Assembly (NCBI GenBank): GCA_033549065.1
Contig: JAWSUE010000004.1
Span: forward strand, 124,001-188,000
Direction: 5' to 3'
Source: Bacillota bacterium
GTDB lineage: Bacteria > Bacillota > Dethiobacteria > DTU022
Length of the DNA: 64,000 bases
Within the stretch, counting starts at the first letter, position 1. Each line of letters opens with the position of its first letter. The position numbers were made by a program, and so were the translations under genes. Positions 1 through 64,000 of the stretch are shown in pieces. Under the pieces are notes generated by a model. It was not told where the DNA came from, ran no database searches, and saw only the letters and a program-made list of their open reading frames with translations.

Positions 1-2138
1 GCACGATTATTGCGAACTGCGATGGCAAGAGCTTTCCTGCTGCCAACCAGGACAGCAAGTTTCCTGGCCCGTGTAATCCCGGTGTAAAGAAGGTTACGCT
101 GAAGAAGCATGTAATGCTGAGTTAATACCGGCATTATTATTACCGGATATTCACTGCCCTGACTCTTATGCACCGATACAGCGTAAGAAAGAACTAACTC
201 ATCCAACTCTGTAAAGTCATAAATCACCGGTTTGGGCTGTAATAGATCTTTGAAGGTTACTACAAGCTCCCCTTCCTCGTTATCAATAGCCGTAATCAGA
301 CCGATATCTCCATTATAGATCTCTTTTTGATAGTTATTGCGTATCTGCATTACCTTATCACCCAATCTGAATACGGTTCCTTTACTGCTTGTCTCAATTT
401 TCCTTCTATCGCGTGGATTGAGCGCTTCCTGTAACAAAATATTCAGGTGGTCAACTCCGGCCGCCGTTTTGCGCATTGGTGTCAAAACCTGAATATCTAA
501 AAGAGGATCATATGGTCCGTAATTGGGTAATCTTTCCCGGCACAATTGTACTACCAGCCGGGCAGCATGTTCGGGATCTTCTTCATGAATAAAAAAGAAA
601 TCTTTATTTTTTTTATTAAGGTAAGGCATTTCACCGCGATTGACCCGGTGAGCATTAATGATAATCATGCTTTCCCGGGCTTGTCTGAAAATATGCCCCA
701 ACCGGAAGCACGGGATATTTCCGGCACTGATCAAATCCCTGAGAACATTTCCTGCCCCGACTGCAGGCAGCTGGTCAATATCACCGACCATGATTAACCT
801 GCATCCGGATGGGATCGCTTTGAGCAGATTGTACATGAGCATTAAATCAACCATTGAAGCCTCATCCACGATTAAAACCTGGGCATCGATCGGGTTTTTT
901 TCATTACGCATGAACCGGAAGCCTTCTCCTTCATGATAGTTATATTCAAGCATCCGGTGGATGGTAAAAGCTTCTTCGCCGGTAGCCTCCGTAACTCGTT
1001 TTGCGGCCCGTCCCGTAGGCGCAGCAAGTAGTACTTTTTGGCGCATTAACTGGAATATTGTGAGTAAGGCCTTGATTGTTGTTGTTTTTCCGGTTCCCGG
1101 TCCCCCGGTAACGATTAAAACCCCGTTCTGAAGAGCCTCTTCCAGCACCTGCAGCTGTTCAGCAGTCAAATGGGAGCAATCATGCTTGATCGAACCTACG
1201 GCGTGGGCAGCCTCTATCGACGAATAGTGACGGGCTGTACTGCGAATTTTTATAAGTAGTCTGGCCGATCCCTGCTCGGCCTGGTAAAACGGGGCATAAT
1301 AAATTGCTTCATCAGAATCCTTTATTTCACTGAAAAGCCTCTTCTGTTCAACCATTGAGCGAAGCTGTGTATCAATAAAAGATTCATTTAATACTTGACC
1401 GGTAATATCCAGCAGATCATGAATTCTCTCGATCAGGAGCGTTCGAGGTAGAAAAACATGGCCCTGTTCAGCAGCTCTGCTCAGCGTGTAGGTAATCGAA
1501 GCCTGCACTCTTTCAGGTGAATCTTCAGGCATACCTAACTGGCGGGCAATTTTATCTGCTGTTTTAAACCCGATACCAAATATATCTTCAGCCATGCGGT
1601 AAGGATTTTCCCGGACCTGCCGAATTGTGTGGGAACCGTAACGGCGGTACAACCTCATTGCCTGACCGACGCTGACCCCATACCCCTGTAAAAAGACCAA
1701 TACATTCTGTACATCTTTATACTGTTGATAGCTCTCGATTATAGATGCAGCTTTGACTGCACCGATACCTTCAATTTCCTGCAGGCGGTATGGTTCATTT
1801 TCCAGTACATCGAGAGTGGAAAGGCCAAATGATTTGACAATTTTATCTGCAGTAACCGGACCAATCCCCTTAATCAACCCCGATGAAAGATATCGTTTCA
1901 GCCCTTCTTCGGTAGCCGGGAGCAGTCTTTCCCACTTGTCCACTGATAGCTGTTTGCCATAACGGCTATGGATTTGCCACTGGCCGCAGACTGCCAGGCT
2001 CTCACCCTCCTGCATGGGAGGGAAATTACCGACGATCGTTACCGTGTTACCGTCATCACAGCGCAAAGAACCAATGAGGTAAGAACTATCTTCACTGTAA
2101 AACCTAATTTTTTCCAGAGTGCCTTCAAGTTTCTCCAG
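1..2138 (-). CDS. recD2: RecD2-type ATP-dependent 5'-3' DNA helicase (3' end outside window)
   Basis: This is a superfamily 1B helicase of the RecD/TraA group found without RecBC; it unwinds DNA 5' to 3' in repair. Translating the minus strand gives about 712 residues that run off the left edge. Visible in order are an OB-like N-terminus, tandem helix-hairpin-helix segments (GLIKGIGPVTADKI and EIEGIGAVKAASI, about residues 80-135), Walker A GGPGTGKTTT near residue 345, Walker B VDEASMVD near 424, and at the edge the motif VI-like LLYTGITRARK. The start is unusual. GGAGG is followed 8 nt later by CTG (2136-2138), giving the family-like N-terminus LEKLEGTLEKI. The only conventional alternative is a TTG at 2153 that lies inside the Shine-Dalgarno sequence and has none of its own. 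The gene lies 47-62 bp downstream of metK, probably in the same transcript. The family call is very secure; the CTG start is inferred. Confidence 0.93.
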   Translation of the reverse strand, partial: MEKLEGTLEKIRFYSEDSSYLIGSLRCDDGNTVTIVGNFPPMQEGESLAVCGQWQIHSRYGKQLSVDKWERLLPATEEGLKRYLSSGLIKGIGPVTADKIVKSFGLSTLDVLENEPYRLQEIEGIGAVKAASIIESYQQYKDVQNVLVFLQGYGVSVGQAMRLYRRYGSHTIRQVRENPYRMAEDIFGIGFKTADKIARQLGMPEDSPERVQASITYTLSRAAEQGHVFLPRTLLIERIHDLLDITGQVLNESFIDTQLRSMVEQKRLFSEIKDSDEAIYYAPFYQAEQGSARLLIKIRSTARHYSSIEAAHAVGSIKHDCSHLTAEQLQVLEEALQNGVLIVTGGPGTGKTTTIKALLTIFQLMRQKVLLAAPTGRAAKRVTEATGEEAFTIHRMLEYNYHEGEGFRFMRNEKNPIDAQVLIVDEASMVDLMLMYNLLKAIPSGCRLIMVGDIDQLPAVGAGNVLRDLISAGNIPCFRLGHIFRQARESMIIINAHRVNRGEMPYLNKKNKDFFFIHEEDPEHAARLVVQLCRERLPNYGPYDPLLDIQVLTPMRKTAAGVDHLNILLQEALNPRDRRKIETSSKGTVFRLGDKVMQIRNNYQKEIYNGDIGLITAIDNEEGELVVTFKDLLQPKPVIYDFTELDELVLSYAVSVHKSQGSEYPVIIMPVLTQHYMLLQRNLLYTGITRARKLAVLVGSRKALAIAVRNNR

Positions 2139-2200
2139 GTTAGAGTCCTCCAATACAACATTTGTCGATAAACTATAGAAACTAATTAAACAATTTAAGG

Positions 2201-3388
2201 TCAGAGCGCTTCCCTGAGCAGGTTCACCTTATCCAGACGCTCCCAGGCCAAATCAAGTTCAGGGCGTCCAAAATGTCCGTACGCAGCCAACTGCTGATAT
2301 ATCGGCTTTCGCAGTTCAAGATTTTCAATTATGGCCGCAGGTCGCAAGTCAAAGTTTTTGCGAATAAGATCTTCTATAGCTTCAACCGGTATTTTTTCAG
2401 TACCGAAAGTTTCAACCATCAGCGATACAGGATGAGCCACACCAATCGCGTAAGCTACCTGCAGTTGGCACTTTTCGGCAAGACCGGCTGCAACAACGTT
2501 CTTGGCCACGTACCTGGCAGCATATGAAGCAGAACGATCTACCTTGGTGGGATCCTTTCCGGAAAAAGCTCCCCCACCGTGTGCTGCGTATCCACCATAA
2601 GTATCAACAATTATTTTTCTTCCGGTTAAACCGGTATCACCCTGCGGCCCTCCAACAACAAAGCGTCCGGTTGGATTGATCAGAAAACGGGTTTCCGGCA
2701 TGATCAGCTCCCCCGGAACAACTTCACGGATGACATGCTCAACGATATCCTTTTCAATTTGCTCCAGCGTTATTTTATCACTGTGTTGGGCAGAAACTAC
2801 TACGGTCTGAAGATGAGACGGCTTCCCGTTACAGTAGGCAACACTAACCTGGGTCTTGCCATCAGGACGAAGATATTTCAAAGTTCCATTCTTCCTGACA
2901 GTGGCCAATCTTTGAGCAAGCTTATGAGCCAAAGAAATCGGCAAAGGCATCAGCTCAGGAGTTTCATTACAGGCAAAGCCAAACATTAACCCCTGATCTC
3001 CCGCCCCGATATTATCGTAGCTGTTAGTTTTCTGATCAAGCCTTGTCTCAAGTGCCCGATCAACTCCCTGGGCAATATCCGGAGATTGTTCGTCAATTGA
3101 GCTGATAACGGCACATGTATCACCGTCAAAACCATATTTAGCCCTGGTATAACCTATAGATTTAACCTTTTCTCTTACTATTTTGGGAATATCCACATAA
3201 CATTCCGTAGTTATTTCGCCGCAGACGAGAACCAAACCGGTCGTCACCATTGTTTCTGCTGCCACTCTGGCTTTCGGATCACATTCAATAATTGCATCCA
3301 GGATAGCATCAGATATCTGATCAGCCAGTTTATCCGGGTGCCCTTCAGTAACTGATTCTGAAGTAAAAAGGTAGTTATTTTGATGCAT
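2201..3388 (-). CDS. metK: S-adenosylmethionine synthetase
   Basis: MetK makes S-adenosylmethionine from methionine and ATP in the cytoplasm as a tetramer. The 395-residue protein has the family's usual length. It carries GHPDK (residues 16-20), GAGDQG (128-133) and the glycine-rich [16 protein letters not shown] segment that closes over the triphosphate. The start is an ATG six bases after AAGGAGGG. fabZ lies 47 bp upstream and recD2 follows downstream. I saw no SAM or T-box riboswitch in the short upstream gap, so any regulation must come from a promoter further upstream. Supply of SAM connects loosely with the homocysteine operon at 14009-16385, but the two are not adjacent. Confidence 0.98.
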
Positions 3389-3435
3389 GGGAAACCCTCC
3401 TTATAAAGAAAAGTTAAGTTAATAATTTTCTAAGG

Positions 3436-3885
3436 TTAAACCTTGTCACGATCGATAAGAGCAAACCACAACTCACCGGAAGCAACTACTTTTCCATCAA
3501 CCTGTGCTTCTGCTTCACCTTTACCGATATTACGCCTCATACCGGTCATGGTAATCGTCAGATAAAGCTGATCGCCCGGCTTTACAACCTGCTTGAAGCG
3601 GAAATTGTTGATTCCGGTAAAGAGGGCAAGCTTATTCTCATTTTCTTTAAGGCTCAGGACCGCCACTGCACCGACCTGGGCCAGAGATTCTACAATCATA
3701 ACTCCGGGCATAACCGGTTCCCCGGAAAAATGACCCTGGAAAAAAGGTTCGTTGATCGTTACATTTTTAATTCCTGAAGCCTTTTGCCCCGGCTCCAGTT
3801 CGGTAATTTTATCTACCATCAGAAAAGGATACCGGTGTGGAAGGACAGATAAGATTCTTTTTATATCCAGAGGTTCCTGAAGCAT
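3436..3885 (-). CDS. fabZ: 3-hydroxyacyl-[acyl-carrier-protein] dehydratase FabZ
   Basis: FabZ dehydrates 3-hydroxyacyl-ACP to trans-2-enoyl-ACP in type II fatty acid elongation. The 149-residue hot-dog-fold protein has LPHRYPFLMVDK near the N-terminus and the catalytic stretch GHFSGEPVMPGV with His52, followed by Glu66 in ESLAQ. The start ATG follows GAGGAG at good spacing. It stands apart from other fatty acid synthesis genes, between metK and a phosphoribosyltransferase gene. FabA-type isomerase is less likely because the length and the PHRYPFL motif fit FabZ. Confidence 0.97.
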   Translation of the reverse strand: MLQEPLDIKRILSVLPHRYPFLMVDKITELEPGQKASGIKNVTINEPFFQGHFSGEPVMPGVMIVESLAQVGAVAVLSLKENENKLALFTGINNFRFKQVVKPGDQLYLTITMTGMRRNIGKGEAEAQVDGKVVASGELWFALIDRDKV

Positions 3886-3911
3886 CTGAAAAATCTCCTC
3901 TCTGTATTTTT

Positions 3912-4553
3912 TTAGTTATTATTCCAGGCATTATTTAATATCGATACAACTTCCTGATCACTGACCTGTTCAAATCGCAGATAGAACTGACCTACGGCAG
4001 CAAAATTCTCAGGTGCTTCAAGATAAACAAGTTCATCTACTTCTTTTTTTAACCTGGCCAGGGTATCAGGAGGACCAACCGGAACAGCAAGCACCAGCTT
4101 TTGCGGTTTCTTTTCCTGCAAACTGCGCAGGGCGGCAAGAAGTGTATAACCTGTTGCCACCCCGTCATCAACCAGGATTACGAGCCGGTTGTCGGCAAAA
4201 GGCATTGGCCGGCTTCCGCGATATAGCTTTAAACGACGTATAATCTCTTCCTTTTCTTTTCGCGCAGCATCATCCAGGTAACCGGAAGTCACTCCCAGCC
4301 TGGAAATCAACTGGTCATTAAGCATGGTAAAACCATCGCCGGTTACCGCACCGATGGCTAACTCATTCTGATGGGGTGCTCCGATTTTTCTGGTTATGAT
4401 CAGATCGAGTTCTCCTCCCAGGGCTTTCCGGATCGGTTCGGCAACTGTTACCCCACCACGGGGAACTGCCAAAATTAAAGGATCCTTACCCCGATAGACA
4501 GAAAGTTTTTCTGCCAGACGTCTTCCAGCCTCAAACCGATCGGTAAAAGGCAT
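3912..4553 (-). CDS. Phosphoribosyltransferase family protein (COG1926 type)
   Basis: This is a type I phosphoribosyltransferase-fold protein of about 213 residues. The PRPP-binding loop is visible as VILVDDGVATGYT in the middle of the protein, and the N-terminal FTDRFEAGRRLAEKL is typical of the COG1926 group of predicted phosphoribosyltransferases, whose substrates are mostly unknown. The start is taken as the ATG nine bases after GGGAG; an ATG three codons upstream abuts the Shine-Dalgarno sequence. It lies between cooC upstream and fabZ downstream on the same strand. I cannot assign a substrate. It is not clearly upp, apt or hpt, and a separate upp is present at 27989. Confidence 0.85.
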   Translation of the reverse strand: MPFTDRFEAGRRLAEKLSVYRGKDPLILAVPRGGVTVAEPIRKALGGELDLIITRKIGAPHQNELAIGAVTGDGFTMLNDQLISRLGVTSGYLDDAARKEKEEIIRRLKLYRGSRPMPFADNRLVILVDDGVATGYTLLAALRSLQEKKPQKLVLAVPVGPPDTLARLKKEVDELVYLEAPENFAAVGQFYLRFEQVSDQEVVSILNNAWNNN

Positions 4554-4615
4554 TTCAATCATCTCCCGGTTAGTAAGTTTAGTTACCTTTCCAATTAGTT
4601 ACAGTTTAAGCAAAT

Positions 4616-5371
4616 TTAAAGATCCAGAGATTTAAAAAGGTTTTGCGCGGCTTGTACGGCAGTAGAATCAGCCGGCAAACCCAGTAAGGCTTTTCCATTA
4701 AGATCATATTCAGAAACCAGGGGATCATGCGGGATCTCCCCGAACAACTCCAGGCCACTATTTTGTACTTCCCGATCAAGCTGAGAAGCATCCCCCTCAC
4801 GGCTGCGCCCGATAACCAAACCCATTTTTGACACAGCGATCTGCACGTTTTCAACAATGCTTTTTACCCGGCCGGCAGATCGGACTCCACGTGCTGTTGA
4901 ATCGCTGGTCACCAGAAGAAGATCGACCATGGGTAACAGCCTCCGGCTTAGATGCTCCAACCCCGCTTCATTGTCTATGACCATGTAATCATAGTTCTTG
5001 CTGATTTTTTCAAGGTACCTTTTCAGCAGATCATTGGGATAACAGTAGCAACCCGGCCCCTGAGGATTTCCCATCACCAGTAGGTCAAATGCTTTATCTT
5101 CAACCAGCGCCCTGCTTAAACGGTATTCAATAAAGATGTCTTTGGTCATTCCGGTTGGTACTGCATCGGGTTTTTTTGTATCTTCCAAAATGGTACCGAT
5201 AGTTTCTATAACTTCAAGACCAAGGGCTTCATTCAGGTTTGCATTTGCATCTGCATCGACGGCAAGTATACTTGTACCCGGTCGATTTTCTACCAGGTAG
5301 CGGATCAGCAATGCTGAGAGGGTAGTTTTTCCGGTTCCCCCTTTTCCGGCAACTGCAATTCTTTTCGTCAT
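4616..5371 (-). CDS. cooC: CooC-type ATPase, nickel insertion for CO dehydrogenase
   Basis: CooC proteins are MinD/ParA-like ATPases that help insert nickel into the C-cluster of anaerobic CO dehydrogenase. The 251-residue protein has the deviant Walker A GKGGTGKT (residues 9-16, signature Lys10) and the Cys-x-Cys metal-binding pair in GPGCYCYPN (Cys108 and Cys110), which separates CooC from ordinary ParA. A later VIDNEAGLEHLSRR segment is typical of CooC. The start ATG follows AGGAGG by eight bases. Directly upstream are CoxE- and CoxD-like genes. No CO dehydrogenase gene is in the window, so the client enzyme is inferred. nikR at 33791 also points to nickel use. Confidence 0.9.
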   Translation of the reverse strand: MTKRIAVAGKGGTGKTTLSALLIRYLVENRPGTSILAVDADANANLNEALGLEVIETIGTILEDTKKPDAVPTGMTKDIFIEYRLSRALVEDKAFDLLVMGNPQGPGCYCYPNDLLKRYLEKISKNYDYMVIDNEAGLEHLSRRLLPMVDLLLVTSDSTARGVRSAGRVKSIVENVQIAVSKMGLVIGRSREGDASQLDREVQNSGLELFGEIPHDPLVSEYDLNGKALLGLPADSTAVQAAQNLFKSLDL

Positions 5372-5427
5372 TGTTACTGCCTCCTGTAATCATAATCTTT
5401 TTATAAATATTAAATAAAGGTTTCTTG

Positions 5428-6753
5428 TCAGAGCCTGCCAGATAATACTTCTTCCAGCTGTGATATTGTACTACAAGGCCACATTTCAACCAAACCGGAA
5501 ATCTCCCTGATCGATCGGAAATCCGCCCAGTGTGATACAGGCAGCGGATTTAGCCAGATTATTCTTTTTACCTTGTCTTTGATCATTTCAAATTCTCTGA
5601 CAGCCTGGTCAATCTTTATAGTTTTTGCATCGCTGACAACAACGATCGTTGTTTTTACATTCAGGTGATCCGGAAACCGTTTTTCAAGATCTTCCAATGC
5701 AAAACCGAGATTTGTACCGCCACCCCAATTTTTACTCTGGCGAACAATCCGATCCAGCAGGTGATTTAAACCCACCCGCCCCTTGAGTTCAGGCGTAAGA
5801 TTTTCCAGGGTATCAGAGAAGCTAAAACAGGACAGTTCTCTGACTATCTGACGTAAACCATGTAAAAAATGTATTACAAAAGTGCTGTAACGCTTCATCG
5901 ATGCCGATACATCACACAATAATAAAATTTGCTGTTTTGTCCGGCGTTTGGGGCGGTGTTTCAGGCGAAATATAATACCCCCATAGCACATATTATCACG
6001 TAAAGATCGGCGTAAATCTATTTTTCCATAACGAAATCCATAACTTTTTCTGCGTAATATTTTAAAGGCCAATTTTCGCGATAACTCCTGCAGTTGCTGC
6101 TCAGCAGCAGGAAAATCAGCTTCTTTGATTGTCCGGATATCAAGCTCACAAAGATCTAAATCTTTCTTACCCGTGCCGGATCCAGCATCTGAACCGACTG
6201 CACTGTAAGCTCCTGACGAAGTAAAATGTTCCTGCTGGCGGCAGTATCGAAGATGACTTTTAACTATTGTTTCGAGTATTGGCTTGAATTGCGGCTCCAC
6301 ATTTACCCCGTTCTCGGTCTTTCTGACAAAACTCTGTAACCTTTCACGCTGTCCAGCAGTTAAAGCGCTGTACTGCTCTAATTCTCTCGATTCCAGTCGA
6401 AGGGGTTCTCCCTTAAACTGCAAGTCCAGGTTGGCCTGCTTCAGTTTATCTTCAAATTGTTTTTTATATCCTGACAGTTCCCGTACTTTATTTCCATGGT
6501 TTTCCGATGATGAAAAAAAGTGATCAAACAGCAAATCAAAGGTCTGTTGGTCTCGGCGGTTTTTAACAAGGGTAGCCTGCAGGGCAGATTTAAAATGACT
6601 CTTTGAGGCAATATCTGTCCATTCAAGGGCCTGCAGAGCGTCAAATATTTCTGTTGTACTGACCGGAAGCCCTTCACGTCGTAACAAATTTACGAAAAGT
6701 GCAAAATTTTGATCAAAATAATTTCTTTTCTCCTTTATGATTTGCACCGGCAT
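5428..6753 (-). CDS. VWA-domain protein, CoxE-like
   Basis: This 441-residue protein resembles CoxE-type von Willebrand factor A proteins, partners of MoxR-type AAA+ ATPases in metalloenzyme assembly; in aerobic CO oxidizers CoxD and CoxE mature the Cu-Mo active site. The C-terminal VWA domain has a MIDAS-like DVSAS (residues 281-285) and a later GGGTNLGFAL segment. The N-terminal half is helical, with a short Gly/Ser-rich linker near residues 178-196. Its start overlaps the 3' end of the CoxD-like gene by 19 bp, so the two are probably translationally coupled. cooC follows 56 bp downstream. The VWA/MoxR pairing is certain; the Cox assignment is family-level, and the client could be another molybdenum or nickel enzyme. 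Confidence 0.88.
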   Translation of the reverse strand: MPVQIIKEKRNYFDQNFALFVNLLRREGLPVSTTEIFDALQALEWTDIASKSHFKSALQATLVKNRRDQQTFDLLFDHFFSSSENHGNKVRELSGYKKQFEDKLKQANLDLQFKGEPLRLESRELEQYSALTAGQRERLQSFVRKTENGVNVEPQFKPILETIVKSHLRYCRQQEHFTSSGAYSAVGSDAGSGTGKKDLDLCELDIRTIKEADFPAAEQQLQELSRKLAFKILRRKSYGFRYGKIDLRRSLRDNMCYGGIIFRLKHRPKRRTKQQILLLCDVSASMKRYSTFVIHFLHGLRQIVRELSCFSFSDTLENLTPELKGRVGLNHLLDRIVRQSKNWGGGTNLGFALEDLEKRFPDHLNVKTTIVVVSDAKTIKIDQAVREFEMIKDKVKRIIWLNPLPVSHWADFRSIREISGLVEMWPCSTISQLEEVLSGRL

Positions 6754-7652
6754 GTTTCACCTTCTGAACGATCTTGACGTAATATACTGGTTATACCCTC
6801 GGTGCCGATTTCTTTAGTGAACAAGATCTGGTCAGCCCGGGTTTTTAAAACAAGATTCATGGTATCGGCAACCAGTGTGCCGTCGAGCCGGGTACAGTTC
6901 ATCGTGACAAGAGCCTTTGCCCAGTCAAGCGTTTCGGCAATCGATGGTTTTTTTCGGAGGTTTGCCTGCTGACGAAGCTCATGGATAACAGCAGCAATTT
7001 CCCAGGCCAGCCTGTCCGCAACTCCGGGAACCTTAACTTTGATAATCTGGATTTCTTTTTCAATTTCAGGGAAATCAAGATAGAGGTACAGGCAGCGTCT
7101 TTTTAGGCCATCCGAAAGCTCACGTTCATTATTACTGGTTAATACTACAACAGGGATATTTCTGGCCTTAATTGTTCCCAGTTCCGGTATGGAAACCTGA
7201 AAGTCGGAAAGAACTTCAAAAAGGAACGCTTCAAATTCCGGATCACACTTATCGACTTCATCAATTAAAAGTACGGCCTGTTTTTCAGCCTGGATCGCTT
7301 TCAACAGTGGCCTCTCCAATAAGTATTGTTCAGAGAAAAGATCTTCTTCCTTAATCTGTTCTTTTTCCAGGTTTCGGTTCATCTGAATCCGCAGAAGTTG
7401 GCGCTGATAGTTCCATTCATATAAAGCTTTGGTTTCATCAAGGCCTTCGTAACACTGCAGACGAATCAGTTCTGTCTTTAAAACTTCAGCCAGAACTTTC
7501 CCCATCTCAGTTTTCCCAACTCCCGGCGCGCCTTCAATTAACAGCGGTTTTTGGAGGGCAAGCGCAAGATAAACTGTGAGAATTGTACTATCATCGCAGA
7601 TATATCCAGCCTGATCAAATTTCTTCTTAAGTGCTTTTATATTCTCATTCAT
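6735..7652 (-). CDS. MoxR-family AAA+ ATPase, CoxD-like
   Basis: This 305-residue AAA+ ATPase has Walker A GAPGVGKT (residues 41-48), Walker B LLIDEVDKCD and sensor 1 VVLTSNNERELSDGL. MoxR ATPases act as chaperones with VWA proteins. The sequence is closest to the CoxD branch, with LQCYEGLDETKALYEW after the first strand. It appears to be the first gene of a minus-strand unit coxD-coxE-cooC-phosphoribosyltransferase-fabZ-metK-recD2, and is divergent from the DDAH-like gene across a 173-bp gap. The last 19 bases overlap the VWA gene. Confidence 0.9.
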   Translation of the reverse strand: MNENIKALKKKFDQAGYICDDSTILTVYLALALQKPLLIEGAPGVGKTEMGKVLAEVLKTELIRLQCYEGLDETKALYEWNYQRQLLRIQMNRNLEKEQIKEEDLFSEQYLLERPLLKAIQAEKQAVLLIDEVDKCDPEFEAFLFEVLSDFQVSIPELGTIKARNIPVVVLTSNNERELSDGLKRRCLYLYLDFPEIEKEIQIIKVKVPGVADRLAWEIAAVIHELRQQANLRKKPSIAETLDWAKALVTMNCTRLDGTLVADTMNLVLKTRADQILFTKEIGTEGITSILRQDRSEGETCRCKS

Positions 7653-7825
7653 GGCCTTTATTCTTCTTTTCCTTTATTTAGATTTTACTTTTTTCGCTAG
7701 TAGATCCAGATCTAATGATACTACATCAAAACGTGCCGGGCAAACTGGACAACTATATTCACTAAGCTGGTCAGATTATGTTAGAATTACTATTGAAAAC
7801 AAACAATTAAATTACGGAGGTTAAA

Positions 7826-8704
7826 ATGGCAAAATTTAATGGTCAATCCGAAACAGGAAAAATAGATTCCATCCTGATGAAGAAACCTGAAACTGCATGG
7901 AAGAGTCAGGAAAATATCAAGAAACAGTGGCAAAAACTGCACTATCCAGCCGAACCGAACTACGAAAAGGTTTTGAATGAATACAGCCAGTTTACTGCTA
8001 TCATTGAAAAGTACGTCCCTGAAGTACATTATCTTCCTGAAAATGATCATACCAGCCTGGACTCGATTTATACCCACGACCCGGTAATAATCACCAAAGG
8101 CGGGGCTATTCTATGCAATATGGGCAAATATGAACGCAAGCCGGAAGCTGAAGCAGCCGGGAAATATCTTGAAAAGATCGGCATCCCGATAATCGGTAAG
8201 ATTGAAGCACCCGGAAAAATTGAGGGCGGAGATATAGTATGGTTTGATGATGATACAGTAGCTGTAGGCCTCGGTTATCGCACAAACAGCGCCGGAGTTT
8301 CCCAACTGCGTGATTTGACAAAAGACATGGTTAAAGAAGTAATAGAAGTCCCGCTCCCCCACGGAAATGGTCCTGCAGAATGCCTGCATCTAATGTCAAT
8401 GATCAGCCCGGTCGATCGTGATCTTGCTGTAATATATTCACCGCTGATGGTTGTACCTTTCCGGGATCTTTTAATTGAAAAAGGATTTCGATTTGTGGAA
8501 GTTCCCGACAGTGAATATGACACTTTTGGCTGCAACGTTCTGGCCCTGGCGCCACGGATATGTGTCATGATTGCCGGAAACCCGAAAACCAAAGCCGGCC
8601 TGGAAAGAGAAGGGGTTACAGTCTTTGAATATCCTGGGGAAGACGTTTCAATAAAGGGTGGCGGCGGACCAACCTGCCTGACCAGACCACTGTTCCGTTT
8701 ATAG
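7826..8704 (+). CDS. Dimethylarginine dimethylaminohydrolase-like (guanidine-modifying superfamily)
   Basis: DDAH hydrolyses N-omega-methylated arginines to citrulline plus methyl- or dimethylamine. The 292-residue protein shows the superfamily catalytic set: Glu133 in KIEGGDIVW, His188 in ECLHLM and nucleophile Cys284 in GGGGPTCLTRP, plus a substrate-site Asp in YTHDPV. It lines up with bacterial DDAH along its whole length, including a segment resembling EAPG-x-x-E-x-GDI. Related families (arginine deiminase, amidinotransferase) are possible, so the substrate is not proven. The start ATG follows GGAGG, and the gene ends in a true TAG stop followed about 20 bp later by a terminator. It is one of two plus-strand genes in the window. 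The dimethylamine methyltransferase gene mtbB lies close by, which gives DDAH activity a metabolic sense. Confidence 0.8.
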   Translation: MAKFNGQSETGKIDSILMKKPETAWKSQENIKKQWQKLHYPAEPNYEKVLNEYSQFTAIIEKYVPEVHYLPENDHTSLDSIYTHDPVIITKGGAILCNMGKYERKPEAEAAGKYLEKIGIPIIGKIEAPGKIEGGDIVWFDDDTVAVGLGYRTNSAGVSQLRDLTKDMVKEVIEVPLPHGNGPAECLHLMSMISPVDRDLAVIYSPLMVVPFRDLLIEKGFRFVEVPDSEYDTFGCNVLALAPRICVMIAGNPKTKAGLEREGVTVFEYPGEDVSIKGGGGPTCLTRPLFRL

Positions 8705-8725
8705 ATTCAATATGCGTATAATCAG

Positions 8726-8755
8726 AACCCACCCATTGTAAAAGGGTGGGTTTTT
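8726..8755 (+). terminator. Intrinsic terminator after DDAH-like gene
   Basis: A nine-base stem (AACCCACCC, 8726-8734, pairing with 8744-8752) around a nine-base loop ends in a run of T. It begins 21 bases after the TAG stop of the DDAH-like gene, so this gene is transcribed alone. Its position also argues that the TAG is a genuine stop. Confidence 0.9.
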
Positions 8756-8786
8756 ACTTACAACTGGGCATTCTCTAAAATTTTAT

Positions 8787-9458
8787 TTACAAGTTGTAGC
8801 TTCCCCCCGGGGCGAGTATGACACAACTGCTTCCGGTTTCAGATTCAACCTTTTTCTTAAACTCATCAGGATTTGCTTCTATAACAGGCCAGGTATTGTA
8901 ATGATAAGGAATTACCACTTTTGCTTTCAGAAATGAAGCAGCAATAACTGCATCATCTATGCCCATTGTAAAATTATCACCAATTGGCAGCAGAGCCAGA
9001 TCAATTTCGTCTAACTCTCCAATCAGTTTCATATCGCTGAATAGCGCTGTATCACCGGCAAAGTAAACATTTTTGCCATAATAATCGATTACAAATCCGC
9101 AGGCATGGCCTCCGGGCACCCCGGCGCCATGAAAAGCCAGGGTTAGTTTAACTGAACCGAAAGGAAATTTATGCCGGCCGCCCAGGTGCTGGGCATGGGC
9201 ATTGAGACCTTTTCCCCGGACAAGTTCCGCCACTTCAGCTGTGGAAATAATAGTTGCATCATTTTTCTTTGCTATTTCACAGGCATCGCCAAGATGATCA
9301 TCGTGCCCGTGCGAAATGAGTATATAGTCGGCCTTGACTTCATCGATCTTCACCGGTGCCAGGGGGTTGCCTGTTATAAAGGGATCAAAAAGCAGTTTTT
9401 CCCTGGCATCGTCACTTAACCGAAATGCAGCATGGCCCAAAAAGGTTAGCTCAGCCAT
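8787..9458 (-). CDS. UPF0173 metal-dependent hydrolase (beta-lactamase fold)
   Basis: This 223-residue metallo-beta-lactamase-fold protein belongs to the UPF0173 group (B. subtilis YtkL type), whose physiological substrate is unknown. The N-terminus AELTFLGHAAFRL, metal ligands in SHGHDDHLGDA, a later FAGDTALFSDM and the C-terminal IPYHYNTWPVIEAN are all family signatures. The start ATG follows GAGGAGG by seven bases. It lies 113 bp downstream of mttB and may be the last gene of the methylamine transcript, though such genes are common beside unrelated loci. Confidence 0.92.
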   Translation of the reverse strand: MAELTFLGHAAFRLSDDAREKLLFDPFITGNPLAPVKIDEVKADYILISHGHDDHLGDACEIAKKNDATIISTAEVAELVRGKGLNAHAQHLGGRHKFPFGSVKLTLAFHGAGVPGGHACGFVIDYYGKNVYFAGDTALFSDMKLIGELDEIDLALLPIGDNFTMGIDDAVIAASFLKAKVVIPYHYNTWPVIEANPDEFKKKVESETGSSCVILAPGGSYNL

Positions 9459-9571
9459 TTTAAAACCTCCTCATCTGTTTAATATACTATACAGCAAAAT
9501 AAACTTCTGCTTCCTGCCCGGCAATGGGCTCCAGATTATCTACATTGCCCTGGAAAATATATCTACAATAA

Positions 9572-11038
9572 TTAAATGCCCAGTTCTTCTTCTCTTCTGC
9601 GAATAATCGAGAGAAGTTCCTTATGCACTTTATCAGGTAGCGGCTCGGGCTTATGGGTCTCGAGAATTTCTCTTGCTTTTTCATCACAGGATGCGGTCAA
9701 GTCTTTTGAACCGCGTTCAGCCCAGAACTGGCGCATCCGTCGATCAATCAGTTTTGGCTCTGAAAGCTTTCTCATGTGCTTGTATGTATGATCCTCGGCT
9801 AAGAAGTGTCCCCGTGCACCTACACTTTTGATCACATCCACAGCCAGGGTTTCATCATTTACCGGAATTCCTTCCAGGACTTTTCTCGTCATGGCAATGA
9901 TCTCATTGTCCATAACCAGCTGCCCGAAGCTCATGGTCAGCCCCATCTCCAACATCCCCCCGCCGTAGATCATATTGGCCCCTGCCAATGCCGGCAGCAG
10001 GGTAGTCAGAGTTTTTTCATGCCCTGATTGCGCATCTGAAATCTTGCTGTCTCCCTAAGTACCCGCTACATAACTGGGAAGGCGGTACATCTGAGCCAGC
10101 TTGGCAACAGCAGCGCTGATTAAACCAAGTTCAGGGCAACCAACTGTAGCTGTTGTCAGCTTCAGATCAATCATTGAAGTGGAACTGCCGTACATCACAG
10201 GTGCCCCTCTGCGCGTAAGCTGGGCCAGAACAATCCCGCCCAGTACCTCTGCATTGTGAGTAACCAGGGTACCGGCCAGGGTTACCGGCGACGTTGCTCC
10301 CGCCAAAGCCATCGATAAAATATTCTGGGGAAGATTCGCCCGGGCATATTCGATGATCGGGTCAGCACAACCTTCAGAAATAGTCAGCGGACTTTGTGGA
10401 CATGTACAACCCGAGACAATCGGTCTGTCTTTTAAGTTCTCCATTCCCCCGGCCACCGCAGCTGCCATTTCAATTAGCAGTTGGGCTGAACGTTTATCGT
10501 GACAGGGCTGCGGAACATGCTTGGTGGTGTTCGATACCGTAACCTCGTAATTATGAAGACTTTCCATTTCAGGATGAACATCCCTGGGAGCAACAGTATT
10601 TTCAAGCATATCGTATTGATCAAGAGCATCGACTAGCCTGGCCACATTTCCCTTGTCGGCCTTTGTTGACTGCCGGTATTCACCGGTATAGGGATCTATA
10701 ACCATAACCCCTTCTCCGAAAGGACAAAAATTTACCCTTCCGCTCTCCAAAACAATGTCGTTTTTTGGATCCCGTCCTGCCAGAAAAACCTTTTTCGGTG
10801 CGGAAGTAATCGCGTCTTCGACGATATGAACCGGGATTTTTACTGTTTTACTGTCCCTGTCTACTATGCAGCCTCCATTTTCATAAATATCAATCGCATC
10901 GTTACTCTGAACGTATAAGCCGGTATACTCCAAAACTTCAAGAGTCGCATCATGGATCATTTCCAGATCTTCTCTGCTGAAGAGGCTAAGACTACAACCG
11001 ATAAAGGTGTTCCTGCCAGCTATCGGATTTCTTTTCAA
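9572..11038 (-). CDS. mttB: Trimethylamine methyltransferase with in-frame amber (pyrrolysine) codon
   Basis: MttB transfers a methyl group from trimethylamine to a corrinoid protein. Two open stretches, 11038-10058 and 10054-9572, are in one frame and separated only by TAG at 10055-10057. Reading TAG as pyrrolysine gives 488 residues with Pyl at about residue 328, close to the length and Pyl position of the Methanosarcina enzyme (about 495 and 334). The local sequence LPSYVAGT-Pyl-GDSKISDAQ matches what I recall of archaeal MttB. Downstream residues (EKTLTTLLPALAGAN, ETLAVDVI, AERGSKDL) continue the family without loss. The start is taken as TTG six bases after AGGTG; a GTG at 11047 is the alternative. 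mtbB lies just upstream. The non-Pyl homologue MtgB lacks this codon. No corrinoid gene is nearby. Confidence 0.95.
10055..10057 (-). other. In-frame TAG read as pyrrolysine in mttB
   Basis: This amber codon sits between VAGT and GDSK in mttB, at the residue occupied by catalytic pyrrolysine in archaeal MttB. Both flanks are conserved and in frame, so a nonsense mutation is unlikely. Decoding needs tRNA-Pyl and PylS, which are not in this window. Confidence 0.93.
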
Positions 11039-11059
11039 TAGTGTCACCTGCCTTACAAA

Positions 11060-12451
11060 TTATTTTAATCCTGTTGCTTTTTTAAAGCGCTCAACTGAGT
11101 TAATATTAATACCAAGCACTCTGGCAATCCGGATCTTTGCCCCTATACCTTTTGCTGATCCCGGTTCGGGCATTGAATAACCTAATCCCAATAATTTTCT
11201 TATATCACGCATTACAGAGCAATCGCTTAACTCAAAAGAGGTAACTCCCAATCTATCGGCTACATACTTCTTTGCGGAGTCGAGCTTCATTCCTTTCGAC
11301 AGCTGCATTCTTAGCACCAGATCTCCGGCCGTTCGAATGCCGCCCATTCCGACTGCGACTTCCTGTGTAGCTTCATTACCAAAAGGATCACCTGAACCTA
11401 CCTATAAACCATCTGCTTTACCAATCTCGATCAGCGCCTTGGCTGCTCTTGAAACGGTATCTACGGGGGGAACCGGTGTCATCGGTGTAGCGCCGACGCC
11501 CATACCAACATTAGCATGAACAGGTATGTTGGCAGCTTCCGTGCAGGCTTTCATAAAGGTTACGGTCCTGGCCAGGTTCCAGGGAAAAGTTTTATTACTA
11601 TTGGTATTTATAACAGGGCCAAATATACTTACCCCTGCCTTCTCGGCAAGTTCAACCTGTCGGTGTGGGTACAGACCGGCAACTCTTATACCTCCAAATT
11701 CTAACTTGCCATGCATGCCCAAAATAAATTCCCCGGCCATTCCCATCTCTATACCCAGGTGAGGATATTTTTCCTTTATAGCCCTGATAGCCAGGAGTGC
11801 AGCCAGTACATCGGCATCTCCTGAAGCACCGCAGGTATCAAAATTCATTCCGTCCGCGCCTGCTTCATACATACCGCCCGCAATATAAACCATGTCTTTG
11901 ACTGCATGCTCAATCGCTTCTTCCTGGGCATATCTGGCCTCTTCAATTTTCCCCTGCGGCAGAAGTTCCGACCAATTTTCCACCGGACCGTCCGGTTTGG
12001 TATAGAGTCCCAGGTTGGGCATTGCCCCGTAAAGAACCGGCATTACTGTATTGAGTTGGATATTTTCCATAACCTTTACTTCGTCATGCAGAATTGCTTT
12101 TACTGATTTATAGCTGTAGTCAATATTGCCCAGGTCTAGGGAGTCAGCACACAGCACCTTCTCATGAACCTGAACAGCAGTTGCCCTGTCCATAGAAATA
12201 TCCGACTGGTAATTGATCTTGAATGCTCCCGAGTCTGAAGAGGTTACCACTTCTTTGCCTTTCAATACGCTGCAGACATTTACCGGTGAGGTAATAATTT
12301 CAAAAAGATAATCAATTTCATCACCTGATAAATCTGCAATTTTCCCCCGTTCAGCAGCATCTGCGGTACCGGTCTTAAGGTCAGTGTAAATTTCATCTGA
12401 AGTAAGATATACTCCCGAACCATCACCCATTCTTGTAAAGTGTTTTTCCAA
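11060..12451 (-). CDS. mtbB: Dimethylamine methyltransferase with in-frame amber (pyrrolysine) codon
   Basis: MtbB transfers a methyl group from dimethylamine to its corrinoid protein. The frame is open from 12451 to 11405 and from 11401 to 11060, split by TAG at 11402-11404. With the TAG read as pyrrolysine the product has 463 residues, with Pyl at about 350; archaeal MtbB has about 467 residues with Pyl near 356. Recognisable stretches are RMGDGSGVYLT, LYGAMPNLGLYTKPDGP, ADGMNFDTCGASGD, MAGEFILGMHG and SKTFPWNLARTVTF, then KADGL-Pyl-VGSGDPFGN and MGGIRTAGDLVLRMQ. The start is TTG seven bases after GGGAGG; an ATG at 12466 lies in the Shine-Dalgarno sequence itself. It is preceded by a transporter gene and followed by mttB after 21 bp. 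Confidence 0.95.
11402..11404 (-). other. In-frame TAG read as pyrrolysine in mtbB
   Basis: The amber codon lies between KADGL and VGSGDP, the conserved pyrrolysine position of dimethylamine methyltransferases. The frame is maintained on both sides and the C-terminal 113 residues are still typical of the family. Finding it independently in two adjacent genes makes mutation an unlikely explanation. Confidence 0.93.
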
Positions 12452-12473
12452 GTTAACACCTCCCATCTATTCT

Positions 12474-13409
12474 TTATTCAGGGGTACCGGAAATTGATTG
12501 CATTCGATCACCCTTAATCCCCAGGTAGATAAAATAAATGGTATAAAATGCTGCTACAACCGCGCCGGGGAATGATGCGATCTCGTTAAATAGAGCTAAA
12601 GCCAGGGTTGATGAAAAAGCAGCTGTTTTTATTGTCGCCAGCAGAATATAGCTCTGTCTCTCCGGGTGAGCGATAGAGAGTTTTTTACCCATATAATCGA
12701 CAAAGTAAGCCAGAAAAAAAGTACTCATAAAAGCGATAATAATTACCCGGATGAGTAGATTTGGCTCAGATAGAAATAAAGCACGATTTAAACCGACTAC
12801 AGAAAATATAACCACGAAAAAACACCAATTGATGATCGTACCTTTATACTTTTCTATGTAAGAATTAATTTTTAAAAAGCATAGTACCCTTGATAGGACG
12901 AGCGGGATTAGGATATACTGCGTCATGGCATATACCAGTCTGCTGGTGGGGACAGAACTTCCTCCGATAAAAACAGAAACCATGATAGGAGTGATGATGA
13001 TGGATAAGAAAAATGCACCATATAAACCAACCAAAGTCAGTCTTGTATCACCTTTCAGAATATAGGTGAATGGTATAACCACGACGCCCGGTGGTCCGGC
13101 AGCAACCAAAACATAGCCTGCCCAAAGGTCCGGTTCAGGTATGAGCCACCAGGCTAACAGCAATATCAGGGATCCCAAAACAAAATAGTTAAAGAAAACT
13201 CCGGCTACAATCGGCTTTATAGTTTTGGAGACGGGTATGAAGTCTGCAATACTTATTTGAGTGATCGATACTGTTAGGGCAATGAGAAGTGCAGGAAATG
13301 TTGCAGAACTTGTATATTTCGCCAGATCACTGAATATTAAACCCCCGGCAAAAGCAGACACCATGATAAAAGTGCGATTGCGCAAAAGAGAGATTACTCG
13401 GTTGGTCAT
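12474..13409 (-). CDS. BASS-family (bile acid:sodium symporter-like) transporter
   Basis: This 311-residue integral membrane protein has about nine or ten hydrophobic segments and a BASS-like core, AAGPPGVVVIPFTYILKGD, in the region where the family has its crossover helices. The BASS superfamily moves organic anions or other solutes with sodium. It is the first gene of the unit transporter-mtbB-mttB, ending 22 bp before mtbB, so a role in bringing in a methylated amine or a related substrate is an attractive inference. The Shine-Dalgarno sequence (GAAGG, 13 bases before ATG) is weak and the exact start is uncertain. Confidence 0.75.
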   Translation of the reverse strand: MTNRVISLLRNRTFIMVSAFAGGLIFSDLAKYTSSATFPALLIALTVSITQISIADFIPVSKTIKPIVAGVFFNYFVLGSLILLLAWWLIPEPDLWAGYVLVAAGPPGVVVIPFTYILKGDTRLTLVGLYGAFFLSIIITPIMVSVFIGGSSVPTSRLVYAMTQYILIPLVLSRVLCFLKINSYIEKYKGTIINWCFFVVIFSVVGLNRALFLSEPNLLIRVIIIAFMSTFFLAYFVDYMGKKLSIAHPERQSYILLATIKTAAFSSTLALALFNEIASFPGAVVAAFYTIYFIYLGIKGDRMQSISGTPE

Positions 13410-13451
13410 ATGGGTGGACAGACCTTCTTTTTATTAGTATGCCTTAAGATA

Positions 13452-13479
13452 ATCATATCAAATATTTGCGCTCTTGTAA
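13452..13479 (-). promoter_or_regulatory. Putative sigma-A promoter for transporter-mtbB-mttB
   Basis: On the minus strand TTACAA (13474-13479) and TATGAT (13452-13457) are separated by 16 bases, about 45 bases upstream of the transporter start. I saw no clear operator palindrome. Confidence 0.5.
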
Positions 13480-13551
13480 TATATATTCGTTTCTCAGAGG
13501 AATGTTGTTCGAGTCTCTTAAGTTAAGGTGGCAGATAAATAAAATGACCAT

Positions 13552-13629
13552 ATGACAAGAATAATGTTTCAGAAAATCTTATCTGATGAAGAAAAACACT
13601 ATCGTGAGTTCACAAAACTGCTTGAATAA
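13552..13629 (+). pseudogene. Possible remnant of a ferritin-like/rubrerythrin gene
   Basis: A 25-codon plus-strand frame contains ILSDEEKHYREFTKLLE, which resembles the last helix of ferritin-like di-iron proteins (DEExH then F..LL). It has no good Shine-Dalgarno sequence and nothing similar lies upstream in any frame. It may be the tail left when such a gene was deleted. It sits in the 322-bp stretch (13410-13731) between the transporter and the tRNA, which otherwise holds only the putative promoter and the tRNA terminator. Chance resemblance is possible with so short a frame. Confidence 0.3.
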
Positions 13630-13703
13630 GGGCTTGATAAACGACTGATAACTATACCAATATGACCAATCGTTTATTCTCTAGTACTGCAAACATGACA
13701 AGC

Positions 13704-13727
13704 AAAAACCCGCATTTTTAGCGGGTT
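13704..13727 (-). terminator. Intrinsic terminator of tRNA-Thr
   Basis: On the minus strand AACCCGC and GCGGGTT pair around a short A-rich loop, followed by TTTTT. It starts five bases past the tRNA CCA end, so the tRNA is a single-gene transcript. Confidence 0.88.
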
Positions 13728-13731
13728 AGGT

Positions 13732-13807
13732 TGGAGCCGGCAAGAGGACTTGAACCCCCAACATGCTGATTACGATTCAGCTGCTCTACCATTTGAGCTA
13801 TGCCGGC
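13732..13807 (-). tRNA. tRNA-Thr (anticodon CGT)
   Basis: The 76-base gene folds as a full cloverleaf: acceptor GCCGGCA with TGCCGGC, D stem GCTC/GAGC, anticodon stem GCTGA/TCAGC with loop ATCGTAA (anticodon CGT, reading ACG), T arm GGGGG-TTCAAGT-CCTCT with two G-U pairs, discriminator U and encoded CCA. It is an ordinary threonine tRNA and clearly not tRNA-Pyl, which would need a CTA anticodon and an unusual fold. It has its own promoter and terminator. Confidence 0.96.
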
Positions 13808-13821
13808 ATTGTGCATAAAAT

Positions 13822-13850
13822 ATTATAGCCTAGTTCACCGGTCTCTTCAA
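13822..13850 (-). promoter_or_regulatory. Promoter of tRNA-Thr
   Basis: On the minus strand TTGAAG (13845-13850) and TATAAT (13822-13827) are separated by exactly 17 bases, ending 14 bases before the mature tRNA. The -35 box overlaps the last codons of the upstream carbonic anhydrase remnant. Confidence 0.85.
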
Positions 13851-13978
13851 GAAGATCCCTGTTCAAGATAGGTCCGGGCCAGGTTAATATATCTCCGGTA
13901 CATTCCATCTGCCCCGGGAGCTATATAAACATTTTCACCCAGGATTGGACTTTGCTCTTTGAAAGGTAAGACCGGCAT
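13847..13978 (-). pseudogene. Internally deleted gamma-carbonic anhydrase-like gene
   Basis: The frame has 43 codons and a strong Shine-Dalgarno sequence (GGGGGG before ATG). Its first half, PFKEQSPILGENVYIAPGA, matches the start of gamma-class carbonic anhydrase/PaaY-like hexapeptide proteins. Its second half, MYRRYINLARTYLEQG, resembles their C-terminal helix. The whole left-handed beta-helix core of roughly 120-130 residues, with its three metal-binding histidines, is missing, so it cannot be an active enzyme. An in-frame deletion is the simplest reading. It lies 30 bp after the COG2122 gene and would be cotranscribed with the homocysteine operon. A functional micropeptide cannot be excluded. 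Confidence 0.65.
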
Positions 13979-14008
13979 CTGTAACCCCCCTTTTTAACTT
14001 TAATCAAT

Positions 14009-14743
14009 CTAATTTTTTAACTCAATACTGCCCCATGCGGCAACCCTGCTGCCGTAAATGATTAAAATCCCTTTGATACCCTCAATGCTTTTCCCAAAAT
14101 CAATTGCGCTTTCCATATCATCCGGGTTTTTAACCAGGTTACCCAATGCTGTGGCCACCGCATCGGCTAAAGGAGCTGATTGTGAGACAACTATCGCAGC
14201 ATCGGCATTTCCAAAACTTATAGAAGGTCCGACTGTTCCGGAAGAAGTACAGATACCCGAGGGAGTATTTTCTGGATTTACCCTGAGAGCCAGTTTGCCG
14301 CTAAGGGGTGAATTTCCGGCATAAATTCCAACTGTAACCGGCTTTTCAACATTCAGGTAGATATCTCCACCATTTTCAACAATTACTTCCGGAGAAAAAC
14401 TGTTAATATATATTCCGACGGCTTCTGCAAATGCTCCTGCCACGGCAGCCATCGGTCCAACTCCAGCCCGGTTTCCTGCCCTGGTCATAACTTTAAGAAT
14501 TTCCGGAGCATCAGGTGTAAGAATGCAGGGTTTGAGGCTGGCCAATATCTCAGGATGTTCTTTTAAATATGATTCAAGGGGCTGCCTCATATTCCAGATT
14601 TGCTTTTCAACAAGGGAGGGCAGCTCTGCATGATAAGTATCACGGCTCACAGCAATCCATAAATCGGTTTCTTTAATAGCTACGGAGAAAGAGGTCAACC
14701 TTGGTTCGGCTATCCTATGCCGGTAAAACCTATTACTGCTCAT
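14009..14743 (-). CDS. COG2122/UPF0280 family protein (sulfide assimilation, ApbE-like fold)
   Basis: This 244-residue protein belongs to UPF0280 (COG2122), distantly related to ApbE. Recognisable parts are GNRAGVGPMAAVAGAFAEAVG and VENGGDIYLN in the middle. In Methanosarcina acetivorans the homologue MA1715 supports homocysteine synthesis at low sulfide, acting with the two proteins encoded just upstream here. Its start overlaps the ferredoxin gene's stop (ATGA), so the three genes form a tight operon. The gene ends in TAG, with a TAA two codons further, so readthrough would change little. Confidence 0.88.
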   Translation of the reverse strand: MSSNRFYRHRIAEPRLTSFSVAIKETDLWIAVSRDTYHAELPSLVEKQIWNMRQPLESYLKEHPEILASLKPCILTPDAPEILKVMTRAGNRAGVGPMAAVAGAFAEAVGIYINSFSPEVIVENGGDIYLNVEKPVTVGIYAGNSPLSGKLALRVNPENTPSGICTSSGTVGPSISFGNADAAIVVSQSAPLADAVATALGNLVKNPDDMESAIDFGKSIEGIKGILIIYGSRVAAWGSIELKN

Positions 14744-15165
14744 CTTGAATATTCATTATCGGCGAGAGTTTCCATTGCCCTGGCCGGACAGGCTTTCAAA
14801 CAGAGTTCGCAAACCACACATTTTTCTTCAATAAATCTCACGGTCATCTCAGGCCGGTCAAATACCAGGGCATCAGTGGGACAGATCACAGTACATGCTC
14901 CACAATGCGTGCAGAGATCTTCGCGCCAGATTATCTGCTGTTCAAGGCCGATTATCTGCAGACCCTGACTCCTCATCCAATCAAGAGCTTTTTGGTAGCT
15001 CGATTCATCTCCGCTTAGTTCCATCATCAGGCGGCCTTCTTTGTTCGGATTAATATCAGCCCGGAGAATATTAACCTGCAGGCCAAAATCCTTGATCAGA
15101 TGATAGATGGTGGGCTGCTCAACTAACTGTGGTGGGAACCGAAGAACAACTTTTTGCTTGATCAT
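14740..15165 (-). CDS. NIL-domain two-[4Fe-4S] ferredoxin (homocysteine biosynthesis partner)
   Basis: The 141-residue protein has an N-terminal NIL (ACT-like) domain (about residues 1-75) and a C-terminal ferredoxin domain with two full sets of ligands: Cys85, 88, 91, 95 and Cys116, 119, 122, 126. It matches the MA1822 type, which works with the COG1900 protein to make homocysteine from aspartate semialdehyde and sulfide, presumably supplying electrons. It overlaps both neighbours by ATGA at start and stop. It is not the NIL domain of a methionine ABC importer, because no ATPase domain is attached. Confidence 0.92.
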   Translation of the reverse strand: MIKQKVVLRFPPQLVEQPTIYHLIKDFGLQVNILRADINPNKEGRLMMELSGDESSYQKALDWMRSQGLQIIGLEQQIIWREDLCTHCGACTVICPTDALVFDRPEMTVRFIEEKCVVCELCLKACPARAMETLADNEYSR

Positions 15166-16385
15166 TGATTGTCCTCCTGCTCTTCCGGATCTCTCTGGGG
15201 CATGGTTTTGAGAGTTATCCCGGCCTCAACTGACGGAAGTAATGCTGCCGGTTGGGTTAGTTCAAATTGCCCTGCTGTTATCCAGGATTTTAAAGTTTCT
15301 GCAATCTCTCTGGCACCCGCGTAACTTGACAGTGATGCCGTGGGGATCGATTTACCGTTGATTGTAATGGATCCGCTCTTAAGCTGGGCATAACTCACCA
15401 ATCCGAGATTTCCGGCTTCGCGATTTGGGTATGCATGTGAGTAATCAACTACCGGTGCAAATATATCTTCATCCCGGACAGCGCAATAATTCATTATTTC
15501 TTCATCAAGGATGGGTATAGGGATGCCAATTCCAACCTGAAGGGTCGCACCGTAACCAAGGTAACTCAATCCCCTTAACCATCTTTGCTGCATCTGCTTC
15601 AGGTCTCCGATTAAAGCCAGTGTCCCGGCGGGAGACGTGGGAGTTCCGTTTTCCGCCCTACCGGCGGAAGGATTATGTTGAGTGCCATGCCAGGCTACAT
15701 AGCCAATCCCTCCACCAAGGAAAATACGGGTCCCTATGCCGGTTACTTTAAGCAAAGGATCATTGAAAAGAGGGCTTAACTGGCCGGCAGAGCTGTAATT
15801 CGCATTTCCCATATTAGGTTTGAGGATACCCATGTAAGTATAGATCGTCTTTTGGCCAGAATTGATTGCCACATTATAGTTCTGATAGGCATTACGGGGG
15901 TTGTATAGTGTGGCTTCGTTGATCTCAGACAACCGGAATTTAGTCTCGATTTTTTTCAGGGGATAGCAATCGGTCCCATATGCTGTTGCCTCCAGCCTGA
16001 TCTCTTTGCCGGCAACAAGATCCTCAATGACATGGCCGCCGCCATATGGGAATTTTCCGGGGTAGAAGTGATTGGCCGGATCAGAATCAGGGATGGCTGT
16101 AGCTCCGAGATAGAGATCAACGGCAGCGATGCCGGTATAAGCCGGAACGCTGTTTAACCAGGCATTTTGTATTTTTATCCGGGGTTTGGGATGTCCCACA
16201 TTTAAAAAAACACCTGAGGAACACATAGGGCCAAATGTTCCCGTCGTAACAACATCAACATATTCGGTAGCAGCAGCCGCTCCTTTTTCATCTACCAGGT
16301 TGATAACCTCTTCTGCAGTGAAAACAACCGCTTTGCCCTTTTTAATTTTTTCATTAATTTCTTCTATACTTTTCTTGACTTTCAA
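15162..16385 (-). CDS. COG1900/DUF39 homocysteine synthase (aspartate semialdehyde sulfurtransferase)
   Basis: This protein of about 407 residues belongs to the DUF39 family. The archaeal member MA1821 converts aspartate semialdehyde and sulfide to homocysteine without O-acetyl- or O-succinylhomoserine. Two conserved-looking cysteines are visible: Cys55 in GPMCSSGVFLNVGH and Cys140 in YGTDCYPLKK; these likely match the persulfide-bearing pair of the archaeal enzyme. No fused CBS domain is present. The start is TTG five bases after GGAGGAGG; a TTG at 16400 is part of the Shine-Dalgarno sequence. It is the first gene of the operon with the ferredoxin and COG2122 genes. Confidence 0.9.
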   Translation of the reverse strand: MKVKKSIEEINEKIKKGKAVVFTAEEVINLVDEKGAAAATEYVDVVTTGTFGPMCSSGVFLNVGHPKPRIKIQNAWLNSVPAYTGIAAVDLYLGATAIPDSDPANHFYPGKFPYGGGHVIEDLVAGKEIRLEATAYGTDCYPLKKIETKFRLSEINEATLYNPRNAYQNYNVAINSGQKTIYTYMGILKPNMGNANYSSAGQLSPLFNDPLLKVTGIGTRIFLGGGIGYVAWHGTQHNPSAGRAENGTPTSPAGTLALIGDLKQMQQRWLRGLSYLGYGATLQVGIGIPIPILDEEIMNYCAVRDEDIFAPVVDYSHAYPNREAGNLGLVSYAQLKSGSITINGKSIPTASLSSYAGAREIAETLKSWITAGQFELTQPAALLPSVEAGITLKTMPQRDPEEQEDNQ

Positions 16386-16504
16386 CGAGCCCTCCTCCAA
16401 TACCTGAAATGCTTGATATATTCTTCAAAAGCTGATTAGCAATAAATCTTTGCAAGAATTAAACTACTTGTTACTCTTAAATCAATCATATTTCCTCTTT
16501 TTTA

Positions 16505-17491
16505 TTAGTCTGCAATCATTGACGCCAGGTCAACAACCCTGTTGGAATAAGCCCATTCATTATCATACCAGGCCAACACACGGGCAAGGTTATCTCCGAT
16601 CACCATAGTTGATTGCCCATCTATAGTTGATGAAAATGGGTTGCCTTTATAATCAACTGAAACAAGGGGCTCATCACTGTAAGCCAGGTATTTTGAACCG
16701 GCAGCTGCTTTTTTGAAAACGTCATTAATTGCGCCGACTGAGGCCGTCTTTTTCAGCTGAACCACAAAGTCGACCAGGGAAACTGTCGGCGTGGGGACCC
16801 TGATTGCCAGGCCATCTATCCGGCCTTTAAGTTCCGGAATTACTTCACCCACGGTTTTTGCCGCACCGGTTGATGTAGGAATAATCGATAAAGCCGCCGC
16901 CCTGGATCGCCGCAGATCAGAGTGTGGGAAATCAAGAAGTTGCTGATCGTTGGTATAGGCGTGCGCAGTATTCATTAACCCTTTTTCAATACCAAAATTT
17001 TCATGGAGTACCTTAGCAACCGGAGCAAGCGCATTTGTGGTGCAGGATGCGTTGGAAATTAGAAAATGCTGATCGGGATCATAAAGGTGATCATTAACCC
17101 CTAATACAATTACAATATCTGCTTCAGCCGGTGCCGTAATGATAACCCTTTTTGCTCCAGCACTTAAATGCTTGGAGGCAGCATCACGTTTGCGGAAGAT
17201 CCCGGTCGATTCTACAACAACTTCTACATCAGATTCCTTCCAGGGAACAGAGGCGGGATCTCTTTCTGAATATACTTTGATCTGCTCACCGTCAATAAGA
17301 AAACCTTGATCATTGAGCTTAACGTCTGCATCAAGGATGCCGTAAACAGAATCATATTTCAGAAGATGGGCCAGGGAAGCATTGTCAGAGAGGTCATTTA
17401 TTGCTACTACCTTGACTCCCTTATTTATTAAGGCAGCCCGCATCGTCAATCTACCTATCCTACCAAACCCGTTAATACCGATTTTTAGCAT
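16505..17491 (-). CDS. gap: Glyceraldehyde-3-phosphate dehydrogenase
   Basis: This is the NAD-dependent phosphorylating enzyme of glycolysis and gluconeogenesis. The 328-residue protein has the N-terminal GINGFGRIGRL nucleotide fold, Asp33 in INDLSD that favours NAD, and the catalytic Cys150 in SNASCTTNALAP, with the usual HAYTNDQ segment after it. The start ATG follows AGGAGGG. Unlike in many Firmicutes, it is not followed by pgk, tpi or gpm; a PHP-domain gene lies upstream and the homocysteine operon downstream. Confidence 0.97.
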   Translation of the reverse strand: MLKIGINGFGRIGRLTMRAALINKGVKVVAINDLSDNASLAHLLKYDSVYGILDADVKLNDQGFLIDGEQIKVYSERDPASVPWKESDVEVVVESTGIFRKRDAASKHLSAGAKRVIITAPAEADIVIVLGVNDHLYDPDQHFLISNASCTTNALAPVAKVLHENFGIEKGLMNTAHAYTNDQQLLDFPHSDLRRSRAAALSIIPTSTGAAKTVGEVIPELKGRIDGLAIRVPTPTVSLVDFVVQLKKTASVGAINDVFKKAAAGSKYLAYSDEPLVSVDYKGNPFSSTIDGQSTMVIGDNLARVLAWYDNEWAYSNRVVDLASMIAD

Positions 17492-17563
17492 AAAACACCC
17501 TCCTGTGAATATATTTGAACGATTTAAATTCTTTTGCCTTATAGTATATCATGAATATTAACG

Positions 17564-18631
17564 TTATATCGTTGCTCCGGATGAAGGCTCCAGATAAAAT
17601 GGGTTAGCATAGATCCATGGCCGTGGCCGACCGACCAGCGGCTTGTAAAAGACTTCAACTCTATATACACCAGGAGTTGTAGGCTGGAAGACCATTTCCC
17701 CGGATTGAGATTGGTTGATAACTTTACCATCGCGGATCATTCTTATAACTGATCGCTTGAGCGGTGAAGTCACTATCAATATTATATCTTTGTCATAGGC
17801 CAGGGTGCTGCCGGGCAAATACTTGATTTGTTCAGTAACTGCATGATAGTTAAAATTTTTTGCAGGATATAAACTATCAAAAGCAAAATAACAGTTGCCG
17901 GCCTCCAGCGCATTCAATATCTGCTTTTTAGCTTCTACAAAATTATTACTAAGCTCCCTGCCTAAAATAATATATGTTTTTATCGTTTTAAAAATATATT
18001 TGTAGGAAAATATTTTCACCCGGAGAAATCCAATACTATAATTGAAAGCGTGAGCATCGGTGCTTCCTATACCCACAACTTTATGGCCGGAAGTGGTATA
18101 ACAATCCCAAAGTTTTAAAATGTCGGCAGGGGGACTATCCATGGCGCCTTTTCTGTCGAATATAAAGCTGTACACTGTTTTTATAAGTGAGGGGTGCCGG
18201 CCGCGCCAATGCGAAGTATAATTCCATATTTCCATGCCGTTAAAATGAAAAACCGGCCAGTTAATCCATGGATAAGCCTTACCTTTTTCGATATAAGCGG
18301 AGCCCTTTTCAAAGGGGTGAGCAATAAATCCAATACCACCTGCATTACGGACAGCATCGATCAATTGTTGAGGGTTGTTCTCATTAGACTCGATGAGTTG
18401 CTCCGTGTTTAAAACGAGGTAGTGGTTGTGTAATCGGTTAATCTCAACACCGACCAGAACAGCAACTCCCTGGTGGATTGTCTCTTCGTTCAGGCCTTCA
18501 AGTGTTTCATGATCAGTAATTATAATATAGCTTAATCCGGCAGAAGCAGCAGCCTGTGTAATTTCTGCCATATCTCCGCTACCATCCGAGTAGCGGCTGT
18601 GAATATGTATGCTTCCCGGATAATTAAACAT
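17564..18631 (-). CDS. PHP-domain metal-dependent phosphoesterase
   Basis: The protein has about 355 residues. Its N-terminal PHP domain shows HIHSRYSDGSGD, ITDHETLEGL, IAHPFEKG and the late metal ligand motif GSTDAHAF, together forming a trinuclear metal site. The C-terminal third looks like a beta-rich domain often appended to PHP proteins. The cytoplasmic substrate is unknown. The start is placed at the ATG at 18631; a TTG four codons upstream (18643) follows AAGG closely and may be used instead. It stands alone between the ATPase operon and gap. Confidence 0.85.
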   Translation of the reverse strand: MFNYPGSIHIHSRYSDGSGDMAEITQAAASAGLSYIIITDHETLEGLNEETIHQGVAVLVGVEINRLHNHYLVLNTEQLIESNENNPQQLIDAVRNAGGIGFIAHPFEKGSAYIEKGKAYPWINWPVFHFNGMEIWNYTSHWRGRHPSLIKTVYSFIFDRKGAMDSPPADILKLWDCYTTSGHKVVGIGSTDAHAFNYSIGFLRVKIFSYKYIFKTIKTYIILGRELSNNFVEAKKQILNALEAGNCYFAFDSLYPAKNFNYHAVTEQIKYLPGSTLAYDKDIILIVTSPLKRSVIRMIRDGKVINQSQSGEMVFQPTTPGVYRVEVFYKPLVGRPRPWIYANPFYLEPSSGATI

Positions 18632-18720
18632 TGTTTTGAGCAAACCTTATTGACTTAATCTCCTGAGAGTTTTCTTGTCACAATCCCTGCCTGAAAAGAA
18701 TTATTGATGAGGGTGTTACC

Positions 18721-18726
18721 ATTATA
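18721..18726 (-). promoter_or_regulatory. Extended -10 element upstream of PHP gene
   Basis: On the minus strand TGATATAAT forms an extended -10 about 90 bases before the PHP gene start. I see no convincing -35 element. Confidence 0.35.
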
Positions 18727-18766
18727 TCAGTAGTTTAAAGGTGATATTTTTTAACGGTCAACATGC

Positions 18767-19411
18767 CTACATTTTAGCCCTGACTACATCTTTAATTTTC
18801 ATCAACCGGGTTAGCGCCCCACGTTCATTTTCATCAAGTTTCATGGTTATGTATTTTATTGTTTCAGCAAGTTTTGGTATTAATACATATTCCAGGGCAT
18901 TAACCCGACGGCGTGTTTTTTCGATTTCTTCGGCCAAAAGATATACGGCCTTTTCAACTTCGGCCAGTTCCATCAACCGGGGAAGAATACCGGAAAGTGT
19001 TTCAATAGATGTATCCAACTCAGCAGAAGTATCAGCAAAACCGTATGGGTAAATGCTCCCACCCTCTTCGCGTGTTAAACCTTCTTCTGCCCAAGAAAAT
19101 TTAGGAGCGTAAACGCTCATAATGTTCTGCTTGCTGATTTCCAGGTTAAGCCTTTTTGTAGGATACATTAAGGCCTCTTCGAGATTTTCCTCAGGCATAA
19201 CTGCCCGGGCCAGCAAGAATTTGGCAAAGGCCTCCGATAGCTCTTTTTCAATATCTTCCCGGAGTTCTTTATTCTTACGAACCAGTATCAGAAACTGACG
19301 GATCAATTCGTCTCTTTTGTCTTTGAGCAGTTTATGGCCCCGCTCCGCCATTTTTAATCTTTTTTTCAGGCGGTTTAGCTCCATGCGGGTTGGGTTGACC
19401 CGAATTTCCAT
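18767..19411 (-). CDS. atpD: V/A-type ATPase subunit D (central stalk)
   Basis: Subunit D is the coiled-coil central shaft that turns inside the A3B3 head. The 214-residue protein begins with MEIRVNPTRMELNRLKKRL, the family signature, and has two long helical stretches at its ends. It is the last gene of the nine-gene operon and ends in TAG. Its ATG lies one codon after the TAG stop of atpB and in the same frame; the Shine-Dalgarno sequence is inside atpB. Confidence 0.96.
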   Translation of the reverse strand: MEIRVNPTRMELNRLKKRLKMAERGHKLLKDKRDELIRQFLILVRKNKELREDIEKELSEAFAKFLLARAVMPEENLEEALMYPTKRLNLEISKQNIMSVYAPKFSWAEEGLTREEGGSIYPYGFADTSAELDTSIETLSGILPRLMELAEVEKAVYLLAEEIEKTRRRVNALEYVLIPKLAETIKYITMKLDENERGALTRLMKIKDVVRAKM

Positions 19412-19414
19412 GAA

Positions 19415-20797
19415 CTAAACCTCCTCCTGGTCGGATAGATACTTGTCCAGATACTCGTCACGAACCCTCTTTAATTCAGCACGCGGCAGGTAGGCTAAAA
19501 GTTCCCAGCCGAGATTCAATGTTTCTTCAATGCTGCGGTCTTCTTCTTCACCCTGGGTTACATAACGGCCTTCAAATTCATCGGCAAATCGCGAAAATTT
19601 CTTGTCGGCTTCTGAAAGCGCCGCTTCACCGAGAATGGCTGCCAGTTCCTTGACTTCCTTGCCCCGGGCATAAGCCGCATATAGCTGGTTCATCGTATCT
19701 GCATGGTCTTCCCTCGTTTTACCTATTCCTATTCCCTTGTCTTTTAATCTTGAAAGTGAAGGCAGAACATCAATAGGTGGATATAAACCTTTCCGATGCA
19801 GTTCCTGGCTCAGAATAATCTGCCCTTCAGTGATATATCCGGTCAGGTCAGGAATCGGATGGGTTATATCATTTTCCGGCATGGTCAGGATTGGTAACTG
19901 AGTAATTGAACCAGTCCGTCCCTGAATCCTCCCGGCTCTTTCATAGATGGATGAAAGGTCGGTATATAAATATCCGGGATATCCACGGCGGCCGGGTACT
20001 TCTTTACGGGCAGCTGAAATCTCCCTCAGCGCTTCAGCATAGTTTGTAAGGTCGGTCAGAATAACCAACACATGCATATCCTTCTCGTAAGCCAGATACT
20101 CTGCTGCTGTCAGGGCCATACGCGGAGTAGCAATACGTTCGATTGCCGGGTCATCAGCCAGGTTAATAAATAAAATTGCCCTTTCTATTGCCCCGGTTTT
20201 ACGGAAGTCTGTAATAAAATAGTCCGCTTCTTCAAAGGTGATACCCATGGCAGCAAATACAACAGCAAAATTAGATTCCCCACCAAGCACCTTGGCCTGA
20301 CGGGCAATCTGTGCTGCCAGCCGGGAATGGGGGAGTCCTGAGCCGGAAAATATAGGTAGCTTTTGACCCCTAACCATTGTGTTCATTCCATCGATAGCCG
20401 AGATTCCGGTTTGAATGAATTCAGAAGGGTAATCCCGGGCATAAGGGTTAATCGGGAATCCATTTATATCAAGTCGTTTTTCAGGAATAATTCGCGGACC
20501 CTTGTCCCGTGGTTGTCCCAAACCACTGAAAACCCGTCCTAACATATCCATCGATACAGGAAGTTCAATTGATTTACCAAGGAAACGGACCTTTGTTGAA
20601 CCAATATTCAATCCTGTAGATCCTTCAAAGATCTGGACCAGAGCCCTGTCACGGTCCACTTCAAGAACCTGACCACGCCTGACTTCTCCTCCTGCCAGTT
20701 CAATCTCAGTTAACTCACCATATTTAATGCCTTCAACATTCTCAACCAACATCAGAGGGCCGGCTACATCGACGATTGTTTTGTACTCTTTAAGCAT
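19415..20797 (-). CDS. atpB: V/A-type ATPase subunit B (non-catalytic)
   Basis: Subunit B alternates with A in the head and carries the non-catalytic nucleotide site. The product of about 460 residues has [36 protein letters not shown] where A has its P-loop, and the C-terminal helical domain. The start is the ATG after GGAGGAGATGGAG, overlapping atpA's stop by eight bases; a GTG at 20815 is less likely. The stop is TAG and the atpD start is in frame right after it. Confidence 0.97.
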
Positions 20798-22574
20798 CTC
20801 CATCTCCTCCTTCACCGGCTAATGAGGCAACCTGTTCTTTTATTTCAATCCTGATCTGTTCCAACTCTTTCAGATCCTCTTCGGGGACATACCTTGCCCT
20901 GGCAATTCTTTCCCGTACGACCAGCGAGAAGAGCTTATTCAAGTCGAGATCTATCTCTCCTTTTTCAACAAGCGCACCGGCTTCATGATGGAAAGATAAA
21001 ATCAAATCGAGCATAATAAACTGCTTATTCAGTGAGCTGTATGTATCAATTTCATGCATCGCATTCTGATGCAAAAAGTCTTCGCGTAAAGATTTTGCCG
21101 TCTCTAACGTCAATCGTTCTTTTGCAGAAAGAGCATCTACTCCAACCAGACGTACAATCTCCTCTAATTCGGCTTCTTCCTGAAGTAACCTCATTGCCTC
21201 ACGGCGCATCTCGTTCCATTGCTCACCAACAGTATCTCTAAAATAGGAGGCTACATTGTCAAGATACAGTGAGTAACTGAGCAGCCAGTTAATGGCCGGG
21301 AAGTGACGTCTGTAGGCAAGAGTGGCATCAAGTCCCCAGAAGACCTTCACGATTCTAAGCGTTCCCTGGGATACAGGCTCTGAAAGGTCGCCACCGGGAG
21401 GTGAAACTGCTCCTACAACGGTTAAAGCTCCTTCCTTTTCATCACTACCAAGACAGATTGTCCTACCTGAACGTTCATAAAAATCTGCAAGTCGGGAGCC
21501 AAGATATGCGGGATAACCTTCTTCTCCGGGCATCTCTTCAAGACGTCCGGACATCTCACGCAGCGCTTCAGCCCAACGGGATGTTGAATCTGCCATAAGC
21601 GCGACACTATAACCCATATCCCTAAAGTATTCTGCAATCGTTATTCCGGTATAAATAGAGGCTTCCCTGGCAGCAACAGGCATGTTAGAAGTATTGGCGA
21701 TTAGCACGGTTCTTTTCATCAGCGGTTCACCCGATTTAGGGTCTTTTAATTCAGGGAACTCGAGAAGAACATCGGTCATCTCGTTTCCGCGTTCACCACA
21801 ACCAATATAGACTACTATTTCAGCATCAGCCCATTTAGCCAGCTGGTGTTGAGTAACTGTTTTTCCGCTGCCGAAAGGTCCGGGGATACAGGCAGTCCCA
21901 CCTTTGGCTACCGGGAAAAAGGTATCTATAATTCTTTGTCCTGTAATCATCGGGATATGCGGCCCCATTTTTTCTTTGTACGGCCGCCCTTTGCGGATCG
22001 GCCATCTTTGCATCATCGTTAATTCAACCGGTCCATTATCTGTTTCAATCAGGGCAATCATATCAGTGATGGTAGCCTCACCACTTTTTATTTCTTTTAC
22101 AATTCCGGAAGCACACATGGGGGGTGCCATAACCCGGTGTTCAACCAAGGTTGTTTCCTGGACTGTACCGATAATATCGCCAGCCTCAACTTTATCGCCC
22201 ACATTGACTTTAGGGACAAATTCCCATTTCCGGTTCCTGCTGAGGGGGCTAACTTCAACTCCACGGGTGATATAATCGCCTACCTGCTCACGAATAACAT
22301 CTAATGGACGCTGTACGCCATCGAAGATAGCTTCAATCAAACCGGGACCGAGTTCAACACTCAGCGGATCACCGGTTGTATAAACAGGTTCACCCGGTCC
22401 GAGTCCGCCCGTTTCTTCGTAGACCTGGATTGATGCCTGATCGCCTCGCAACTCAATGATTTCACCCAGCAGCCTGGCTTCACTTACCCGGACCATATCA
22501 TACATCCGGGCATCTTTCATATTATCTGCAACAACCAGGGGGCCGGAAACTTTTATAATCCTGCCAACATCCAA
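20790..22574 (-). CDS. atpA: V/A-type ATPase subunit A (catalytic)
   Basis: Subunit A is the catalytic nucleotide-binding subunit. The P-loop [12 protein letters not shown] is intact, with the non-homologous insert region before it ([15 protein letters not shown]) and GCGERGNEM after it. Starting at TTG 22574, which follows AAGAAGG and lies four bases past the atpF stop, gives 594 residues, the usual size. The ATG at 22628 would add 18 residues and overlap atpF by 50 bp, which seems wrong. It is coupled to atpB downstream. Confidence 0.97.
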
Positions 22575-22578
22575 GTTA

Positions 22579-22911
22579 TCAACCTTCTTTCCTGAAAAGA
22601 ATATCTGCGCCAATTGCTTTTTCAACATTATGCTTTATCTGCTGCATTCCTAATCCCAATGTGCCTTTGCTGTTGGGAATCAGAACAACAGCAGGTAATA
22701 TGCGCTTATTCAGTTCATCGATTATATCTTGTAGATCCCCGGCCAGTTCCTCAGTGATAAAGATAACTCCGTACTCTTCGGCAACCAGCTTTTTTAAAGC
22801 ATCTAAAGCAGCTTCACCGCTGGTTACAGTAAAAGTGTCTACACCGATTGTTTTAAACCCGAGGATCGAATCCTTATCACCAATAACAGCAATTTTATAA
22901 GTAGACATCAC
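22579..22911 (-). CDS. atpF: V/A-type ATPase subunit F
   Basis: Subunit F binds subunit D in the central stalk and regulates hydrolysis. The protein of about 110 residues has the short Rossmann-like fold of the family, with [18 protein letters not shown] at the start and [16 protein letters not shown] in the middle. It overlaps the end of atpC by 17 bp. A GTG and an ATG are adjacent at the start and either may be used. Confidence 0.93.
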
Positions 22912-23902
22912 GAACTCGCTCCCTGATCGCTTCAGCAGGCAGTTTGTTAATCTTACCGACCATAATCAAGCGGATATTTTTAATCTCAATTTCCTTCGCC
23001 CAAAGATATCCGATAAGAGGCTCAGGGCCAAACGGCATCCATTTGCCTTTTTTCAGATAGGAAGTAATAAAGTCATCTGCAAGTTTTTCATATCGTGAGG
23101 CGGTTCCCCTGTCCAGCCAATCCCGGATACCATCGCTTACCAGGTCAGCATAATCAGTCATAGAGAGCGTAGTGATAAGCGACTCAAGTGGTTCGTCGAT
23201 TAAGCCTGAAAGCCGGTCGGCGCCGAGAGAACCATGATTGATTATAACTTGTTTAAAAAACTCCCGATCCAAACCCATTCGCTTGATTCTTACCAGCGTT
23301 TTCAGGTTGATCAGGTCAATTTGCCTGACGAATAACCCTTTGAGAAATTCTGATTTAGACTCACCTGCTAAAAAAATCAGCTGGTCAAATAATACTTTGT
23401 CAAGGGTTAGATCGATAGCCTGTGGATTACGATTCACCAGAAAATCTTCATTAATCTTTTCTGCTGCTTCGCGCAGTTTAACCGGTAGATCCCGGTAATC
23501 ATCCTCAGCAACGGCATACTGCACAACCCCGAGATCAATAGAACCAGTCGGCACCATAAGATCACTTTTTATCCCAAGATATTTTGCTTTTAACAATACT
23601 TTAAGATTGTGTATATCATTTCTGACCGCCATGATTGTGATCAATTCCGGTTTAGGGCTTATCTTGCGAATCAATTCAAAGGTATTCTTAAGTTCAACGG
23701 TAAGAATCAATTCGAATTCATGAACATCGGAAAGTTCACTGACTGCATTGGAGTAGTCCGATTCAGCCAGCATTTTTAATGCTTCCGATGCCGATGAAGC
23801 ATCTATCATCCTGTCAAACCGGTTTCTTTCAATTAATTTTGCTTCAAGCGCTCTGATACGCCCAACTGCATAAGCATAAATTGTATCATCTACTACTGGC
23901 AT
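22895..23902 (-). CDS. atpC: V/A-type ATPase subunit C (d-like)
   Basis: Subunit C (equivalent to eukaryotic d) is the funnel-shaped adaptor between the proteolipid ring and the central stalk. The protein of about 335 residues has the typical start DDTIYAYAVGRIRALEAKLI and three helical repeats. The ATG at 23902 is preferred, with AAAGGAG upstream. An ATG at 23941, directly after the atpE stop, would add 13 atypical residues and lacks its own ribosome binding site. Confidence 0.92.
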   Translation of the reverse strand: MPVVDDTIYAYAVGRIRALEAKLIERNRFDRMIDASSASEALKMLAESDYSNAVSELSDVHEFELILTVELKNTFELIRKISPKPELITIMAVRNDIHNLKVLLKAKYLGIKSDLMVPTGSIDLGVVQYAVAEDDYRDLPVKLREAAEKINEDFLVNRNPQAIDLTLDKVLFDQLIFLAGESKSEFLKGLFVRQIDLINLKTLVRIKRMGLDREFFKQVIINHGSLGADRLSGLIDEPLESLITTLSMTDYADLVSDGIRDWLDRGTASRYEKLADDFITSYLKKGKWMPFGPEPLIGYLWAKEIEIKNIRLIMVGKINKLPAEAIRERVRDVYL

Positions 23903-23941
23903 ATAATTATTGTTCTCCTTTCCCGGAGGAAAGCTTAACAT

Positions 23942-24544
23942 TTATTTAAACAATACTGCCGCGACTGCCGGCTCGAGCTCATCCCTTTTCATTTCCAGCA
24001 GCGCTTCAAAAGAACAGTTAATTTCCACCTTTTCGTCCTTCAAAATAAAGCCACCTTTGATATCCCTTGGCTCGTCAGCTATCAGCAGTTCACCTTTTTT
24101 ACCGCTTTTTTTAAGAATATCCTTAACTTCTTTCCAAAATCCGGCTGGGATTCTCTGCAAATCTCTTGCAGAGCAATATACTGTTTCATTACCCTTTTCA
24201 ATGTAGGCAAGCAGCATTTTCTGAATTACAGCAAGATACTGTTCTTCATCGAGTTCAATCAGCTGATTTAACGCCATGCTAAATGCATCGCCAATAAGGT
24301 CTTGCTTTGCTGAAAGCAGTTCTTTGCGTGCTTCAAGTTGAGCAACACCAATAATCCGCCTTTTATGTTCCTCAGCTACTTTTCCGGCCTGCTCCAGGAT
24401 TTGCTGCTTTTTACGTTTTGCCTTTTGTTCAGCTTCTGCAACTAGTCTCTCTGTTTTATCTGCTGCTTCTTTCTGGATAGCATCAGATTTCTTGCCGGCA
24501 TCATCCAGTATCCGCTGGATAATTCTTTCTGCTCCCTCTTTCAC
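23942..24544 (-). CDS. atpE: V/A-type ATPase subunit E (peripheral stalk)
   Basis: Subunit E forms the peripheral stalk with the G/H-type subunit. The product has about 200 residues with an N-terminal, lysine/glutamate/alanine-rich coiled coil (residues 1-90) and a globular C-terminal domain. The start is GTG 24544, eight bases after AAAGGAG; translation from 24622 would overlap the proteolipid gene and add a non-family N-terminus. The stop is TAA. Confidence 0.92.
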   Translation of the reverse strand: MKEGAERIIQRILDDAGKKSDAIQKEAADKTERLVAEAEQKAKRKKQQILEQAGKVAEEHKRRIIGVAQLEARKELLSAKQDLIGDAFSMALNQLIELDEEQYLAVIQKMLLAYIEKGNETVYCSARDLQRIPAGFWKEVKDILKKSGKKGELLIADEPRDIKGGFILKDEKVEINCSFEALLEMKRDELEPAVAAVLFK

Positions 24545-24557
24545 ACTATTCACTCCT

Positions 24558-25049
<492 letters not shown>

Positions 25050-25145
25050 TCAAAAGCGATTATTCTATATCAGGGCCGAAAAGCTAAATGCTGTTGGTGC
25101 TTATGTATAATTGCTTCCCGGCTCCAAAATCCTGGTTTATAGTAA

Positions 25146-27095
25146 TTATTTATCGGTGTTGGCAACTTCAATATAACTGTTTTTTATACCAAATGGCTGA
25201 AAAGCTTTGCCTCCACCTTCAAAGAACTTGCTAAAGAATTCGATATACTGCAAACGGCTTGTATGAACATAAGATCCGAGAGTGCTGATAATTATATTGA
25301 AAATATGCCCCCCAAAGAGGACTATAGCCATGATTATAGTACCGATTATACCTCCGGAGATCATGCCACCCATAGAATTAATTGCCGAGGCTATAACTCC
25401 CGTTGCCAGGCCAAGTGCAAGGAGCCGGGAATAGGATAAAACATCACTCAAGTATCCTGTTACATTATAGAGACTCAAAAGGCCGCTTAAGAATTTTTTA
25501 ATTATACCCTGTTGAGCCCGCCCCTGGGTGAGGATCAACCCGGCAGCTCCCCCAATTGCCAACCAGCGGCCGGCAGCAGAAAACTCTGGTATTAAAAGCA
25601 GAATCAAACCATTCAGAAAGATAAACCAGAAACCCTGGTCAAATATTGCACTCATAGACTGGCCGGCTTTAATATTACGATAAGCCTGCAGTGACATTCC
25701 AAAATAAAGGTGGATCAATCCGATTCCAAAGCAGTAAAAGAGCATCCTCATGGGATCATCTAAAGGATTAAACCACAGAGGCGGAAGCTTGAGAAGATCT
25801 CCAAAATAGCTACCCAGCAGAACACCAAAAACAATTGAGGAAATGCCTCCGTAGATTAACAGCTTCAACAGCTGCCCACCCATACCGGTCAGCCTCAGCT
25901 TCCTGGATATAAACAGAGCCAGCAGAGCCAGCACAAAGCCATATCCGGCATCAGACAGACAGATACCAAAAAAGATAAAGAAAAACGGCGCAAGAAAAGG
26001 TGTGGGATCAAGCTCTTTTTTTCTGGGAGTGCTATACAATTTGGTGACAACTTCGTATGCTTCTGCAGGCCCTGAGTTGTGAAGAAGAACTGGAACTTCT
26101 TCCCCATACTCGGGATCTCTGGAAGCAATTACAGCAGTTTCCGTCTTCCCGGCCAACAAATTCTCAAGATCATCCAAAACAGGTGCAGGAACCCAACCTT
26201 CAAGAAGAAAGCTGTTCTCAGTACGAGCAAGATTGCCCACAGCCTCATGCTTTTGGTACTCATTGAACATAAAATCATAACAGGTCATCAGCATAGGGCG
26301 GTATTCCAGCAGTTTTTCCACTTCGGTGAGAATTACATTTCTTTTTTCAACAAGATTTTCCAGTTCAATTTTAACATTTTTCATATTGTCAGCAGCTGTA
26401 CCTTTCAAGCTGGGAAAAGCTGCCAAAGAAACTGTCTTTTCTTTGAATATTTCCCGGGCAATAACTGCTTCTTCAAGAAGACATACAAAAAAGAAGTAAA
26501 TATACTCGCTGTCTTCAGATATTTCATCAAGGATATAGGCATACAAGGATTCATTCAGCATATTTATAATTGTTTCAATCTGATCTGCCGCAACAGTATA
26601 AAGGCCCTTTGAAACATGTGAACCATCTGAAGCTTCTTCAAGGGGTAGCTTAAAATTTTCCCATGGCTTTAATTCTTCAATTAAACTGTTATGTTGGGTT
26701 TCCTCATTGCGAAGGTGTGCTAATTCATCTTCTGCTTTTCGGCAGGCGGAATGGACCATGTTAATTTCTTCCAGTCGACTAATATGATTTATATAATCAG
26801 AACTGGTTATTTCCAGCTTGGCGCCGGTAAATTGCTGAACAAAATTTTTACGTATTGGGAAATGCCTCTGGAAAAATTCCAGGCAAAACTTAATTTCGCT
26901 CAGAGTTGAATCTGTTTCCGCGGTTTTTGAATCAGCCTGTTCAGGATCAAGAATTGATTTAAATTCGTCCCAGGAACTTCCTGATTTTACGTCTGTGAGC
27001 TGAACATTACCGAATTGCTGGAGGATGCTAAATATTTCTTCCCTCTCCTGTCGATGCCCCAGGAGAAAAACTTTTTTCATTTCAATTATCGGCAT
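25146..27095 (-). CDS. atpI: V/A-type ATPase subunit I (a-like, stator membrane subunit)
   Basis: Subunit I forms the ion half-channels beside the ring. The 649-residue protein has a soluble N-terminal half with coiled coils (about 1-350) and a C-terminal half with about seven or eight membrane segments. The likely essential arginine is in VLSYSRLLALGLATG. It overlaps the end of the H-type gene by 14 bp and precedes the proteolipid gene after 117 bp. Confidence 0.95.
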   Translation of the reverse strand: MPIIEMKKVFLLGHRQEREEIFSILQQFGNVQLTDVKSGSSWDEFKSILDPEQADSKTAETDSTLSEIKFCLEFFQRHFPIRKNFVQQFTGAKLEITSSDYINHISRLEEINMVHSACRKAEDELAHLRNEETQHNSLIEELKPWENFKLPLEEASDGSHVSKGLYTVAADQIETIINMLNESLYAYILDEISEDSEYIYFFFVCLLEEAVIAREIFKEKTVSLAAFPSLKGTAADNMKNVKIELENLVEKRNVILTEVEKLLEYRPMLMTCYDFMFNEYQKHEAVGNLARTENSFLLEGWVPAPVLDDLENLLAGKTETAVIASRDPEYGEEVPVLLHNSGPAEAYEVVTKLYSTPRKKELDPTPFLAPFFFIFFGICLSDAGYGFVLALLALFISRKLRLTGMGGQLLKLLIYGGISSIVFGVLLGSYFGDLLKLPPLWFNPLDDPMRMLFYCFGIGLIHLYFGMSLQAYRNIKAGQSMSAIFDQGFWFIFLNGLILLLIPEFSAAGRWLAIGGAAGLILTQGRAQQGIIKKFLSGLLSLYNVTGYLSDVLSYSRLLALGLATGVIASAINSMGGMISGGIIGTIIMAIVLFGGHIFNIIISTLGSYVHTSRLQYIEFFSKFFEGGGKAFQPFGIKNSYIEVANTDK

Positions 27096-27408
27096 CAGTA
27101 TTCACAACCTTATCACGAAGCAATTCCACTGCTTCAGGCATTCGTTTCAGAGATTCGTCCTTCAAACGGGCAATAACCTCCTGCTGTTTTTCAAAAATAG
27201 GCTTGGTCTCCTCTTTTGCTTCTTCCTCTGCTTTTTTGATCTGTTCTTTTGCCTTTTGTTCTGCTTCAGAGATTACATTGCGATACAAAGAATCTGCTTT
27301 TTCCTCCGCATCCTTAATGGTTTGCCGGGCTACCTGCTGGGCATCCCGAATCATTGCCTCAGCTTTATTCTCAGCTTCTTTAATCGCTTTGACCAATTCT
27401 ACAGTCAA
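27082..27408 (-). CDS. atpH: V/A-type ATPase subunit G/H (peripheral stalk)
   Basis: This 108-residue protein is almost entirely a charged coiled coil rich in Ala, Glu and Lys, as in AhaH/G-type stalk subunits that pair with subunit E. It is the first gene of the operon. Its start is TTG nine bases after AGGTGG. Confidence 0.85.
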   Translation of the reverse strand: MTVELVKAIKEAENKAEAMIRDAQQVARQTIKDAEEKADSLYRNVISEAEQKAKEQIKKAEEEAKEETKPIFEKQQEVIARLKDESLKRMPEAVELLRDKVVNTDADN

Positions 27409-27456
27409 TGAAATTCACCACCTGTATATTTTACTGCTGAATATAAAATGTCCCAG

Positions 27457-27462
27457 ATTATA
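27457..27462 (-). promoter_or_regulatory. -10 element for the V-ATPase operon
   Basis: TATAAT on the minus strand lies about 50 bases upstream of atpH. No good -35 hexamer is visible at 16-18 bases, so this is tentative. Confidence 0.4.
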
Positions 27463-27522
27463 GTACATAAACAGATAAATGCCTGAAAAAATAGATATGG
27501 GGCAACTCACATCAGAAAGTAA

Positions 27523-27969
27523 TTATACTATAAAAGAAACACTTATACCAGCCTCGGCAAAAATCTCTTTCGCCAGGGAATCTGGATAATTGCTTGATAG
27601 TATAAGATTTTTAACTCCTGCATTTACCAGCATTTTGGCACAAACAGCACAGGGATAATGGGTACAGTAAAGTACAGAGTTTTCTATAGCGACTCCATGG
27701 ATCGCTGCCTGTATAATTGCATTCTGTTCCGCATGAAGACCCCTGCATAACTCGTGTCTTTCTCCTGATGGAATATTCAGCTTCTCCCGGAGACAACCTA
27801 CCTCCTCACAATGCTTCAAGCCGCTGGGAGTTCCATTGTATCCCGTTGTAAGGATCCTTTTATTAAGCACTAACAACGCCCCTACTTGTCTCCTCAGGCA
27901 GGTAGAACGGGTTGCAACAACCGATGCAATTTGCATAAAATATCTATCCCAATCAGGTCGTTCACTCAA
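27523..27969 (-). CDS. dCMP/cytidine deaminase family protein (ComEB-like)
   Basis: This zinc-dependent deaminase most likely turns dCMP into dUMP for thymidylate synthesis. The product has about 148 residues. The catalytic HAEQNAI and the zinc ligands PCAVCAKML are present, together with the additional Cys/His cluster ([23 protein letters not shown]) usual in bacterial dCMP deaminases. Start: TTG at 27969, ten bases after GGAG, giving the family N-terminus [11 protein letters not shown]; a start at 28023 would overlap upp by 35 bp. It follows upp directly. Confidence 0.9.
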
Positions 27970-27988
27970 CCTTAAATCACTCCTAAAC

Positions 27989-28618
27989 TCAAGCAGTACC
28001 AAATAACCTGTCACCGGCATCACCCAGGCCCGGTACTATATAAGCTTTCTCATTTAACTTTTCATCTACTGAAGCCAAATATATTTTAATATCGGGGTGA
28101 CTTTCAGTAATCGCTTTTAATCCTTCCGGAGCAGCAATCAGGCTGAGTACTGTAATATTTTTCACTCCGGCGTCTTTAAGAACCTTTACTGCATGTGCCG
28201 CAGATCCGCCTGTTGCCAGCATAGGCTCCAGCAGGAAACAATCAACGTCATCTATATCCGGAGGAAGATTGCAGTAGTATTCAACCGGCACATGTGTATC
28301 ATGATCACGGTATAAACCAATATGACCGGCTCGAGCATATGGAAATAACCGTAGGGCACCGGGAACCATTCCCAGTCCTGCCCGGAGGACTGCGACAAAA
28401 ACGGGATCTGATTCACTTATTTCAGGGCATTTTGCTTTCCCGACCGGAGTTACAAGATCAGTGTCTACCGTTTTCATGTCACGAACAGCTTCGTATAGCA
28501 ACAAGGCCGTTATTTCCTCAACCAATCCCCGGAATTGCCATGTTTCAGTTTCTATACGACGACACTGAGTAAGTTTGTGCTGAACCAGGGGATGATCAAC
28601 AACAAAAACCTGATCCAC
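27989..28618 (-). CDS. upp: Uracil phosphoribosyltransferase
   Basis: Upp salvages uracil to UMP with PRPP. The 209-residue protein has [15 protein letters not shown] and the PRPP loop [16 protein letters not shown], with the C-terminal [15 protein letters not shown] uracil-binding stretch. The start is GTG 28618, nine bases after AGAGGAG; a TTG three codons upstream is within reach of no separate Shine-Dalgarno sequence. glyA is upstream and the deaminase gene downstream. Confidence 0.97.
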
Positions 28619-28642
28619 AGTAATCAACTCCTCTGCATAATT

Positions 28643-29899
28643 TTAGTAGGCGGGATACTGTCGGCATATCGCAGTTACCCGGTTTTTCACTTTCTTTAAA
28701 TTTATCGTATCGCTCCGGTAATCGATCGCCATTTCGATCAGCTGAGCGATTTCTTTCATTTCTTCCTGCTTCATCCCTCGGGATGTCAGGGTTGGTGTTC
28801 CCAGTCTGATGCCGCTCGGATCATTGGCTCCTTTAGGATCAAAGGGTATCACATTTTTGTTAGCGGTTATATTCACACTTTCAAGCAACTGTTCTGCATC
28901 CCTGCCGCTAATATTTTTATTACGCAGGTCAACTAAAACCAAATGGCTATCTGTACCTCCCGTAACCAGTTCAAATCCACACTCAATTAATCCTTCAGCA
29001 AGCGAACGGGCATTAATCAATACCTTTTTTTGATATTTTACAAAATCGGGAGAGGATGCCTCTTTGCAGGCAACAGCTTTCGCCGCTATAATATGCATCA
29101 GCGGACCGCCTTGTAGTCCCGGAAAAACCGCTTTGTCTATATCCGCTGCATACTTCTCCCTACAAAAAATCATCCCGCCGCGGGGTCCTCGAAATGTTTT
29201 ATGGGTAGTAGCAGTTACTATGTCCGCACATAAAACAGGGTTAGGATGAACTCCGGCTGCAACAAGTCCTGCCGTATGAGCCATATCTACTAAAAAGATG
29301 GCCTCTACCTCTTCTGCAATTTTTTGAAATCCTTCAAAATCAATAAGCCGGGGGTATGAACTGGCCCCGGCAATAATCAGTTTCGGCCTGATATCAAGAG
29401 CAAGCTTCCTAACCACACTGAGATCAATCAGGCAGGAATCCCGGTTAACTCCATAACTGAATGAGCTGTAATAACGTCCAGAAATATTAACCTTGCTGCC
29501 ATGTGTAAGATGTCCGCCGTGGCTAAGATCCATCCCCAAAATCCGATCACCAGGGTTTAAAAGCGCCAGATAAACTGCCATATTGGCAGATGTACCCGAG
29601 TGTGGCTGCATATTAGCATGCTCTGCGTTAAAAATGCTTTTCGCCCTGTTGACGGCTAATTTTTCAGCCTCGTCGACATACAAACATCCCCCATAATATC
29701 TTGCCCCGGCATAACCTTCAGCGTACTTATTGGTCAGGACAGAACCCTGGGCTTCAAGGACGGCTCTACTGACCAGATTTTCTGAAGCAATCATAATTAA
29801 GTTGTTCTGCTGACGTTTCTTTTCATTTCTGATTGCGGAAAATAATTCAGGATCTGTTGCCTGAAGCGCTTTTTGGTTCATTGAGTTACGATTATTCAT
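28643..29899 (-). CDS. glyA: Serine hydroxymethyltransferase
   Basis: GlyA interconverts serine and glycine with tetrahydrofolate, feeding one-carbon units. The 418-residue PLP enzyme has the start of its active site in [15 protein letters not shown] and the PLP lysine Lys234 in [14 protein letters not shown]. Its order with upp and rpiB matches many Firmicutes (rpiB-glyA-upp). The methyl-tetrahydrofolate it can help supply or consume connects it with the methylamine system only in a general way. Confidence 0.98.
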
Positions 29900-30008
29900 G
29901 ATGCTGGCTCATCTCCATATTCACTACGTGGTCGGGAATTTGGCTCCATGAGATTTTAAATACTGATGAATATTATATCAATAGAACTGTAAAAAGTTCT
30001 CCTTATGA

Positions 30009-30452
30009 TCATAATCCTTGTTCTATAGCGGTTATTTTTTCAAGCCTTCTGCTATGTCGACCGCCGTCAAAGGAACTGCTCAAAAAGGTTTCAACAATAT
30101 CAATGGCCAGACCCTGACCAAGAACTCTCGATCCCATGGTCAGAATATTGGCATCATTATGTTCCCGGGCACAACTGGCTGAATAAGATTCACTGCAAAG
30201 AGCTGCCCTTATACCATGATGTTTATTCGCTGCAATTGACATCCCTATTCCCGTTCCACAGATCAAGATGCCAAATGAACAGTCTCTGGTTTTAACAGCA
30301 TTTACAACTGCTACGGCTATATCCGGATAATCGGCACCAGTCTCATCAAGTACCCCAAAATCTATTGCCTCCCGGCTTCCGGAGTTCAGGTAATTGATTA
30401 CCTGTTTTTTCAAATGATATCCTGCATGATCACTGCCGATTGCAATTTTCAT
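30009..30452 (-). CDS. rpiB: Ribose 5-phosphate isomerase B
   Basis: RpiB interconverts ribose 5-phosphate and ribulose 5-phosphate. The 147-residue protein has KIAIGSDHAGYHLK, the catalytic Cys in LICGTGIGMSIAANK and the EHNDANIL segment. The ATG at 30452, nine bases after GGAGG, is chosen over an ATG three codons earlier. Its start overlaps the upstream phosphatase gene by 23 bp. Confidence 0.96.
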   Translation of the reverse strand: MKIAIGSDHAGYHLKKQVINYLNSGSREAIDFGVLDETGADYPDIAVAVVNAVKTRDCSFGILICGTGIGMSIAANKHHGIRAALCSESYSASCAREHNDANILTMGSRVLGQGLAIDIVETFLSSSFDGGRHSRRLEKITAIEQGL

Positions 30453-30936
30453 TATATCCATCCTCCTTCAGGACTTGCATAATCTTCTTTATAGACTTGT
30501 GGATCTCCTCTAACACATTTTGATAAATTTCCAGACTCTGCCCATAAGGATCATCTATATCATAATCGCCTTCTTCTCCGGGCAAAGATGCAAATTCTTT
30601 AAGAAGGTAGGTTTTGCTTTTCAAGTGGGGATATTTAAATAATAATTGCCGAAGGTGTGACCTGGTCATGACAAAAATCATATCGGCTTGATCGGCAATC
30701 TCATAGGAAATCTGTGAGGCTCGCTTATTTTCAGTAAGAAATATTTTTTTCTCTTCAAGAAGCAGCTTTACCTGTTCTGAAACTTCTGACCCTTCCAGGG
30801 CAAAGAGCCCTGCGGAGCTAACAGAAATTTCATCAGCCAGATTATACTTATTGATTTCATGCTTCATTAATCCCTCTGCCAACGGGCTGCGACATGTATT
30901 TCCCGTACAAACAAATAAAATGTTTAATTTCGTCAG
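30430..30936 (-). CDS. Low-molecular-weight phosphatase, YwlE-like protein-arginine phosphatase (CTG start)
   Basis: This 168-residue protein has the family signature only if translation begins upstream of any ATG, GTG or TTG. CTG at 30934-30936 lies eight bases after GGGGAGG and gives LTKLNILFVCTGNTCRSP, with nucleophile Cys10, Arg16 and the late Asp in DIDDPYG. A TTG at 30882 would remove the active site. The Thr in C-T-G-N-T-C-R matches the residue that gives B. subtilis YwlE its phosphoarginine specificity, so an arginine phosphatase is likely. The gene lies between sua5 and rpiB, as in B. subtilis. A TAA stop lies just upstream, so no hidden longer start exists. Confidence 0.88.
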   Translation of the reverse strand: MTKLNILFVCTGNTCRSPLAEGLMKHEINKYNLADEISVSSAGLFALEGSEVSEQVKLLLEEKKIFLTENKRASQISYEIADQADMIFVMTRSHLRQLLFKYPHLKSKTYLLKEFASLPGEEGDYDIDDPYGQSLEIYQNVLEEIHKSIKKIMQVLKEDGYNENCNRQ

Positions 30937-30951
30937 TAATTTCGCCTCCCC

Positions 30952-31980
30952 TTACATTACCCTGAGTATCCGAAGAGCTGCCTTACGAAGCCTGTTCATT
31001 ACCGCAAAGCCTATCCCCGGCATATCGATTTCCTCTGCCAGAATCAAGTCAATGCCCTCACGATCCATTTGCCGCAGTGCACTGTATAAATATGCTGCAA
31101 GTTGCTCAGGGTCATCACTATTACAAAGATATTTATTCTTGATATACTGATTAAGAAACCGAACTTTCATATTATGATATTGGAAATGGCGTTTAATTGC
31201 CATAACAAGAAGCTTTCGTCTCACTTTACTGCCAACGACCAAAATCAAAGGGGCTATGGGTGCATAGTGCCGGTATTTCATTCCCGGAGAAGGGGGAACA
31301 GCAGATGATTGGTTATATCCCGATGTAATGACCCTGGTTCCTAATACCCTTTCCAGTTCTTCCTTTGATATGCCACCCGGCCTTAAAATAATTGGAACAT
31401 CTCCCGAAAGATCCAATACAGTTGATTCTAACCCTATTGAGCAGGCATCACTGGCTATAACTGCATCAATACTGCCGGCAAGATCTTCGAGAACGTCTTG
31501 ATAAGAAGTAGGGCTGGGGCTTCCTGAACGATTAGCACTGGGAGCAGCAATCGGTTTGCCGGAAAGTTTGAGTAATTTGATCGCCGCCGGATGTGCAGGC
31601 ATACGCACAGCCACTGTTGACAAACCTGCACTGACAATGGGAGGGATAATATCTGACCTGGGTAAGACCAGGCTGAGAGGGCCGGGCCAGAAATAATTGA
31701 CTAGAGAGGAGGCTGATTCTGAAATCGTCCCGGATACCAGTTTAACCTGTTCAGGATCAGACAGATGGACTATAAGCGGGTTATCTGAAGGACGCCCTTT
31801 TGCTTGAAATATTTTCTCAACCGCTTTGGGGTTTGTAGCGTCCGCTCCAAGCCCATAGACAGTCTCGGTAGGAAAAGCAACCAGACCGCCTTTCTCTATA
31901 ATCCTGGCTGCAACCCGAACCGATTCATAATCATCTTTAAGCAGCAGGGTCCCTTTAATCCGTCTGATTTTGCGTTTCAT
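30952..31980 (-). CDS. L-threonylcarbamoyladenylate synthase (Sua5/TsaC)
   Basis: The enzyme makes threonylcarbamoyl-AMP from threonine, bicarbonate and ATP for t6A modification of tRNA. The 342-residue protein has the YrdC domain (GLVAFPTETVYGLGADA, KGRPSDNPLIVHL, SANRSGSPSPT) followed by the C-terminal Sua5 domain that separates the long form from TsaC. prmC and prfA lie a few genes upstream, a common association. Confidence 0.95.
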   Translation of the reverse strand: MKRKIRRIKGTLLLKDDYESVRVAARIIEKGGLVAFPTETVYGLGADATNPKAVEKIFQAKGRPSDNPLIVHLSDPEQVKLVSGTISESASSLVNYFWPGPLSLVLPRSDIIPPIVSAGLSTVAVRMPAHPAAIKLLKLSGKPIAAPSANRSGSPSPTSYQDVLEDLAGSIDAVIASDACSIGLESTVLDLSGDVPIILRPGGISKEELERVLGTRVITSGYNQSSAVPPSPGMKYRHYAPIAPLILVVGSKVRRKLLVMAIKRHFQYHNMKVRFLNQYIKNKYLCNSDDPEQLAAYLYSALRQMDREGIDLILAEEIDMPGIGFAVMNRLRKAALRILRVM

Positions 31981-32016
31981 CGGATCAACTCTTTTTACAA
32001 AGTATCAATCAGCAGT

Positions 32017-33618
32017 TTAATCTTCAAGAACAAGATATGCTATGTTGTTGGCATGATCAGCAACCCGTTCCAGGTTACTTAGAAAATCAAGATATATTAC
32101 TCCCGAGGCCGGATAACATTTTTTAGTATTGATCCGATCGATGTGTTTTTTACGAAGTGTTTTTTCCTGTTCATCTACTTCATCGTCTTCACGAACAATC
32201 AAACGTGCCGACTCTTTGTCTTCAAGTTCAAAAGCTTTGATAGCTCTCTCCAACATGGAATTTACCTTGTTGTAAAATTCAGTAATCTCCTCAAGTGCTG
32301 TTGCAGAAAAAGGCAGTCTTTCCTCAGTTTTCAATTCAGCCAATTGCATAATGTTTTCAGCATGATCACCTATTCTCTCTAGGTCGTTGGCGGCAGACAT
32401 AAGGTTCGCAACAGTTTTCGATTGTTCTTGAGACATTGAATGCTGGGAAAGATCAGCTAGGTATACGTTAATCTCTTTTTCTAATCCGTCAACAAGTTCT
32501 TCCATCTGTTCAATGTGTTTAATTCTTTTCAGATCATTTTTCAGAAATACCTGCATTGATTCATCCAACATTTCACGGGCAATGCCAGCCATCCTCAGCA
32601 GTTCCTGTTTGGCGCCACCGATTGCAATAGACGGTGTTTTCAATATTCGCGGATCGAGATATTTGGGCCCAAATTCTATTTTTTCATCTACCCCCGGAAC
32701 GATAACGCAGATCAAACGTGTAAAATATTTTAGGAATACAAGAAACACAACTGTATTGAGAACATTAAAGATAGTATGGGCGTTTGCAACCTGGCGGGGA
32801 ACAGTCGAGGCTGTTTCAATAATTATATCAGTAAATGGCTTAAGTAATAACAGGGCAAGAATAACCCCGATCACATTGAAGAGCACATGGGCAATAGCCG
32901 CCCGGCGTGCAGCAACACTTGCGCCAATGCTGGCCAGCATCGCAGTTATGCAAGTACCGATATTTGTGCCAAGTATTAGGGGTACTGCTGAATGAAAGGG
33001 AATAAGATCCTGCATAGTAAGGGCTATAATAACACCAGTTGATGCGCTGCTGCTTTGAATGAGGGCAGTAAATATGGCACCAGCGATAATTCCGAGTATT
33101 GGATGTTCACTGAACTGTGCAAGCAGGTAGTGAAATCCCTCAAGCTCTCTTAAAGGGTACATTCCGTTTGACATAGTTGTCATGCCGAGAAAAAGCAACC
33201 CGACACCAAGAACAGTCTGTCCTACATAGCGATGAAACTTGCGGCGGCCAAAAAAATTCATGATCGACCCGATGCCTATGGCCGGCAACGCAATTACGCC
33301 AACTTTAAATGATACAATCTGTGCTGTAACAGTTGTTCCGATATTTGCCCCGATAATCACGCTTACCGCCTGGGCCAGGTTCATCAGTCCGGCATTGGCA
33401 AATCCGACGACCATAACCGTTGATGTACTGCTGCTCTGGACCAGAATTGTGACGATTATTCCGGTTAATACCCCCAGAACAGGATTATTGGTTAAGACTT
33501 CCAGGATTTTTCTGAACCTGTCTCCGGCTGCTTTCTGCATCCCGGAGGCCATAATTTGAATGCCGAACAAGAAAAGACCTAACCCGCCAAGAGTGCTGAA
33601 AGCCATATTCCAGTACAA
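32017..33618 (-). CDS. Na/Pi cotransporter family protein with PhoU-like domain
   Basis: This 533-residue protein has two repeated membrane domains with QSSSTSTVMVVGFANAG and QSSSASTGVIIAL motifs typical of NptA/YjbB-type sodium-phosphate transporters, and a cytoplasmic C-terminal PhoU-like helical domain (about 340-533). The start is TTG nine bases after GGAGG. In bacteria such proteins export or import phosphate with sodium; direction cannot be told. It fits a cell that maintains a sodium gradient. Confidence 0.92.
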   Translation of the reverse strand: MYWNMAFSTLGGLGLFLFGIQIMASGMQKAAGDRFRKILEVLTNNPVLGVLTGIIVTILVQSSSTSTVMVVGFANAGLMNLAQAVSVIIGANIGTTVTAQIVSFKVGVIALPAIGIGSIMNFFGRRKFHRYVGQTVLGVGLLFLGMTTMSNGMYPLRELEGFHYLLAQFSEHPILGIIAGAIFTALIQSSSASTGVIIALTMQDLIPFHSAVPLILGTNIGTCITAMLASIGASVAARRAAIAHVLFNVIGVILALLLLKPFTDIIIETASTVPRQVANAHTIFNVLNTVVFLVFLKYFTRLICVIVPGVDEKIEFGPKYLDPRILKTPSIAIGGAKQELLRMAGIAREMLDESMQVFLKNDLKRIKHIEQMEELVDGLEKEINVYLADLSQHSMSQEQSKTVANLMSAANDLERIGDHAENIMQLAELKTEERLPFSATALEEITEFYNKVNSMLERAIKAFELEDKESARLIVREDDEVDEQEKTLRKKHIDRINTKKCYPASGVIYLDFLSNLERVADHANNIAYLVLED

Positions 33619-33731
33619 TTATTTGACCCTCCATGGGCATATTGAAATTTAACCTACTTGGTAGACACCTTCGATATTATAAAGGAAACCAGCTTCTTTT
33701 ACAATCCATTCTCTATCAATCATTAATTTCC

Positions 33732-33758
33732 TTGTTCCATGCTCGCTTGTGCTATAAT
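33732..33758 (+). promoter_or_regulatory. Promoter of nikR (extended -10)
   Basis: TATAAT at 33753-33758 is preceded by TGC, making an extended -10, with a poor -35 (TTGTTC, 15 bases upstream). It lies about 33 bases before the chosen nikR start. No clear NikR palindrome overlaps it. Confidence 0.6.
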
Positions 33759-33790
33759 CAAATAAAAGAATTTTGGAGGTCTGCCAACCT

Positions 33791-34210
33791 ATGTCAGGAC
33801 TGATCAGATTCGGCATATCCATGGAAAAAGAATTACTATCACGGTTGGATAGAGAGATAGTCAAGCGGGGTTATCCGAACCGATCAGAGGCAATCAGGGA
33901 TTTAATCCGCAACCAGCTGGTTGAACTTGATTGGTCGCAGGATGAAGAAGAAGTCGCCGGTACAATTACGATTATCTATAATCACCACGTTAAAGGACTA
34001 AGCGATCTGCTTCTGGAACTTCAACATCAGCATCACGATATGATCATATCTGTTATGCATGTTCACCTTGAGCATGATCACTGTCTGGAAGTGATGGTAA
34101 TAAAAGGCAGATCTGCTGAAGCAAAAGAGTTAGCCGGACGTTTGATTGGCGTAAAAGGGGTTAAACATGGCAAATTGACCATCACTTCAACCGGAAAGGG
34201 CTTAAACTGA
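33791..34210 (+). CDS. nikR: Nickel-responsive transcriptional regulator NikR
   Basis: NikR represses nickel uptake genes when nickel is plentiful. The 139-residue protein has an N-terminal ribbon-helix-helix (RFGISMEKELLSRLD, NRSEAIRDLIR) and a C-terminal ACT-like domain with the nickel ligands His in QHHDMIISVMHVH and Cys in EHDHCLEVMV. ATG 33791 is chosen; the TTG at 33773 is part of TTGGAGG, the ribosome binding site. It is one of two plus-strand genes and appears monocistronic. Its target operon is not in the window. Nickel use fits cooC at 4616. Confidence 0.94.
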   Translation: MSGLIRFGISMEKELLSRLDREIVKRGYPNRSEAIRDLIRNQLVELDWSQDEEEVAGTITIIYNHHVKGLSDLLLELQHQHHDMIISVMHVHLEHDHCLEVMVIKGRSAEAKELAGRLIGVKGVKHGKLTITSTGKGLN

Positions 34211-34214
34211 TAAG

Positions 34215-35111
34215 TTAACCAATTCTACCTTCCAAAATCCTGGGCCAACCTGCCAGGTCATAATGCCAAATCATTGATTCAAACAATCCTGTACTCCGGC
34301 ATAGATTTTCAACTTGATCTTTCTGATCCGCTCCAATTTCCAACAATAAAAGAAATGGTCTTGTGATATATGCTTCAAGGTGTTCCAGAATTTCGCGATA
34401 TCCATTTAACCCATCACTTCCCCCTGACAACGCTCCAATTGGTTCATAATCTTTGATTTCTCTTGGTAGCGTTTTAATGTCTTCATCATTCAGATACGGA
34501 GGATTCGCGGTTACAAGATTAAAAACCGGTTTTGGGGTAATTGCATTGAGAGCACTCAAATAGCTTCCCTGCAGCCATTTGAACTTGTTGTCCACACCGT
34601 ACATGCCAGCATTTTTTCTGGCCAGGCTAATTGCATCGGCAGAAATATCTACAGCCCACATCTCAAGCCCCTCTAACTCAAGCATCAGGGTAATGGCAAT
34701 AATTCCACTTCCGGTACCTAAATCTATAGCTCTGATCTTATTATTATGTACTGTAGACAGTTGTTTGCGCCAATCAAGAGCGCATTCTATAATCTGCTCT
34801 GTTTCCGGTCTTGGAATTAAAACATCTCTGGTAACCTGAAAAGGCCTTCCATAAAAGTATTTTTCTCCAGTAATATAGGCTAGCGGTTCATGCCGGCATC
34901 TTCTCTCTATAGCATTTTCGAATCGCCTTTGGATTGTTCTGTTTAAGATCATATCCCTATCAGATAATAACCTAAGCCTATCTATACCCAGTAAGTAGGC
35001 AAGAATAATATCCGCTTCTGTTCGTGAAGATTGAACACCAGCTTTTTTTAAACAAAGAGAAGCCCTGTTCAGAGCTTCTCCGATAGTTTCCAGGGCCATT
35101 GAGGAGATCAT
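34215..35111 (-). CDS. prmC: Release factor glutamine methyltransferase
   Basis: PrmC methylates the GGQ glutamine of release factors RF1 and RF2 using SAM. The 298-residue protein has an N-terminal helical domain, the SAM loop [16 protein letters not shown] and the catalytic NPPY (TANPPYLND). It overlaps the end of prfA by four bases, the usual gene pair. Full methylation of RF1 affects how well UAG is read as a stop, which matters here. Confidence 0.96.
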
Positions 35112-36178
35112 TCCTCTACAGATTTCAACTTTTCCTGATGCTCATTCTCAGTAAGATGCTCAACAATATCATCAAGATCACCGGCCAGGATTAAATCAAG
35201 CTTATGCAAGGTTAAACCGATACGATGATCTGTTACCCTGTTTTGGGGAAAATTATATGTGCGGATTCTTTCACTGCGATCACCACTACCAACCATTGTT
35301 TTTCTGGTCTGGGCAAGTTCGGCATTTTGCTCAGATATATATTTGTCCAACAGCCGACTGCGTAGTATCCTCAGTGCTTTCTCTTTATTCTGAAGCTGAG
35401 ATTTTTCATCCTGACAGCTTACAACAACTCCGCTAGGTATATGGGTAATACGTACTGCTGATTGGGTTGTATTGACACTTTGTCCTCCAGGACCGGTAGC
35501 ACAAAATGTATCAATTCTTAGATCCTGAGGGTTAACCTCAATTTCTACTTCTTCAACTTCCGGGAGAACTGCTACAGTAGCAGCAGAAGTGTGGATTCTC
35601 CCGCCAGATTCAGTGGTTGGTATACGCTGAACACGATGTACGCCGCTTTCATATTTTAAACGGCTGTATGCGCCTTTACCTTCAACTCCCAAAATTACTT
35701 CTTTAAAGCCACCAATGTCAGTGGGATGAGAATCAACAATCTCTGCTTTAAAATTATTTCTTTCCGCATAACGTGAATACATCTTCAGCAGGTCAGCAGC
35801 AAAAAGAGCTGCTTCTTCACCACCTGTACCTGCTCTGATCTCAATAAAAACATTTTTATCATCATACGGATCTTTAGGCAGAAGAAGTTTATTTAATTCT
35901 TCTTCTATACTCTCTTTTTCCTGAATCAGGCTGCTTAATTCGGTTTGTAAAAAATCGGTCATATCTGCTTCCTCAGTATCCCCGATCATCTCTTCTGCTT
36001 CGAATATTTCTCTATTTACTTCTTTATATCGTCGGTATAAATCAACAACTGGTGAAAGAGCAGCGATTTCCTTGGACATTTTGAGCCATTCGTCACGCTG
36101 TTCTATGGTTTTTGGATCACTGAGCAGCAGCTCCAGTTCACTGTATCTTTTTTCAATTGTTTCCAGCTTGTCATGCAT
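35108..36178 (-). CDS. prfA: Peptide chain release factor 1
   Basis: RF1 ends translation at UAA and UAG. The 356-residue protein has the GGQ motif (residues 231-233 in [12 protein letters not shown]) and the codon-recognition tripeptide region [17 protein letters not shown], where the motif reads Pro187-Thr-Thr rather than the E. coli PAT or Bacillus PVT. Pro and the final Thr are kept. The gene is intact, so UAG should act as a stop unless it meets competition from tRNA-Pyl. It is followed by prmC and preceded by rpmE. Confidence 0.97.
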
Positions 36179-36240
36179 AACCTATCACCTTTGATCAATT
36201 TACGCTTTATAATTTATGGGTAGACAATAAAAAGCCACCA

Positions 36241-36275
36241 GAAAAGAAAAAGAGCAGAGCACATGAGCTCTGCTC
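36241..36275 (-). terminator. Intrinsic terminator between rpmE and prfA
   Basis: A perfect nine-base stem (GAGCAGAGC with GCTCTGCTC, 36252-36275) is followed on the minus strand by a T-rich run. It lies five bases after the rpmE stop, so rpmE is probably transcribed apart from prfA. Confidence 0.85.
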
Positions 36276-36280
36276 CCGAT

Positions 36281-36478
36281 TTACATACCATACTTGCGTT
36301 TGAATCTTTCAACACGTCCACCGGTGTCAACAAATTTCTGTTTGCCTGTGAAAAATGGATGACATTTAGAACAGATTTCTACTTTAATATTCTCACTTGT
36401 TGAACCTGTCTCGAAAGTTTCACCACATGCACAGGTGACTGTTGCCCGGTAATATTTTGGATGCAGATCTGCCTTCAT
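36281..36478 (-). CDS. rpmE: 50S ribosomal protein bL31 (zinc type)
   Basis: The 65-residue protein is the zinc-binding form of L31: CACGETF and [14 protein letters not shown] supply the cysteine ligands. A good promoter lies just upstream and a terminator just downstream. The start ATG follows AAGGAGG. Confidence 0.97.
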
Positions 36479-36513
36479 CTAGATAAACCTCCTTCTATCA
36501 TTCCCGAAATAAA

Positions 36514-36542
36514 ATGATAGCATAAAGCGCTTTATTCTGCAA
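36514..36542 (-). promoter_or_regulatory. Promoter of rpmE
   Basis: On the minus strand TTGCAG (36537-36542) and TATCAT (36514-36519) are 17 bases apart, about 36 bases before the rpmE start. Confidence 0.75.
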
Positions 36543-36601
36543 CTAGCCGCGATCACTCATTTAAACTCTTACCGAGGGGATGTGAAATGAACATGCCTAT
36601 G

Positions 36602-37849
36602 CTAAGACATGGTATGCATATTACTTAAAAATTCTTCATTATTTTTTGTTTTCTTCAACCTATCAAGTAGGGCTTCAAGAAATTCAATGCTTGTGCTACT
36701 TCCCATCGCCCGACGGAGAGCCCACATTAGCTCTATTTTACGTTCATCGAGTAAAAGCTCTTCCCGCCTTGTTCCTGATCGGGAAATATCAATTGCCGGG
36801 AATATTCGGCGTTCAGAAATTCTACGATCAAGATGGAGTTCCATATTGCCGGTTCCCTTGAATTCTTCATAAACGACATCATCCATCCTGCTTCCCGTAT
36901 CCACAATGGCGGTTGCCAATATTGTCATGCTGCCACCACCATCTATGTTACGTGCAGCGCCAAAAAATCTTTTAGGTTTGTAAAATGCTCCGGGATCTAT
37001 CCCTCCTGATAACGTCCTACCACTTGGGGGAATCACCAGGTTGTATGCTCTGGTTAGTCGTGTAATACTGTCAAGAAGAACTGCAACATCTTTTCCCTGT
37101 TCAACCAGTCTCTGAGAACGTTCCAGAACTAGTTCAGCAATACGGATGTGGTTTTCAGGTTTCTGATCGAATGTAGAGCTGACTACATCAGCATCAACAC
37201 TGCGTTCCATATCGGTTACTTCTTCAGGGCGTTCATCGATGAGCAATATAATAAGTTCTATCTCCGGATGGTTTATAGATATACTATTTGCAAGCTGCTT
37301 CAAAAGCATAGTTTTACCTGCTTTGGGAGGTGATACAATTAAGCCCCGCTGTCCTTTTCCGATCGGTATAAGGAGATCAATGATTCTTGTTGAAAGAATA
37401 TGCGGTTTTGTCTCCATTATAATTATTTCATCGGGGTGGATGGGAACAAGTGAAGTGTATCCCGGACGATTAGCTAATATTTCAGGATCTTCTCCATTGA
37501 TTGCCTCAACCTGCAAGAGAGCATAGTAACGTTCATTATCCTTGGGCGGGCGTATCCTACCGGTTATAATATCTCCGGTACGCATATTGAAGCGCCTGAT
37601 CTGAGAAGCTGAGATATAAATATCGTCATCGGAAAAATAATACTTTTTTCGTCTCAGGAAGCCAAATCCATCTGTCATTATCTCTAGCATTCCTGAAGCA
37701 CTATGCTGCTCACCATTTTCGGAAAATAACCGGGTCAGGGATTCAATCAGTTCCGGCTTACGCATGGTTGACTGACCCTTAATTTCGTGTTCTTTTGCCA
37801 GCTTATGCAGATCATTTAAAGTCATCATTTTCAGTTTTTCTATATCCAA
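36602..37849 (-). CDS. rho: Transcription termination factor Rho
   Basis: Rho is a hexameric RNA-dependent ATPase. The product of about 415 residues has the Rho N-terminal SAP-like domain ([14 protein letters not shown]), an RNA-binding OB domain and Walker [14 protein letters not shown] with [12 protein letters not shown]. The start is TTG seven bases after AAAGGTGG; a GTG at 37861 is possible. The gene ends in TAG. Confidence 0.97.
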
Positions 37850-37867
37850 AACAGACACCACCTTTGG

Positions 37868-38869
37868 TTAGTTGCCACCTGAGCTATAAAGCAGATAGAC
37901 AAGTGTAATGTATCCCAACAAGACAATCAAAGTATCAAATCCAAAACATAAAACGAATTTCCTGGAACGGTAAATAAGTCCAAAAATCATTACAGCAGTT
38001 AATAAAATTACAAATATGGCCGACATAAAATGAAAGTCAGATACATCATGTAAAAGAGGGCCCTGGCGATATACCAAATCAGTCAAAGATATAATAAACA
38101 GGTTCATGAAATTAGCGCCAAACACATTGGCAACAGCCATATCCAGATGCCTTAATTTTACAGCAGAAATAGTAGTTACTGTTTCCGGCAGAGATGTGCT
38201 GATTGCAAGAAATATTGAACCAACAAAAGTATGCCCAAGTTTGCTTTGGACTGCGATAATATCAGCTGCATCAGTCAGTAAAACACCGGCAGCTACGATA
38301 AAAACACCGGCTATAATAAAATGTAATAATGCCCTCCCTGCTGATAAAGATTTATCCTCTTCCTGTTGTTTAAGATAAGAATCTATGATATCAAGATTCT
38401 TTTTTTCGTAACGGAAAATCAACCTGCCACCAAAAATATATATAATTACAATTAATAACGTTTCTAAACCGATCCAACCTATACGGAGCTGTGTAATTCC
38501 GATCATCCCTATTGAAGCAAGACTGATAGTAATAATACTCATTGAAGCGGTAATAATGTGACCCTGCTTGATCCGGGAAGTTAAAGCGCTTCGCCCTTCC
38601 AGCAGGTCTATCAATGCCAGCAGAGCCAGGTTGTAAAGGCAGCTGCCTAAGATATTGCCCACCGCTAAATCAGGCGCATTGATTGCCGCAGCTCTGAATG
38701 TCGTAACCAGCTCAGGCATCGAAGTGGCCAACGGAAGCATTAATGCCCCTGCCCAGGCAGTTCCAAATCCGGTTTTATCAGCCACAACAGCTGCACTACC
38801 TGTAAGTTTACTGCCTGCGTATACAATGACTGCTGCACTGATCACAAATTGTAGCCAAGGGTTGACCAT
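37868..38869 (-). CDS. CaCA-family calcium/sodium exchanger
   Basis: This 333-residue membrane protein (about ten helices) has the two inverted alpha repeats of the family: LPLATSMPELVTTFRAA with GNILGSCLYN, and AISTSLPETVTTIS with ANVFGANFMN. The acidic residue in each repeat binds the cation. YrbG-like exchangers usually extrude calcium with sodium, but the substrate cannot be read from the sequence. The start ATG follows GGGAG. It lies upstream of rho. The 248 bp on its far side (38870-39117) hold no gene that I can see. Confidence 0.92.
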   Translation of the reverse strand: MVNPWLQFVISAAVIVYAGSKLTGSAAVVADKTGFGTAWAGALMLPLATSMPELVTTFRAAAINAPDLAVGNILGSCLYNLALLALIDLLEGRSALTSRIKQGHIITASMSIITISLASIGMIGITQLRIGWIGLETLLIVIIYIFGGRLIFRYEKKNLDIIDSYLKQQEEDKSLSAGRALLHFIIAGVFIVAAGVLLTDAADIIAVQSKLGHTFVGSIFLAISTSLPETVTTISAVKLRHLDMAVANVFGANFMNLFIISLTDLVYRQGPLLHDVSDFHFMSAIFVILLTAVMIFGLIYRSRKFVLCFGFDTLIVLLGYITLVYLLYSSGGN

Positions 38870-39117
38870 TTTTCTCCCATAAATAGCAACTTCATCAGAT
38901 TTCGCTTATATGTCATGAGATAATCAGCGAATTCGGATAGTCTTCCTTTATTAGGGGGATATTGTCCAGAGCTGGAATCAACTCAATTCAGGAAAGTCAG
39001 ACTGCATTATAACATGCAGAGTATAATTATCATCTATTCGATAGGGTAACATTCTCTACTTTCTGCTATTTTCCTTCTTTAAGATTTCAAAAATTGCTAA
39101 TATAGAAAAACAAAATA

Positions 39118-39741
39118 TCAGATAAAATCGCAATTAAAAAAAGGATTCAGAACTAATTCATCCTGGATCGTTGTAGCCGGACCATGACCAGGATAAATTA
39201 CGGTATCGGGCGGTAGTACGAGTATTTTTTCCCGAATACTGTTCATCAATTCGGAATATGAGCCTCCTGAAAGATCTGTTCGCCCGACAGAGCCAGAAAA
39301 TAAAGTATCTCCTGAAAATAGTGTATTACCTCCATAAAGACTCACTCCACCAGGCGTATGCCCTGGTGTTTCAATCACACTCAAGTTTGCTGTTCCGATC
39401 CTTACAATATCTCCTTCACCGATGAACCAATCAGGTTCAGGTTGTTTTCGTAATACCAGACCGAGACCATACCCCGGATTTTTGTAGATTTCAAGATCTT
39501 TTTTTGAAAGCAGTACAGGAGCGTTAAATTCTTCTTTTAATCTCCCATTTGCTGCAATGTGATCTATATGCCCGTGCGTGTTTATAATATATTGAACCTT
39601 AAGGTTGCTTTTTTTTATTTCTTCAATAATTCTCTTCCCTTCTGCCCCTGGGTCGATAACAGCGGCTTCCTTTGTGTCGGGACAGGAGACAATATAGCAA
39701 TTCGTTGCAAACATACTGACAGTTAAGCTATCAACATTCAT
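39118..39741 (-). CDS. Metallo-beta-lactamase-fold hydrolase (glyoxalase II-like)
   Basis: This 207-residue protein has the two-metal motif INTHGHIDHIAAN, TPGHTPGGVSLY, FSGDTLFSGSVGRTD and the last ligand YPGHGPATT. It resembles small GloB-type hydrolases widespread in Firmicutes, whose substrates are often unknown. It is shorter than true glyoxalase II and lacks the substrate-binding C-terminal domain. It is not the YycJ exonuclease expected at the end of a wal operon. Confidence 0.88.
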   Translation of the reverse strand: MNVDSLTVSMFATNCYIVSCPDTKEAAVIDPGAEGKRIIEEIKKSNLKVQYIINTHGHIDHIAANGRLKEEFNAPVLLSKKDLEIYKNPGYGLGLVLRKQPEPDWFIGEGDIVRIGTANLSVIETPGHTPGGVSLYGGNTLFSGDTLFSGSVGRTDLSGGSYSELMNSIREKILVLPPDTVIYPGHGPATTIQDELVLNPFFNCDFI

Positions 39742-39785
39742 AGCATAAATTACCTTTCATATTAAAATTAGATGTACAGATCATT

Positions 39786-40700
39786 TTACAATTCAAGAAT
39801 TTTACAAAAAGCAGGAAACAAATCTGTCAGTGAAACCAGTGATGCTTCCAATAGCTGGCGCACACTTTCATTACCAATGATCAACGCCGGTACCATATTC
39901 AGCGTATGCCCTTTGGTTGAAATATCCTCCAAATTGCCATGATCACTGGCAACTACTATCAAGGTATCTTCATAATTTATTTGATCAGCAAGATTAACGA
40001 TAAATCTGTCAAGCACAGAAACCACCCGGGCAGCTTCTTCTCTATCACCTAAATGGCCGGCAAGGTCACTTAAAAAATATTCGAAAAGTGAAAAGTCATA
40101 TGACTTACTAATCCCTGCAAGGCGAAATGCTGCTTCATCCGGAGTAAGTAAAGGCAAATTAAAACCCATTCGGTTGAGCACTTCATTTGTAATATCCATA
40201 TAAAGAGCTCTTCCGTTTAAGATATCATTAAGGCTGTGAAAATGAAGACCTCCATAATAAGAAATCAGTGTAGAGCAGGAATATCTGTTTCCAGGTAATC
40301 CTTTATTAAGCAAATCGAAAAATTGTGGCCGGTAAGCATTAATGAAGTTTGGTTTATAACCATTTATTTTTATCCGGCTATAGATTCCTTTCAGCGCCAG
40401 AAGTTTCCTCAGCCTGTCATTGGGGAATCCATTCAGGTGCCTGCCCAGAAATTTTGCCGCATTAACACCGGTGAATATGGAAGCCTGACCTGTTGCACTT
40501 TGTGGAGCACCTGGTACATTCAAGAGCGCATCGAGTCCAAATAAACTGGCTATTGAGCCCTGGAACCCTACTGTTGCTTCAACCAATTGTTTCCCGTTCA
40601 GGAGCTTTGATATGCCGGGGGTAGTACAGTATGAGAATGGATTATTCTCGTTTTCTTCACCAAGGCCTATACCATCTATAAAAATAAAAATGATTCGCAA
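39786..40700 (-). CDS. Alkaline phosphatase-superfamily metalloenzyme
   Basis: The 304-residue protein begins with the metal-binding IFIFIDGIGLGEENENNP and ends with VVASDHGNLEDISTKGHT, the two halves of the metal site in phosphoglycerate mutase-like enzymes. It is much shorter than independent phosphoglycerate mutase (about 510), lacking most of the phosphotransfer insert. I therefore call only the superfamily. The start is TTG eight bases after GGTGGCG. It is cotranscribed with htrA upstream. Confidence 0.8.
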   Translation of the reverse strand: MRIIFIFIDGIGLGEENENNPFSYCTTPGISKLLNGKQLVEATVGFQGSIASLFGLDALLNVPGAPQSATGQASIFTGVNAAKFLGRHLNGFPNDRLRKLLALKGIYSRIKINGYKPNFINAYRPQFFDLLNKGLPGNRYSCSTLISYYGGLHFHSLNDILNGRALYMDITNEVLNRMGFNLPLLTPDEAAFRLAGISKSYDFSLFEYFLSDLAGHLGDREEAARVVSVLDRFIVNLADQINYEDTLIVVASDHGNLEDISTKGHTLNMVPALIIGNESVRQLLEASLVSLTDLFPAFCKILEL

Positions 40701-40725
40701 AATCGCGACGCCACCTTACAGGGCT

Positions 40726-41913
40726 TTATTCATCACCTTCATCAGGTTGCTCTTCTTCAATAATTACCGGCTCAAACGATTCAGGACGCTCGCCCAGGGT
40801 CAGATTTGCCTGATTTATTATCCCGTCGCGATGATAAGTAATTACAACCGTGTCTCCGGGGTAATAAGCAAGAAGCCGATCAAAGAGTTGAGCAAGATAA
40901 TTTATACTTTGTCCATCGATTGCAACAATAATATCTCCTGTCATCAGGCCTGCCAGATCAGCTGCACTATCGGGAGCAATGTTAACAAGTAAGATGCCTC
41001 TTTGCGGTTCCCGATCGCCATAGTCAAGCCAATCCTCGACTACAATTCCCAGGTGAGGACGAAGAACCCTACCATATTCACGAAGATCAGAAACTACCCT
41101 TTTCACAGTATTGCTGGGGATAGAAAGACCGATTCCCTCAACACCGACCAATGCAATTTTCGCCGTATTAATACCGATTATTTCACCTTTTGTATTCACC
41201 AATGGGCCGCCACTGTTACCGGGATTGATCAGGGCATCAGTCTGAATAAAAGTATATGCATAATCACTGCCCGGTATCCTGACCTGCCTCTCGACTGCGC
41301 TTACGATTCCGGCTGTAACCGTTTGCTGAAAAAAGCCGAGAGGATTACCGATTGCCACTACTGACTCTCCAACCAGTACTTTCTCAGAATCACCCAAGGT
41401 CATAAAAACTAAACCTTCTGCTTCAATATGCAACAAAGCAAGATCGGTTAATGCATCAGAACCTATAAATTCAGCCTCATATTGTCCCTTGTTGGGGATA
41501 ACAACTGTTATTTTATCTGCATCTTCAACAACATGCTGATTGGTTACTATATAGCCATCTGAAGATATAAGGACACCCGAACCAGACTCATATTCCTGCA
41601 AATTTCTTTCCCCAAACCTTGTAACATAGATATGTTTTGTTACACCGACAACAGCAGGCATCACTCGATCGACGATACTGGCCAGGCTTTGTTCGGATTT
41701 CGGCAGATCTGGTTGGGGAGTTTCCGTCGCAGTATCATTAACACCAACAGGTCCTGTAACAAAATCTTCATTAGCCGGAGCCAGATAAAAGGTAAAGAGT
41801 CCATATACAAGTATAGCTCCGAGCAGCAAACCAAGAATACCAAAAGAAAGGTATCCTATAAACGACCAAAACCTACTTCGTGATGATCGTACGCAATCGT
41901 AATTGTTATCCAT
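40726..41913 (-). CDS. htrA: HtrA-like membrane-anchored serine protease
   Basis: This 395-residue protease acts outside the membrane in protein quality control. One N-terminal membrane segment (about residues 15-42) is followed by a trypsin-like domain with His in VTNQHVVED, Asp in ALTDLALLHI and Ser in NPGNSGGPLVN, then one PDZ domain (RGILLVNIAPDSAADLAG) and an acidic tail. Its place after the wal genes matches B. subtilis htrC (yyxA), though murA sits between here. Confidence 0.95.
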   Translation of the reverse strand: MDNNYDCVRSSRSRFWSFIGYLSFGILGLLLGAILVYGLFTFYLAPANEDFVTGPVGVNDTATETPQPDLPKSEQSLASIVDRVMPAVVGVTKHIYVTRFGERNLQEYESGSGVLISSDGYIVTNQHVVEDADKITVVIPNKGQYEAEFIGSDALTDLALLHIEAEGLVFMTLGDSEKVLVGESVVAIGNPLGFFQQTVTAGIVSAVERQVRIPGSDYAYTFIQTDALINPGNSGGPLVNTKGEIIGINTAKIALVGVEGIGLSIPSNTVKRVVSDLREYGRVLRPHLGIVVEDWLDYGDREPQRGILLVNIAPDSAADLAGLMTGDIIVAIDGQSINYLAQLFDRLLAYYPGDTVVITYHRDGIINQANLTLGERPESFEPVIIEEEQPDEGDE

Positions 41914-41964
41914 TTAATGATATCCCCTTTTTATTTCTATGCGTTATACTTCAGAAACTTCATC

Positions 41965-43254
41965 TTAATCAGCGTTACCAGACATCTGAGTTATTTCAGT
42001 TTCTGTAACCCTCTGTATAGATGCACCTAATGATATTAATTTTTTATCAAACTTTTCGTAACCGCGATCTACATGCTCTATATCATTAACCTGGCTTTCT
42101 CCTTCAGCTATCAAGGCTGCAATTACAAGGGCTGCCCCCGATCTGAGATCAGGTGCACTAACAGGGGCACCCGAGAGTTTGTATCCACCTTCTACAAGGG
42201 CAGTTCTTCCTTCAACCTTGATGTGAGCCCCCATCCTTTTCAATTCATCAACATAATTATATCGCCCATCGAATACATTTTCAGTCACGACGCTAAGTCC
42301 CTTAGCTGCTGACAACAAAACCATGGCCGGTGGTTGTAAATCTGTGGGAAACCCGGGATAGGGAAAAGTTTTTAAATCTGCAGGCCGAATCGGTTCAGTT
42401 CCATCAACAATTATACGTTCTGGCTCAACCTTAACTCTTATGCCTATTTCCCGCAGTTTGGCAGTTATCGCTTCAAGGTGTTTCGGAATAACGTCCTCAA
42501 CTGTTACCACTCCTCTTGAAGCTGCAGCAGCAAACATGAAAGTACCGGCTTCGATACGATCAGGAATTACTGTATGACGGGCACCATTAAACTTTTTTAT
42601 GCCATCAATTCTAATAACATCAGTACCTGCACCACGAATTTTTGCTCCCATTGCATTCAAGAAGTTTGCAACATCTACAATTTCAGGTTCTTTTGCAACA
42701 TTCTCCAGTACTGTCCTACCTTCTGCTACCGCTGCAGCAAACATAAGATTAACTGTAGCCCCAATACTGACAACATCAAGATAGATATTGGCACCAACCA
42801 GCTTGCCAGCAGACAGCGTTATCATCCCGTGTTCAATTTCAATATCTGCACCTAATGCTGAAAAACCCTTAAGATGCTGATCTATCGGGCGGGGACCCAA
42901 ATCACATCCACCGGGTATCGGAACTTCAGCACGACCGAACCTGGCTAAAAGACTTCCCATAAAATAATATGAAGCCCTCATTTTTTTAACAAGGTCATAT
43001 GAGGGAGCAACTTTTGATAGATTACCCGGGGTCATCTCAACGGCATCTCTTCCCCTGCGGCGAATCGCGACACCCAGGTTTTCCAGTATATTTATCATAG
43101 TGCGAACATCAGTTATATCAGGTAGATTTTCAATTAGTACCGTTTCTGAAGATAATATTGCTGCCGGCAGTATGGCTACTGCAGTATTTTTCGAACCACT
43201 AATTTTTACTTTCCCTTTCAGGTTGGTGTTACCTTTGATTATGTATTTATCCAT
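41965..43254 (-). CDS. murA: UDP-N-acetylglucosamine 1-carboxyvinyltransferase
   Basis: MurA transfers enolpyruvate from PEP to UDP-GlcNAc in the first committed step of peptidoglycan synthesis. The 429-residue protein has KISGSKNTAVAILPAA at the start and the catalytic cysteine in PGGCDLGPRP, so fosfomycin sensitivity is expected. ATG 43254, five bases after GGAGG, is the start; an open frame extends upstream but is not family-like. It lies just after yycI, so it may share control by WalRK. Confidence 0.96.
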   Translation of the reverse strand: MDKYIIKGNTNLKGKVKISGSKNTAVAILPAAILSSETVLIENLPDITDVRTMINILENLGVAIRRRGRDAVEMTPGNLSKVAPSYDLVKKMRASYYFMGSLLARFGRAEVPIPGGCDLGPRPIDQHLKGFSALGADIEIEHGMITLSAGKLVGANIYLDVVSIGATVNLMFAAAVAEGRTVLENVAKEPEIVDVANFLNAMGAKIRGAGTDVIRIDGIKKFNGARHTVIPDRIEAGTFMFAAAASRGVVTVEDVIPKHLEAITAKLREIGIRVKVEPERIIVDGTEPIRPADLKTFPYPGFPTDLQPPAMVLLSAAKGLSVVTENVFDGRYNYVDELKRMGAHIKVEGRTALVEGGYKLSGAPVSAPDLRSGAALVIAALIAEGESQVNDIEHVDRGYEKFDKKLISLGASIQRVTETEITQMSGNAD

Positions 43255-43306
43255 TGGAACCTCCATTGTCATTATACCACTAGATAAAAATAGCATGATA
43301 TCGCTT

Positions 43307-44200
43307 CTATGGCAATTGATCAGGAATAATTGTTGTATCCTGTTCAAGATTACCGGTAAATGCATTGATATAAAACCGTTTGTTATTATCCAGCACGATA
43401 CGCCATACAGGTGGTATCTCCCATTTTTCAGCATCATATTCAACACTGAAAAATCCGAGATTTATCTGTTTTATAGTTCTCGGCTCCGCACTGGCCCCGA
43501 TCTCATGAACCATATTTGTTAAAGCCTCGAGCGCTGAAATAACCTCAATTTCTCTGAAGGGAAACCGTTCTTCCAAATCAAGCCAGAATGTTTCTACTGA
43601 ACTAACCTGACCATTAGTGATGAAAACTTTAAGCTGGCTTGCATATACAGCTGTATTGTCAATCAACTGGTAATAATGAATGATATATTCTTTATCATCT
43701 TTTACTTCAATATAATCATATTGTATACCTTGTGGGTAGAGGTCTTTCGACTTAAGAAAGCTTTCGACTAACGATAAAAGCTCTCTTTCTTCGATAGCTG
43801 TAATATCATGCTCGGTAATTATAGCAGAAGGTATGAATATAGTCTGTATGAAACCGTTTGGATGAATAGCAACCTGCTCATCGTCAAGCTTACAGTATGT
43901 AACATTATCTGAAAAGTCAATTTCAGCCCCACCTTCAATAAACCTGGCAAGTAATATCCTCTGAACATTCTGGTCCGGAGTGACTGTTAAAAAGTCACTG
44001 GTCTGAACTGCCCTGTTGATCGCTGTATCAAGAAAGTAATTATTATGATTCAAAAAGACCTCAGCTATACGTTGATCCTCAACAGTTACTGCTACCCGGG
44101 TTAACCGTCCGAAGTCAGGCCAAAACAGGTGATAACTCATAAATAGGTTGAGCCCTGTAAAAGCAACAATTAAAATAAGTTTAGCCCGGCCCAGGTTCAT
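43307..44200 (-). CDS. yycI: WalRK regulator YycI
   Basis: YycI is a membrane-anchored extracytoplasmic protein that, with YycH, holds WalK in check. The 297-residue protein has one N-terminal membrane segment (about 7-27) and an all-extracellular remainder. Identification rests on size, topology and position (walR-walK-yycH-yycI) with weak sequence similarity, including GEYDAEKWEIPPVWRI-like features near the C-terminus. It ends in TAG. Confidence 0.82.
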   Translation of the reverse strand: MNLGRAKLILIVAFTGLNLFMSYHLFWPDFGRLTRVAVTVEDQRIAEVFLNHNNYFLDTAINRAVQTSDFLTVTPDQNVQRILLARFIEGGAEIDFSDNVTYCKLDDEQVAIHPNGFIQTIFIPSAIITEHDITAIEERELLSLVESFLKSKDLYPQGIQYDYIEVKDDKEYIIHYYQLIDNTAVYASQLKVFITNGQVSSVETFWLDLEERFPFREIEVISALEALTNMVHEIGASAEPRTIKQINLGFFSVEYDAEKWEIPPVWRIVLDNNKRFYINAFTGNLEQDTTIIPDQLP

Positions 44201-45540
44201 AACATATCCTCCTCACTGAGCAGGATCAAAGTTTCTGCAGATAGATAAAACTTTTCTCCGTTAAGTTGAACAAACCATACCGGGACACCACGCATAGATG
44301 TTACAGAACCGGCAATAGCATAACCAAGACTCATTGCTTCGAGGCTCAATTCGGCATTAAATCCAGGAAAACGTTCTTCAAAATAATTCAGTGCTGAAAT
44401 TAAGGCTTCGGTCCATGGCGCAGCTGGAAAAAACTTTTCACTACTATCAGTTGTGCTAACAACATTGAATACGGATCTCGTGTAGCTTACTAGCCCTAAA
44501 TCATTAAAAATAGCTCTGGTTGCCTGATTAGTAAATAATGGTAACCCTTCGTGGTACATGATCCATTCAGTTGAATAATACGATGTCCTGGCTCGTCTGA
44601 TCAATTTTACTTCTTCAAGCCGTAACCCTACCGGCCAGCCACCGTGATATGAAAGGTAGTTGCCTCCTGCCAGTAACGCCGTATTGTACGAAAAGGTTGA
44701 TTGCCCATTTTCAATCTGGGGGTTCGAGAATAACAAGCCTGTATAAGTCAACCTTAACCCTTTATCACCATCGGTATATATAACGCCACCGTCTCTTTCC
44801 TCAATAATTCGTGCCAGGCTGTAATCAACAAAAAAAGTTTTTAGGAGTAATTCACGATCAAGCTGCTCAGTTCTTACAGCCAGATCATCAAGGTAAACTG
44901 ATTCTTGTGAAAGGTATATAGGCCGAACAACCCTGATTTGTCTGCCTGTAAGGTCAGCCACCAAACTCTCTGTAATAAAAACTTGAGTTAATTTACTACT
45001 CAGGTTGATAGACGAAACAGTTTCCATGAACTGTTCATAAGGAGCTTCTTTAATAATTAAGTATATCTCTTCCTCGCTATCTTCTATAATGCTCAACCAC
45101 AAAGATTCTTCAAGGCAATGAATCTCGATCTTTTTAATAAGCATCGGTAAAGCAGAATTAAGCCAAGGAGTTTCTTCACCCACAGGTAAAAGTGGGTCAA
45201 AATAATACGTATAACAGGGTTCTTTTTCAGTTGGTAACGAGGAGAATTCTTGATCAAGATCTGGATCGGTGTTTTGGAGGAGAACAGATAATCCATCCCA
45301 TAATACCTCATAAGCACTTTCATTTTCTCGGAGTAGATAAAACATCTCTTCTTCAAACACTGCGATCTGCGATGGGCTTATAATCTGTTCTAATTGACGA
45401 GGCTGTTCTACCTCTATTTGCTCATAAATATCTTCTACAATGAGCTCCGCAGGGTGCTTCCCATACCAAAGCTGATATGTAAGATACAAACTTAACACTA
45501 CCAGAAAAATTAACAGAACAGATTTAATTCGCTCGACCAT
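44197..45540 (-). CDS. yycH: WalRK regulator YycH
   Basis: This 447-residue protein has one N-terminal membrane segment (about 6-22) and a long extracytoplasmic part, as in YycH. Sequence conservation in the family is low, so the call depends mainly on place and shape. It overlaps yycI by four bases. The start ATG follows GAGGG. Confidence 0.82.
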   Translation of the reverse strand: MVERIKSVLLIFLVVLSLYLTYQLWYGKHPAELIVEDIYEQIEVEQPRQLEQIISPSQIAVFEEEMFYLLRENESAYEVLWDGLSVLLQNTDPDLDQEFSSLPTEKEPCYTYYFDPLLPVGEETPWLNSALPMLIKKIEIHCLEESLWLSIIEDSEEEIYLIIKEAPYEQFMETVSSINLSSKLTQVFITESLVADLTGRQIRVVRPIYLSQESVYLDDLAVRTEQLDRELLLKTFFVDYSLARIIEERDGGVIYTDGDKGLRLTYTGLLFSNPQIENGQSTFSYNTALLAGGNYLSYHGGWPVGLRLEEVKLIRRARTSYYSTEWIMYHEGLPLFTNQATRAIFNDLGLVSYTRSVFNVVSTTDSSEKFFPAAPWTEALISALNYFEERFPGFNAELSLEAMSLGYAIAGSVTSMRGVPVWFVQLNGEKFYLSAETLILLSEEDML

Positions 45541-45541
45541 T

Positions 45542-47335
45542 CTATAAACCCTCTACTTCTGAGATTAGCGGAAGTGTAAACCACACTTTAGTCCCCGCTC
45601 CAACAATGCTCTCAACCCAAATTTTACCCCCGTGAGCTTCAACTACTTTACGGGCAATAGAAAGCCCCAAACCAGTCCCTCCATAATCACGGCTTCGCGT
45701 TTTTTCAACCCTATAAAATCTTTCAAATATTCTGGGCAATTCATTATCCGGTATACCTATTCCGTTGTCTTCTATAAGCACCTTGATTAAATCTCCTTCC
45801 AGAAACGCGTCGATAATGACCGCCCCCGCAGAGGAAGTATATTTCACAGCATTATTTAGAAGATTTGAGAAGACACGCATAACTTTATCACGATCTATAT
45901 ATACCATCGGCAAGTTATCTTTAATATTTATTTGAAATTGTGGGAGTTCGGTTCCTAATTTCTGCTTGACCTGATCTACTGCCTCCAATGAAAGATCACG
46001 CAGATCTACATTTGATCTTTGCCAGTCTACCCGTTCAGAATCAATTTGAGAAAGTACCAAGAGATCTCGCACCATGCTGACCATTCGCTCAGTTTCTTTG
46101 GAAAGTATATTAAGAAACCGGTTGCGCACTTCAGGTTCATCAGCAGCTCCGTCCAGTAGTGTTTCCACATAGCTTTTGACTGTGGTAAGAGGGGTTCGTA
46201 ATTCGTGGGATACGTCAGCCACAAACTCTTCCTGCCGTCTGGTCAATTCTCTTTCCCTGGTTACATCATGGAGGACAATTAAAGTGCCGTCGAGTTTACC
46301 TTTGTCCACCTTAAAAGGGGCAACCTTAACCTGCATAATATGTTCGGGATTATAACCGGAAATCTCTGCTGTTAATGGCTTCTGCTTTCGGATAAATTGC
46401 TTCGTAGCTTCCGATCCAATGAGATTACGGAGAAGATTAAACCCTGAACGATTAAGCGCAGGAATGTTTAAATTAATCATTTTCATTAAACGTCTTGCTG
46501 AAGGATTGATCTGAATAAGGTAACCTTTGCCATCTAGCGCGGCCACACCATCGCTCATGTTATTAATTATCGCTTCAACTTTACTTTTCTCTGATGACAT
46601 CTCATTGATTGTGTAACTGAGCTGATCGGCCAAATAATTGAATGTTTCCCCTAAACGTCCAATCTCATCAGCTGTCTGGACATCGATCTTTCTGGAAAAA
46701 TCTCCTCTCGCCATGTTGAAAGCTTGATCGGTAACATCCTTGATCGGAATAGTGATAGTTCTGGTTAATACTAAACCTAACAAGAAACTTACCACCAATG
46801 CCAGAATAACTCCAGTTAATAAAATTGTTTTAACTTCATTCAAAGTATCGTCAACAGGTTTTAAGGAACCACTCAGATATATAACGCCTAAAGTATTGTG
46901 ATCGTTTTGTATCGGATAAGCCAGGAAGTATCTTCTTTCTGAGGATGCCGGATCATATCGTATGTTATCACTTTGATGACCGGTTAGCGCACGGGTAATC
47001 TCATCTCTAATCAACCTACGGCCCAATAAAGCCTGACTTCCGGATGTTCCAACTATATGAGCAAAATTATCGAGGATTATTATTTCCATTTCATATAAAT
47101 CCCTGAAATCCCTGGCTAGCCTTACAGTATCTTCAGCCCAACCTTCTCCGTCCCCACTCGACGAAGGGATCATGAAAGCAGAAAGAAGCCTGGCCTGATT
47201 TTCAAGGCTTTCTTTATAGTTCCGCAAGTAATATTGTTCCAGTGATTGAACAAGATACACGCTGATCAATTGCAGTGAGAAGAGGATCAGCATTATATAA
47301 ATAAAAATTATTTTCCACTGGAGGCTGTTAAACAT
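45542..47335 (-). CDS. walK: Sensor histidine kinase WalK
   Basis: WalK controls cell wall metabolism through WalR. The 597-residue protein has two membrane segments (about 8-28 and 170-190) around an extracellular sensor domain, then HAMP, a PAS domain (VAALDGKGYLIQINPSA), HisKA with phosphoacceptor His in DVSHELRTPLTTVKSY and HATPase_c (DNGIGIPDNELPRIFERF, GGTGLGLSI). The start is ATG 47335, four bases after GGAGG, overlapping the walR stop. It ends in TAG. Confidence 0.96.
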   Translation of the reverse strand: MFNSLQWKIIFIYIMLILFSLQLISVYLVQSLEQYYLRNYKESLENQARLLSAFMIPSSSGDGEGWAEDTVRLARDFRDLYEMEIIILDNFAHIVGTSGSQALLGRRLIRDEITRALTGHQSDNIRYDPASSERRYFLAYPIQNDHNTLGVIYLSGSLKPVDDTLNEVKTILLTGVILALVVSFLLGLVLTRTITIPIKDVTDQAFNMARGDFSRKIDVQTADEIGRLGETFNYLADQLSYTINEMSSEKSKVEAIINNMSDGVAALDGKGYLIQINPSARRLMKMINLNIPALNRSGFNLLRNLIGSEATKQFIRKQKPLTAEISGYNPEHIMQVKVAPFKVDKGKLDGTLIVLHDVTRERELTRRQEEFVADVSHELRTPLTTVKSYVETLLDGAADEPEVRNRFLNILSKETERMVSMVRDLLVLSQIDSERVDWQRSNVDLRDLSLEAVDQVKQKLGTELPQFQINIKDNLPMVYIDRDKVMRVFSNLLNNAVKYTSSAGAVIIDAFLEGDLIKVLIEDNGIGIPDNELPRIFERFYRVEKTRSRDYGGTGLGLSIARKVVEAHGGKIWVESIVGAGTKVWFTLPLISEVEGL

Positions 47336-47336
47336 T

Positions 47337-48029
47337 TTACCTCCGCCTGAAATAATAACCGACACCCCTCTTTGTATAAATGTACTCCGGTTTTGCCGGA
47401 TTGCTTTCCAGTTTTTCCCTTAATCTTCTGATCGTGACGTCGACAGTTCGTTCATCACCTATATAATCATACCCCCAAACCTGATTAAGCAATTGTTCCC
47501 TGCTGAACACATGTCCGGGTTTCTTCATTAAATATACCAGTAAATTATATTCTCGAAGCGTTAGCTCGACTGGTATATCCTGGATATATACCTGAACTTC
47601 ATCTAAATCAACGGAAATAGCACCTGCTTTAATCTTTCCTTTTATCTGTTCAGCCCTGGTAGATTTTGGTATACCCCGCCTCATAATAGCTTTTATTCTG
47701 GCAATCACTTCCCGGGAGCTGAATGGCTTTGTTACATAATCATCCGCGCCTAGATCGAGACCAAGAATTTTATCCATTTCCATTTCCTTTGCTGTGAGCA
47801 TAATGATCGGTGTGTCATATTTCAATCTTATTTCCCTGCAAACTGTATAACCATCTTTTTGAGGCATCATAATATCAAGGATAATAAGATCAGGAGATTC
47901 ACTTTCAACCAGTTGAAGCGCTTCTTCACCATTAAATGCTGTTATTACATGGTACCCTTCCTTCTCAAGGTTATACTTTAAGATCTCAACTATAGGCTTT
48001 TCATCATCAACAACCAGTATTCTCGACAT
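47337..48029 (-). CDS. walR: Response regulator WalR
   Basis: WalR is an OmpR/PhoB-type regulator. The product of about 230 residues has a receiver domain (ILVVDDEKPIVEIL, phosphoacceptor Asp in LIILDIMMPQKDG, TKPFSSREV) and a winged-helix DNA-binding domain ending in YTKRGVGYYFRR. The frame stays open upstream to 48164, but the ATG at 48029, nine bases after GGAG, gives the normal N-terminus MSRILVVDD. The G5/M23 peptidase gene, a possible target, is upstream. Confidence 0.96.
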   Translation of the reverse strand: MSRILVVDDEKPIVEILKYNLEKEGYHVITAFNGEEALQLVESESPDLIILDIMMPQKDGYTVCREIRLKYDTPIIMLTAKEMEMDKILGLDLGADDYVTKPFSSREVIARIKAIMRRGIPKSTRAEQIKGKIKAGAISVDLDEVQVYIQDIPVELTLREYNLLVYLMKKPGHVFSREQLLNQVWGYDYIGDERTVDVTIRRLREKLESNPAKPEYIYTKRGVGYYFRRR

Positions 48030-48121
48030 ATTTTTGTTCTCCATAATATATGATTGTAAACTAGAAAATTCGCCTCTGTGGAGAAAAATACCTTCTGACG
48101 AATAATGCCGGCTACACAAGT

Positions 48122-48152
48122 AAGCCGCCTGCGAAATCTGACAGGGCGGCTT
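48122..48152 (-). other. Strong hairpin between the G5/M23 peptidase gene and walR
   Basis: AAGCCGCC pairs with GGCGGCTT around a loop with a further CTG/CAG pair. No T run follows on the minus strand, so it is not a standard intrinsic terminator. It may mark a Rho-dependent end or an RNA processing site. Confidence 0.5.
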
Positions 48153-48169
48153 CCAATTATACAAATAAC

Positions 48170-49651
48170 TTACGGGTGGAAAAACTGTAGAGGATCAACC
48201 GGTTTATGTTGATAGTAAGTAAGCCATTCACCTGATCCGTCATCCAGGCGAACTTCAAAATGCAAGTGAGGGCCTGTGGAACGTCCTGTTGAACCTAACA
48301 GGGCGATAAGATCACCCTGCCGCACTTCAGTTCCTTCTGACACAAGGTTGGTCTTGTTATGCAGATAAAGGGTCCAATAGGAACCATGGTAAAGAATCAG
48401 GTAATTACCCTGTGACCCTCCATAACCTGAAAACCATACTATACCGCTATCAGCAGCCAGAATATTTGTTCCTGACGGTGCATTTATATCAATTCCTGTA
48501 TGCCAGGTACTAAAACCTCGCCCGGGAGTTACTTCTCCTCCGGATTCAACAGGCCAGATAAATTGTCCTGAACCGATGGAAGGCACTTTGGCCGTTCCAA
48601 AAACCTCTACCTGGGTAACCGGTTCTTCGATGATAGATTCACTGAGCTTTATTCTTTCTATTTCCTGACCGTTTTCCCGGGTAACGTGATAAATTATTTC
48701 TTTCTTTCCTTCCTTACCTGGATTTAAAATTTCATTCTGAACAATCCACATTTCACTATCATAGGTATACTCCACATTAAAAGGTATCGGTTCAGTTACA
48801 GTGACTTCCTCCACTATCTTCACCGTAACTTCAGCATTCACTAATTCGTTTAAATCATCGCTTTCGCTACCATTAAAAACCTGGCTGGGGTTTATATCAT
48901 CCTGCAGTTTGAAACCCAATTCAGCATCACTGAAGGAAGAACGGTTTATCAGGGCACCTCTTCCTGTGATTTCAGGGAAAAAAGAAGCATACATCGGTTG
49001 CCCTTTACTGTTTTCGACTAACAGTGAGGCCACCTCTTCTGCAGAATAAATATTATCCGGATTTACACTGCAGGATTCAATACCCAGGTTCTCTACAACA
49101 TTGATATCCAGGATCTTAATTGCTTCGCTGTCTCGTATATATGAAGTTTTCAGGTAACTTATGACCGTTTCCAGATCTTTTTCTGATGCAACAGGGACAA
49201 GTGGTTTTCCCTCGACAGTGATCATATAAGCATCGGTAATTAGCGATAGTTGGCTGCGCAGTGCTTCCATGACAGCTTCAGGCTCTGGTTTACTATCCGG
49301 CCGGAATTCCCTGACAAGATCGATCTTTGTTCCCGTATGCACAGCCATTCCATATAATTCACCACATTTGCTTGTCAGGTCATTAATAAAACCTTCAACG
49401 TCGCTGGCATCTTCAACTATTCCTACTTCCCTATCATCGAGAAATACAACATAAACATAATTGCCCAAGTAATTGTAGGTTCCCATCATCAAAAGCAACA
49501 AAGCAGCAGCAGAAACAGCAAAATAGAAGCCGGTGATTCTTTTTTTAAGTAACCAGGCTTTTAACATACAATAATAATTTTTTCGACAGGTGGATCTTTT
49601 TATAGGAGGTCTTTTGCCGGCAGGCACGACATTTATAGGCTTTAATCTCAT
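48170..49651 (-). CDS. Membrane-anchored M23 peptidase with G5 domain
   Basis: The 493-residue protein has one membrane segment (about 38-60), a long extracytoplasmic part, a G5-type domain (about 290-360, around EEVTVTEPIPFNVEYTYDSE) and a C-terminal LytM/M23 domain with HTGIDINAP and HLHFEVRL zinc ligands. It likely cuts peptidoglycan cross-bridges. It lies upstream of walR and is a plausible member of the Wal regulon. The start ATG follows AGGAACC. Confidence 0.92.
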   Translation of the reverse strand: MRLKPINVVPAGKRPPIKRSTCRKNYYCMLKAWLLKKRITGFYFAVSAAALLLLMMGTYNYLGNYVYVVFLDDREVGIVEDASDVEGFINDLTSKCGELYGMAVHTGTKIDLVREFRPDSKPEPEAVMEALRSQLSLITDAYMITVEGKPLVPVASEKDLETVISYLKTSYIRDSEAIKILDINVVENLGIESCSVNPDNIYSAEEVASLLVENSKGQPMYASFFPEITGRGALINRSSFSDAELGFKLQDDINPSQVFNGSESDDLNELVNAEVTVKIVEEVTVTEPIPFNVEYTYDSEMWIVQNEILNPGKEGKKEIIYHVTRENGQEIERIKLSESIIEEPVTQVEVFGTAKVPSIGSGQFIWPVESGGEVTPGRGFSTWHTGIDINAPSGTNILAADSGIVWFSGYGGSQGNYLILYHGSYWTLYLHNKTNLVSEGTEVRQGDLIALLGSTGRSTGPHLHFEVRLDDGSGEWLTYYQHKPVDPLQFFHP

Positions 49652-49742
49652 CAGCTGGTTCCTTTCTTTCTGAAAGATGTCAGTTGTTCTCTATCAACCT
49701 TCCTGGCTGCCCGGCCATTATTAGCATAATATAAGTAAGTTC

Positions 49743-49787
49743 TATAAAAAAAGGATTTATCCTGCTCAAACTGAGCTGTATCCTTTT
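49743..49787 (-). terminator. Intrinsic terminator after the FAD oxidoreductase gene
   Basis: On the minus strand AAAAGGAT pairs with ATCCTTTT, with an inner GCTCA/TGAGC stem, and a run of T follows. It ends the rpsF-to-FAD oxidoreductase operon. Confidence 0.85.
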
Positions 49788-49833
49788 GCCTGTGCCTATT
49801 TCCCGTGAAGCTTGTAAGTTCACAAACCTATAT

Positions 49834-51216
49834 TTATATACGGTTGATTATTTCTCTGGCAGCCAGCATGCCGGTGGCAGAAGCCTGGATCAAGCCTCTT
49901 GTTACTCCAGCTCCATCACCAACAGCAAACAAGTTATTTATTTCCGTTTCCAAGTGTTGGCTTAATTCAAGCCTGTATGAATAAAACTTAACTTCAACTC
50001 CATATAGCAATGTATGCCTTGAGTTAACTCCGGGAGCCAACTTGTCAAGGGCTTGCAACATTTCTATTATAGCAATTAAATACCTGTATGGCAAAACCAG
50101 GCTCAAATCCCCTGGAGTGGCTTCATTTAGAGTTGGTCTCACTAACCCACGCCGGATACGTTCATGAGTCGACCTTCTACCAGCAAGAAGGTCTCCAAGC
50201 CTCTGGACAATGACCCCATCTCCCAGCATATTAGCTAAACTTGCAATATACCTTCCGTACTTGATTGGTTCGTTAAACGGTTCTGTAAAAGATTTGCTTA
50301 CAAGTAAAGCAAAATTAGTATTACTTGTTTTAGTCTCAGCATAGCTGTGACCATTGACTGTCACCAGGCCTTCATTGTTTTCTGTAACCACAATGCCATG
50401 GGGATTCATACAAAAAGTCCGTATCCGATCATCAAACTGACTGGTAAAATAGATCAGTTTCGATTCATATATAACGTTGGTTATATTTTCCATGATTACC
50501 GCCGGAATTTCTACCCTAACGCCGATATCTACTGGATTATTGAATCCGCTCAATCCTAAACGTATCGATTCTTTATGAATCCAGTCCGCTCCGGATCGTC
50601 CTGGACTAGAAATCACAAAATCAGATTGCAATATCTTGCCATCTGAAAGTTTAACCCCGGAAATCTTACCACTTTCATCGATCAATTCTTCTACTGCAGT
50701 ATTCATCATTATATCTACTTTGCCAATCAGTGCATCATACATTTTTTCTAAAACACGATAACAGTTTTCAGTACCCAAATGCCTGATTTTAGCCGGAATT
50801 AGGTTCAAACCGGCAGCAGCAGAACGACGTTCCATATCTTTTAGAGCTCCAAGATCTGTTCCGAATAATTCTTCAGAAGCTCCAAATGAGAGGTAGATCT
50901 GATCAACTTCTTCGATCAGATCTACCACAGCCTTCTGGTCGATATATTCATTGAGAAATCCCCCGAAAGATGGGGTTAAGGTAAGTTTTCCATCACTGAA
51001 AGCGCCAGCGCCACCCCATCCACATGTAACTGCACAGGGATCACATTTTAAACAACGCCTGTATTCATGCTGTGTTTTGCAATACCTTTTCTCAAGCGGT
51101 GCTCCTTTGTCAATGATCAAAATCCTTATGCCGCTTTTCTTAAGTAATTCCAGTGCTGCAAAGATGCCAGCCGGGCCGGCACCAACAATGATAACATCAT
51201 ACATTTTATCAGCCAC
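49834..51216 (-). CDS. FAD-dependent dehydrogenase (COG2509 type)
   Basis: The 460-residue protein begins with the dinucleotide-binding VIIVGAGPAGIFAALELL and has the cysteine-rich RRCLKCDPCAVTCGWGGAGAF that marks the COG2509 group, followed by FSDGKLTL, and ends with AVGDGAGVTRGLIQASATG. Function is unknown; the cysteine cluster could hold an iron-sulfur centre. It follows dnaB by six bases and is the last gene before the terminator. Confidence 0.85.
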   Translation of the reverse strand: MADKMYDVIIVGAGPAGIFAALELLKKSGIRILIIDKGAPLEKRYCKTQHEYRRCLKCDPCAVTCGWGGAGAFSDGKLTLTPSFGGFLNEYIDQKAVVDLIEEVDQIYLSFGASEELFGTDLGALKDMERRSAAAGLNLIPAKIRHLGTENCYRVLEKMYDALIGKVDIMMNTAVEELIDESGKISGVKLSDGKILQSDFVISSPGRSGADWIHKESIRLGLSGFNNPVDIGVRVEIPAVIMENITNVIYESKLIYFTSQFDDRIRTFCMNPHGIVVTENNEGLVTVNGHSYAETKTSNTNFALLVSKSFTEPFNEPIKYGRYIASLANMLGDGVIVQRLGDLLAGRRSTHERIRRGLVRPTLNEATPGDLSLVLPYRYLIAIIEMLQALDKLAPGVNSRHTLLYGVEVKFYSYRLELSQHLETEINNLFAVGDGAGVTRGLIQASATGMLAAREIINRI

Positions 51217-51222
51217 CAGAAA

Positions 51223-52569
51223 TCAACCCTCTTCTCGAATGGATTCTCTGGCTGCGTTTGCAAACTTGGTATATCGATCAAGGAAATATAATTCTAATAC
51301 CCCAGTTGGTCCATTACGCTGTTTAGCTATACTTATTTCGGCTAAATTTCCTTTTTCTGTATCCTTATTATAGTATGATTCCCGATAAATAAACATAACG
51401 AGGTCAGCATTTGCCTCAATACCACCAGATTCCATCAAATCACTTAATATTGGCCTGCGATCTGGTCGTTTTTCCACAGCCCTGCTCAGCTGTGATAATG
51501 CTACAACAGGGACATTTAATTCTTTAGCAAGAGCTTTCAGCGCACGCGATATTTCTGACAATTCCTGTTGTCTGCTCTCAAAACGACCAAACCCACGCAT
51601 AAGCTGAAGGTAATCAACAAAAATCGCATCTAGCCCTCTCTCAGCTTTAAGACGCCGTGCCTTTGCCCTTACTTCCATCACTGAAAGGCTGGCTGAATCA
51701 TCAATGTAAAGTGGAGAATCGCTTAACGGCCCAACTGCACGAGTTAATTTTTGCCATTCTTCCTGAGTCAAAAATCCACGTCGCATATTTTGAGCATCAA
51801 TTTGGGATTCCGCACATAATAATCTTTGGGCTAACTGATCTTTTGACATCTCCATACTAAAAAAGGCAGTTGCTTTTTTATCTTTAACCGCAATTTGTTG
51901 AGCAATATTGAGCGCAAGAGTTGTTTTACCCATACTCGGTCGCGCAGCGATCACTATCAAATCAGAATTCTGCAAACCGGAGCTCATTCTATCCAGATCT
52001 GTAAAGCCGGTAGATAAGCCTGTTATACCCTTTTTTTCATCATATAGTTTTTCTATACGGTCGAATGCCTGGACAAGTACTTCTTTGAGTAATGTAAAAC
52101 CCTGATGTTTACCTCTCCGTCCAATTTCAAAGATAAGTTGTTCCGCCTCATCTAAAAATTCATCTACATTATGGGGAGCATCATAACTGCGGGTTACAAT
52201 TCCTGTTGCTGCTTGTATTAAAGATCTGAGAATAGCTTTTTCACGGACTATATGTGAATGGTATTGCACATTTGCTGCAGTTGGGACGATATTAGCAAGA
52301 TTAACCAGATAGGATCTGCCTCCAACTTCATCAAGGCATTGGTTGCTCTGAAGCTCCTCAGCCAGGGTAACGATATCAACAGGTTCACCTTTTTCACTTA
52401 ATGAAATTATCGCAGCAAAAATCTTTTGGTGAGCTGTCGAATAAAAATCTTGATCTGATAATAGCTCGGCAGCAGCAAAAATGGCTTCTTTATCAATAAT
52501 CATCGATCCAAGTACTGATTGTTCTGCTTCTTTGCTTTGCGGCGGTATTCTGTCGCTAATTACAACCAA
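51223..52569 (-). CDS. dnaB: Replicative DNA helicase DnaB (DnaC of Bacillus)
   Basis: The hexameric replication fork helicase. The 448-residue protein has the N-terminal DnaB domain (PPQSKEAEQSVLGSMI) and the RecA-like domain with Walker A ARPSMGKTTLALNI and Walker B DAIFVDYLQLM. The start is TTG ten bases after GGAG. It follows rplI as in B. subtilis. Confidence 0.98.
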   Translation of the reverse strand: MVVISDRIPPQSKEAEQSVLGSMIIDKEAIFAAAELLSDQDFYSTAHQKIFAAIISLSEKGEPVDIVTLAEELQSNQCLDEVGGRSYLVNLANIVPTAANVQYHSHIVREKAILRSLIQAATGIVTRSYDAPHNVDEFLDEAEQLIFEIGRRGKHQGFTLLKEVLVQAFDRIEKLYDEKKGITGLSTGFTDLDRMSSGLQNSDLIVIAARPSMGKTTLALNIAQQIAVKDKKATAFFSMEMSKDQLAQRLLCAESQIDAQNMRRGFLTQEEWQKLTRAVGPLSDSPLYIDDSASLSVMEVRAKARRLKAERGLDAIFVDYLQLMRGFGRFESRQQELSEISRALKALAKELNVPVVALSQLSRAVEKRPDRRPILSDLMESGGIEANADLVMFIYRESYYNKDTEKGNLAEISIAKQRNGPTGVLELYFLDRYTKFANAARESIREEG

Positions 52570-52595
52570 CTCTAAAACGCTCCTTTTCAGTCGGC

Positions 52596-53042
52596 TTATT
52601 CTTCCTTCTCAACTTTAATCCCAAGTTCTGCAAGCACCCCGGGATATAGACGAACGGTCAATTGATAATTTCCAATACTTTTTACAGGTTCGTGAAACTC
52701 AATCTTTTTTTTATCAACGTCATATCCCATTTCACCCAATTTGATAGCAACATCTCCCGGAGTAACTGAGCCAAACAATCTTCCTCCATCACCGGCAGGC
52801 ATCTTGAAGATTAATTCGGTTTGGGTTATCCTATCTGCCATTGATTGTGCTTCCTCTTCCTGCTTTCTGTGAATCATATCTTCTTTATCTTTTTGCTGCT
52901 TCCATTCTCTTAATCTTTGAGCCGTTGCTTCAACCGCTATTCCCCGGGGCATAAGGTGGTTCCGGGCGTATCCTGGTGCTACATCCTTTACTTCTCCCTT
53001 TTTACCAAGATTTGCAACATCTTGTTGTAAAATTACTTTCAT
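52596..53042 (-). CDS. rplI: 50S ribosomal protein bL9
   Basis: The 148-residue protein has the N-terminal L9 domain (KVILQQDVANLGKKGEV, GYARNHLMPRG), the long connecting helix and the C-terminal domain. ATG 53042 is preceded by AAAGGAG; an open frame to 53087 adds a non-family extension. Confidence 0.97.
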   Translation of the reverse strand: MKVILQQDVANLGKKGEVKDVAPGYARNHLMPRGIAVEATAQRLREWKQQKDKEDMIHRKQEEEAQSMADRITQTELIFKMPAGDGGRLFGSVTPGDVAIKLGEMGYDVDKKKIEFHEPVKSIGNYQLTVRLYPGVLAELGIKVEKEE

Positions 53043-53140
53043 CGCAAAAGGCTCCTTTTCTCGGTTACACCTTTTTTTGAAGGGCAACGGTAATTATATT
53101 TGTTTAAAGATAGTTCGCTCCCGGGTTATTGCTCTCCTGC

Positions 53141-53178
53141 AAAACAGAACGGTGCCCGGAATAATTTCCGCAGCACCG
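53141..53178 (-). terminator. Hairpin between rpsR and rplI (possible terminator or attenuator)
   Basis: On the minus strand CGGTGC pairs with GCACCG, with an inner CGGAA/TTCCG stem, followed by TTCTGTTTT. It lies in the 178-bp gap between rpsR and rplI and may partly end transcription or mark processing. Confidence 0.5.
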
Positions 53179-53220
53179 CAGCATCGTCATTATTTCTGTT
53201 TCACATGTACCGTCAAACTT

Positions 53221-53451
53221 TTATTCTGAAGTAAATGGAAGCAAAGCCATTATTCTGGATCGTTTGATTGCCCTGGTTAACTGGCGTTGGTGTCGTGCAC
53301 AATTTCCGGAAATTCTTCTTGGCAATACTTTACCTCTTTCTGTAATAAACCTTTTCAACTTTTCATATTGTTTATAATCTACGCTTTCAATTTTATCGAC
53401 ACAAAAGCTACAAATCTTTTTCTTTGGTTTTCTTCCTCTGTCCCGTCTCAC
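53221..53451 (-). CDS. rpsR: 30S ribosomal protein bS18
   Basis: The 76-residue protein has [18 protein letters not shown] and [22 protein letters not shown], family signatures. The two N-terminal cysteines suggest the zinc-type form. The start is GTG seven bases after GGAGG, 17 bp after ssb. Confidence 0.97.
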
Positions 53452-53468
53452 GGGTTAACCTCCTTCCA

Positions 53469-53873
53469 CTAAAAAGGAACATCATCTCCGCTGATATCTA
53501 CTTCATCAATACTTCTATCGAGATCGTCAGGTTTCCCATCTTCATTTCCCCGACCCCGATCAAGAAAACGAACATCATCAGCGACGACTTCGGCAACTTT
53601 ACGTTTTATACCCTGACTATCTTCATATGAGCGAATCTGCAGACGTCCGGAAACTGCAGCCAGGCTCCCCTTTTTGAGAAAGTTCGCACAGTTCTCTGCA
53701 AGTTTTCTCCAGGTTACAATGTTGACAAAGTCAGTTTCCCTTTCTCCTTGCTGATTGGTAAAAGGACGGTCAACAGCAAGGGTAAAGGTTGCGACTGGTA
53801 CACCGTTTCCCGGGGTATAGCGTAATTCCGGATCCCTGGTTAAACGTCCGATTAATACAACCTGGTTTAGCAT
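53469..53873 (-). CDS. ssb: Single-stranded DNA-binding protein
   Basis: The 134-residue SSB has an OB fold ([35 protein letters not shown]) and an acidic tip ending DDVPF that binds partner proteins; the linker is short. It sits between rpsF and rpsR as in B. subtilis. It ends in TAG directly after the tip, so readthrough would bury the functional C-terminus. Confidence 0.97.
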
Positions 53874-53896
53874 TAAAGCACCGTCCTTAAATTATT

Positions 53897-54424
53897 TTAA
53901 CTTTCTTCTTTATCGTCCGTATCAGGTGGGTTATCAATAGAATCATCTTTTACCTGTTCAACCTCAACAACTTCTGGTTTTTCTTCTTGATCTGTTTCAT
54001 CCGTTTCTTTTACCACATCTTCCGAAGACTTTTCTAATCCTTCTGCAATCTCAGATTCTTGGTCAGATGAGTCAATCTTAGGTTCTTCGACTGTGACTTC
54101 TTCTGACGATTTTTCTTTAGCAAATGCTTCAAAGTCTTCTTCCTCGGCACGTACAACCATAAACCGGATTATCTCATCGGTTACCTTAAAAAAGTGTTCT
54201 AACTCTGGAATTATTAGGCCCTGGCCGTAGAAATAAAGAAGATAGTAATGCCCTTCGGTATGCTTGTTGATTTCGTAGGATAGCCTGCGTTTCCGCCAAT
54301 CAAATACACCCTTGACTTCACCTTGATTTTTAACAATTACTTCATTTAGGGTGTTAATTACTTCTTCTTGCTGTTCCGCCTCAACATCAGGCCGGAAAAT
54401 AAACATGATTTCATAAAGTTCCAT
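53897..54424 (-). CDS. rpsF: 30S ribosomal protein bS6 with long acidic C-terminal tail
   Basis: Residues 1-95 are a typical S6 (ELYEIMFIFRPD, GHYYLLYFYG, TDEIIRFMVVR). The rest, about 80 residues, is rich in Glu and Asp and looks disordered, giving 175 in all against the usual 95-100. The tail resembles in kind, not in sequence, acidic tails of some other S6 proteins. The start ATG follows GGAGGTG. It is the first gene of the operon with ssb, rpsR, rplI, dnaB and the FAD dehydrogenase gene. Confidence 0.95.
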   Translation of the reverse strand: MELYEIMFIFRPDVEAEQQEEVINTLNEVIVKNQGEVKGVFDWRKRRLSYEINKHTEGHYYLLYFYGQGLIIPELEHFFKVTDEIIRFMVVRAEEEDFEAFAKEKSSEEVTVEEPKIDSSDQESEIAEGLEKSSEDVVKETDETDQEEKPEVVEVEQVKDDSIDNPPDTDDKEES

Positions 54425-54490
54425 TTTTATCACCTCCCTCTGGACAAATGGCCCCTTCCGTTTAAAAAGGAGCAGGGACTAACCTGCAAC

Positions 54491-54519
54491 ATAATAGCAT
54501 ATTTACATAGACGAGGCAA
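54491..54519 (-). promoter_or_regulatory. Promoter of the rpsF operon
   Basis: On the minus strand TTGCCT (54514-54519) and TATTAT (54491-54496) are 17 bases apart. The leader of about 60 bases between it and rpsF can form a small hairpin (CCCTGCTCCTT with AAGGGG), a place where some bacteria have an S6:S18-binding leader; this part is tentative. Confidence 0.7.
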
Positions 54520-54562
54520 GTAATACCCGGCAGTATCCTGAAAAGAAATTAGAGCAATTATT

Positions 54563-55612
54563 TTAGCTTTCAACTTCTTCATGCTTTTCATGGTAAGCCG
54601 GTCCACTTTTAATTACATCTAATATTCCTTTGATAATTCCTGCAAAGGGTACTGCCAGAACCATCCCCAATATTCCTGCAAGGCTTCCTCCGGCAAGAAT
54701 TGCCAGAATAATGGTGATCGGTTTTAGCTTCAGGATCCGGCCAAGAAGGAGTGGAGCCAGAAAAATACCATCAAAAACTTGAATTATGACATAAATGATT
54801 ACAACGATAAGAGGAGATGGAGTAAGGGGTGACAGGCTGAGCAGGAGTGCAGGAATAGCTGCAATATATGGACCTATATATAATATAAAATTAAATACAC
54901 CTGCTATAAAACCTAATAACAGGGCATAGGGCATACCGACGATAAGCAGAATCAACCCAGTTACGACACCTACAATCAAGCACCTTATTAAAGAGCCCCT
55001 GATAAATGAACCAATATTTGTGTCAATGATCAGCAAAATGTTTTCAGCTCTTTTTCTTGCAGATACTGGGAATATGGCAATAATACCTTCCCTGATTGCT
55101 TGAAAATCATGCAAGAAGTAAAACACTAAAAACAGTACAAGGAATATATCAACAGTTCTTCCAATAACAAGGAATGAGGCTTCTGCCAGGTATTCTATTG
55201 CCTGATGGAGATTTTCACTCATGCCCATAAGGTAATTTCTCACATCATCTTCAATTTCAAGTTTGATTGTTTGTTGAGATACCCATGAAATGTAAGTCTG
55301 AAACCGGGCCAGGTAATGTGGAAAATTATCAGCTAACTCAGCTACCTCATTAATGATAACCGGGATAAAAAGACTAATAGCCACAGCGCATAATAAAATG
55401 AAAAGAACAAATGTCAAAATGGTGGAAATACCATGGCTTAAACGATATTTTTCTTTTAGAATTTGCAGAATCGGATAAAGAAGATAAACGATCAAAATGC
55501 TGACCAAAATAAGGCCCACTACCCATGTAAGGCTATGTAAAAGCCATATCACTCCAACAATAACCAAAAGTAATATAAAAGAACGTATAATAAAAAGCCA
55601 CTGTTTATCCAC
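54563..55612 (-). CDS. AI-2E/YdiK-family membrane protein
   Basis: This 349-residue protein has about seven or eight membrane segments and the conserved late segment PYALLLGFIAGVFNFILYIG of the AI-2E family, whose members include sodium/proton antiporters and putative exporters. The transported substrate is not clear. The start is GTG nine bases after GAGGTGG. Confidence 0.88.
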   Translation of the reverse strand: MDKQWLFIIRSFILLLVIVGVIWLLHSLTWVVGLILVSILIVYLLYPILQILKEKYRLSHGISTILTFVLFILLCAVAISLFIPVIINEVAELADNFPHYLARFQTYISWVSQQTIKLEIEDDVRNYLMGMSENLHQAIEYLAEASFLVIGRTVDIFLVLFLVFYFLHDFQAIREGIIAIFPVSARKRAENILLIIDTNIGSFIRGSLIRCLIVGVVTGLILLIVGMPYALLLGFIAGVFNFILYIGPYIAAIPALLLSLSPLTPSPLIVVIIYVIIQVFDGIFLAPLLLGRILKLKPITIILAILAGGSLAGILGMVLAVPFAGIIKGILDVIKSGPAYHEKHEEVES

Positions 55613-55629
55613 TTACGTTAACCACCTCT

Positions 55630-56691
55630 TTACTGGCGAAAACGGACGAATAAAACATCGCCATCCTGGACCGGATAATTTTTCCCCTCTGTTTTACTGA
55701 GACCCTTTTCCCTGACTTTTGATAATGAGCCCTCAGCCAACAAAACATTCCAGGGTATTACCTCTGCATTTATAAAACCCCGCTCCATATCTGTATGGAT
55801 CTTCCCGGCTGCGTCGATAACCGATATGCCCTTGGTTACTATCCAGGCTTTTGCTTCGGATCCCTTGATTGTATAAAATGTTGCCAGGTTAAGGATTCTA
55901 TAACATTCCTTTAAAAGCAATTCAATCCGGCTCTCTTTTAAGCCAAACGCTTCTATAAATTGTATTTTCTCATCATCTGGAAGATCCGTTAGTTCGGCTT
56001 CCAGGCTGGCACATAACAGTATCGCAGGCCCAATTTTTGGGAATAATGATAAATCGGATATTGCGGCAGATACCTCATCAAGATTAAAAACATATAACAT
56101 CGGTTTCAAAGTCAGGAGCGATAGCTGGTTTAAAACATTAAATTCTGCTGTTTTAAAATTGACTGTTCTTAGAAGTAGTCCCTGCTGTAAAAATTCTTCT
56201 GCTTTTATAAGTATCCCCATTTCCACTGAACTATTACGATCACCGCTCTTTAATTTTGGTTCAAGTTTTTGCTTGCGGCGGTAAATAACTTCAAGATCGG
56301 CCAAACATAATTCAACTTCAACAGTTTCAATTCTTTCGTTAACTGCAATACTTTTATAGTCTGACAGATCAAAGCAGGCTACCAAATGAATCAACAGATC
56401 AACATCACGTAAATGTCCAAGAAACTGGTTACCTAACCCCTCACCCATGCTGGCCCCTTTAACAAGTCCTGCTACATCAACTATTTCGAGTATTGCAGGA
56501 GTACATTTTAAGGCTTGGGTCAGTTCAGCTAGCGCAGCTAATCGTTGATCTGGAAGAGGTACTACTGCTTTATTTGGATCAATTGTAGAAAAGGGATAGC
56601 TCTCGATTGTAACATCAAGTAATGTAAGGGCTTTAAATAATGTTGATTTTCCCGCATTGGGCAATCCTACAATACCGCAACTCCAGGGCAA
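55630..56691 (-). CDS. ychF: Ribosome-binding ATPase YchF/OLA1
   Basis: The 353-residue Obg-like ATPase has the P-loop GLPNAGKSTLFKAL, DVAGLVKGASMGEGLGN and the specificity motif NLDE (NxxE, as in the ATP-preferring YchF branch), then a C-terminal TGS domain. The start is TTG eight bases after GGGGAG. It lies near rpsF as in B. subtilis (yyaF), but with an AI-2E gene between. Confidence 0.95.
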   Translation of the reverse strand: MPWSCGIVGLPNAGKSTLFKALTLLDVTIESYPFSTIDPNKAVVPLPDQRLAALAELTQALKCTPAILEIVDVAGLVKGASMGEGLGNQFLGHLRDVDLLIHLVACFDLSDYKSIAVNERIETVEVELCLADLEVIYRRKQKLEPKLKSGDRNSSVEMGILIKAEEFLQQGLLLRTVNFKTAEFNVLNQLSLLTLKPMLYVFNLDEVSAAISDLSLFPKIGPAILLCASLEAELTDLPDDEKIQFIEAFGLKESRIELLLKECYRILNLATFYTIKGSEAKAWIVTKGISVIDAAGKIHTDMERGFINAEVIPWNVLLAEGSLSKVREKGLSKTEGKNYPVQDGDVLFVRFRQ

Positions 56692-56712
56692 AAATAATAC
56701 TCCCCTTCAGCA

Positions 56713-56907
56713 CTACAAAGAATCCGTATCCGAGATAATACATTTTGCTCTACGTTCGAAACGTGATCGGGGGATTAATACACTACGGCCACATTTGACA
56801 CATTTTATGCGAATATCCATACCTATTCTAATAATTCGCCAACAATTTGAGCCACATGGGTGACTTTTTTTCATCTGGATTAGCTGCCCGACCTCATATT
56901 GAACCAT
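56713..56907 (-). CDS. DUF951 family small protein
   Basis: The 64-residue protein matches DUF951: YEVGQLIQMKKSHPCGSNCW then GMDIRIKCVKCGRSVLIPR. Four cysteines suggest a zinc site, and it is basic, consistent with nucleic acid binding; the function is unknown. ATG 56907 is chosen, ten bases after GGAG and just past the adk stop. It ends in TAG. Confidence 0.9.
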   Translation of the reverse strand: MVQYEVGQLIQMKKSHPCGSNCWRIIRIGMDIRIKCVKCGRSVLIPRSRFERRAKCIISDTDSL

Positions 56908-56911
56908 GAGT

Positions 56912-57574
56912 TTATTTCTCCGGCATTTTGAGTTCTTTGAGAAATCCTGCAATCTGCTTATAAACCATTTCTATTTCATGGTTGCCATCAATTATCTTAA
57001 GCAGTTTCTTATCCTGATAGTACTCAGCCAGAGGAGCTGTCTGCTCTTTATAAACCGATAATCGTTCCTGTACCGTCTCCAGCGTATCATCATCTCTTTG
57101 GTAAAGCTCTCCTCCACACTGATCGCACACATTACGTACTTTCGGAGGTTTAAACTTAATATGGAAGTTTGCTCCACAGTCCGAGCATACACGCCTGCCA
57201 GTTAATCGATCGATTAATTCATCCTCATCAACCTCAATTAACAACGCCAGATCGATGTTAAGGCCTAACTTGAGTAAAACCTTATCTAAAAATACTGCCT
57301 GGGAAACTGTCCTCGGAAATCCATCCAGTAAAACACCTTCCCTGCAATCTGGTTCCAATAAACGTTCCCTTACAATTTCTACAACCAGTTCATCGGGAAC
57401 CAGCTTGCCCTGATCCATATACTCACGCGCTTTACGACCCAGTGCTGTTTCCTCTTTTACGGCATTTCTTAAAATATCCCCTGTTGATACGTAGGCAAGA
57501 TTAAATTCGTTGACTAATTTTTTTGCTTGAGTTCCCTTGCCTGCTCCAGGTGGTCCAATCAATATAATTAACAT
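56912..57574 (-). CDS. adk: Adenylate kinase (zinc lid)
   Basis: Adk equilibrates ATP, ADP and AMP. The 220-residue protein has the P-loop [23 protein letters not shown] and a long lid with a four-cysteine zinc site (CSDCGANFH and [11 protein letters not shown]). It is not in the usual secY-adk-map ribosomal context. The start ATG follows GAGG. Confidence 0.97.
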
Positions 57575-57762
57575 ACAAAAACCTCACTTTTCGGATCTGT
57601 CGGTTTATGTGCCAAAATTTACTGTTCTTCGTCTGAGCAGCAAATCCTGCTGGCAAATGGAAAACAATCATTTAAAGATCAATTACCCCACCCCTGAAAT
57701 ACTATATGCTATTATTTATAATCAATAATCTCAGGTTCAACCTTATGTGTTAATAGGTTCCT

Positions 57763-57795
57763 TAAAAAGATGGAAGCACAGATTAAGTGCTTCCA
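57763..57795 (-). terminator. Intrinsic terminator after bactofilin gene
   Basis: TGGAAGCAC pairs with GTGCTTCCA around a seven-base loop; the minus strand continues with TCTTTTT. It ends the unit from the M23 peptidase to bactofilin. The hairpin could also work on the plus strand, but no gene needs it there. Confidence 0.85.
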
Positions 57796-57852
57796 CCAAT
57801 TTTTATCAGTAATAGTATGAACTGACCGTCCTTAATTCAATTAACTGCCAGA

Positions 57853-58275
57853 TTATTGATCATTTTCTTCTTGTTTTTTGCTTTGCCAATTGTGCTGGAC
57901 GGATGATACACCAGAAGATTGATCCTTATGTTTCATGTCGAGGTTTCCTGATAGCACAGAACCACTTTCCACCAGTAAACCATTTACCCTGAATGACCCA
58001 ATTGCCGTTGCAGTTCGTTTCAGTTCCAGCTTGCCTTCCGCTTCAATAGTTCCTTCGTAATATCCGGCGATAGTTATATTTCTCGCTTTAATATCTACCT
58101 TTACCTTGCCGCTCTCACCAATAATTACATCGCCTTTATTAATTATTTTACCATCCGCCTGACCATCGATGCGGATTAATCCTTTCCCGTTGATCGTACC
58201 GGTAAAAACAGTTTCTTTGCCAATTACTGTGTTTACCTTATCGGACGAACTATCAAAACTATCCTTTTTAAACAT
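57853..58275 (-). CDS. Bactofilin (DUF583 cytoskeletal protein)
   Basis: Bactofilins polymerise without nucleotide into a right-handed beta-helix and organise cell-wall enzymes. The 140-residue protein has the repeated hydrophobic-Gly pattern (GKETVFTGTINGKGLIRIDG, GDVIIGESGKVKVDI, GYYEGTIEAEGKLEL) and short charged termini. It directly follows an M23 peptidase gene, an association known from Helicobacter and Caulobacter-like systems. Confidence 0.93.
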   Translation of the reverse strand: MFKKDSFDSSSDKVNTVIGKETVFTGTINGKGLIRIDGQADGKIINKGDVIIGESGKVKVDIKARNITIAGYYEGTIEAEGKLELKRTATAIGSFRVNGLLVESGSVLSGNLDMKHKDQSSGVSSVQHNWQSKKQEENDQ

Positions 58276-58295
58276 TAACTTTCCTCCTTCGGCTA

Positions 58296-59228
58296 CTACT
58301 GCTTCATATAATTTTGGGGATTTACAAAAGATCCATTATAATGAACCTCGTAGTGCAGGTGAGTACCGGTTGTTCGTCCGGAACTACCCATGTAACCGAT
58401 ATTTTGACCTTTTTCAACATACTCCCCAGCATTTACAGAAAATCCTGCAAGATGAGCATATAGCGTTTCATAACCGTAACCATGCTCTATAATTACAATA
58501 TTGCCATAACTCCCCTGATAACCTGTAAATATTACTTCACCTGCTGCAGTTGCCCATATAGCTGTACCGCGGGCTCCAATTATATCAACCCCCGTATGAA
58601 ACTGATAACCAGATGCTGAATAAGGGATTGGTCGCATGCCAAACCCGGAAGAAATACGTCCCCGCGCTGGCCAGATAGAAGGTGTCGCTTCCATCCGGGT
58701 GACATAGTCTTCCATGGAATCCAATAATTCTGTTTGTTCGGGAATTATATTTTGCAGGAGAAGGATGTTACTGGAAGCCCTTTCGAGAACACCGTTAGAA
58801 AGAGATCTACTGCTGTAGCTTCGGCCATTGTCATACATAATTGTATCTTGTTCAAGTATTGTAGCTGAAGTAGATTGTTCATTAATCCCTTTGATTTCAC
58901 CTTCTTCACCTTCAATCCTTTCTGTTACCACCTCTATCAATTCGTCAATTTCACGTACCTGTTCCATCATTCTCTGGGTTTCAACCGCCAGAGCATCGAT
59001 CTCTTCCTGTTGAGCCCTATTTGCCTGTCTTAAAGTTTGAACTTCCTTCGCATCTGCGACTGCCCTTATATAAGCAAATCCCAAGACACAAACCCCGGTA
59101 ACAAACAAAACTAAAAAAGCAACAATTAATTTAACTGCAAAAAGAGGAAGTCGCAAACTAAACGTAGATTCCTCGGAATGAGGAACAACCATTATCGTAA
59201 AACACCTTTTGTTGTGTGAATCTGTCAT
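58296..59228 (-). CDS. Membrane-anchored M23 peptidase with coiled coil
   Basis: The 310-residue protein has one membrane segment (about 25-50), a coiled coil (about 55-100) and a C-terminal LytM domain with HTGVDIIGARG and HLHYEVHYNG zinc ligands. It likely trims peptidoglycan in partnership with the adjacent bactofilin. ATG 59228, seven bases after AAAGG, is chosen over a GTG at 59267. The stop is a tandem TAG TAG. Confidence 0.93.
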   Translation of the reverse strand: MTDSHNKRCFTIMVVPHSEESTFSLRLPLFAVKLIVAFLVLFVTGVCVLGFAYIRAVADAKEVQTLRQANRAQQEEIDALAVETQRMMEQVREIDELIEVVTERIEGEEGEIKGINEQSTSATILEQDTIMYDNGRSYSSRSLSNGVLERASSNILLLQNIIPEQTELLDSMEDYVTRMEATPSIWPARGRISSGFGMRPIPYSASGYQFHTGVDIIGARGTAIWATAAGEVIFTGYQGSYGNIVIIEHGYGYETLYAHLAGFSVNAGEYVEKGQNIGYMGSSGRTTGTHLHYEVHYNGSFVNPQNYMKQ

Positions 59229-59388
59229 GAATCTACCTTTATCCTTTCGAAGAAAATATCGGGTCACAAAATATCAATAACAAAAAGATAATTGCCCCCG
59301 ATATAAAATATCCTGTTTATTATAACATACAGTGCAAGCCTTGACCAAATGTCCTACATGCTCTTTTAAAAGTGCATCAGGAACCTAT

Positions 59389-59404
59389 TGTTTCACGTGA
59401 AACA
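59389..59404. other. parS site 1
   Basis: TGTTTCACGTGAAACA is a perfect palindrome and an exact match to the bacterial parS consensus bound by ParB. It lies 43 bp past the parB stop. Confidence 0.96.
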
Positions 59405-59430
59405 TTAAGTTGATTGGCTATGAAAATAAT

Positions 59431-59446
59431 TGTTTCACGTGAAACA
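59431..59446. other. parS site 2
   Basis: This is a second identical 16-base parS palindrome, 42 bp from the first and immediately next to the parB stop codon. Two perfect sites close together mark the centromere-like region near the origin. Confidence 0.96.
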
Positions 59447-59447
59447 T

Positions 59448-60308
59448 TTATTGTACTCCATCAGGCAATAGTTTGCTTACCAGTCTTTCTAAATCATCTT
59501 CGCTGTAATAATATATTTCAATCGCTCCACCATTTTTGCTCCTTTTAATAAGCACTTTTGTTCCATAAACTCTCTGCATCTGTAATTGCAATTCCTGTAA
59601 AAGTGGTTCCTGATGGATCTCTTTTTCCCCTTTTATTCTCTTTTTCCTTCCGGTTTCTGCGGCTATCTGTTCTGATACCCTGGATGATAAGCCCTCTTCA
59701 ATTATTTTTATTGCAGATTGATATTGGAGAGCTCGATCGCTGATAGACAGGAGTGGTCGTGCCTGTCCAGGAGTAATTTCACCTTTTTCAAGCAGTTCCT
59801 TAACTGGTTCTGAAAGTGAAAGCAGTCTCAGGCTATTTGCAATTGTTGGCCTGCTCTTGCCGATTCTTTTTGCCAGCTCTTCCTGAGTATAATTAAATTC
59901 GTCCATCAACTTACGATATGCTGCAGCCTCTTCAATTGGATTAAGGTTTTCACGTTGCAGGTTTTCTATGAGTGCTATCTCCAGCATTGTTCCACGATCA
60001 ATGTCACGAATTACTGCGGGAACTTTAGTTAATCCTGCAATTTGTGCAGCCCTGCATCTTCGTTCACCCGCTATCAATATATATTCATAATCATTATCAC
60101 CCTTTGTTAACACTACAGCCTGGATTACTCCATGTTCTTTTATCGAAGCTGATAACTCCCTGAGCTTCTCATCATCAAAATTTTTCCTGGGCTGAAAAGG
60201 ATTTGGTTTAATCGCCGCTAGTTCGATTTCACTTGTTTCGGGAGATACCGCAAGAACTTCGGGGATTAAAGCCCCCAAACCTTTACCCAGGCGTTTTTTT
60301 TCGCTCAC
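59448..60308 (-). CDS. parB: Chromosome partitioning protein ParB (Spo0J)
   Basis: ParB is a CTP-dependent clamp that loads at parS. The 286-residue protein has the N-terminal domain with PNPFQPRKNFD and the GERRCRAAQ motif, the helix-turn-helix IGKSRPTIANSLRLL and a C-terminal dimer domain. The start is GTG ten bases after GGGAGG, overlapping the parA stop. It lies next to two parS sites. Confidence 0.97.
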   Translation of the reverse strand: MSEKKRLGKGLGALIPEVLAVSPETSEIELAAIKPNPFQPRKNFDDEKLRELSASIKEHGVIQAVVLTKGDNDYEYILIAGERRCRAAQIAGLTKVPAVIRDIDRGTMLEIALIENLQRENLNPIEEAAAYRKLMDEFNYTQEELAKRIGKSRPTIANSLRLLSLSEPVKELLEKGEITPGQARPLLSISDRALQYQSAIKIIEEGLSSRVSEQIAAETGRKKRIKGEKEIHQEPLLQELQLQMQRVYGTKVLIKRSKNGGAIEIYYYSEDDLERLVSKLLPDGVQ

Positions 60309-61063
60309 CTGCCCATAACCTCCCTGGCTAACGCAATATGTAATTCTGCGCCTTTGCTTTTTGGATCATAATCAAGGATGTGTTTACCATGGCTTGGCGC
60401 TTCACTCAATCTAACATTTCGGGGTATTATAGTTTGATATACGTATTGTTTAAAATATTTTTTTACTTCTTCAGCTACTTGCTCAGATAGGTTGGTTCTT
60501 GTGTCATACATGGTAAGAATTACACCTTCAATACGCAACTCATTGTTTAAATGTTTTCTTACCAGCGAAATTGTATTCATTAGCTGCCCCAGGCCTTCCA
60601 GGGCATAATATTCACATTGTATTGGGATCATAACACCATTTGCGGCTTTAAGCGCATTCAAAGTAAGCAGTCCGAGTGAAGGGGGACAATCTATCAAAAT
60701 GTAATCATAATCGCTTAGTACCGGGACCAGAGATTTTTTAAGTTTGCTTTCTCGCGAAACCATTGAGACCAGTTCTATTTCAGCGCCGGCCAGTTGTATA
60801 GTAGCTGGAACTACATATAAGTTTTTCCATTTTGTTGGTAGTATTATTTTTTTTATCGGCATTTCATCAATCAGGACATTGTAAATACAATCATTGATAT
60901 CTTTTCTTGATAATCCTACGCCACTGGTTGTATTACCCTGAGGATCTACATCCACCAGTAAAACAGTTGCTCCCAGTTTGGCCATCGCCGCGCTAAGATT
61001 AATTGCAGTGGTAGTTTTACCCACTCCGCCTTTTTGATTTGCAATTGCAATAACATGAGCCAT
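60305..61063 (-). CDS. parA: Chromosome partitioning ATPase ParA (Soj)
   Basis: The 252-residue Walker-type ATPase has the deviant Walker A KGGVGKTTTAINL with the signature lysine, DVDPQGNTTSG and ILIDCPPSLGLLTLNAL. ATG 61063 with GAGG upstream is chosen. It acts with ParB in origin segregation and in control of replication initiation. Confidence 0.97.
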   Translation of the reverse strand: MAHVIAIANQKGGVGKTTTAINLSAAMAKLGATVLLVDVDPQGNTTSGVGLSRKDINDCIYNVLIDEMPIKKIILPTKWKNLYVVPATIQLAGAEIELVSMVSRESKLKKSLVPVLSDYDYILIDCPPSLGLLTLNALKAANGVMIPIQCEYYALEGLGQLMNTISLVRKHLNNELRIEGVILTMYDTRTNLSEQVAEEVKKYFKQYVYQTIIPRNVRLSEAPSHGKHILDYDPKSKGAELHIALAREVMGR

Positions 61064-61101
61064 TATCAACATCCTCTGAATTTAATCCGAAACTTTCTCC
61101 A

Positions 61102-61935
61102 TTAAGAATTAACTGTTATTCGTTTCCGGTTTTCCAGCATCTCTTTAGTCAGACGAATAGTTATTTCAATGTAATCTTTTTCTATCTTCTCATCAACTTC
61201 GGGGTATAATCCCGCGTTTTGTATTGTTACAATCGTTTCCCGGATTGCATTCAAGACAATCCGTAAATCTCTTATAACCGGTTTTTTTCTAGTTGCACGA
61301 CTTTGTTGTTTTTTATTATCCTCAGCTTGCATTATTCTTTTTTCTGCTTGACTTACATTTAATCCTCTTTCAATTATTTCTTTGATCAGTTTAAGTTGTT
61401 CCTCTTCACTTTGACTTTTAAGTAATGCTCTGGCATGTCGTTCAGATAAATTGTTTTCCAACAACTTTTTTTGAACTTGTGGTGAGAATTTAAGAAGTCT
61501 AATTTTATTTGCGATTGAAGCTTGGCTTTTCCCAACCTGCCTGGCAAGTGTCTCCTGAGTAAGATTAAAGTTGCTCAAAATGTTTTGATAACATTGGGCT
61601 TCATCAAAATAATTTAAACCCTCTCGTTGTAAATTCTCAATCAAAGCCGTTGTAGCCATTGCACTGTCAGAATAGTTTTTAACGGCTGCATTTATTTTTC
61701 TCCACCCCAATTTTCTACAGGCTAAAAACCGTCTTTCACCTACAACAAGTTCATATCCATTAATTGCTTTACGGACTACAATCGGCTGAATTAGTCCCGA
61801 GGTTCTAATCGATTTGGCCAGCTCGTCTATTTTCTCTTCAGATATTTCCCGCCGGGGTTGAAAAGGGTTTGGCTTGATCTTTTCCAAGTCAATTGCATAG
61901 ACTTGATCTGATTTAACTTCTGTTTCCTCTATAAT
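61102..61935 (-). CDS. noc: ParB-like nucleoid occlusion protein Noc (ATT start)
   Basis: A second ParB-family protein, in the Noc position (rsmG-noc-soj-spo0J). It has PNPFQPRREIS, GERRFLACRKLGW and helix-turn-helix QVGKSQASIANKIRLL. The frame is open to a TAA at about 61951 and holds no ATG, GTG or TTG in front of the conserved region except TTG 61887, which has no Shine-Dalgarno sequence. GGGAGG sits eight bases before ATT (61933-61935), giving 277 residues with a normal-looking lead. I saw no Noc-type binding sites in the window; both palindromes are parS. A second ParB paralogue is the alternative name. Confidence 0.85.
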   Translation of the reverse strand: MIEETEVKSDQVYAIDLEKIKPNPFQPRREISEEKIDELAKSIRTSGLIQPIVVRKAINGYELVVGERRFLACRKLGWRKINAAVKNYSDSAMATTALIENLQREGLNYFDEAQCYQNILSNFNLTQETLARQVGKSQASIANKIRLLKFSPQVQKKLLENNLSERHARALLKSQSEEEQLKLIKEIIERGLNVSQAEKRIMQAEDNKKQQSRATRKKPVIRDLRIVLNAIRETIVTIQNAGLYPEVDEKIEKDYIEITIRLTKEMLENRKRITVNS

Positions 61936-62050
61936 TTTGTTCGCCTCCCAGTGTTATAATGCGTGTTCATCATTAGTATTTCATTCTCATTATATTTTGA
62001 CAATGGCAAGTACTTTCCTCTATAAATATTTCGAGTATATTTTTCTAAAA

Positions 62051-62764
62051 TCAACGCAATGGTTTTTTACCAGGCCTTCCTGTGGGACGTGGATATTTTT
62101 CTGGAGTTTTTCTTTTTTTTATGATTCTAATGATCTTTCTCATTTCACCGGAAATTAGCTTGTAGTCATATATATCAATAATCTCACCGCCACATTGTTC
62201 GACTGCTCCAAAAGCTTCCAACAATTCTTCATTACCACGTGGCCCCTTATATAGAATGTTCTCTCCACCAACTCGTGTTAATGGCAGTGTATACTCAACC
62301 AGAACGTTCATTTCGGCAACCGCTTTACTAAAAACATAATCATACCTTTCACGGTGTTCTTCAATCTGGCCCCAGTATTCAGCTCTTCCACAAAGCAGTC
62401 TGACTTTTTCCAATTCGACAGCTTGAACCACACGATATATAAAATTCATTTTACGTTTATTGGAATCCATAAAAGTGAACTTCATCGTGGGCAGGCAGAT
62501 TTTCAGAGGTATTCCAGGCAATCCCCCTCCGGTCCCCAAATCCAAAGCATCTTTAGACTGATCAATCTCAAATAGTTTTATTGGATATATAGAATCGTAA
62601 AGTTGTTTATTAATGATATCTTCTAATGTCTTTTCTCCGGTTAACCGCTGTTCCTTTAAGCCATCAAACAATAGTTCTGAATAATGTAATAGCTTTTCTA
62701 TCTGACAGGAAGTCAGCCCAATTCCCAATTTTTTAATCATTTTTTTCATCAAAATCTGACTCAT
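62051..62764 (-). CDS. rsmG: 16S rRNA (guanine527-N7)-methyltransferase RsmG
   Basis: RsmG methylates G527 of 16S rRNA with SAM. The 237-residue protein has the SAM loop ALDLGTGGGLPGIPLKI and SKAVAEMNVLVEYTLPL. It follows mnmE directly, 34 bp downstream, without mnmG between them. The start is ATG at 62764. Confidence 0.95.
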   Translation of the reverse strand: MSQILMKKMIKKLGIGLTSCQIEKLLHYSELLFDGLKEQRLTGEKTLEDIINKQLYDSIYPIKLFEIDQSKDALDLGTGGGLPGIPLKICLPTMKFTFMDSNKRKMNFIYRVVQAVELEKVRLLCGRAEYWGQIEEHRERYDYVFSKAVAEMNVLVEYTLPLTRVGGENILYKGPRGNEELLEAFGAVEQCGGEIIDIYDYKLISGEMRKIIRIIKKRKTPEKYPRPTGRPGKKPLR

Positions 62765-62798
62765 TCACTCACCGTTAAAAAAGAGGTTTTTGCACTTC

Positions 62799-64000
62799 TT
62801 ACTTGCCTAAGCAAAATTCGCTGAAGATTTTATCCAGAATCTGATCTTCCAGAGTTTCGCCGGTTATTTCTCCTAACTTATGCCATGCATTTTTTAATTC
62901 CAAACTTGTAATTTCTAATGGGTTTTCATCAATTTGCTCTAAGGCTGATTCCAAATGCGATAAAGCTTGCTTGATGATTTCTTCATGTCTGATAGAAACT
63001 ACTATAGGGCTTATGTCTGAGTAACCTAATATTTGATCCAGTTTGTTGGCTACAGTTTTTTCAAGTTCGTCAATTCCTTCGCCGGTTAGCGCGGAAGTTT
63101 TTACTATTGTGTCGGCCTTAAATGTTTCTTTTATCTCACAAACTGAAAGTCTTTGTTCTAAATCAGATTTATTGATTACTATTATCAATCCCTGATCCTG
63201 ACTTATTATTCTAAATATCTCACGATCCTCATTTGCTATTTCTTTCGATCCATCCAACACCACTAATAGTAATCTGGCTTTTTCTGCAGCCTTTCGGGAT
63301 CTTGAAATTCCTTCTTTTTCAACAGGATCTTCAGAACCCTGTATCCCGGCCGTATCAACCAATAATAGTGGATATCCTCCTAAGTTAATTTGTCCTTCCA
63401 GTAAGTCTCTGGTTGTACCGGGCATTTCATGAACAATTGCTCTTTGCTGCCTCATTAAAGCATTTAACAATGAAGATTTCCCAACATTTGGCCTACCTAT
63501 AATTGCGATTGATACACCTTCCTGCATAGCCCTGCTTCTTTCAACATTAATAAGTAATTCCTTGCTCTTCGCAATAATTTCTACTATTTTTTTATTAATG
63601 TTTTCTCTTTCTATCTCTTCCGATGTGAACTCCTCCGGATAATCAAAACTGGCTTCAAGGGGGGCTCTGGTTGCTATTAGAATGTCCCTTATTTCTCCAA
63701 TTCTTCTAGATAGCTCACCCTGTAAAGCTCTGCCGGCAATTTTCAATGCTTCCTCAGAACGAGATTTAATAATATTAAGTACTGCTTCAGCCTGGCTTAA
63801 ATCTATCCGGCCATGCAAATATGCTCGCTTGGTAAATTCACCTGGTTCAGCTAGTCTGGCACCTGCTTTAATAACCAGGCGTAAAATGGCCCTTAAAGTA
63901 ATTATTCCACTGTGACAGTTTATTTCTGCTATATCTTCGCGGGTATATGTATACGGGGCTGGCATAAATGATACTAGCACTTCATCAATTATTTGCTGAT
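62799..64000 (-). CDS. mnmE: tRNA modification GTPase MnmE (5' end outside window)
   Basis: MnmE, with MnmG, modifies U34 of certain tRNAs. About 400 residues are visible and the frame runs off the right edge (QQIIDEVLVSFMPAPYTYTREDI). The GTPase domain has GRPNVGKSSLLNAL, DTAGIQGSEDP and NKSD; the C-terminus ends CLGK with the catalytic cysteine. The N-terminal folate-binding domain is incomplete at the edge. Confidence 0.96.
   Translation of the reverse strand, partial: QQIIDEVLVSFMPAPYTYTREDIAEINCHSGIITLRAILRLVIKAGARLAEPGEFTKRAYLHGRIDLSQAEAVLNIIKSRSEEALKIAGRALQGELSRRIGEIRDILIATRAPLEASFDYPEEFTSEEIERENINKKIVEIIAKSKELLINVERSRAMQEGVSIAIIGRPNVGKSSLLNALMRQQRAIVHEMPGTTRDLLEGQINLGGYPLLLVDTAGIQGSEDPVEKEGISRSRKAAEKARLLLVVLDGSKEIANEDREIFRIISQDQGLIIVINKSDLEQRLSVCEIKETFKADTIVKTSALTGEGIDELEKTVANKLDQILGYSDISPIVVSIRHEEIIKQALSHLESALEQIDENPLEITSLELKNAWHKLGEITGETLEDQILDKIFSEFCLGK

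Follow-up and report, generated by a model that had tools for sequence, protein, structure and literature searches.

Among the closest described systems, the trimethylamine methyltransferase MttB of Methanosarcina barkeri has pyrrolysine (Pyl) as residue 334, and Gly110 and Tyr364 are fully conserved among Pyl-type MttBs (PMC9842639). Within the Bacillota, Candidatus Formimonas warabiya DCMF has a complete pylTScBCDSn set and Pyl methyltransferases, and its Pyl and selenocysteine (Sec) genes were manually corrected (PMC6778437). Pyl/Sec users are also described in Bilophila and marine deltaproteobacteria (PMC7593587, PMC8318568), the latter source citing Prat et al. 2012 on transcriptional feedback control of code expansion in Firmicutes.

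Here we analyse a 64,000-nucleotide stretch of DNA from a Bacillota bacterium (the window) together with its genome (2.39 Mb, 61 contigs, 97.8% complete). The window contains an adjacent mtbB-mttB pair with internal TAGs, and we consider it about 95% probable that these are decoded as Pyl via a pyl cluster in the same genome, for methylamine demethylation.

Results

The mttB gene and its internal TAG

9572..11047, minus strand: mttB, trimethylamine:corrinoid methyltransferase, with one in-frame TAG (PF06253 E 2.8e-103; TIGR02369 729.5 bits; 7xcm/7xcl E about 1e-124)
10055..10057, minus strand: mttB TAG codon, predicted pyrrolysine, at the position of Pyl334 in the M. barkeri enzyme

The initial annotation had placed an amber-split mttB at 9572-11038 with the strand unstated; the gene is found there, but on the minus strand, and translation of the interval on the plus strand gives noise. 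In the minus-strand frame from 11047 to 9572 the sole internal stop is the TAG at codon 331 (10057-10055, CTA on the plus strand), in the context ...LPSYVAGT-TAG-GDSKISDAQ..., and the terminal stop is TAA. An SD-like AGGTGA lies five bases ahead of a TTG at 11038, which is therefore the likely start; were it used, Pyl would be residue 328.

When joined across the TAG, the product scores 729.5 bits against the NCBIfam equivalog TIGR02369 ('trimeth_pyl'), above its curated cut-off of 525. Alignment to Methanosarcina MttB, as had been proposed, was carried out with phmmer against the PDB and places the TAG on modified residue 334 (X in 7xcl) of the M. barkeri enzyme, with VAGS/VAGT preceding the Pyl position and gap-free alignment beyond it. 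The single internal stop thus coincides with the archaeal Pyl site, as the initial annotation had claimed. The active-site residues Tyr364, Gly110 and Met249 of M. barkeri MttB correspond to Y361, G111 and M246 of the window protein, which hence has both residues conserved among Pyl-type MttBs, and the sequence criteria tested support assignment of the gene as a Pyl-type mttB.

If the TAG were instead a true terminator, two polypeptides of 330 and about 138 residues would result, which may assemble, and in-frame starts from which the second could arise do exist downstream, e.g. a TTG at 9988. The coincidence of the TAG with the catalytic Pyl, the gap-free conservation across it with no conserved start directly after, and the presence of Pyl machinery in the genome render such an arrangement exceedingly improbable.

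The neighbouring mtbB and local gene order

11060..12466, minus strand: mtbB, dimethylamine:corrinoid methyltransferase, with one in-frame TAG (PF09505 E 3e-187; TIGR02368 492.7 bits, cut-off 369.1)
11402..11404, minus strand: mtbB TAG codon, codon 355, predicted pyrrolysine (KADGL-TAG-VGSGDP)
12474..13409, minus strand: SBF-family permease, directly upstream of mtbB (PF01758 E 4.9e-10)

The mtbB gene lies directly upstream of mttB on the same strand, with 12 bases between them, and likely starts at the TTG at 12451, behind GGAGGTG. Its in-frame TAG was absent from the initial annotation, which anticipated that annotation pipelines would report two broken genes; splitting is indeed to be expected, but since the adjacent mtbB is also TAG-split, standard annotation would show four broken pieces. 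The SBF-family permease, separated from mtbB by 7 bases, is a possible operon member with the pair. Assignment of the upstream TAG gene as MtaB (methanol methyltransferase) was considered and rejected, PF12176 having no match in the genome and the protein being MtbB.

Conservation and selection across relatives

In a search of 84,980 species genomes, 22 relatives of mttB were recovered; most carry names of uncultured Bacillota, among them soda-lake 'Syntrophomonadaceae', and Candidatus Formimonas warabiya is also represented. The TAG is kept at the same codon, with no other internal stop, in all 20 of the Pyl-type relatives that span the site; outside this count are L102, which ends before the site, and L101 (33% identical), which is without an internal stop and from its sequence looks like a non-Pyl family member. 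Comparison of mttB with its nine closest relatives gave dN values of 0.06-0.17 downstream of the TAG, with dS from 1.4 to saturation, and dN/dS of about 0.03-0.08 where computable; upstream, the two pairs with unsaturated dS gave about 0.02. Given that synonymous sites are near saturation, conservation of the TAG in 20/20 relatives is not due to chance. The earlier claim of in-frame, conserved sequence on either side of the TAG therefore holds, with one frame, a gap-free alignment and purifying selection on both sides.

These data also bear on the possibility that the TAG is a nonsense mutation, or an error of sequencing, in what is otherwise an ordinary MttB, so that the gene is dead or the TAG an artefact. 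Such an origin is favoured by the frequent use of TAG as a genuine stop in this genome; however, purifying selection on both sides, in particular downstream, combined with recurrence of the same codon in 20/20 relatives from other assemblies, already refutes it. Single in-frame TAGs in the neighbouring mtbB and in three other genes, and the completeness of the pyl cluster, point the same way, and we regard a pseudogene or error as having a negligible chance of being correct.

Decoding of the TAG as Pyl is, by contrast, consistent with the wider distribution of the system: among 98 genomes of the class, exactly one TAG is present in 36/36 MtbB matches spanning the site, and PylSn occurs in 16 of the 17 genomes with MtbB versus 4 of the 81 without. 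In two of the mttB relatives (L094 and L096) the Pyl-type mttB also terminates in TAG, which would require a single gene to have one TAG read as Pyl and another as stop.

The pyl cluster and other methylamine genes in the genome

The initial annotation had proposed a search for pylT, pylSc/pylSn and pylBCD, the absence of which would have told against Pyl. All are present on another contig (contig 5, C5), in the order pylT-pylSc-pylB-pylC-pylD-pylSn at ~59.2-63.7 kb, and all the Pyl proteins of this complete cluster score above curated NCBIfam cut-offs. PylSc and PylSn are encoded by separate genes, which is the bacterial arrangement. The tRNA-Pyl has a CTA anticodon, a cloverleaf fold and a five-base D loop and is without the usual T-loop motif, the latter two features being known traits of tRNA-Pyl.

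Five methyltransferase genes with one TAG each were detected, i.e. mttB on C4 and C3, and mtbB on C4, C2 and C8. The C2 and C8 mtbB genes adjoin corrinoid protein genes, of which the genome has seven scoring >120 bits to TIGR02370, none of them beside the window mttB. No corrinoid protein gene is next to the window pair, the candidates all being on other contigs, namely C2, C5, C8, C12, C14 and C18, and the corrinoid partner must consequently come from elsewhere in the genome. There are two RACo-type activators, and mtmB was not found in the 97.8% complete genome. An MttB-family gene at C12:13717-15201 (L016:3754-5220) begins immediately after the TAA of a nucleotidase-like gene in the same frame, which gives it the look of one fused frame interrupted by a stop. 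It was rejected as a recoded gene, because the apparent internal TAA is the terminator of the gene before it, with an ATG directly behind; the gene is ordinary.

Extent of TAG decoding and selenocysteine

Stop usage was assessed with a simple hexamer gene caller on 1.54 Mb sampled of the 2.39 Mb genome. Stops in the 1417 predicted genes are TAA (56.1%), TGA (24.6%) and TAG (274 genes, 19.3%), and in-frame coding extension past TAG showed no excess over TAA or TGA in the sampled sequence. Genome-wide reassignment of TAG to sense would have TAG as a rare or absent terminator, which at 19.3% of stops it is not; these observations together indicate that TAG is still a working terminator in this genome. 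Because TAG ends ~19% of genes, its decoding as Pyl has to contend with termination.

As in other Pyl bacteria, TAG decoding appears from the sequence to be confined to known Pyl enzymes: screening of the 1.54 Mb for coding sequence past TAG gave only mttB and mtbB as clear read-through candidates. When read as translations, the leading TAG cases for further Pyl proteins look like ordinary gene-next-to-gene arrangements; one such rejected candidate, at C5:34603, resembles, by eye, a flavodoxin/FMN-reductase-type gene with an acetyltransferase-type gene behind it.

The following features relate to decoding of UGA:

C12:41220-41313 (L076:1220-1313), plus strand: tRNA-Sec(UCA)
C14:31026-32897: SelB, above cut-off
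C4:83073-83327, minus strand: in-frame TGA, MsrA-like GLG-U-FWGP, by eye from the translation
C5:145630-145875, plus strand: in-frame TGA, thioredoxin-like ADW-U-PAC joined to a CcdA-like membrane part, by eye
C5:32364-32612, minus strand: in-frame TGA, AhpD-like GCTY-U motif, by eye

The combination of tRNA-Sec, SelB and in-frame TGAs at plausible Sec sites makes it probable that UGA is also decoded, as Sec, and that the Pyl and Sec expansions coexist.

PYLIS matches

9958..10057, minus strand: Rfam PYLIS_3 (RF02510) match from the mttB TAG (82.9 bits, gathering 38)
11305..11404, minus strand: Rfam PYLIS_2 (RF02509) match from the mtbB TAG (49.1 bits, gathering 36)

That these matches start at the respective TAGs, and that the mttB stretch folds somewhat better than shuffled sequences (z -2.07), would fit a downstream RNA structure acting as an essential signal on which decoding is strictly dependent. 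However, both 100-base stretches are themselves conserved coding sequence, an overlap that makes the PYLIS_3 match weak evidence for an RNA element, the mtbB stretch folds about as its shuffles do (z -0.66), and there is little covariation, with compensatory change in 2 of 24 predicted pairs in the mttB alignment. In E. coli, PYLIS has been reported to be dispensable, although it may increase yield, and the same work reports no common structure for mttB (PMC3639795). Strict dependence on PYLIS is thus very unlikely; beyond the Rfam matches a proven RNA element is unsupported, and we claim no functional element.

A DDAH-like gene near the pair

7826-8704, plus strand: DDAH/arginine-deiminase-like protein (closest structural match 3rhy, a DDAH, E 5.5e-15)

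DDAH enzymes can release dimethylamine, which is the MtbB substrate. The window hydrolase might therefore free dimethylamine from methylated arginine and feed MtbB, which, if true, would link protein-derived methylarginine to Pyl-dependent one-carbon metabolism. The order mttB-MBL-DDAH is retained in the relatives L082, L083 and L088, but 11 genomes of the class that have no mtbB match carry DDAH-like orthologues too, and we consider a role of this gene in the methylamine system unlikely.

Discussion

What the sequence itself shows is the set of genes with their exact TAG positions, a complete pyl cluster, selection to either side of the TAG, and the presence of corrinoid proteins and of RACo-type activators; together these point to Pyl-dependent methylamine demethylation. 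The decoding, substrates, acceptor and regulation proposed draw on knowledge of the families concerned. Pyl would be made from lysine by PylB, PylC and PylD, and the split synthetase PylSc plus PylSn would charge tRNA-Pyl(CUA), whose insertion of Pyl at TAG would compete with termination. On the model of the archaeal enzymes, the Pyl imine of MttB may bind trimethylamine and position a methyl for transfer to a corrinoid protein, with MtbB catalysing the same reaction on the dimethylamine left from trimethylamine. The methyl would then pass to tetrahydrofolate and one-carbon metabolism, tetrahydrofolate being the probable final acceptor by analogy with acetogenic bacteria (PMC6778437).

With these results, the bacteria in which UAG is predicted to be read as Pyl for anaerobic methylamine use come to include an uncultured lineage of the Bacillota, which probably also decodes UGA as Sec. 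The results further illustrate how the Pyl trait would be hidden by standard gene calling, which would break up both mtbB and mttB. The system is already known from other bacteria, and the case makes no open question newly testable; the novelty lies in one more uncultured member, probably related to Dethiobacter.

With respect to M. barkeri MttB (PDB 7XCL/7XCM), the window protein aligns over near its full length, with the TAG at the same residue and equivalents of Tyr364, Gly110 and Met249. In contrast with the archaeal system, the host is bacterial, no MttC gene is adjacent, and tetrahydrofolate probably takes the place of coenzyme M as methyl acceptor. Candidatus Formimonas warabiya DCMF is likewise a member of the Bacillota, and its mttB (L090), at 68% identity, has the TAG at the same codon, but the organism has 23 Pyl methyltransferases, whereas 5 were detected here and mtmB was not. 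Bilophila and the marine deltaproteobacterial Pyl/Sec users share an in-frame TAG in mttB, a split PylS and Sec machinery (PMC7593587, PMC8318568), but belong to a different phylum; Bilophila is without mtbB, whereas in the window mtbB and mttB are adjacent.

A further likeness is to soda-lake 'Syntrophomonadaceae' and Bacillota MAGs (L081-L088), whose MttBs are 86-91% identical and in which the TAG is kept and the mtbB-mttB order is the same, although L081, L084 and L086 have an extra non-Pyl MttB-family gene upstream, unlike the window. Among the closest named MAGs, several are CSSed16 'Syntrophomonadaceae', presumably the Cock Soda Lake set. Since such soda-lake MAGs are related to Dethiobacter (PMC6146748), the lineage described here is probably Dethiobacter-related as well.
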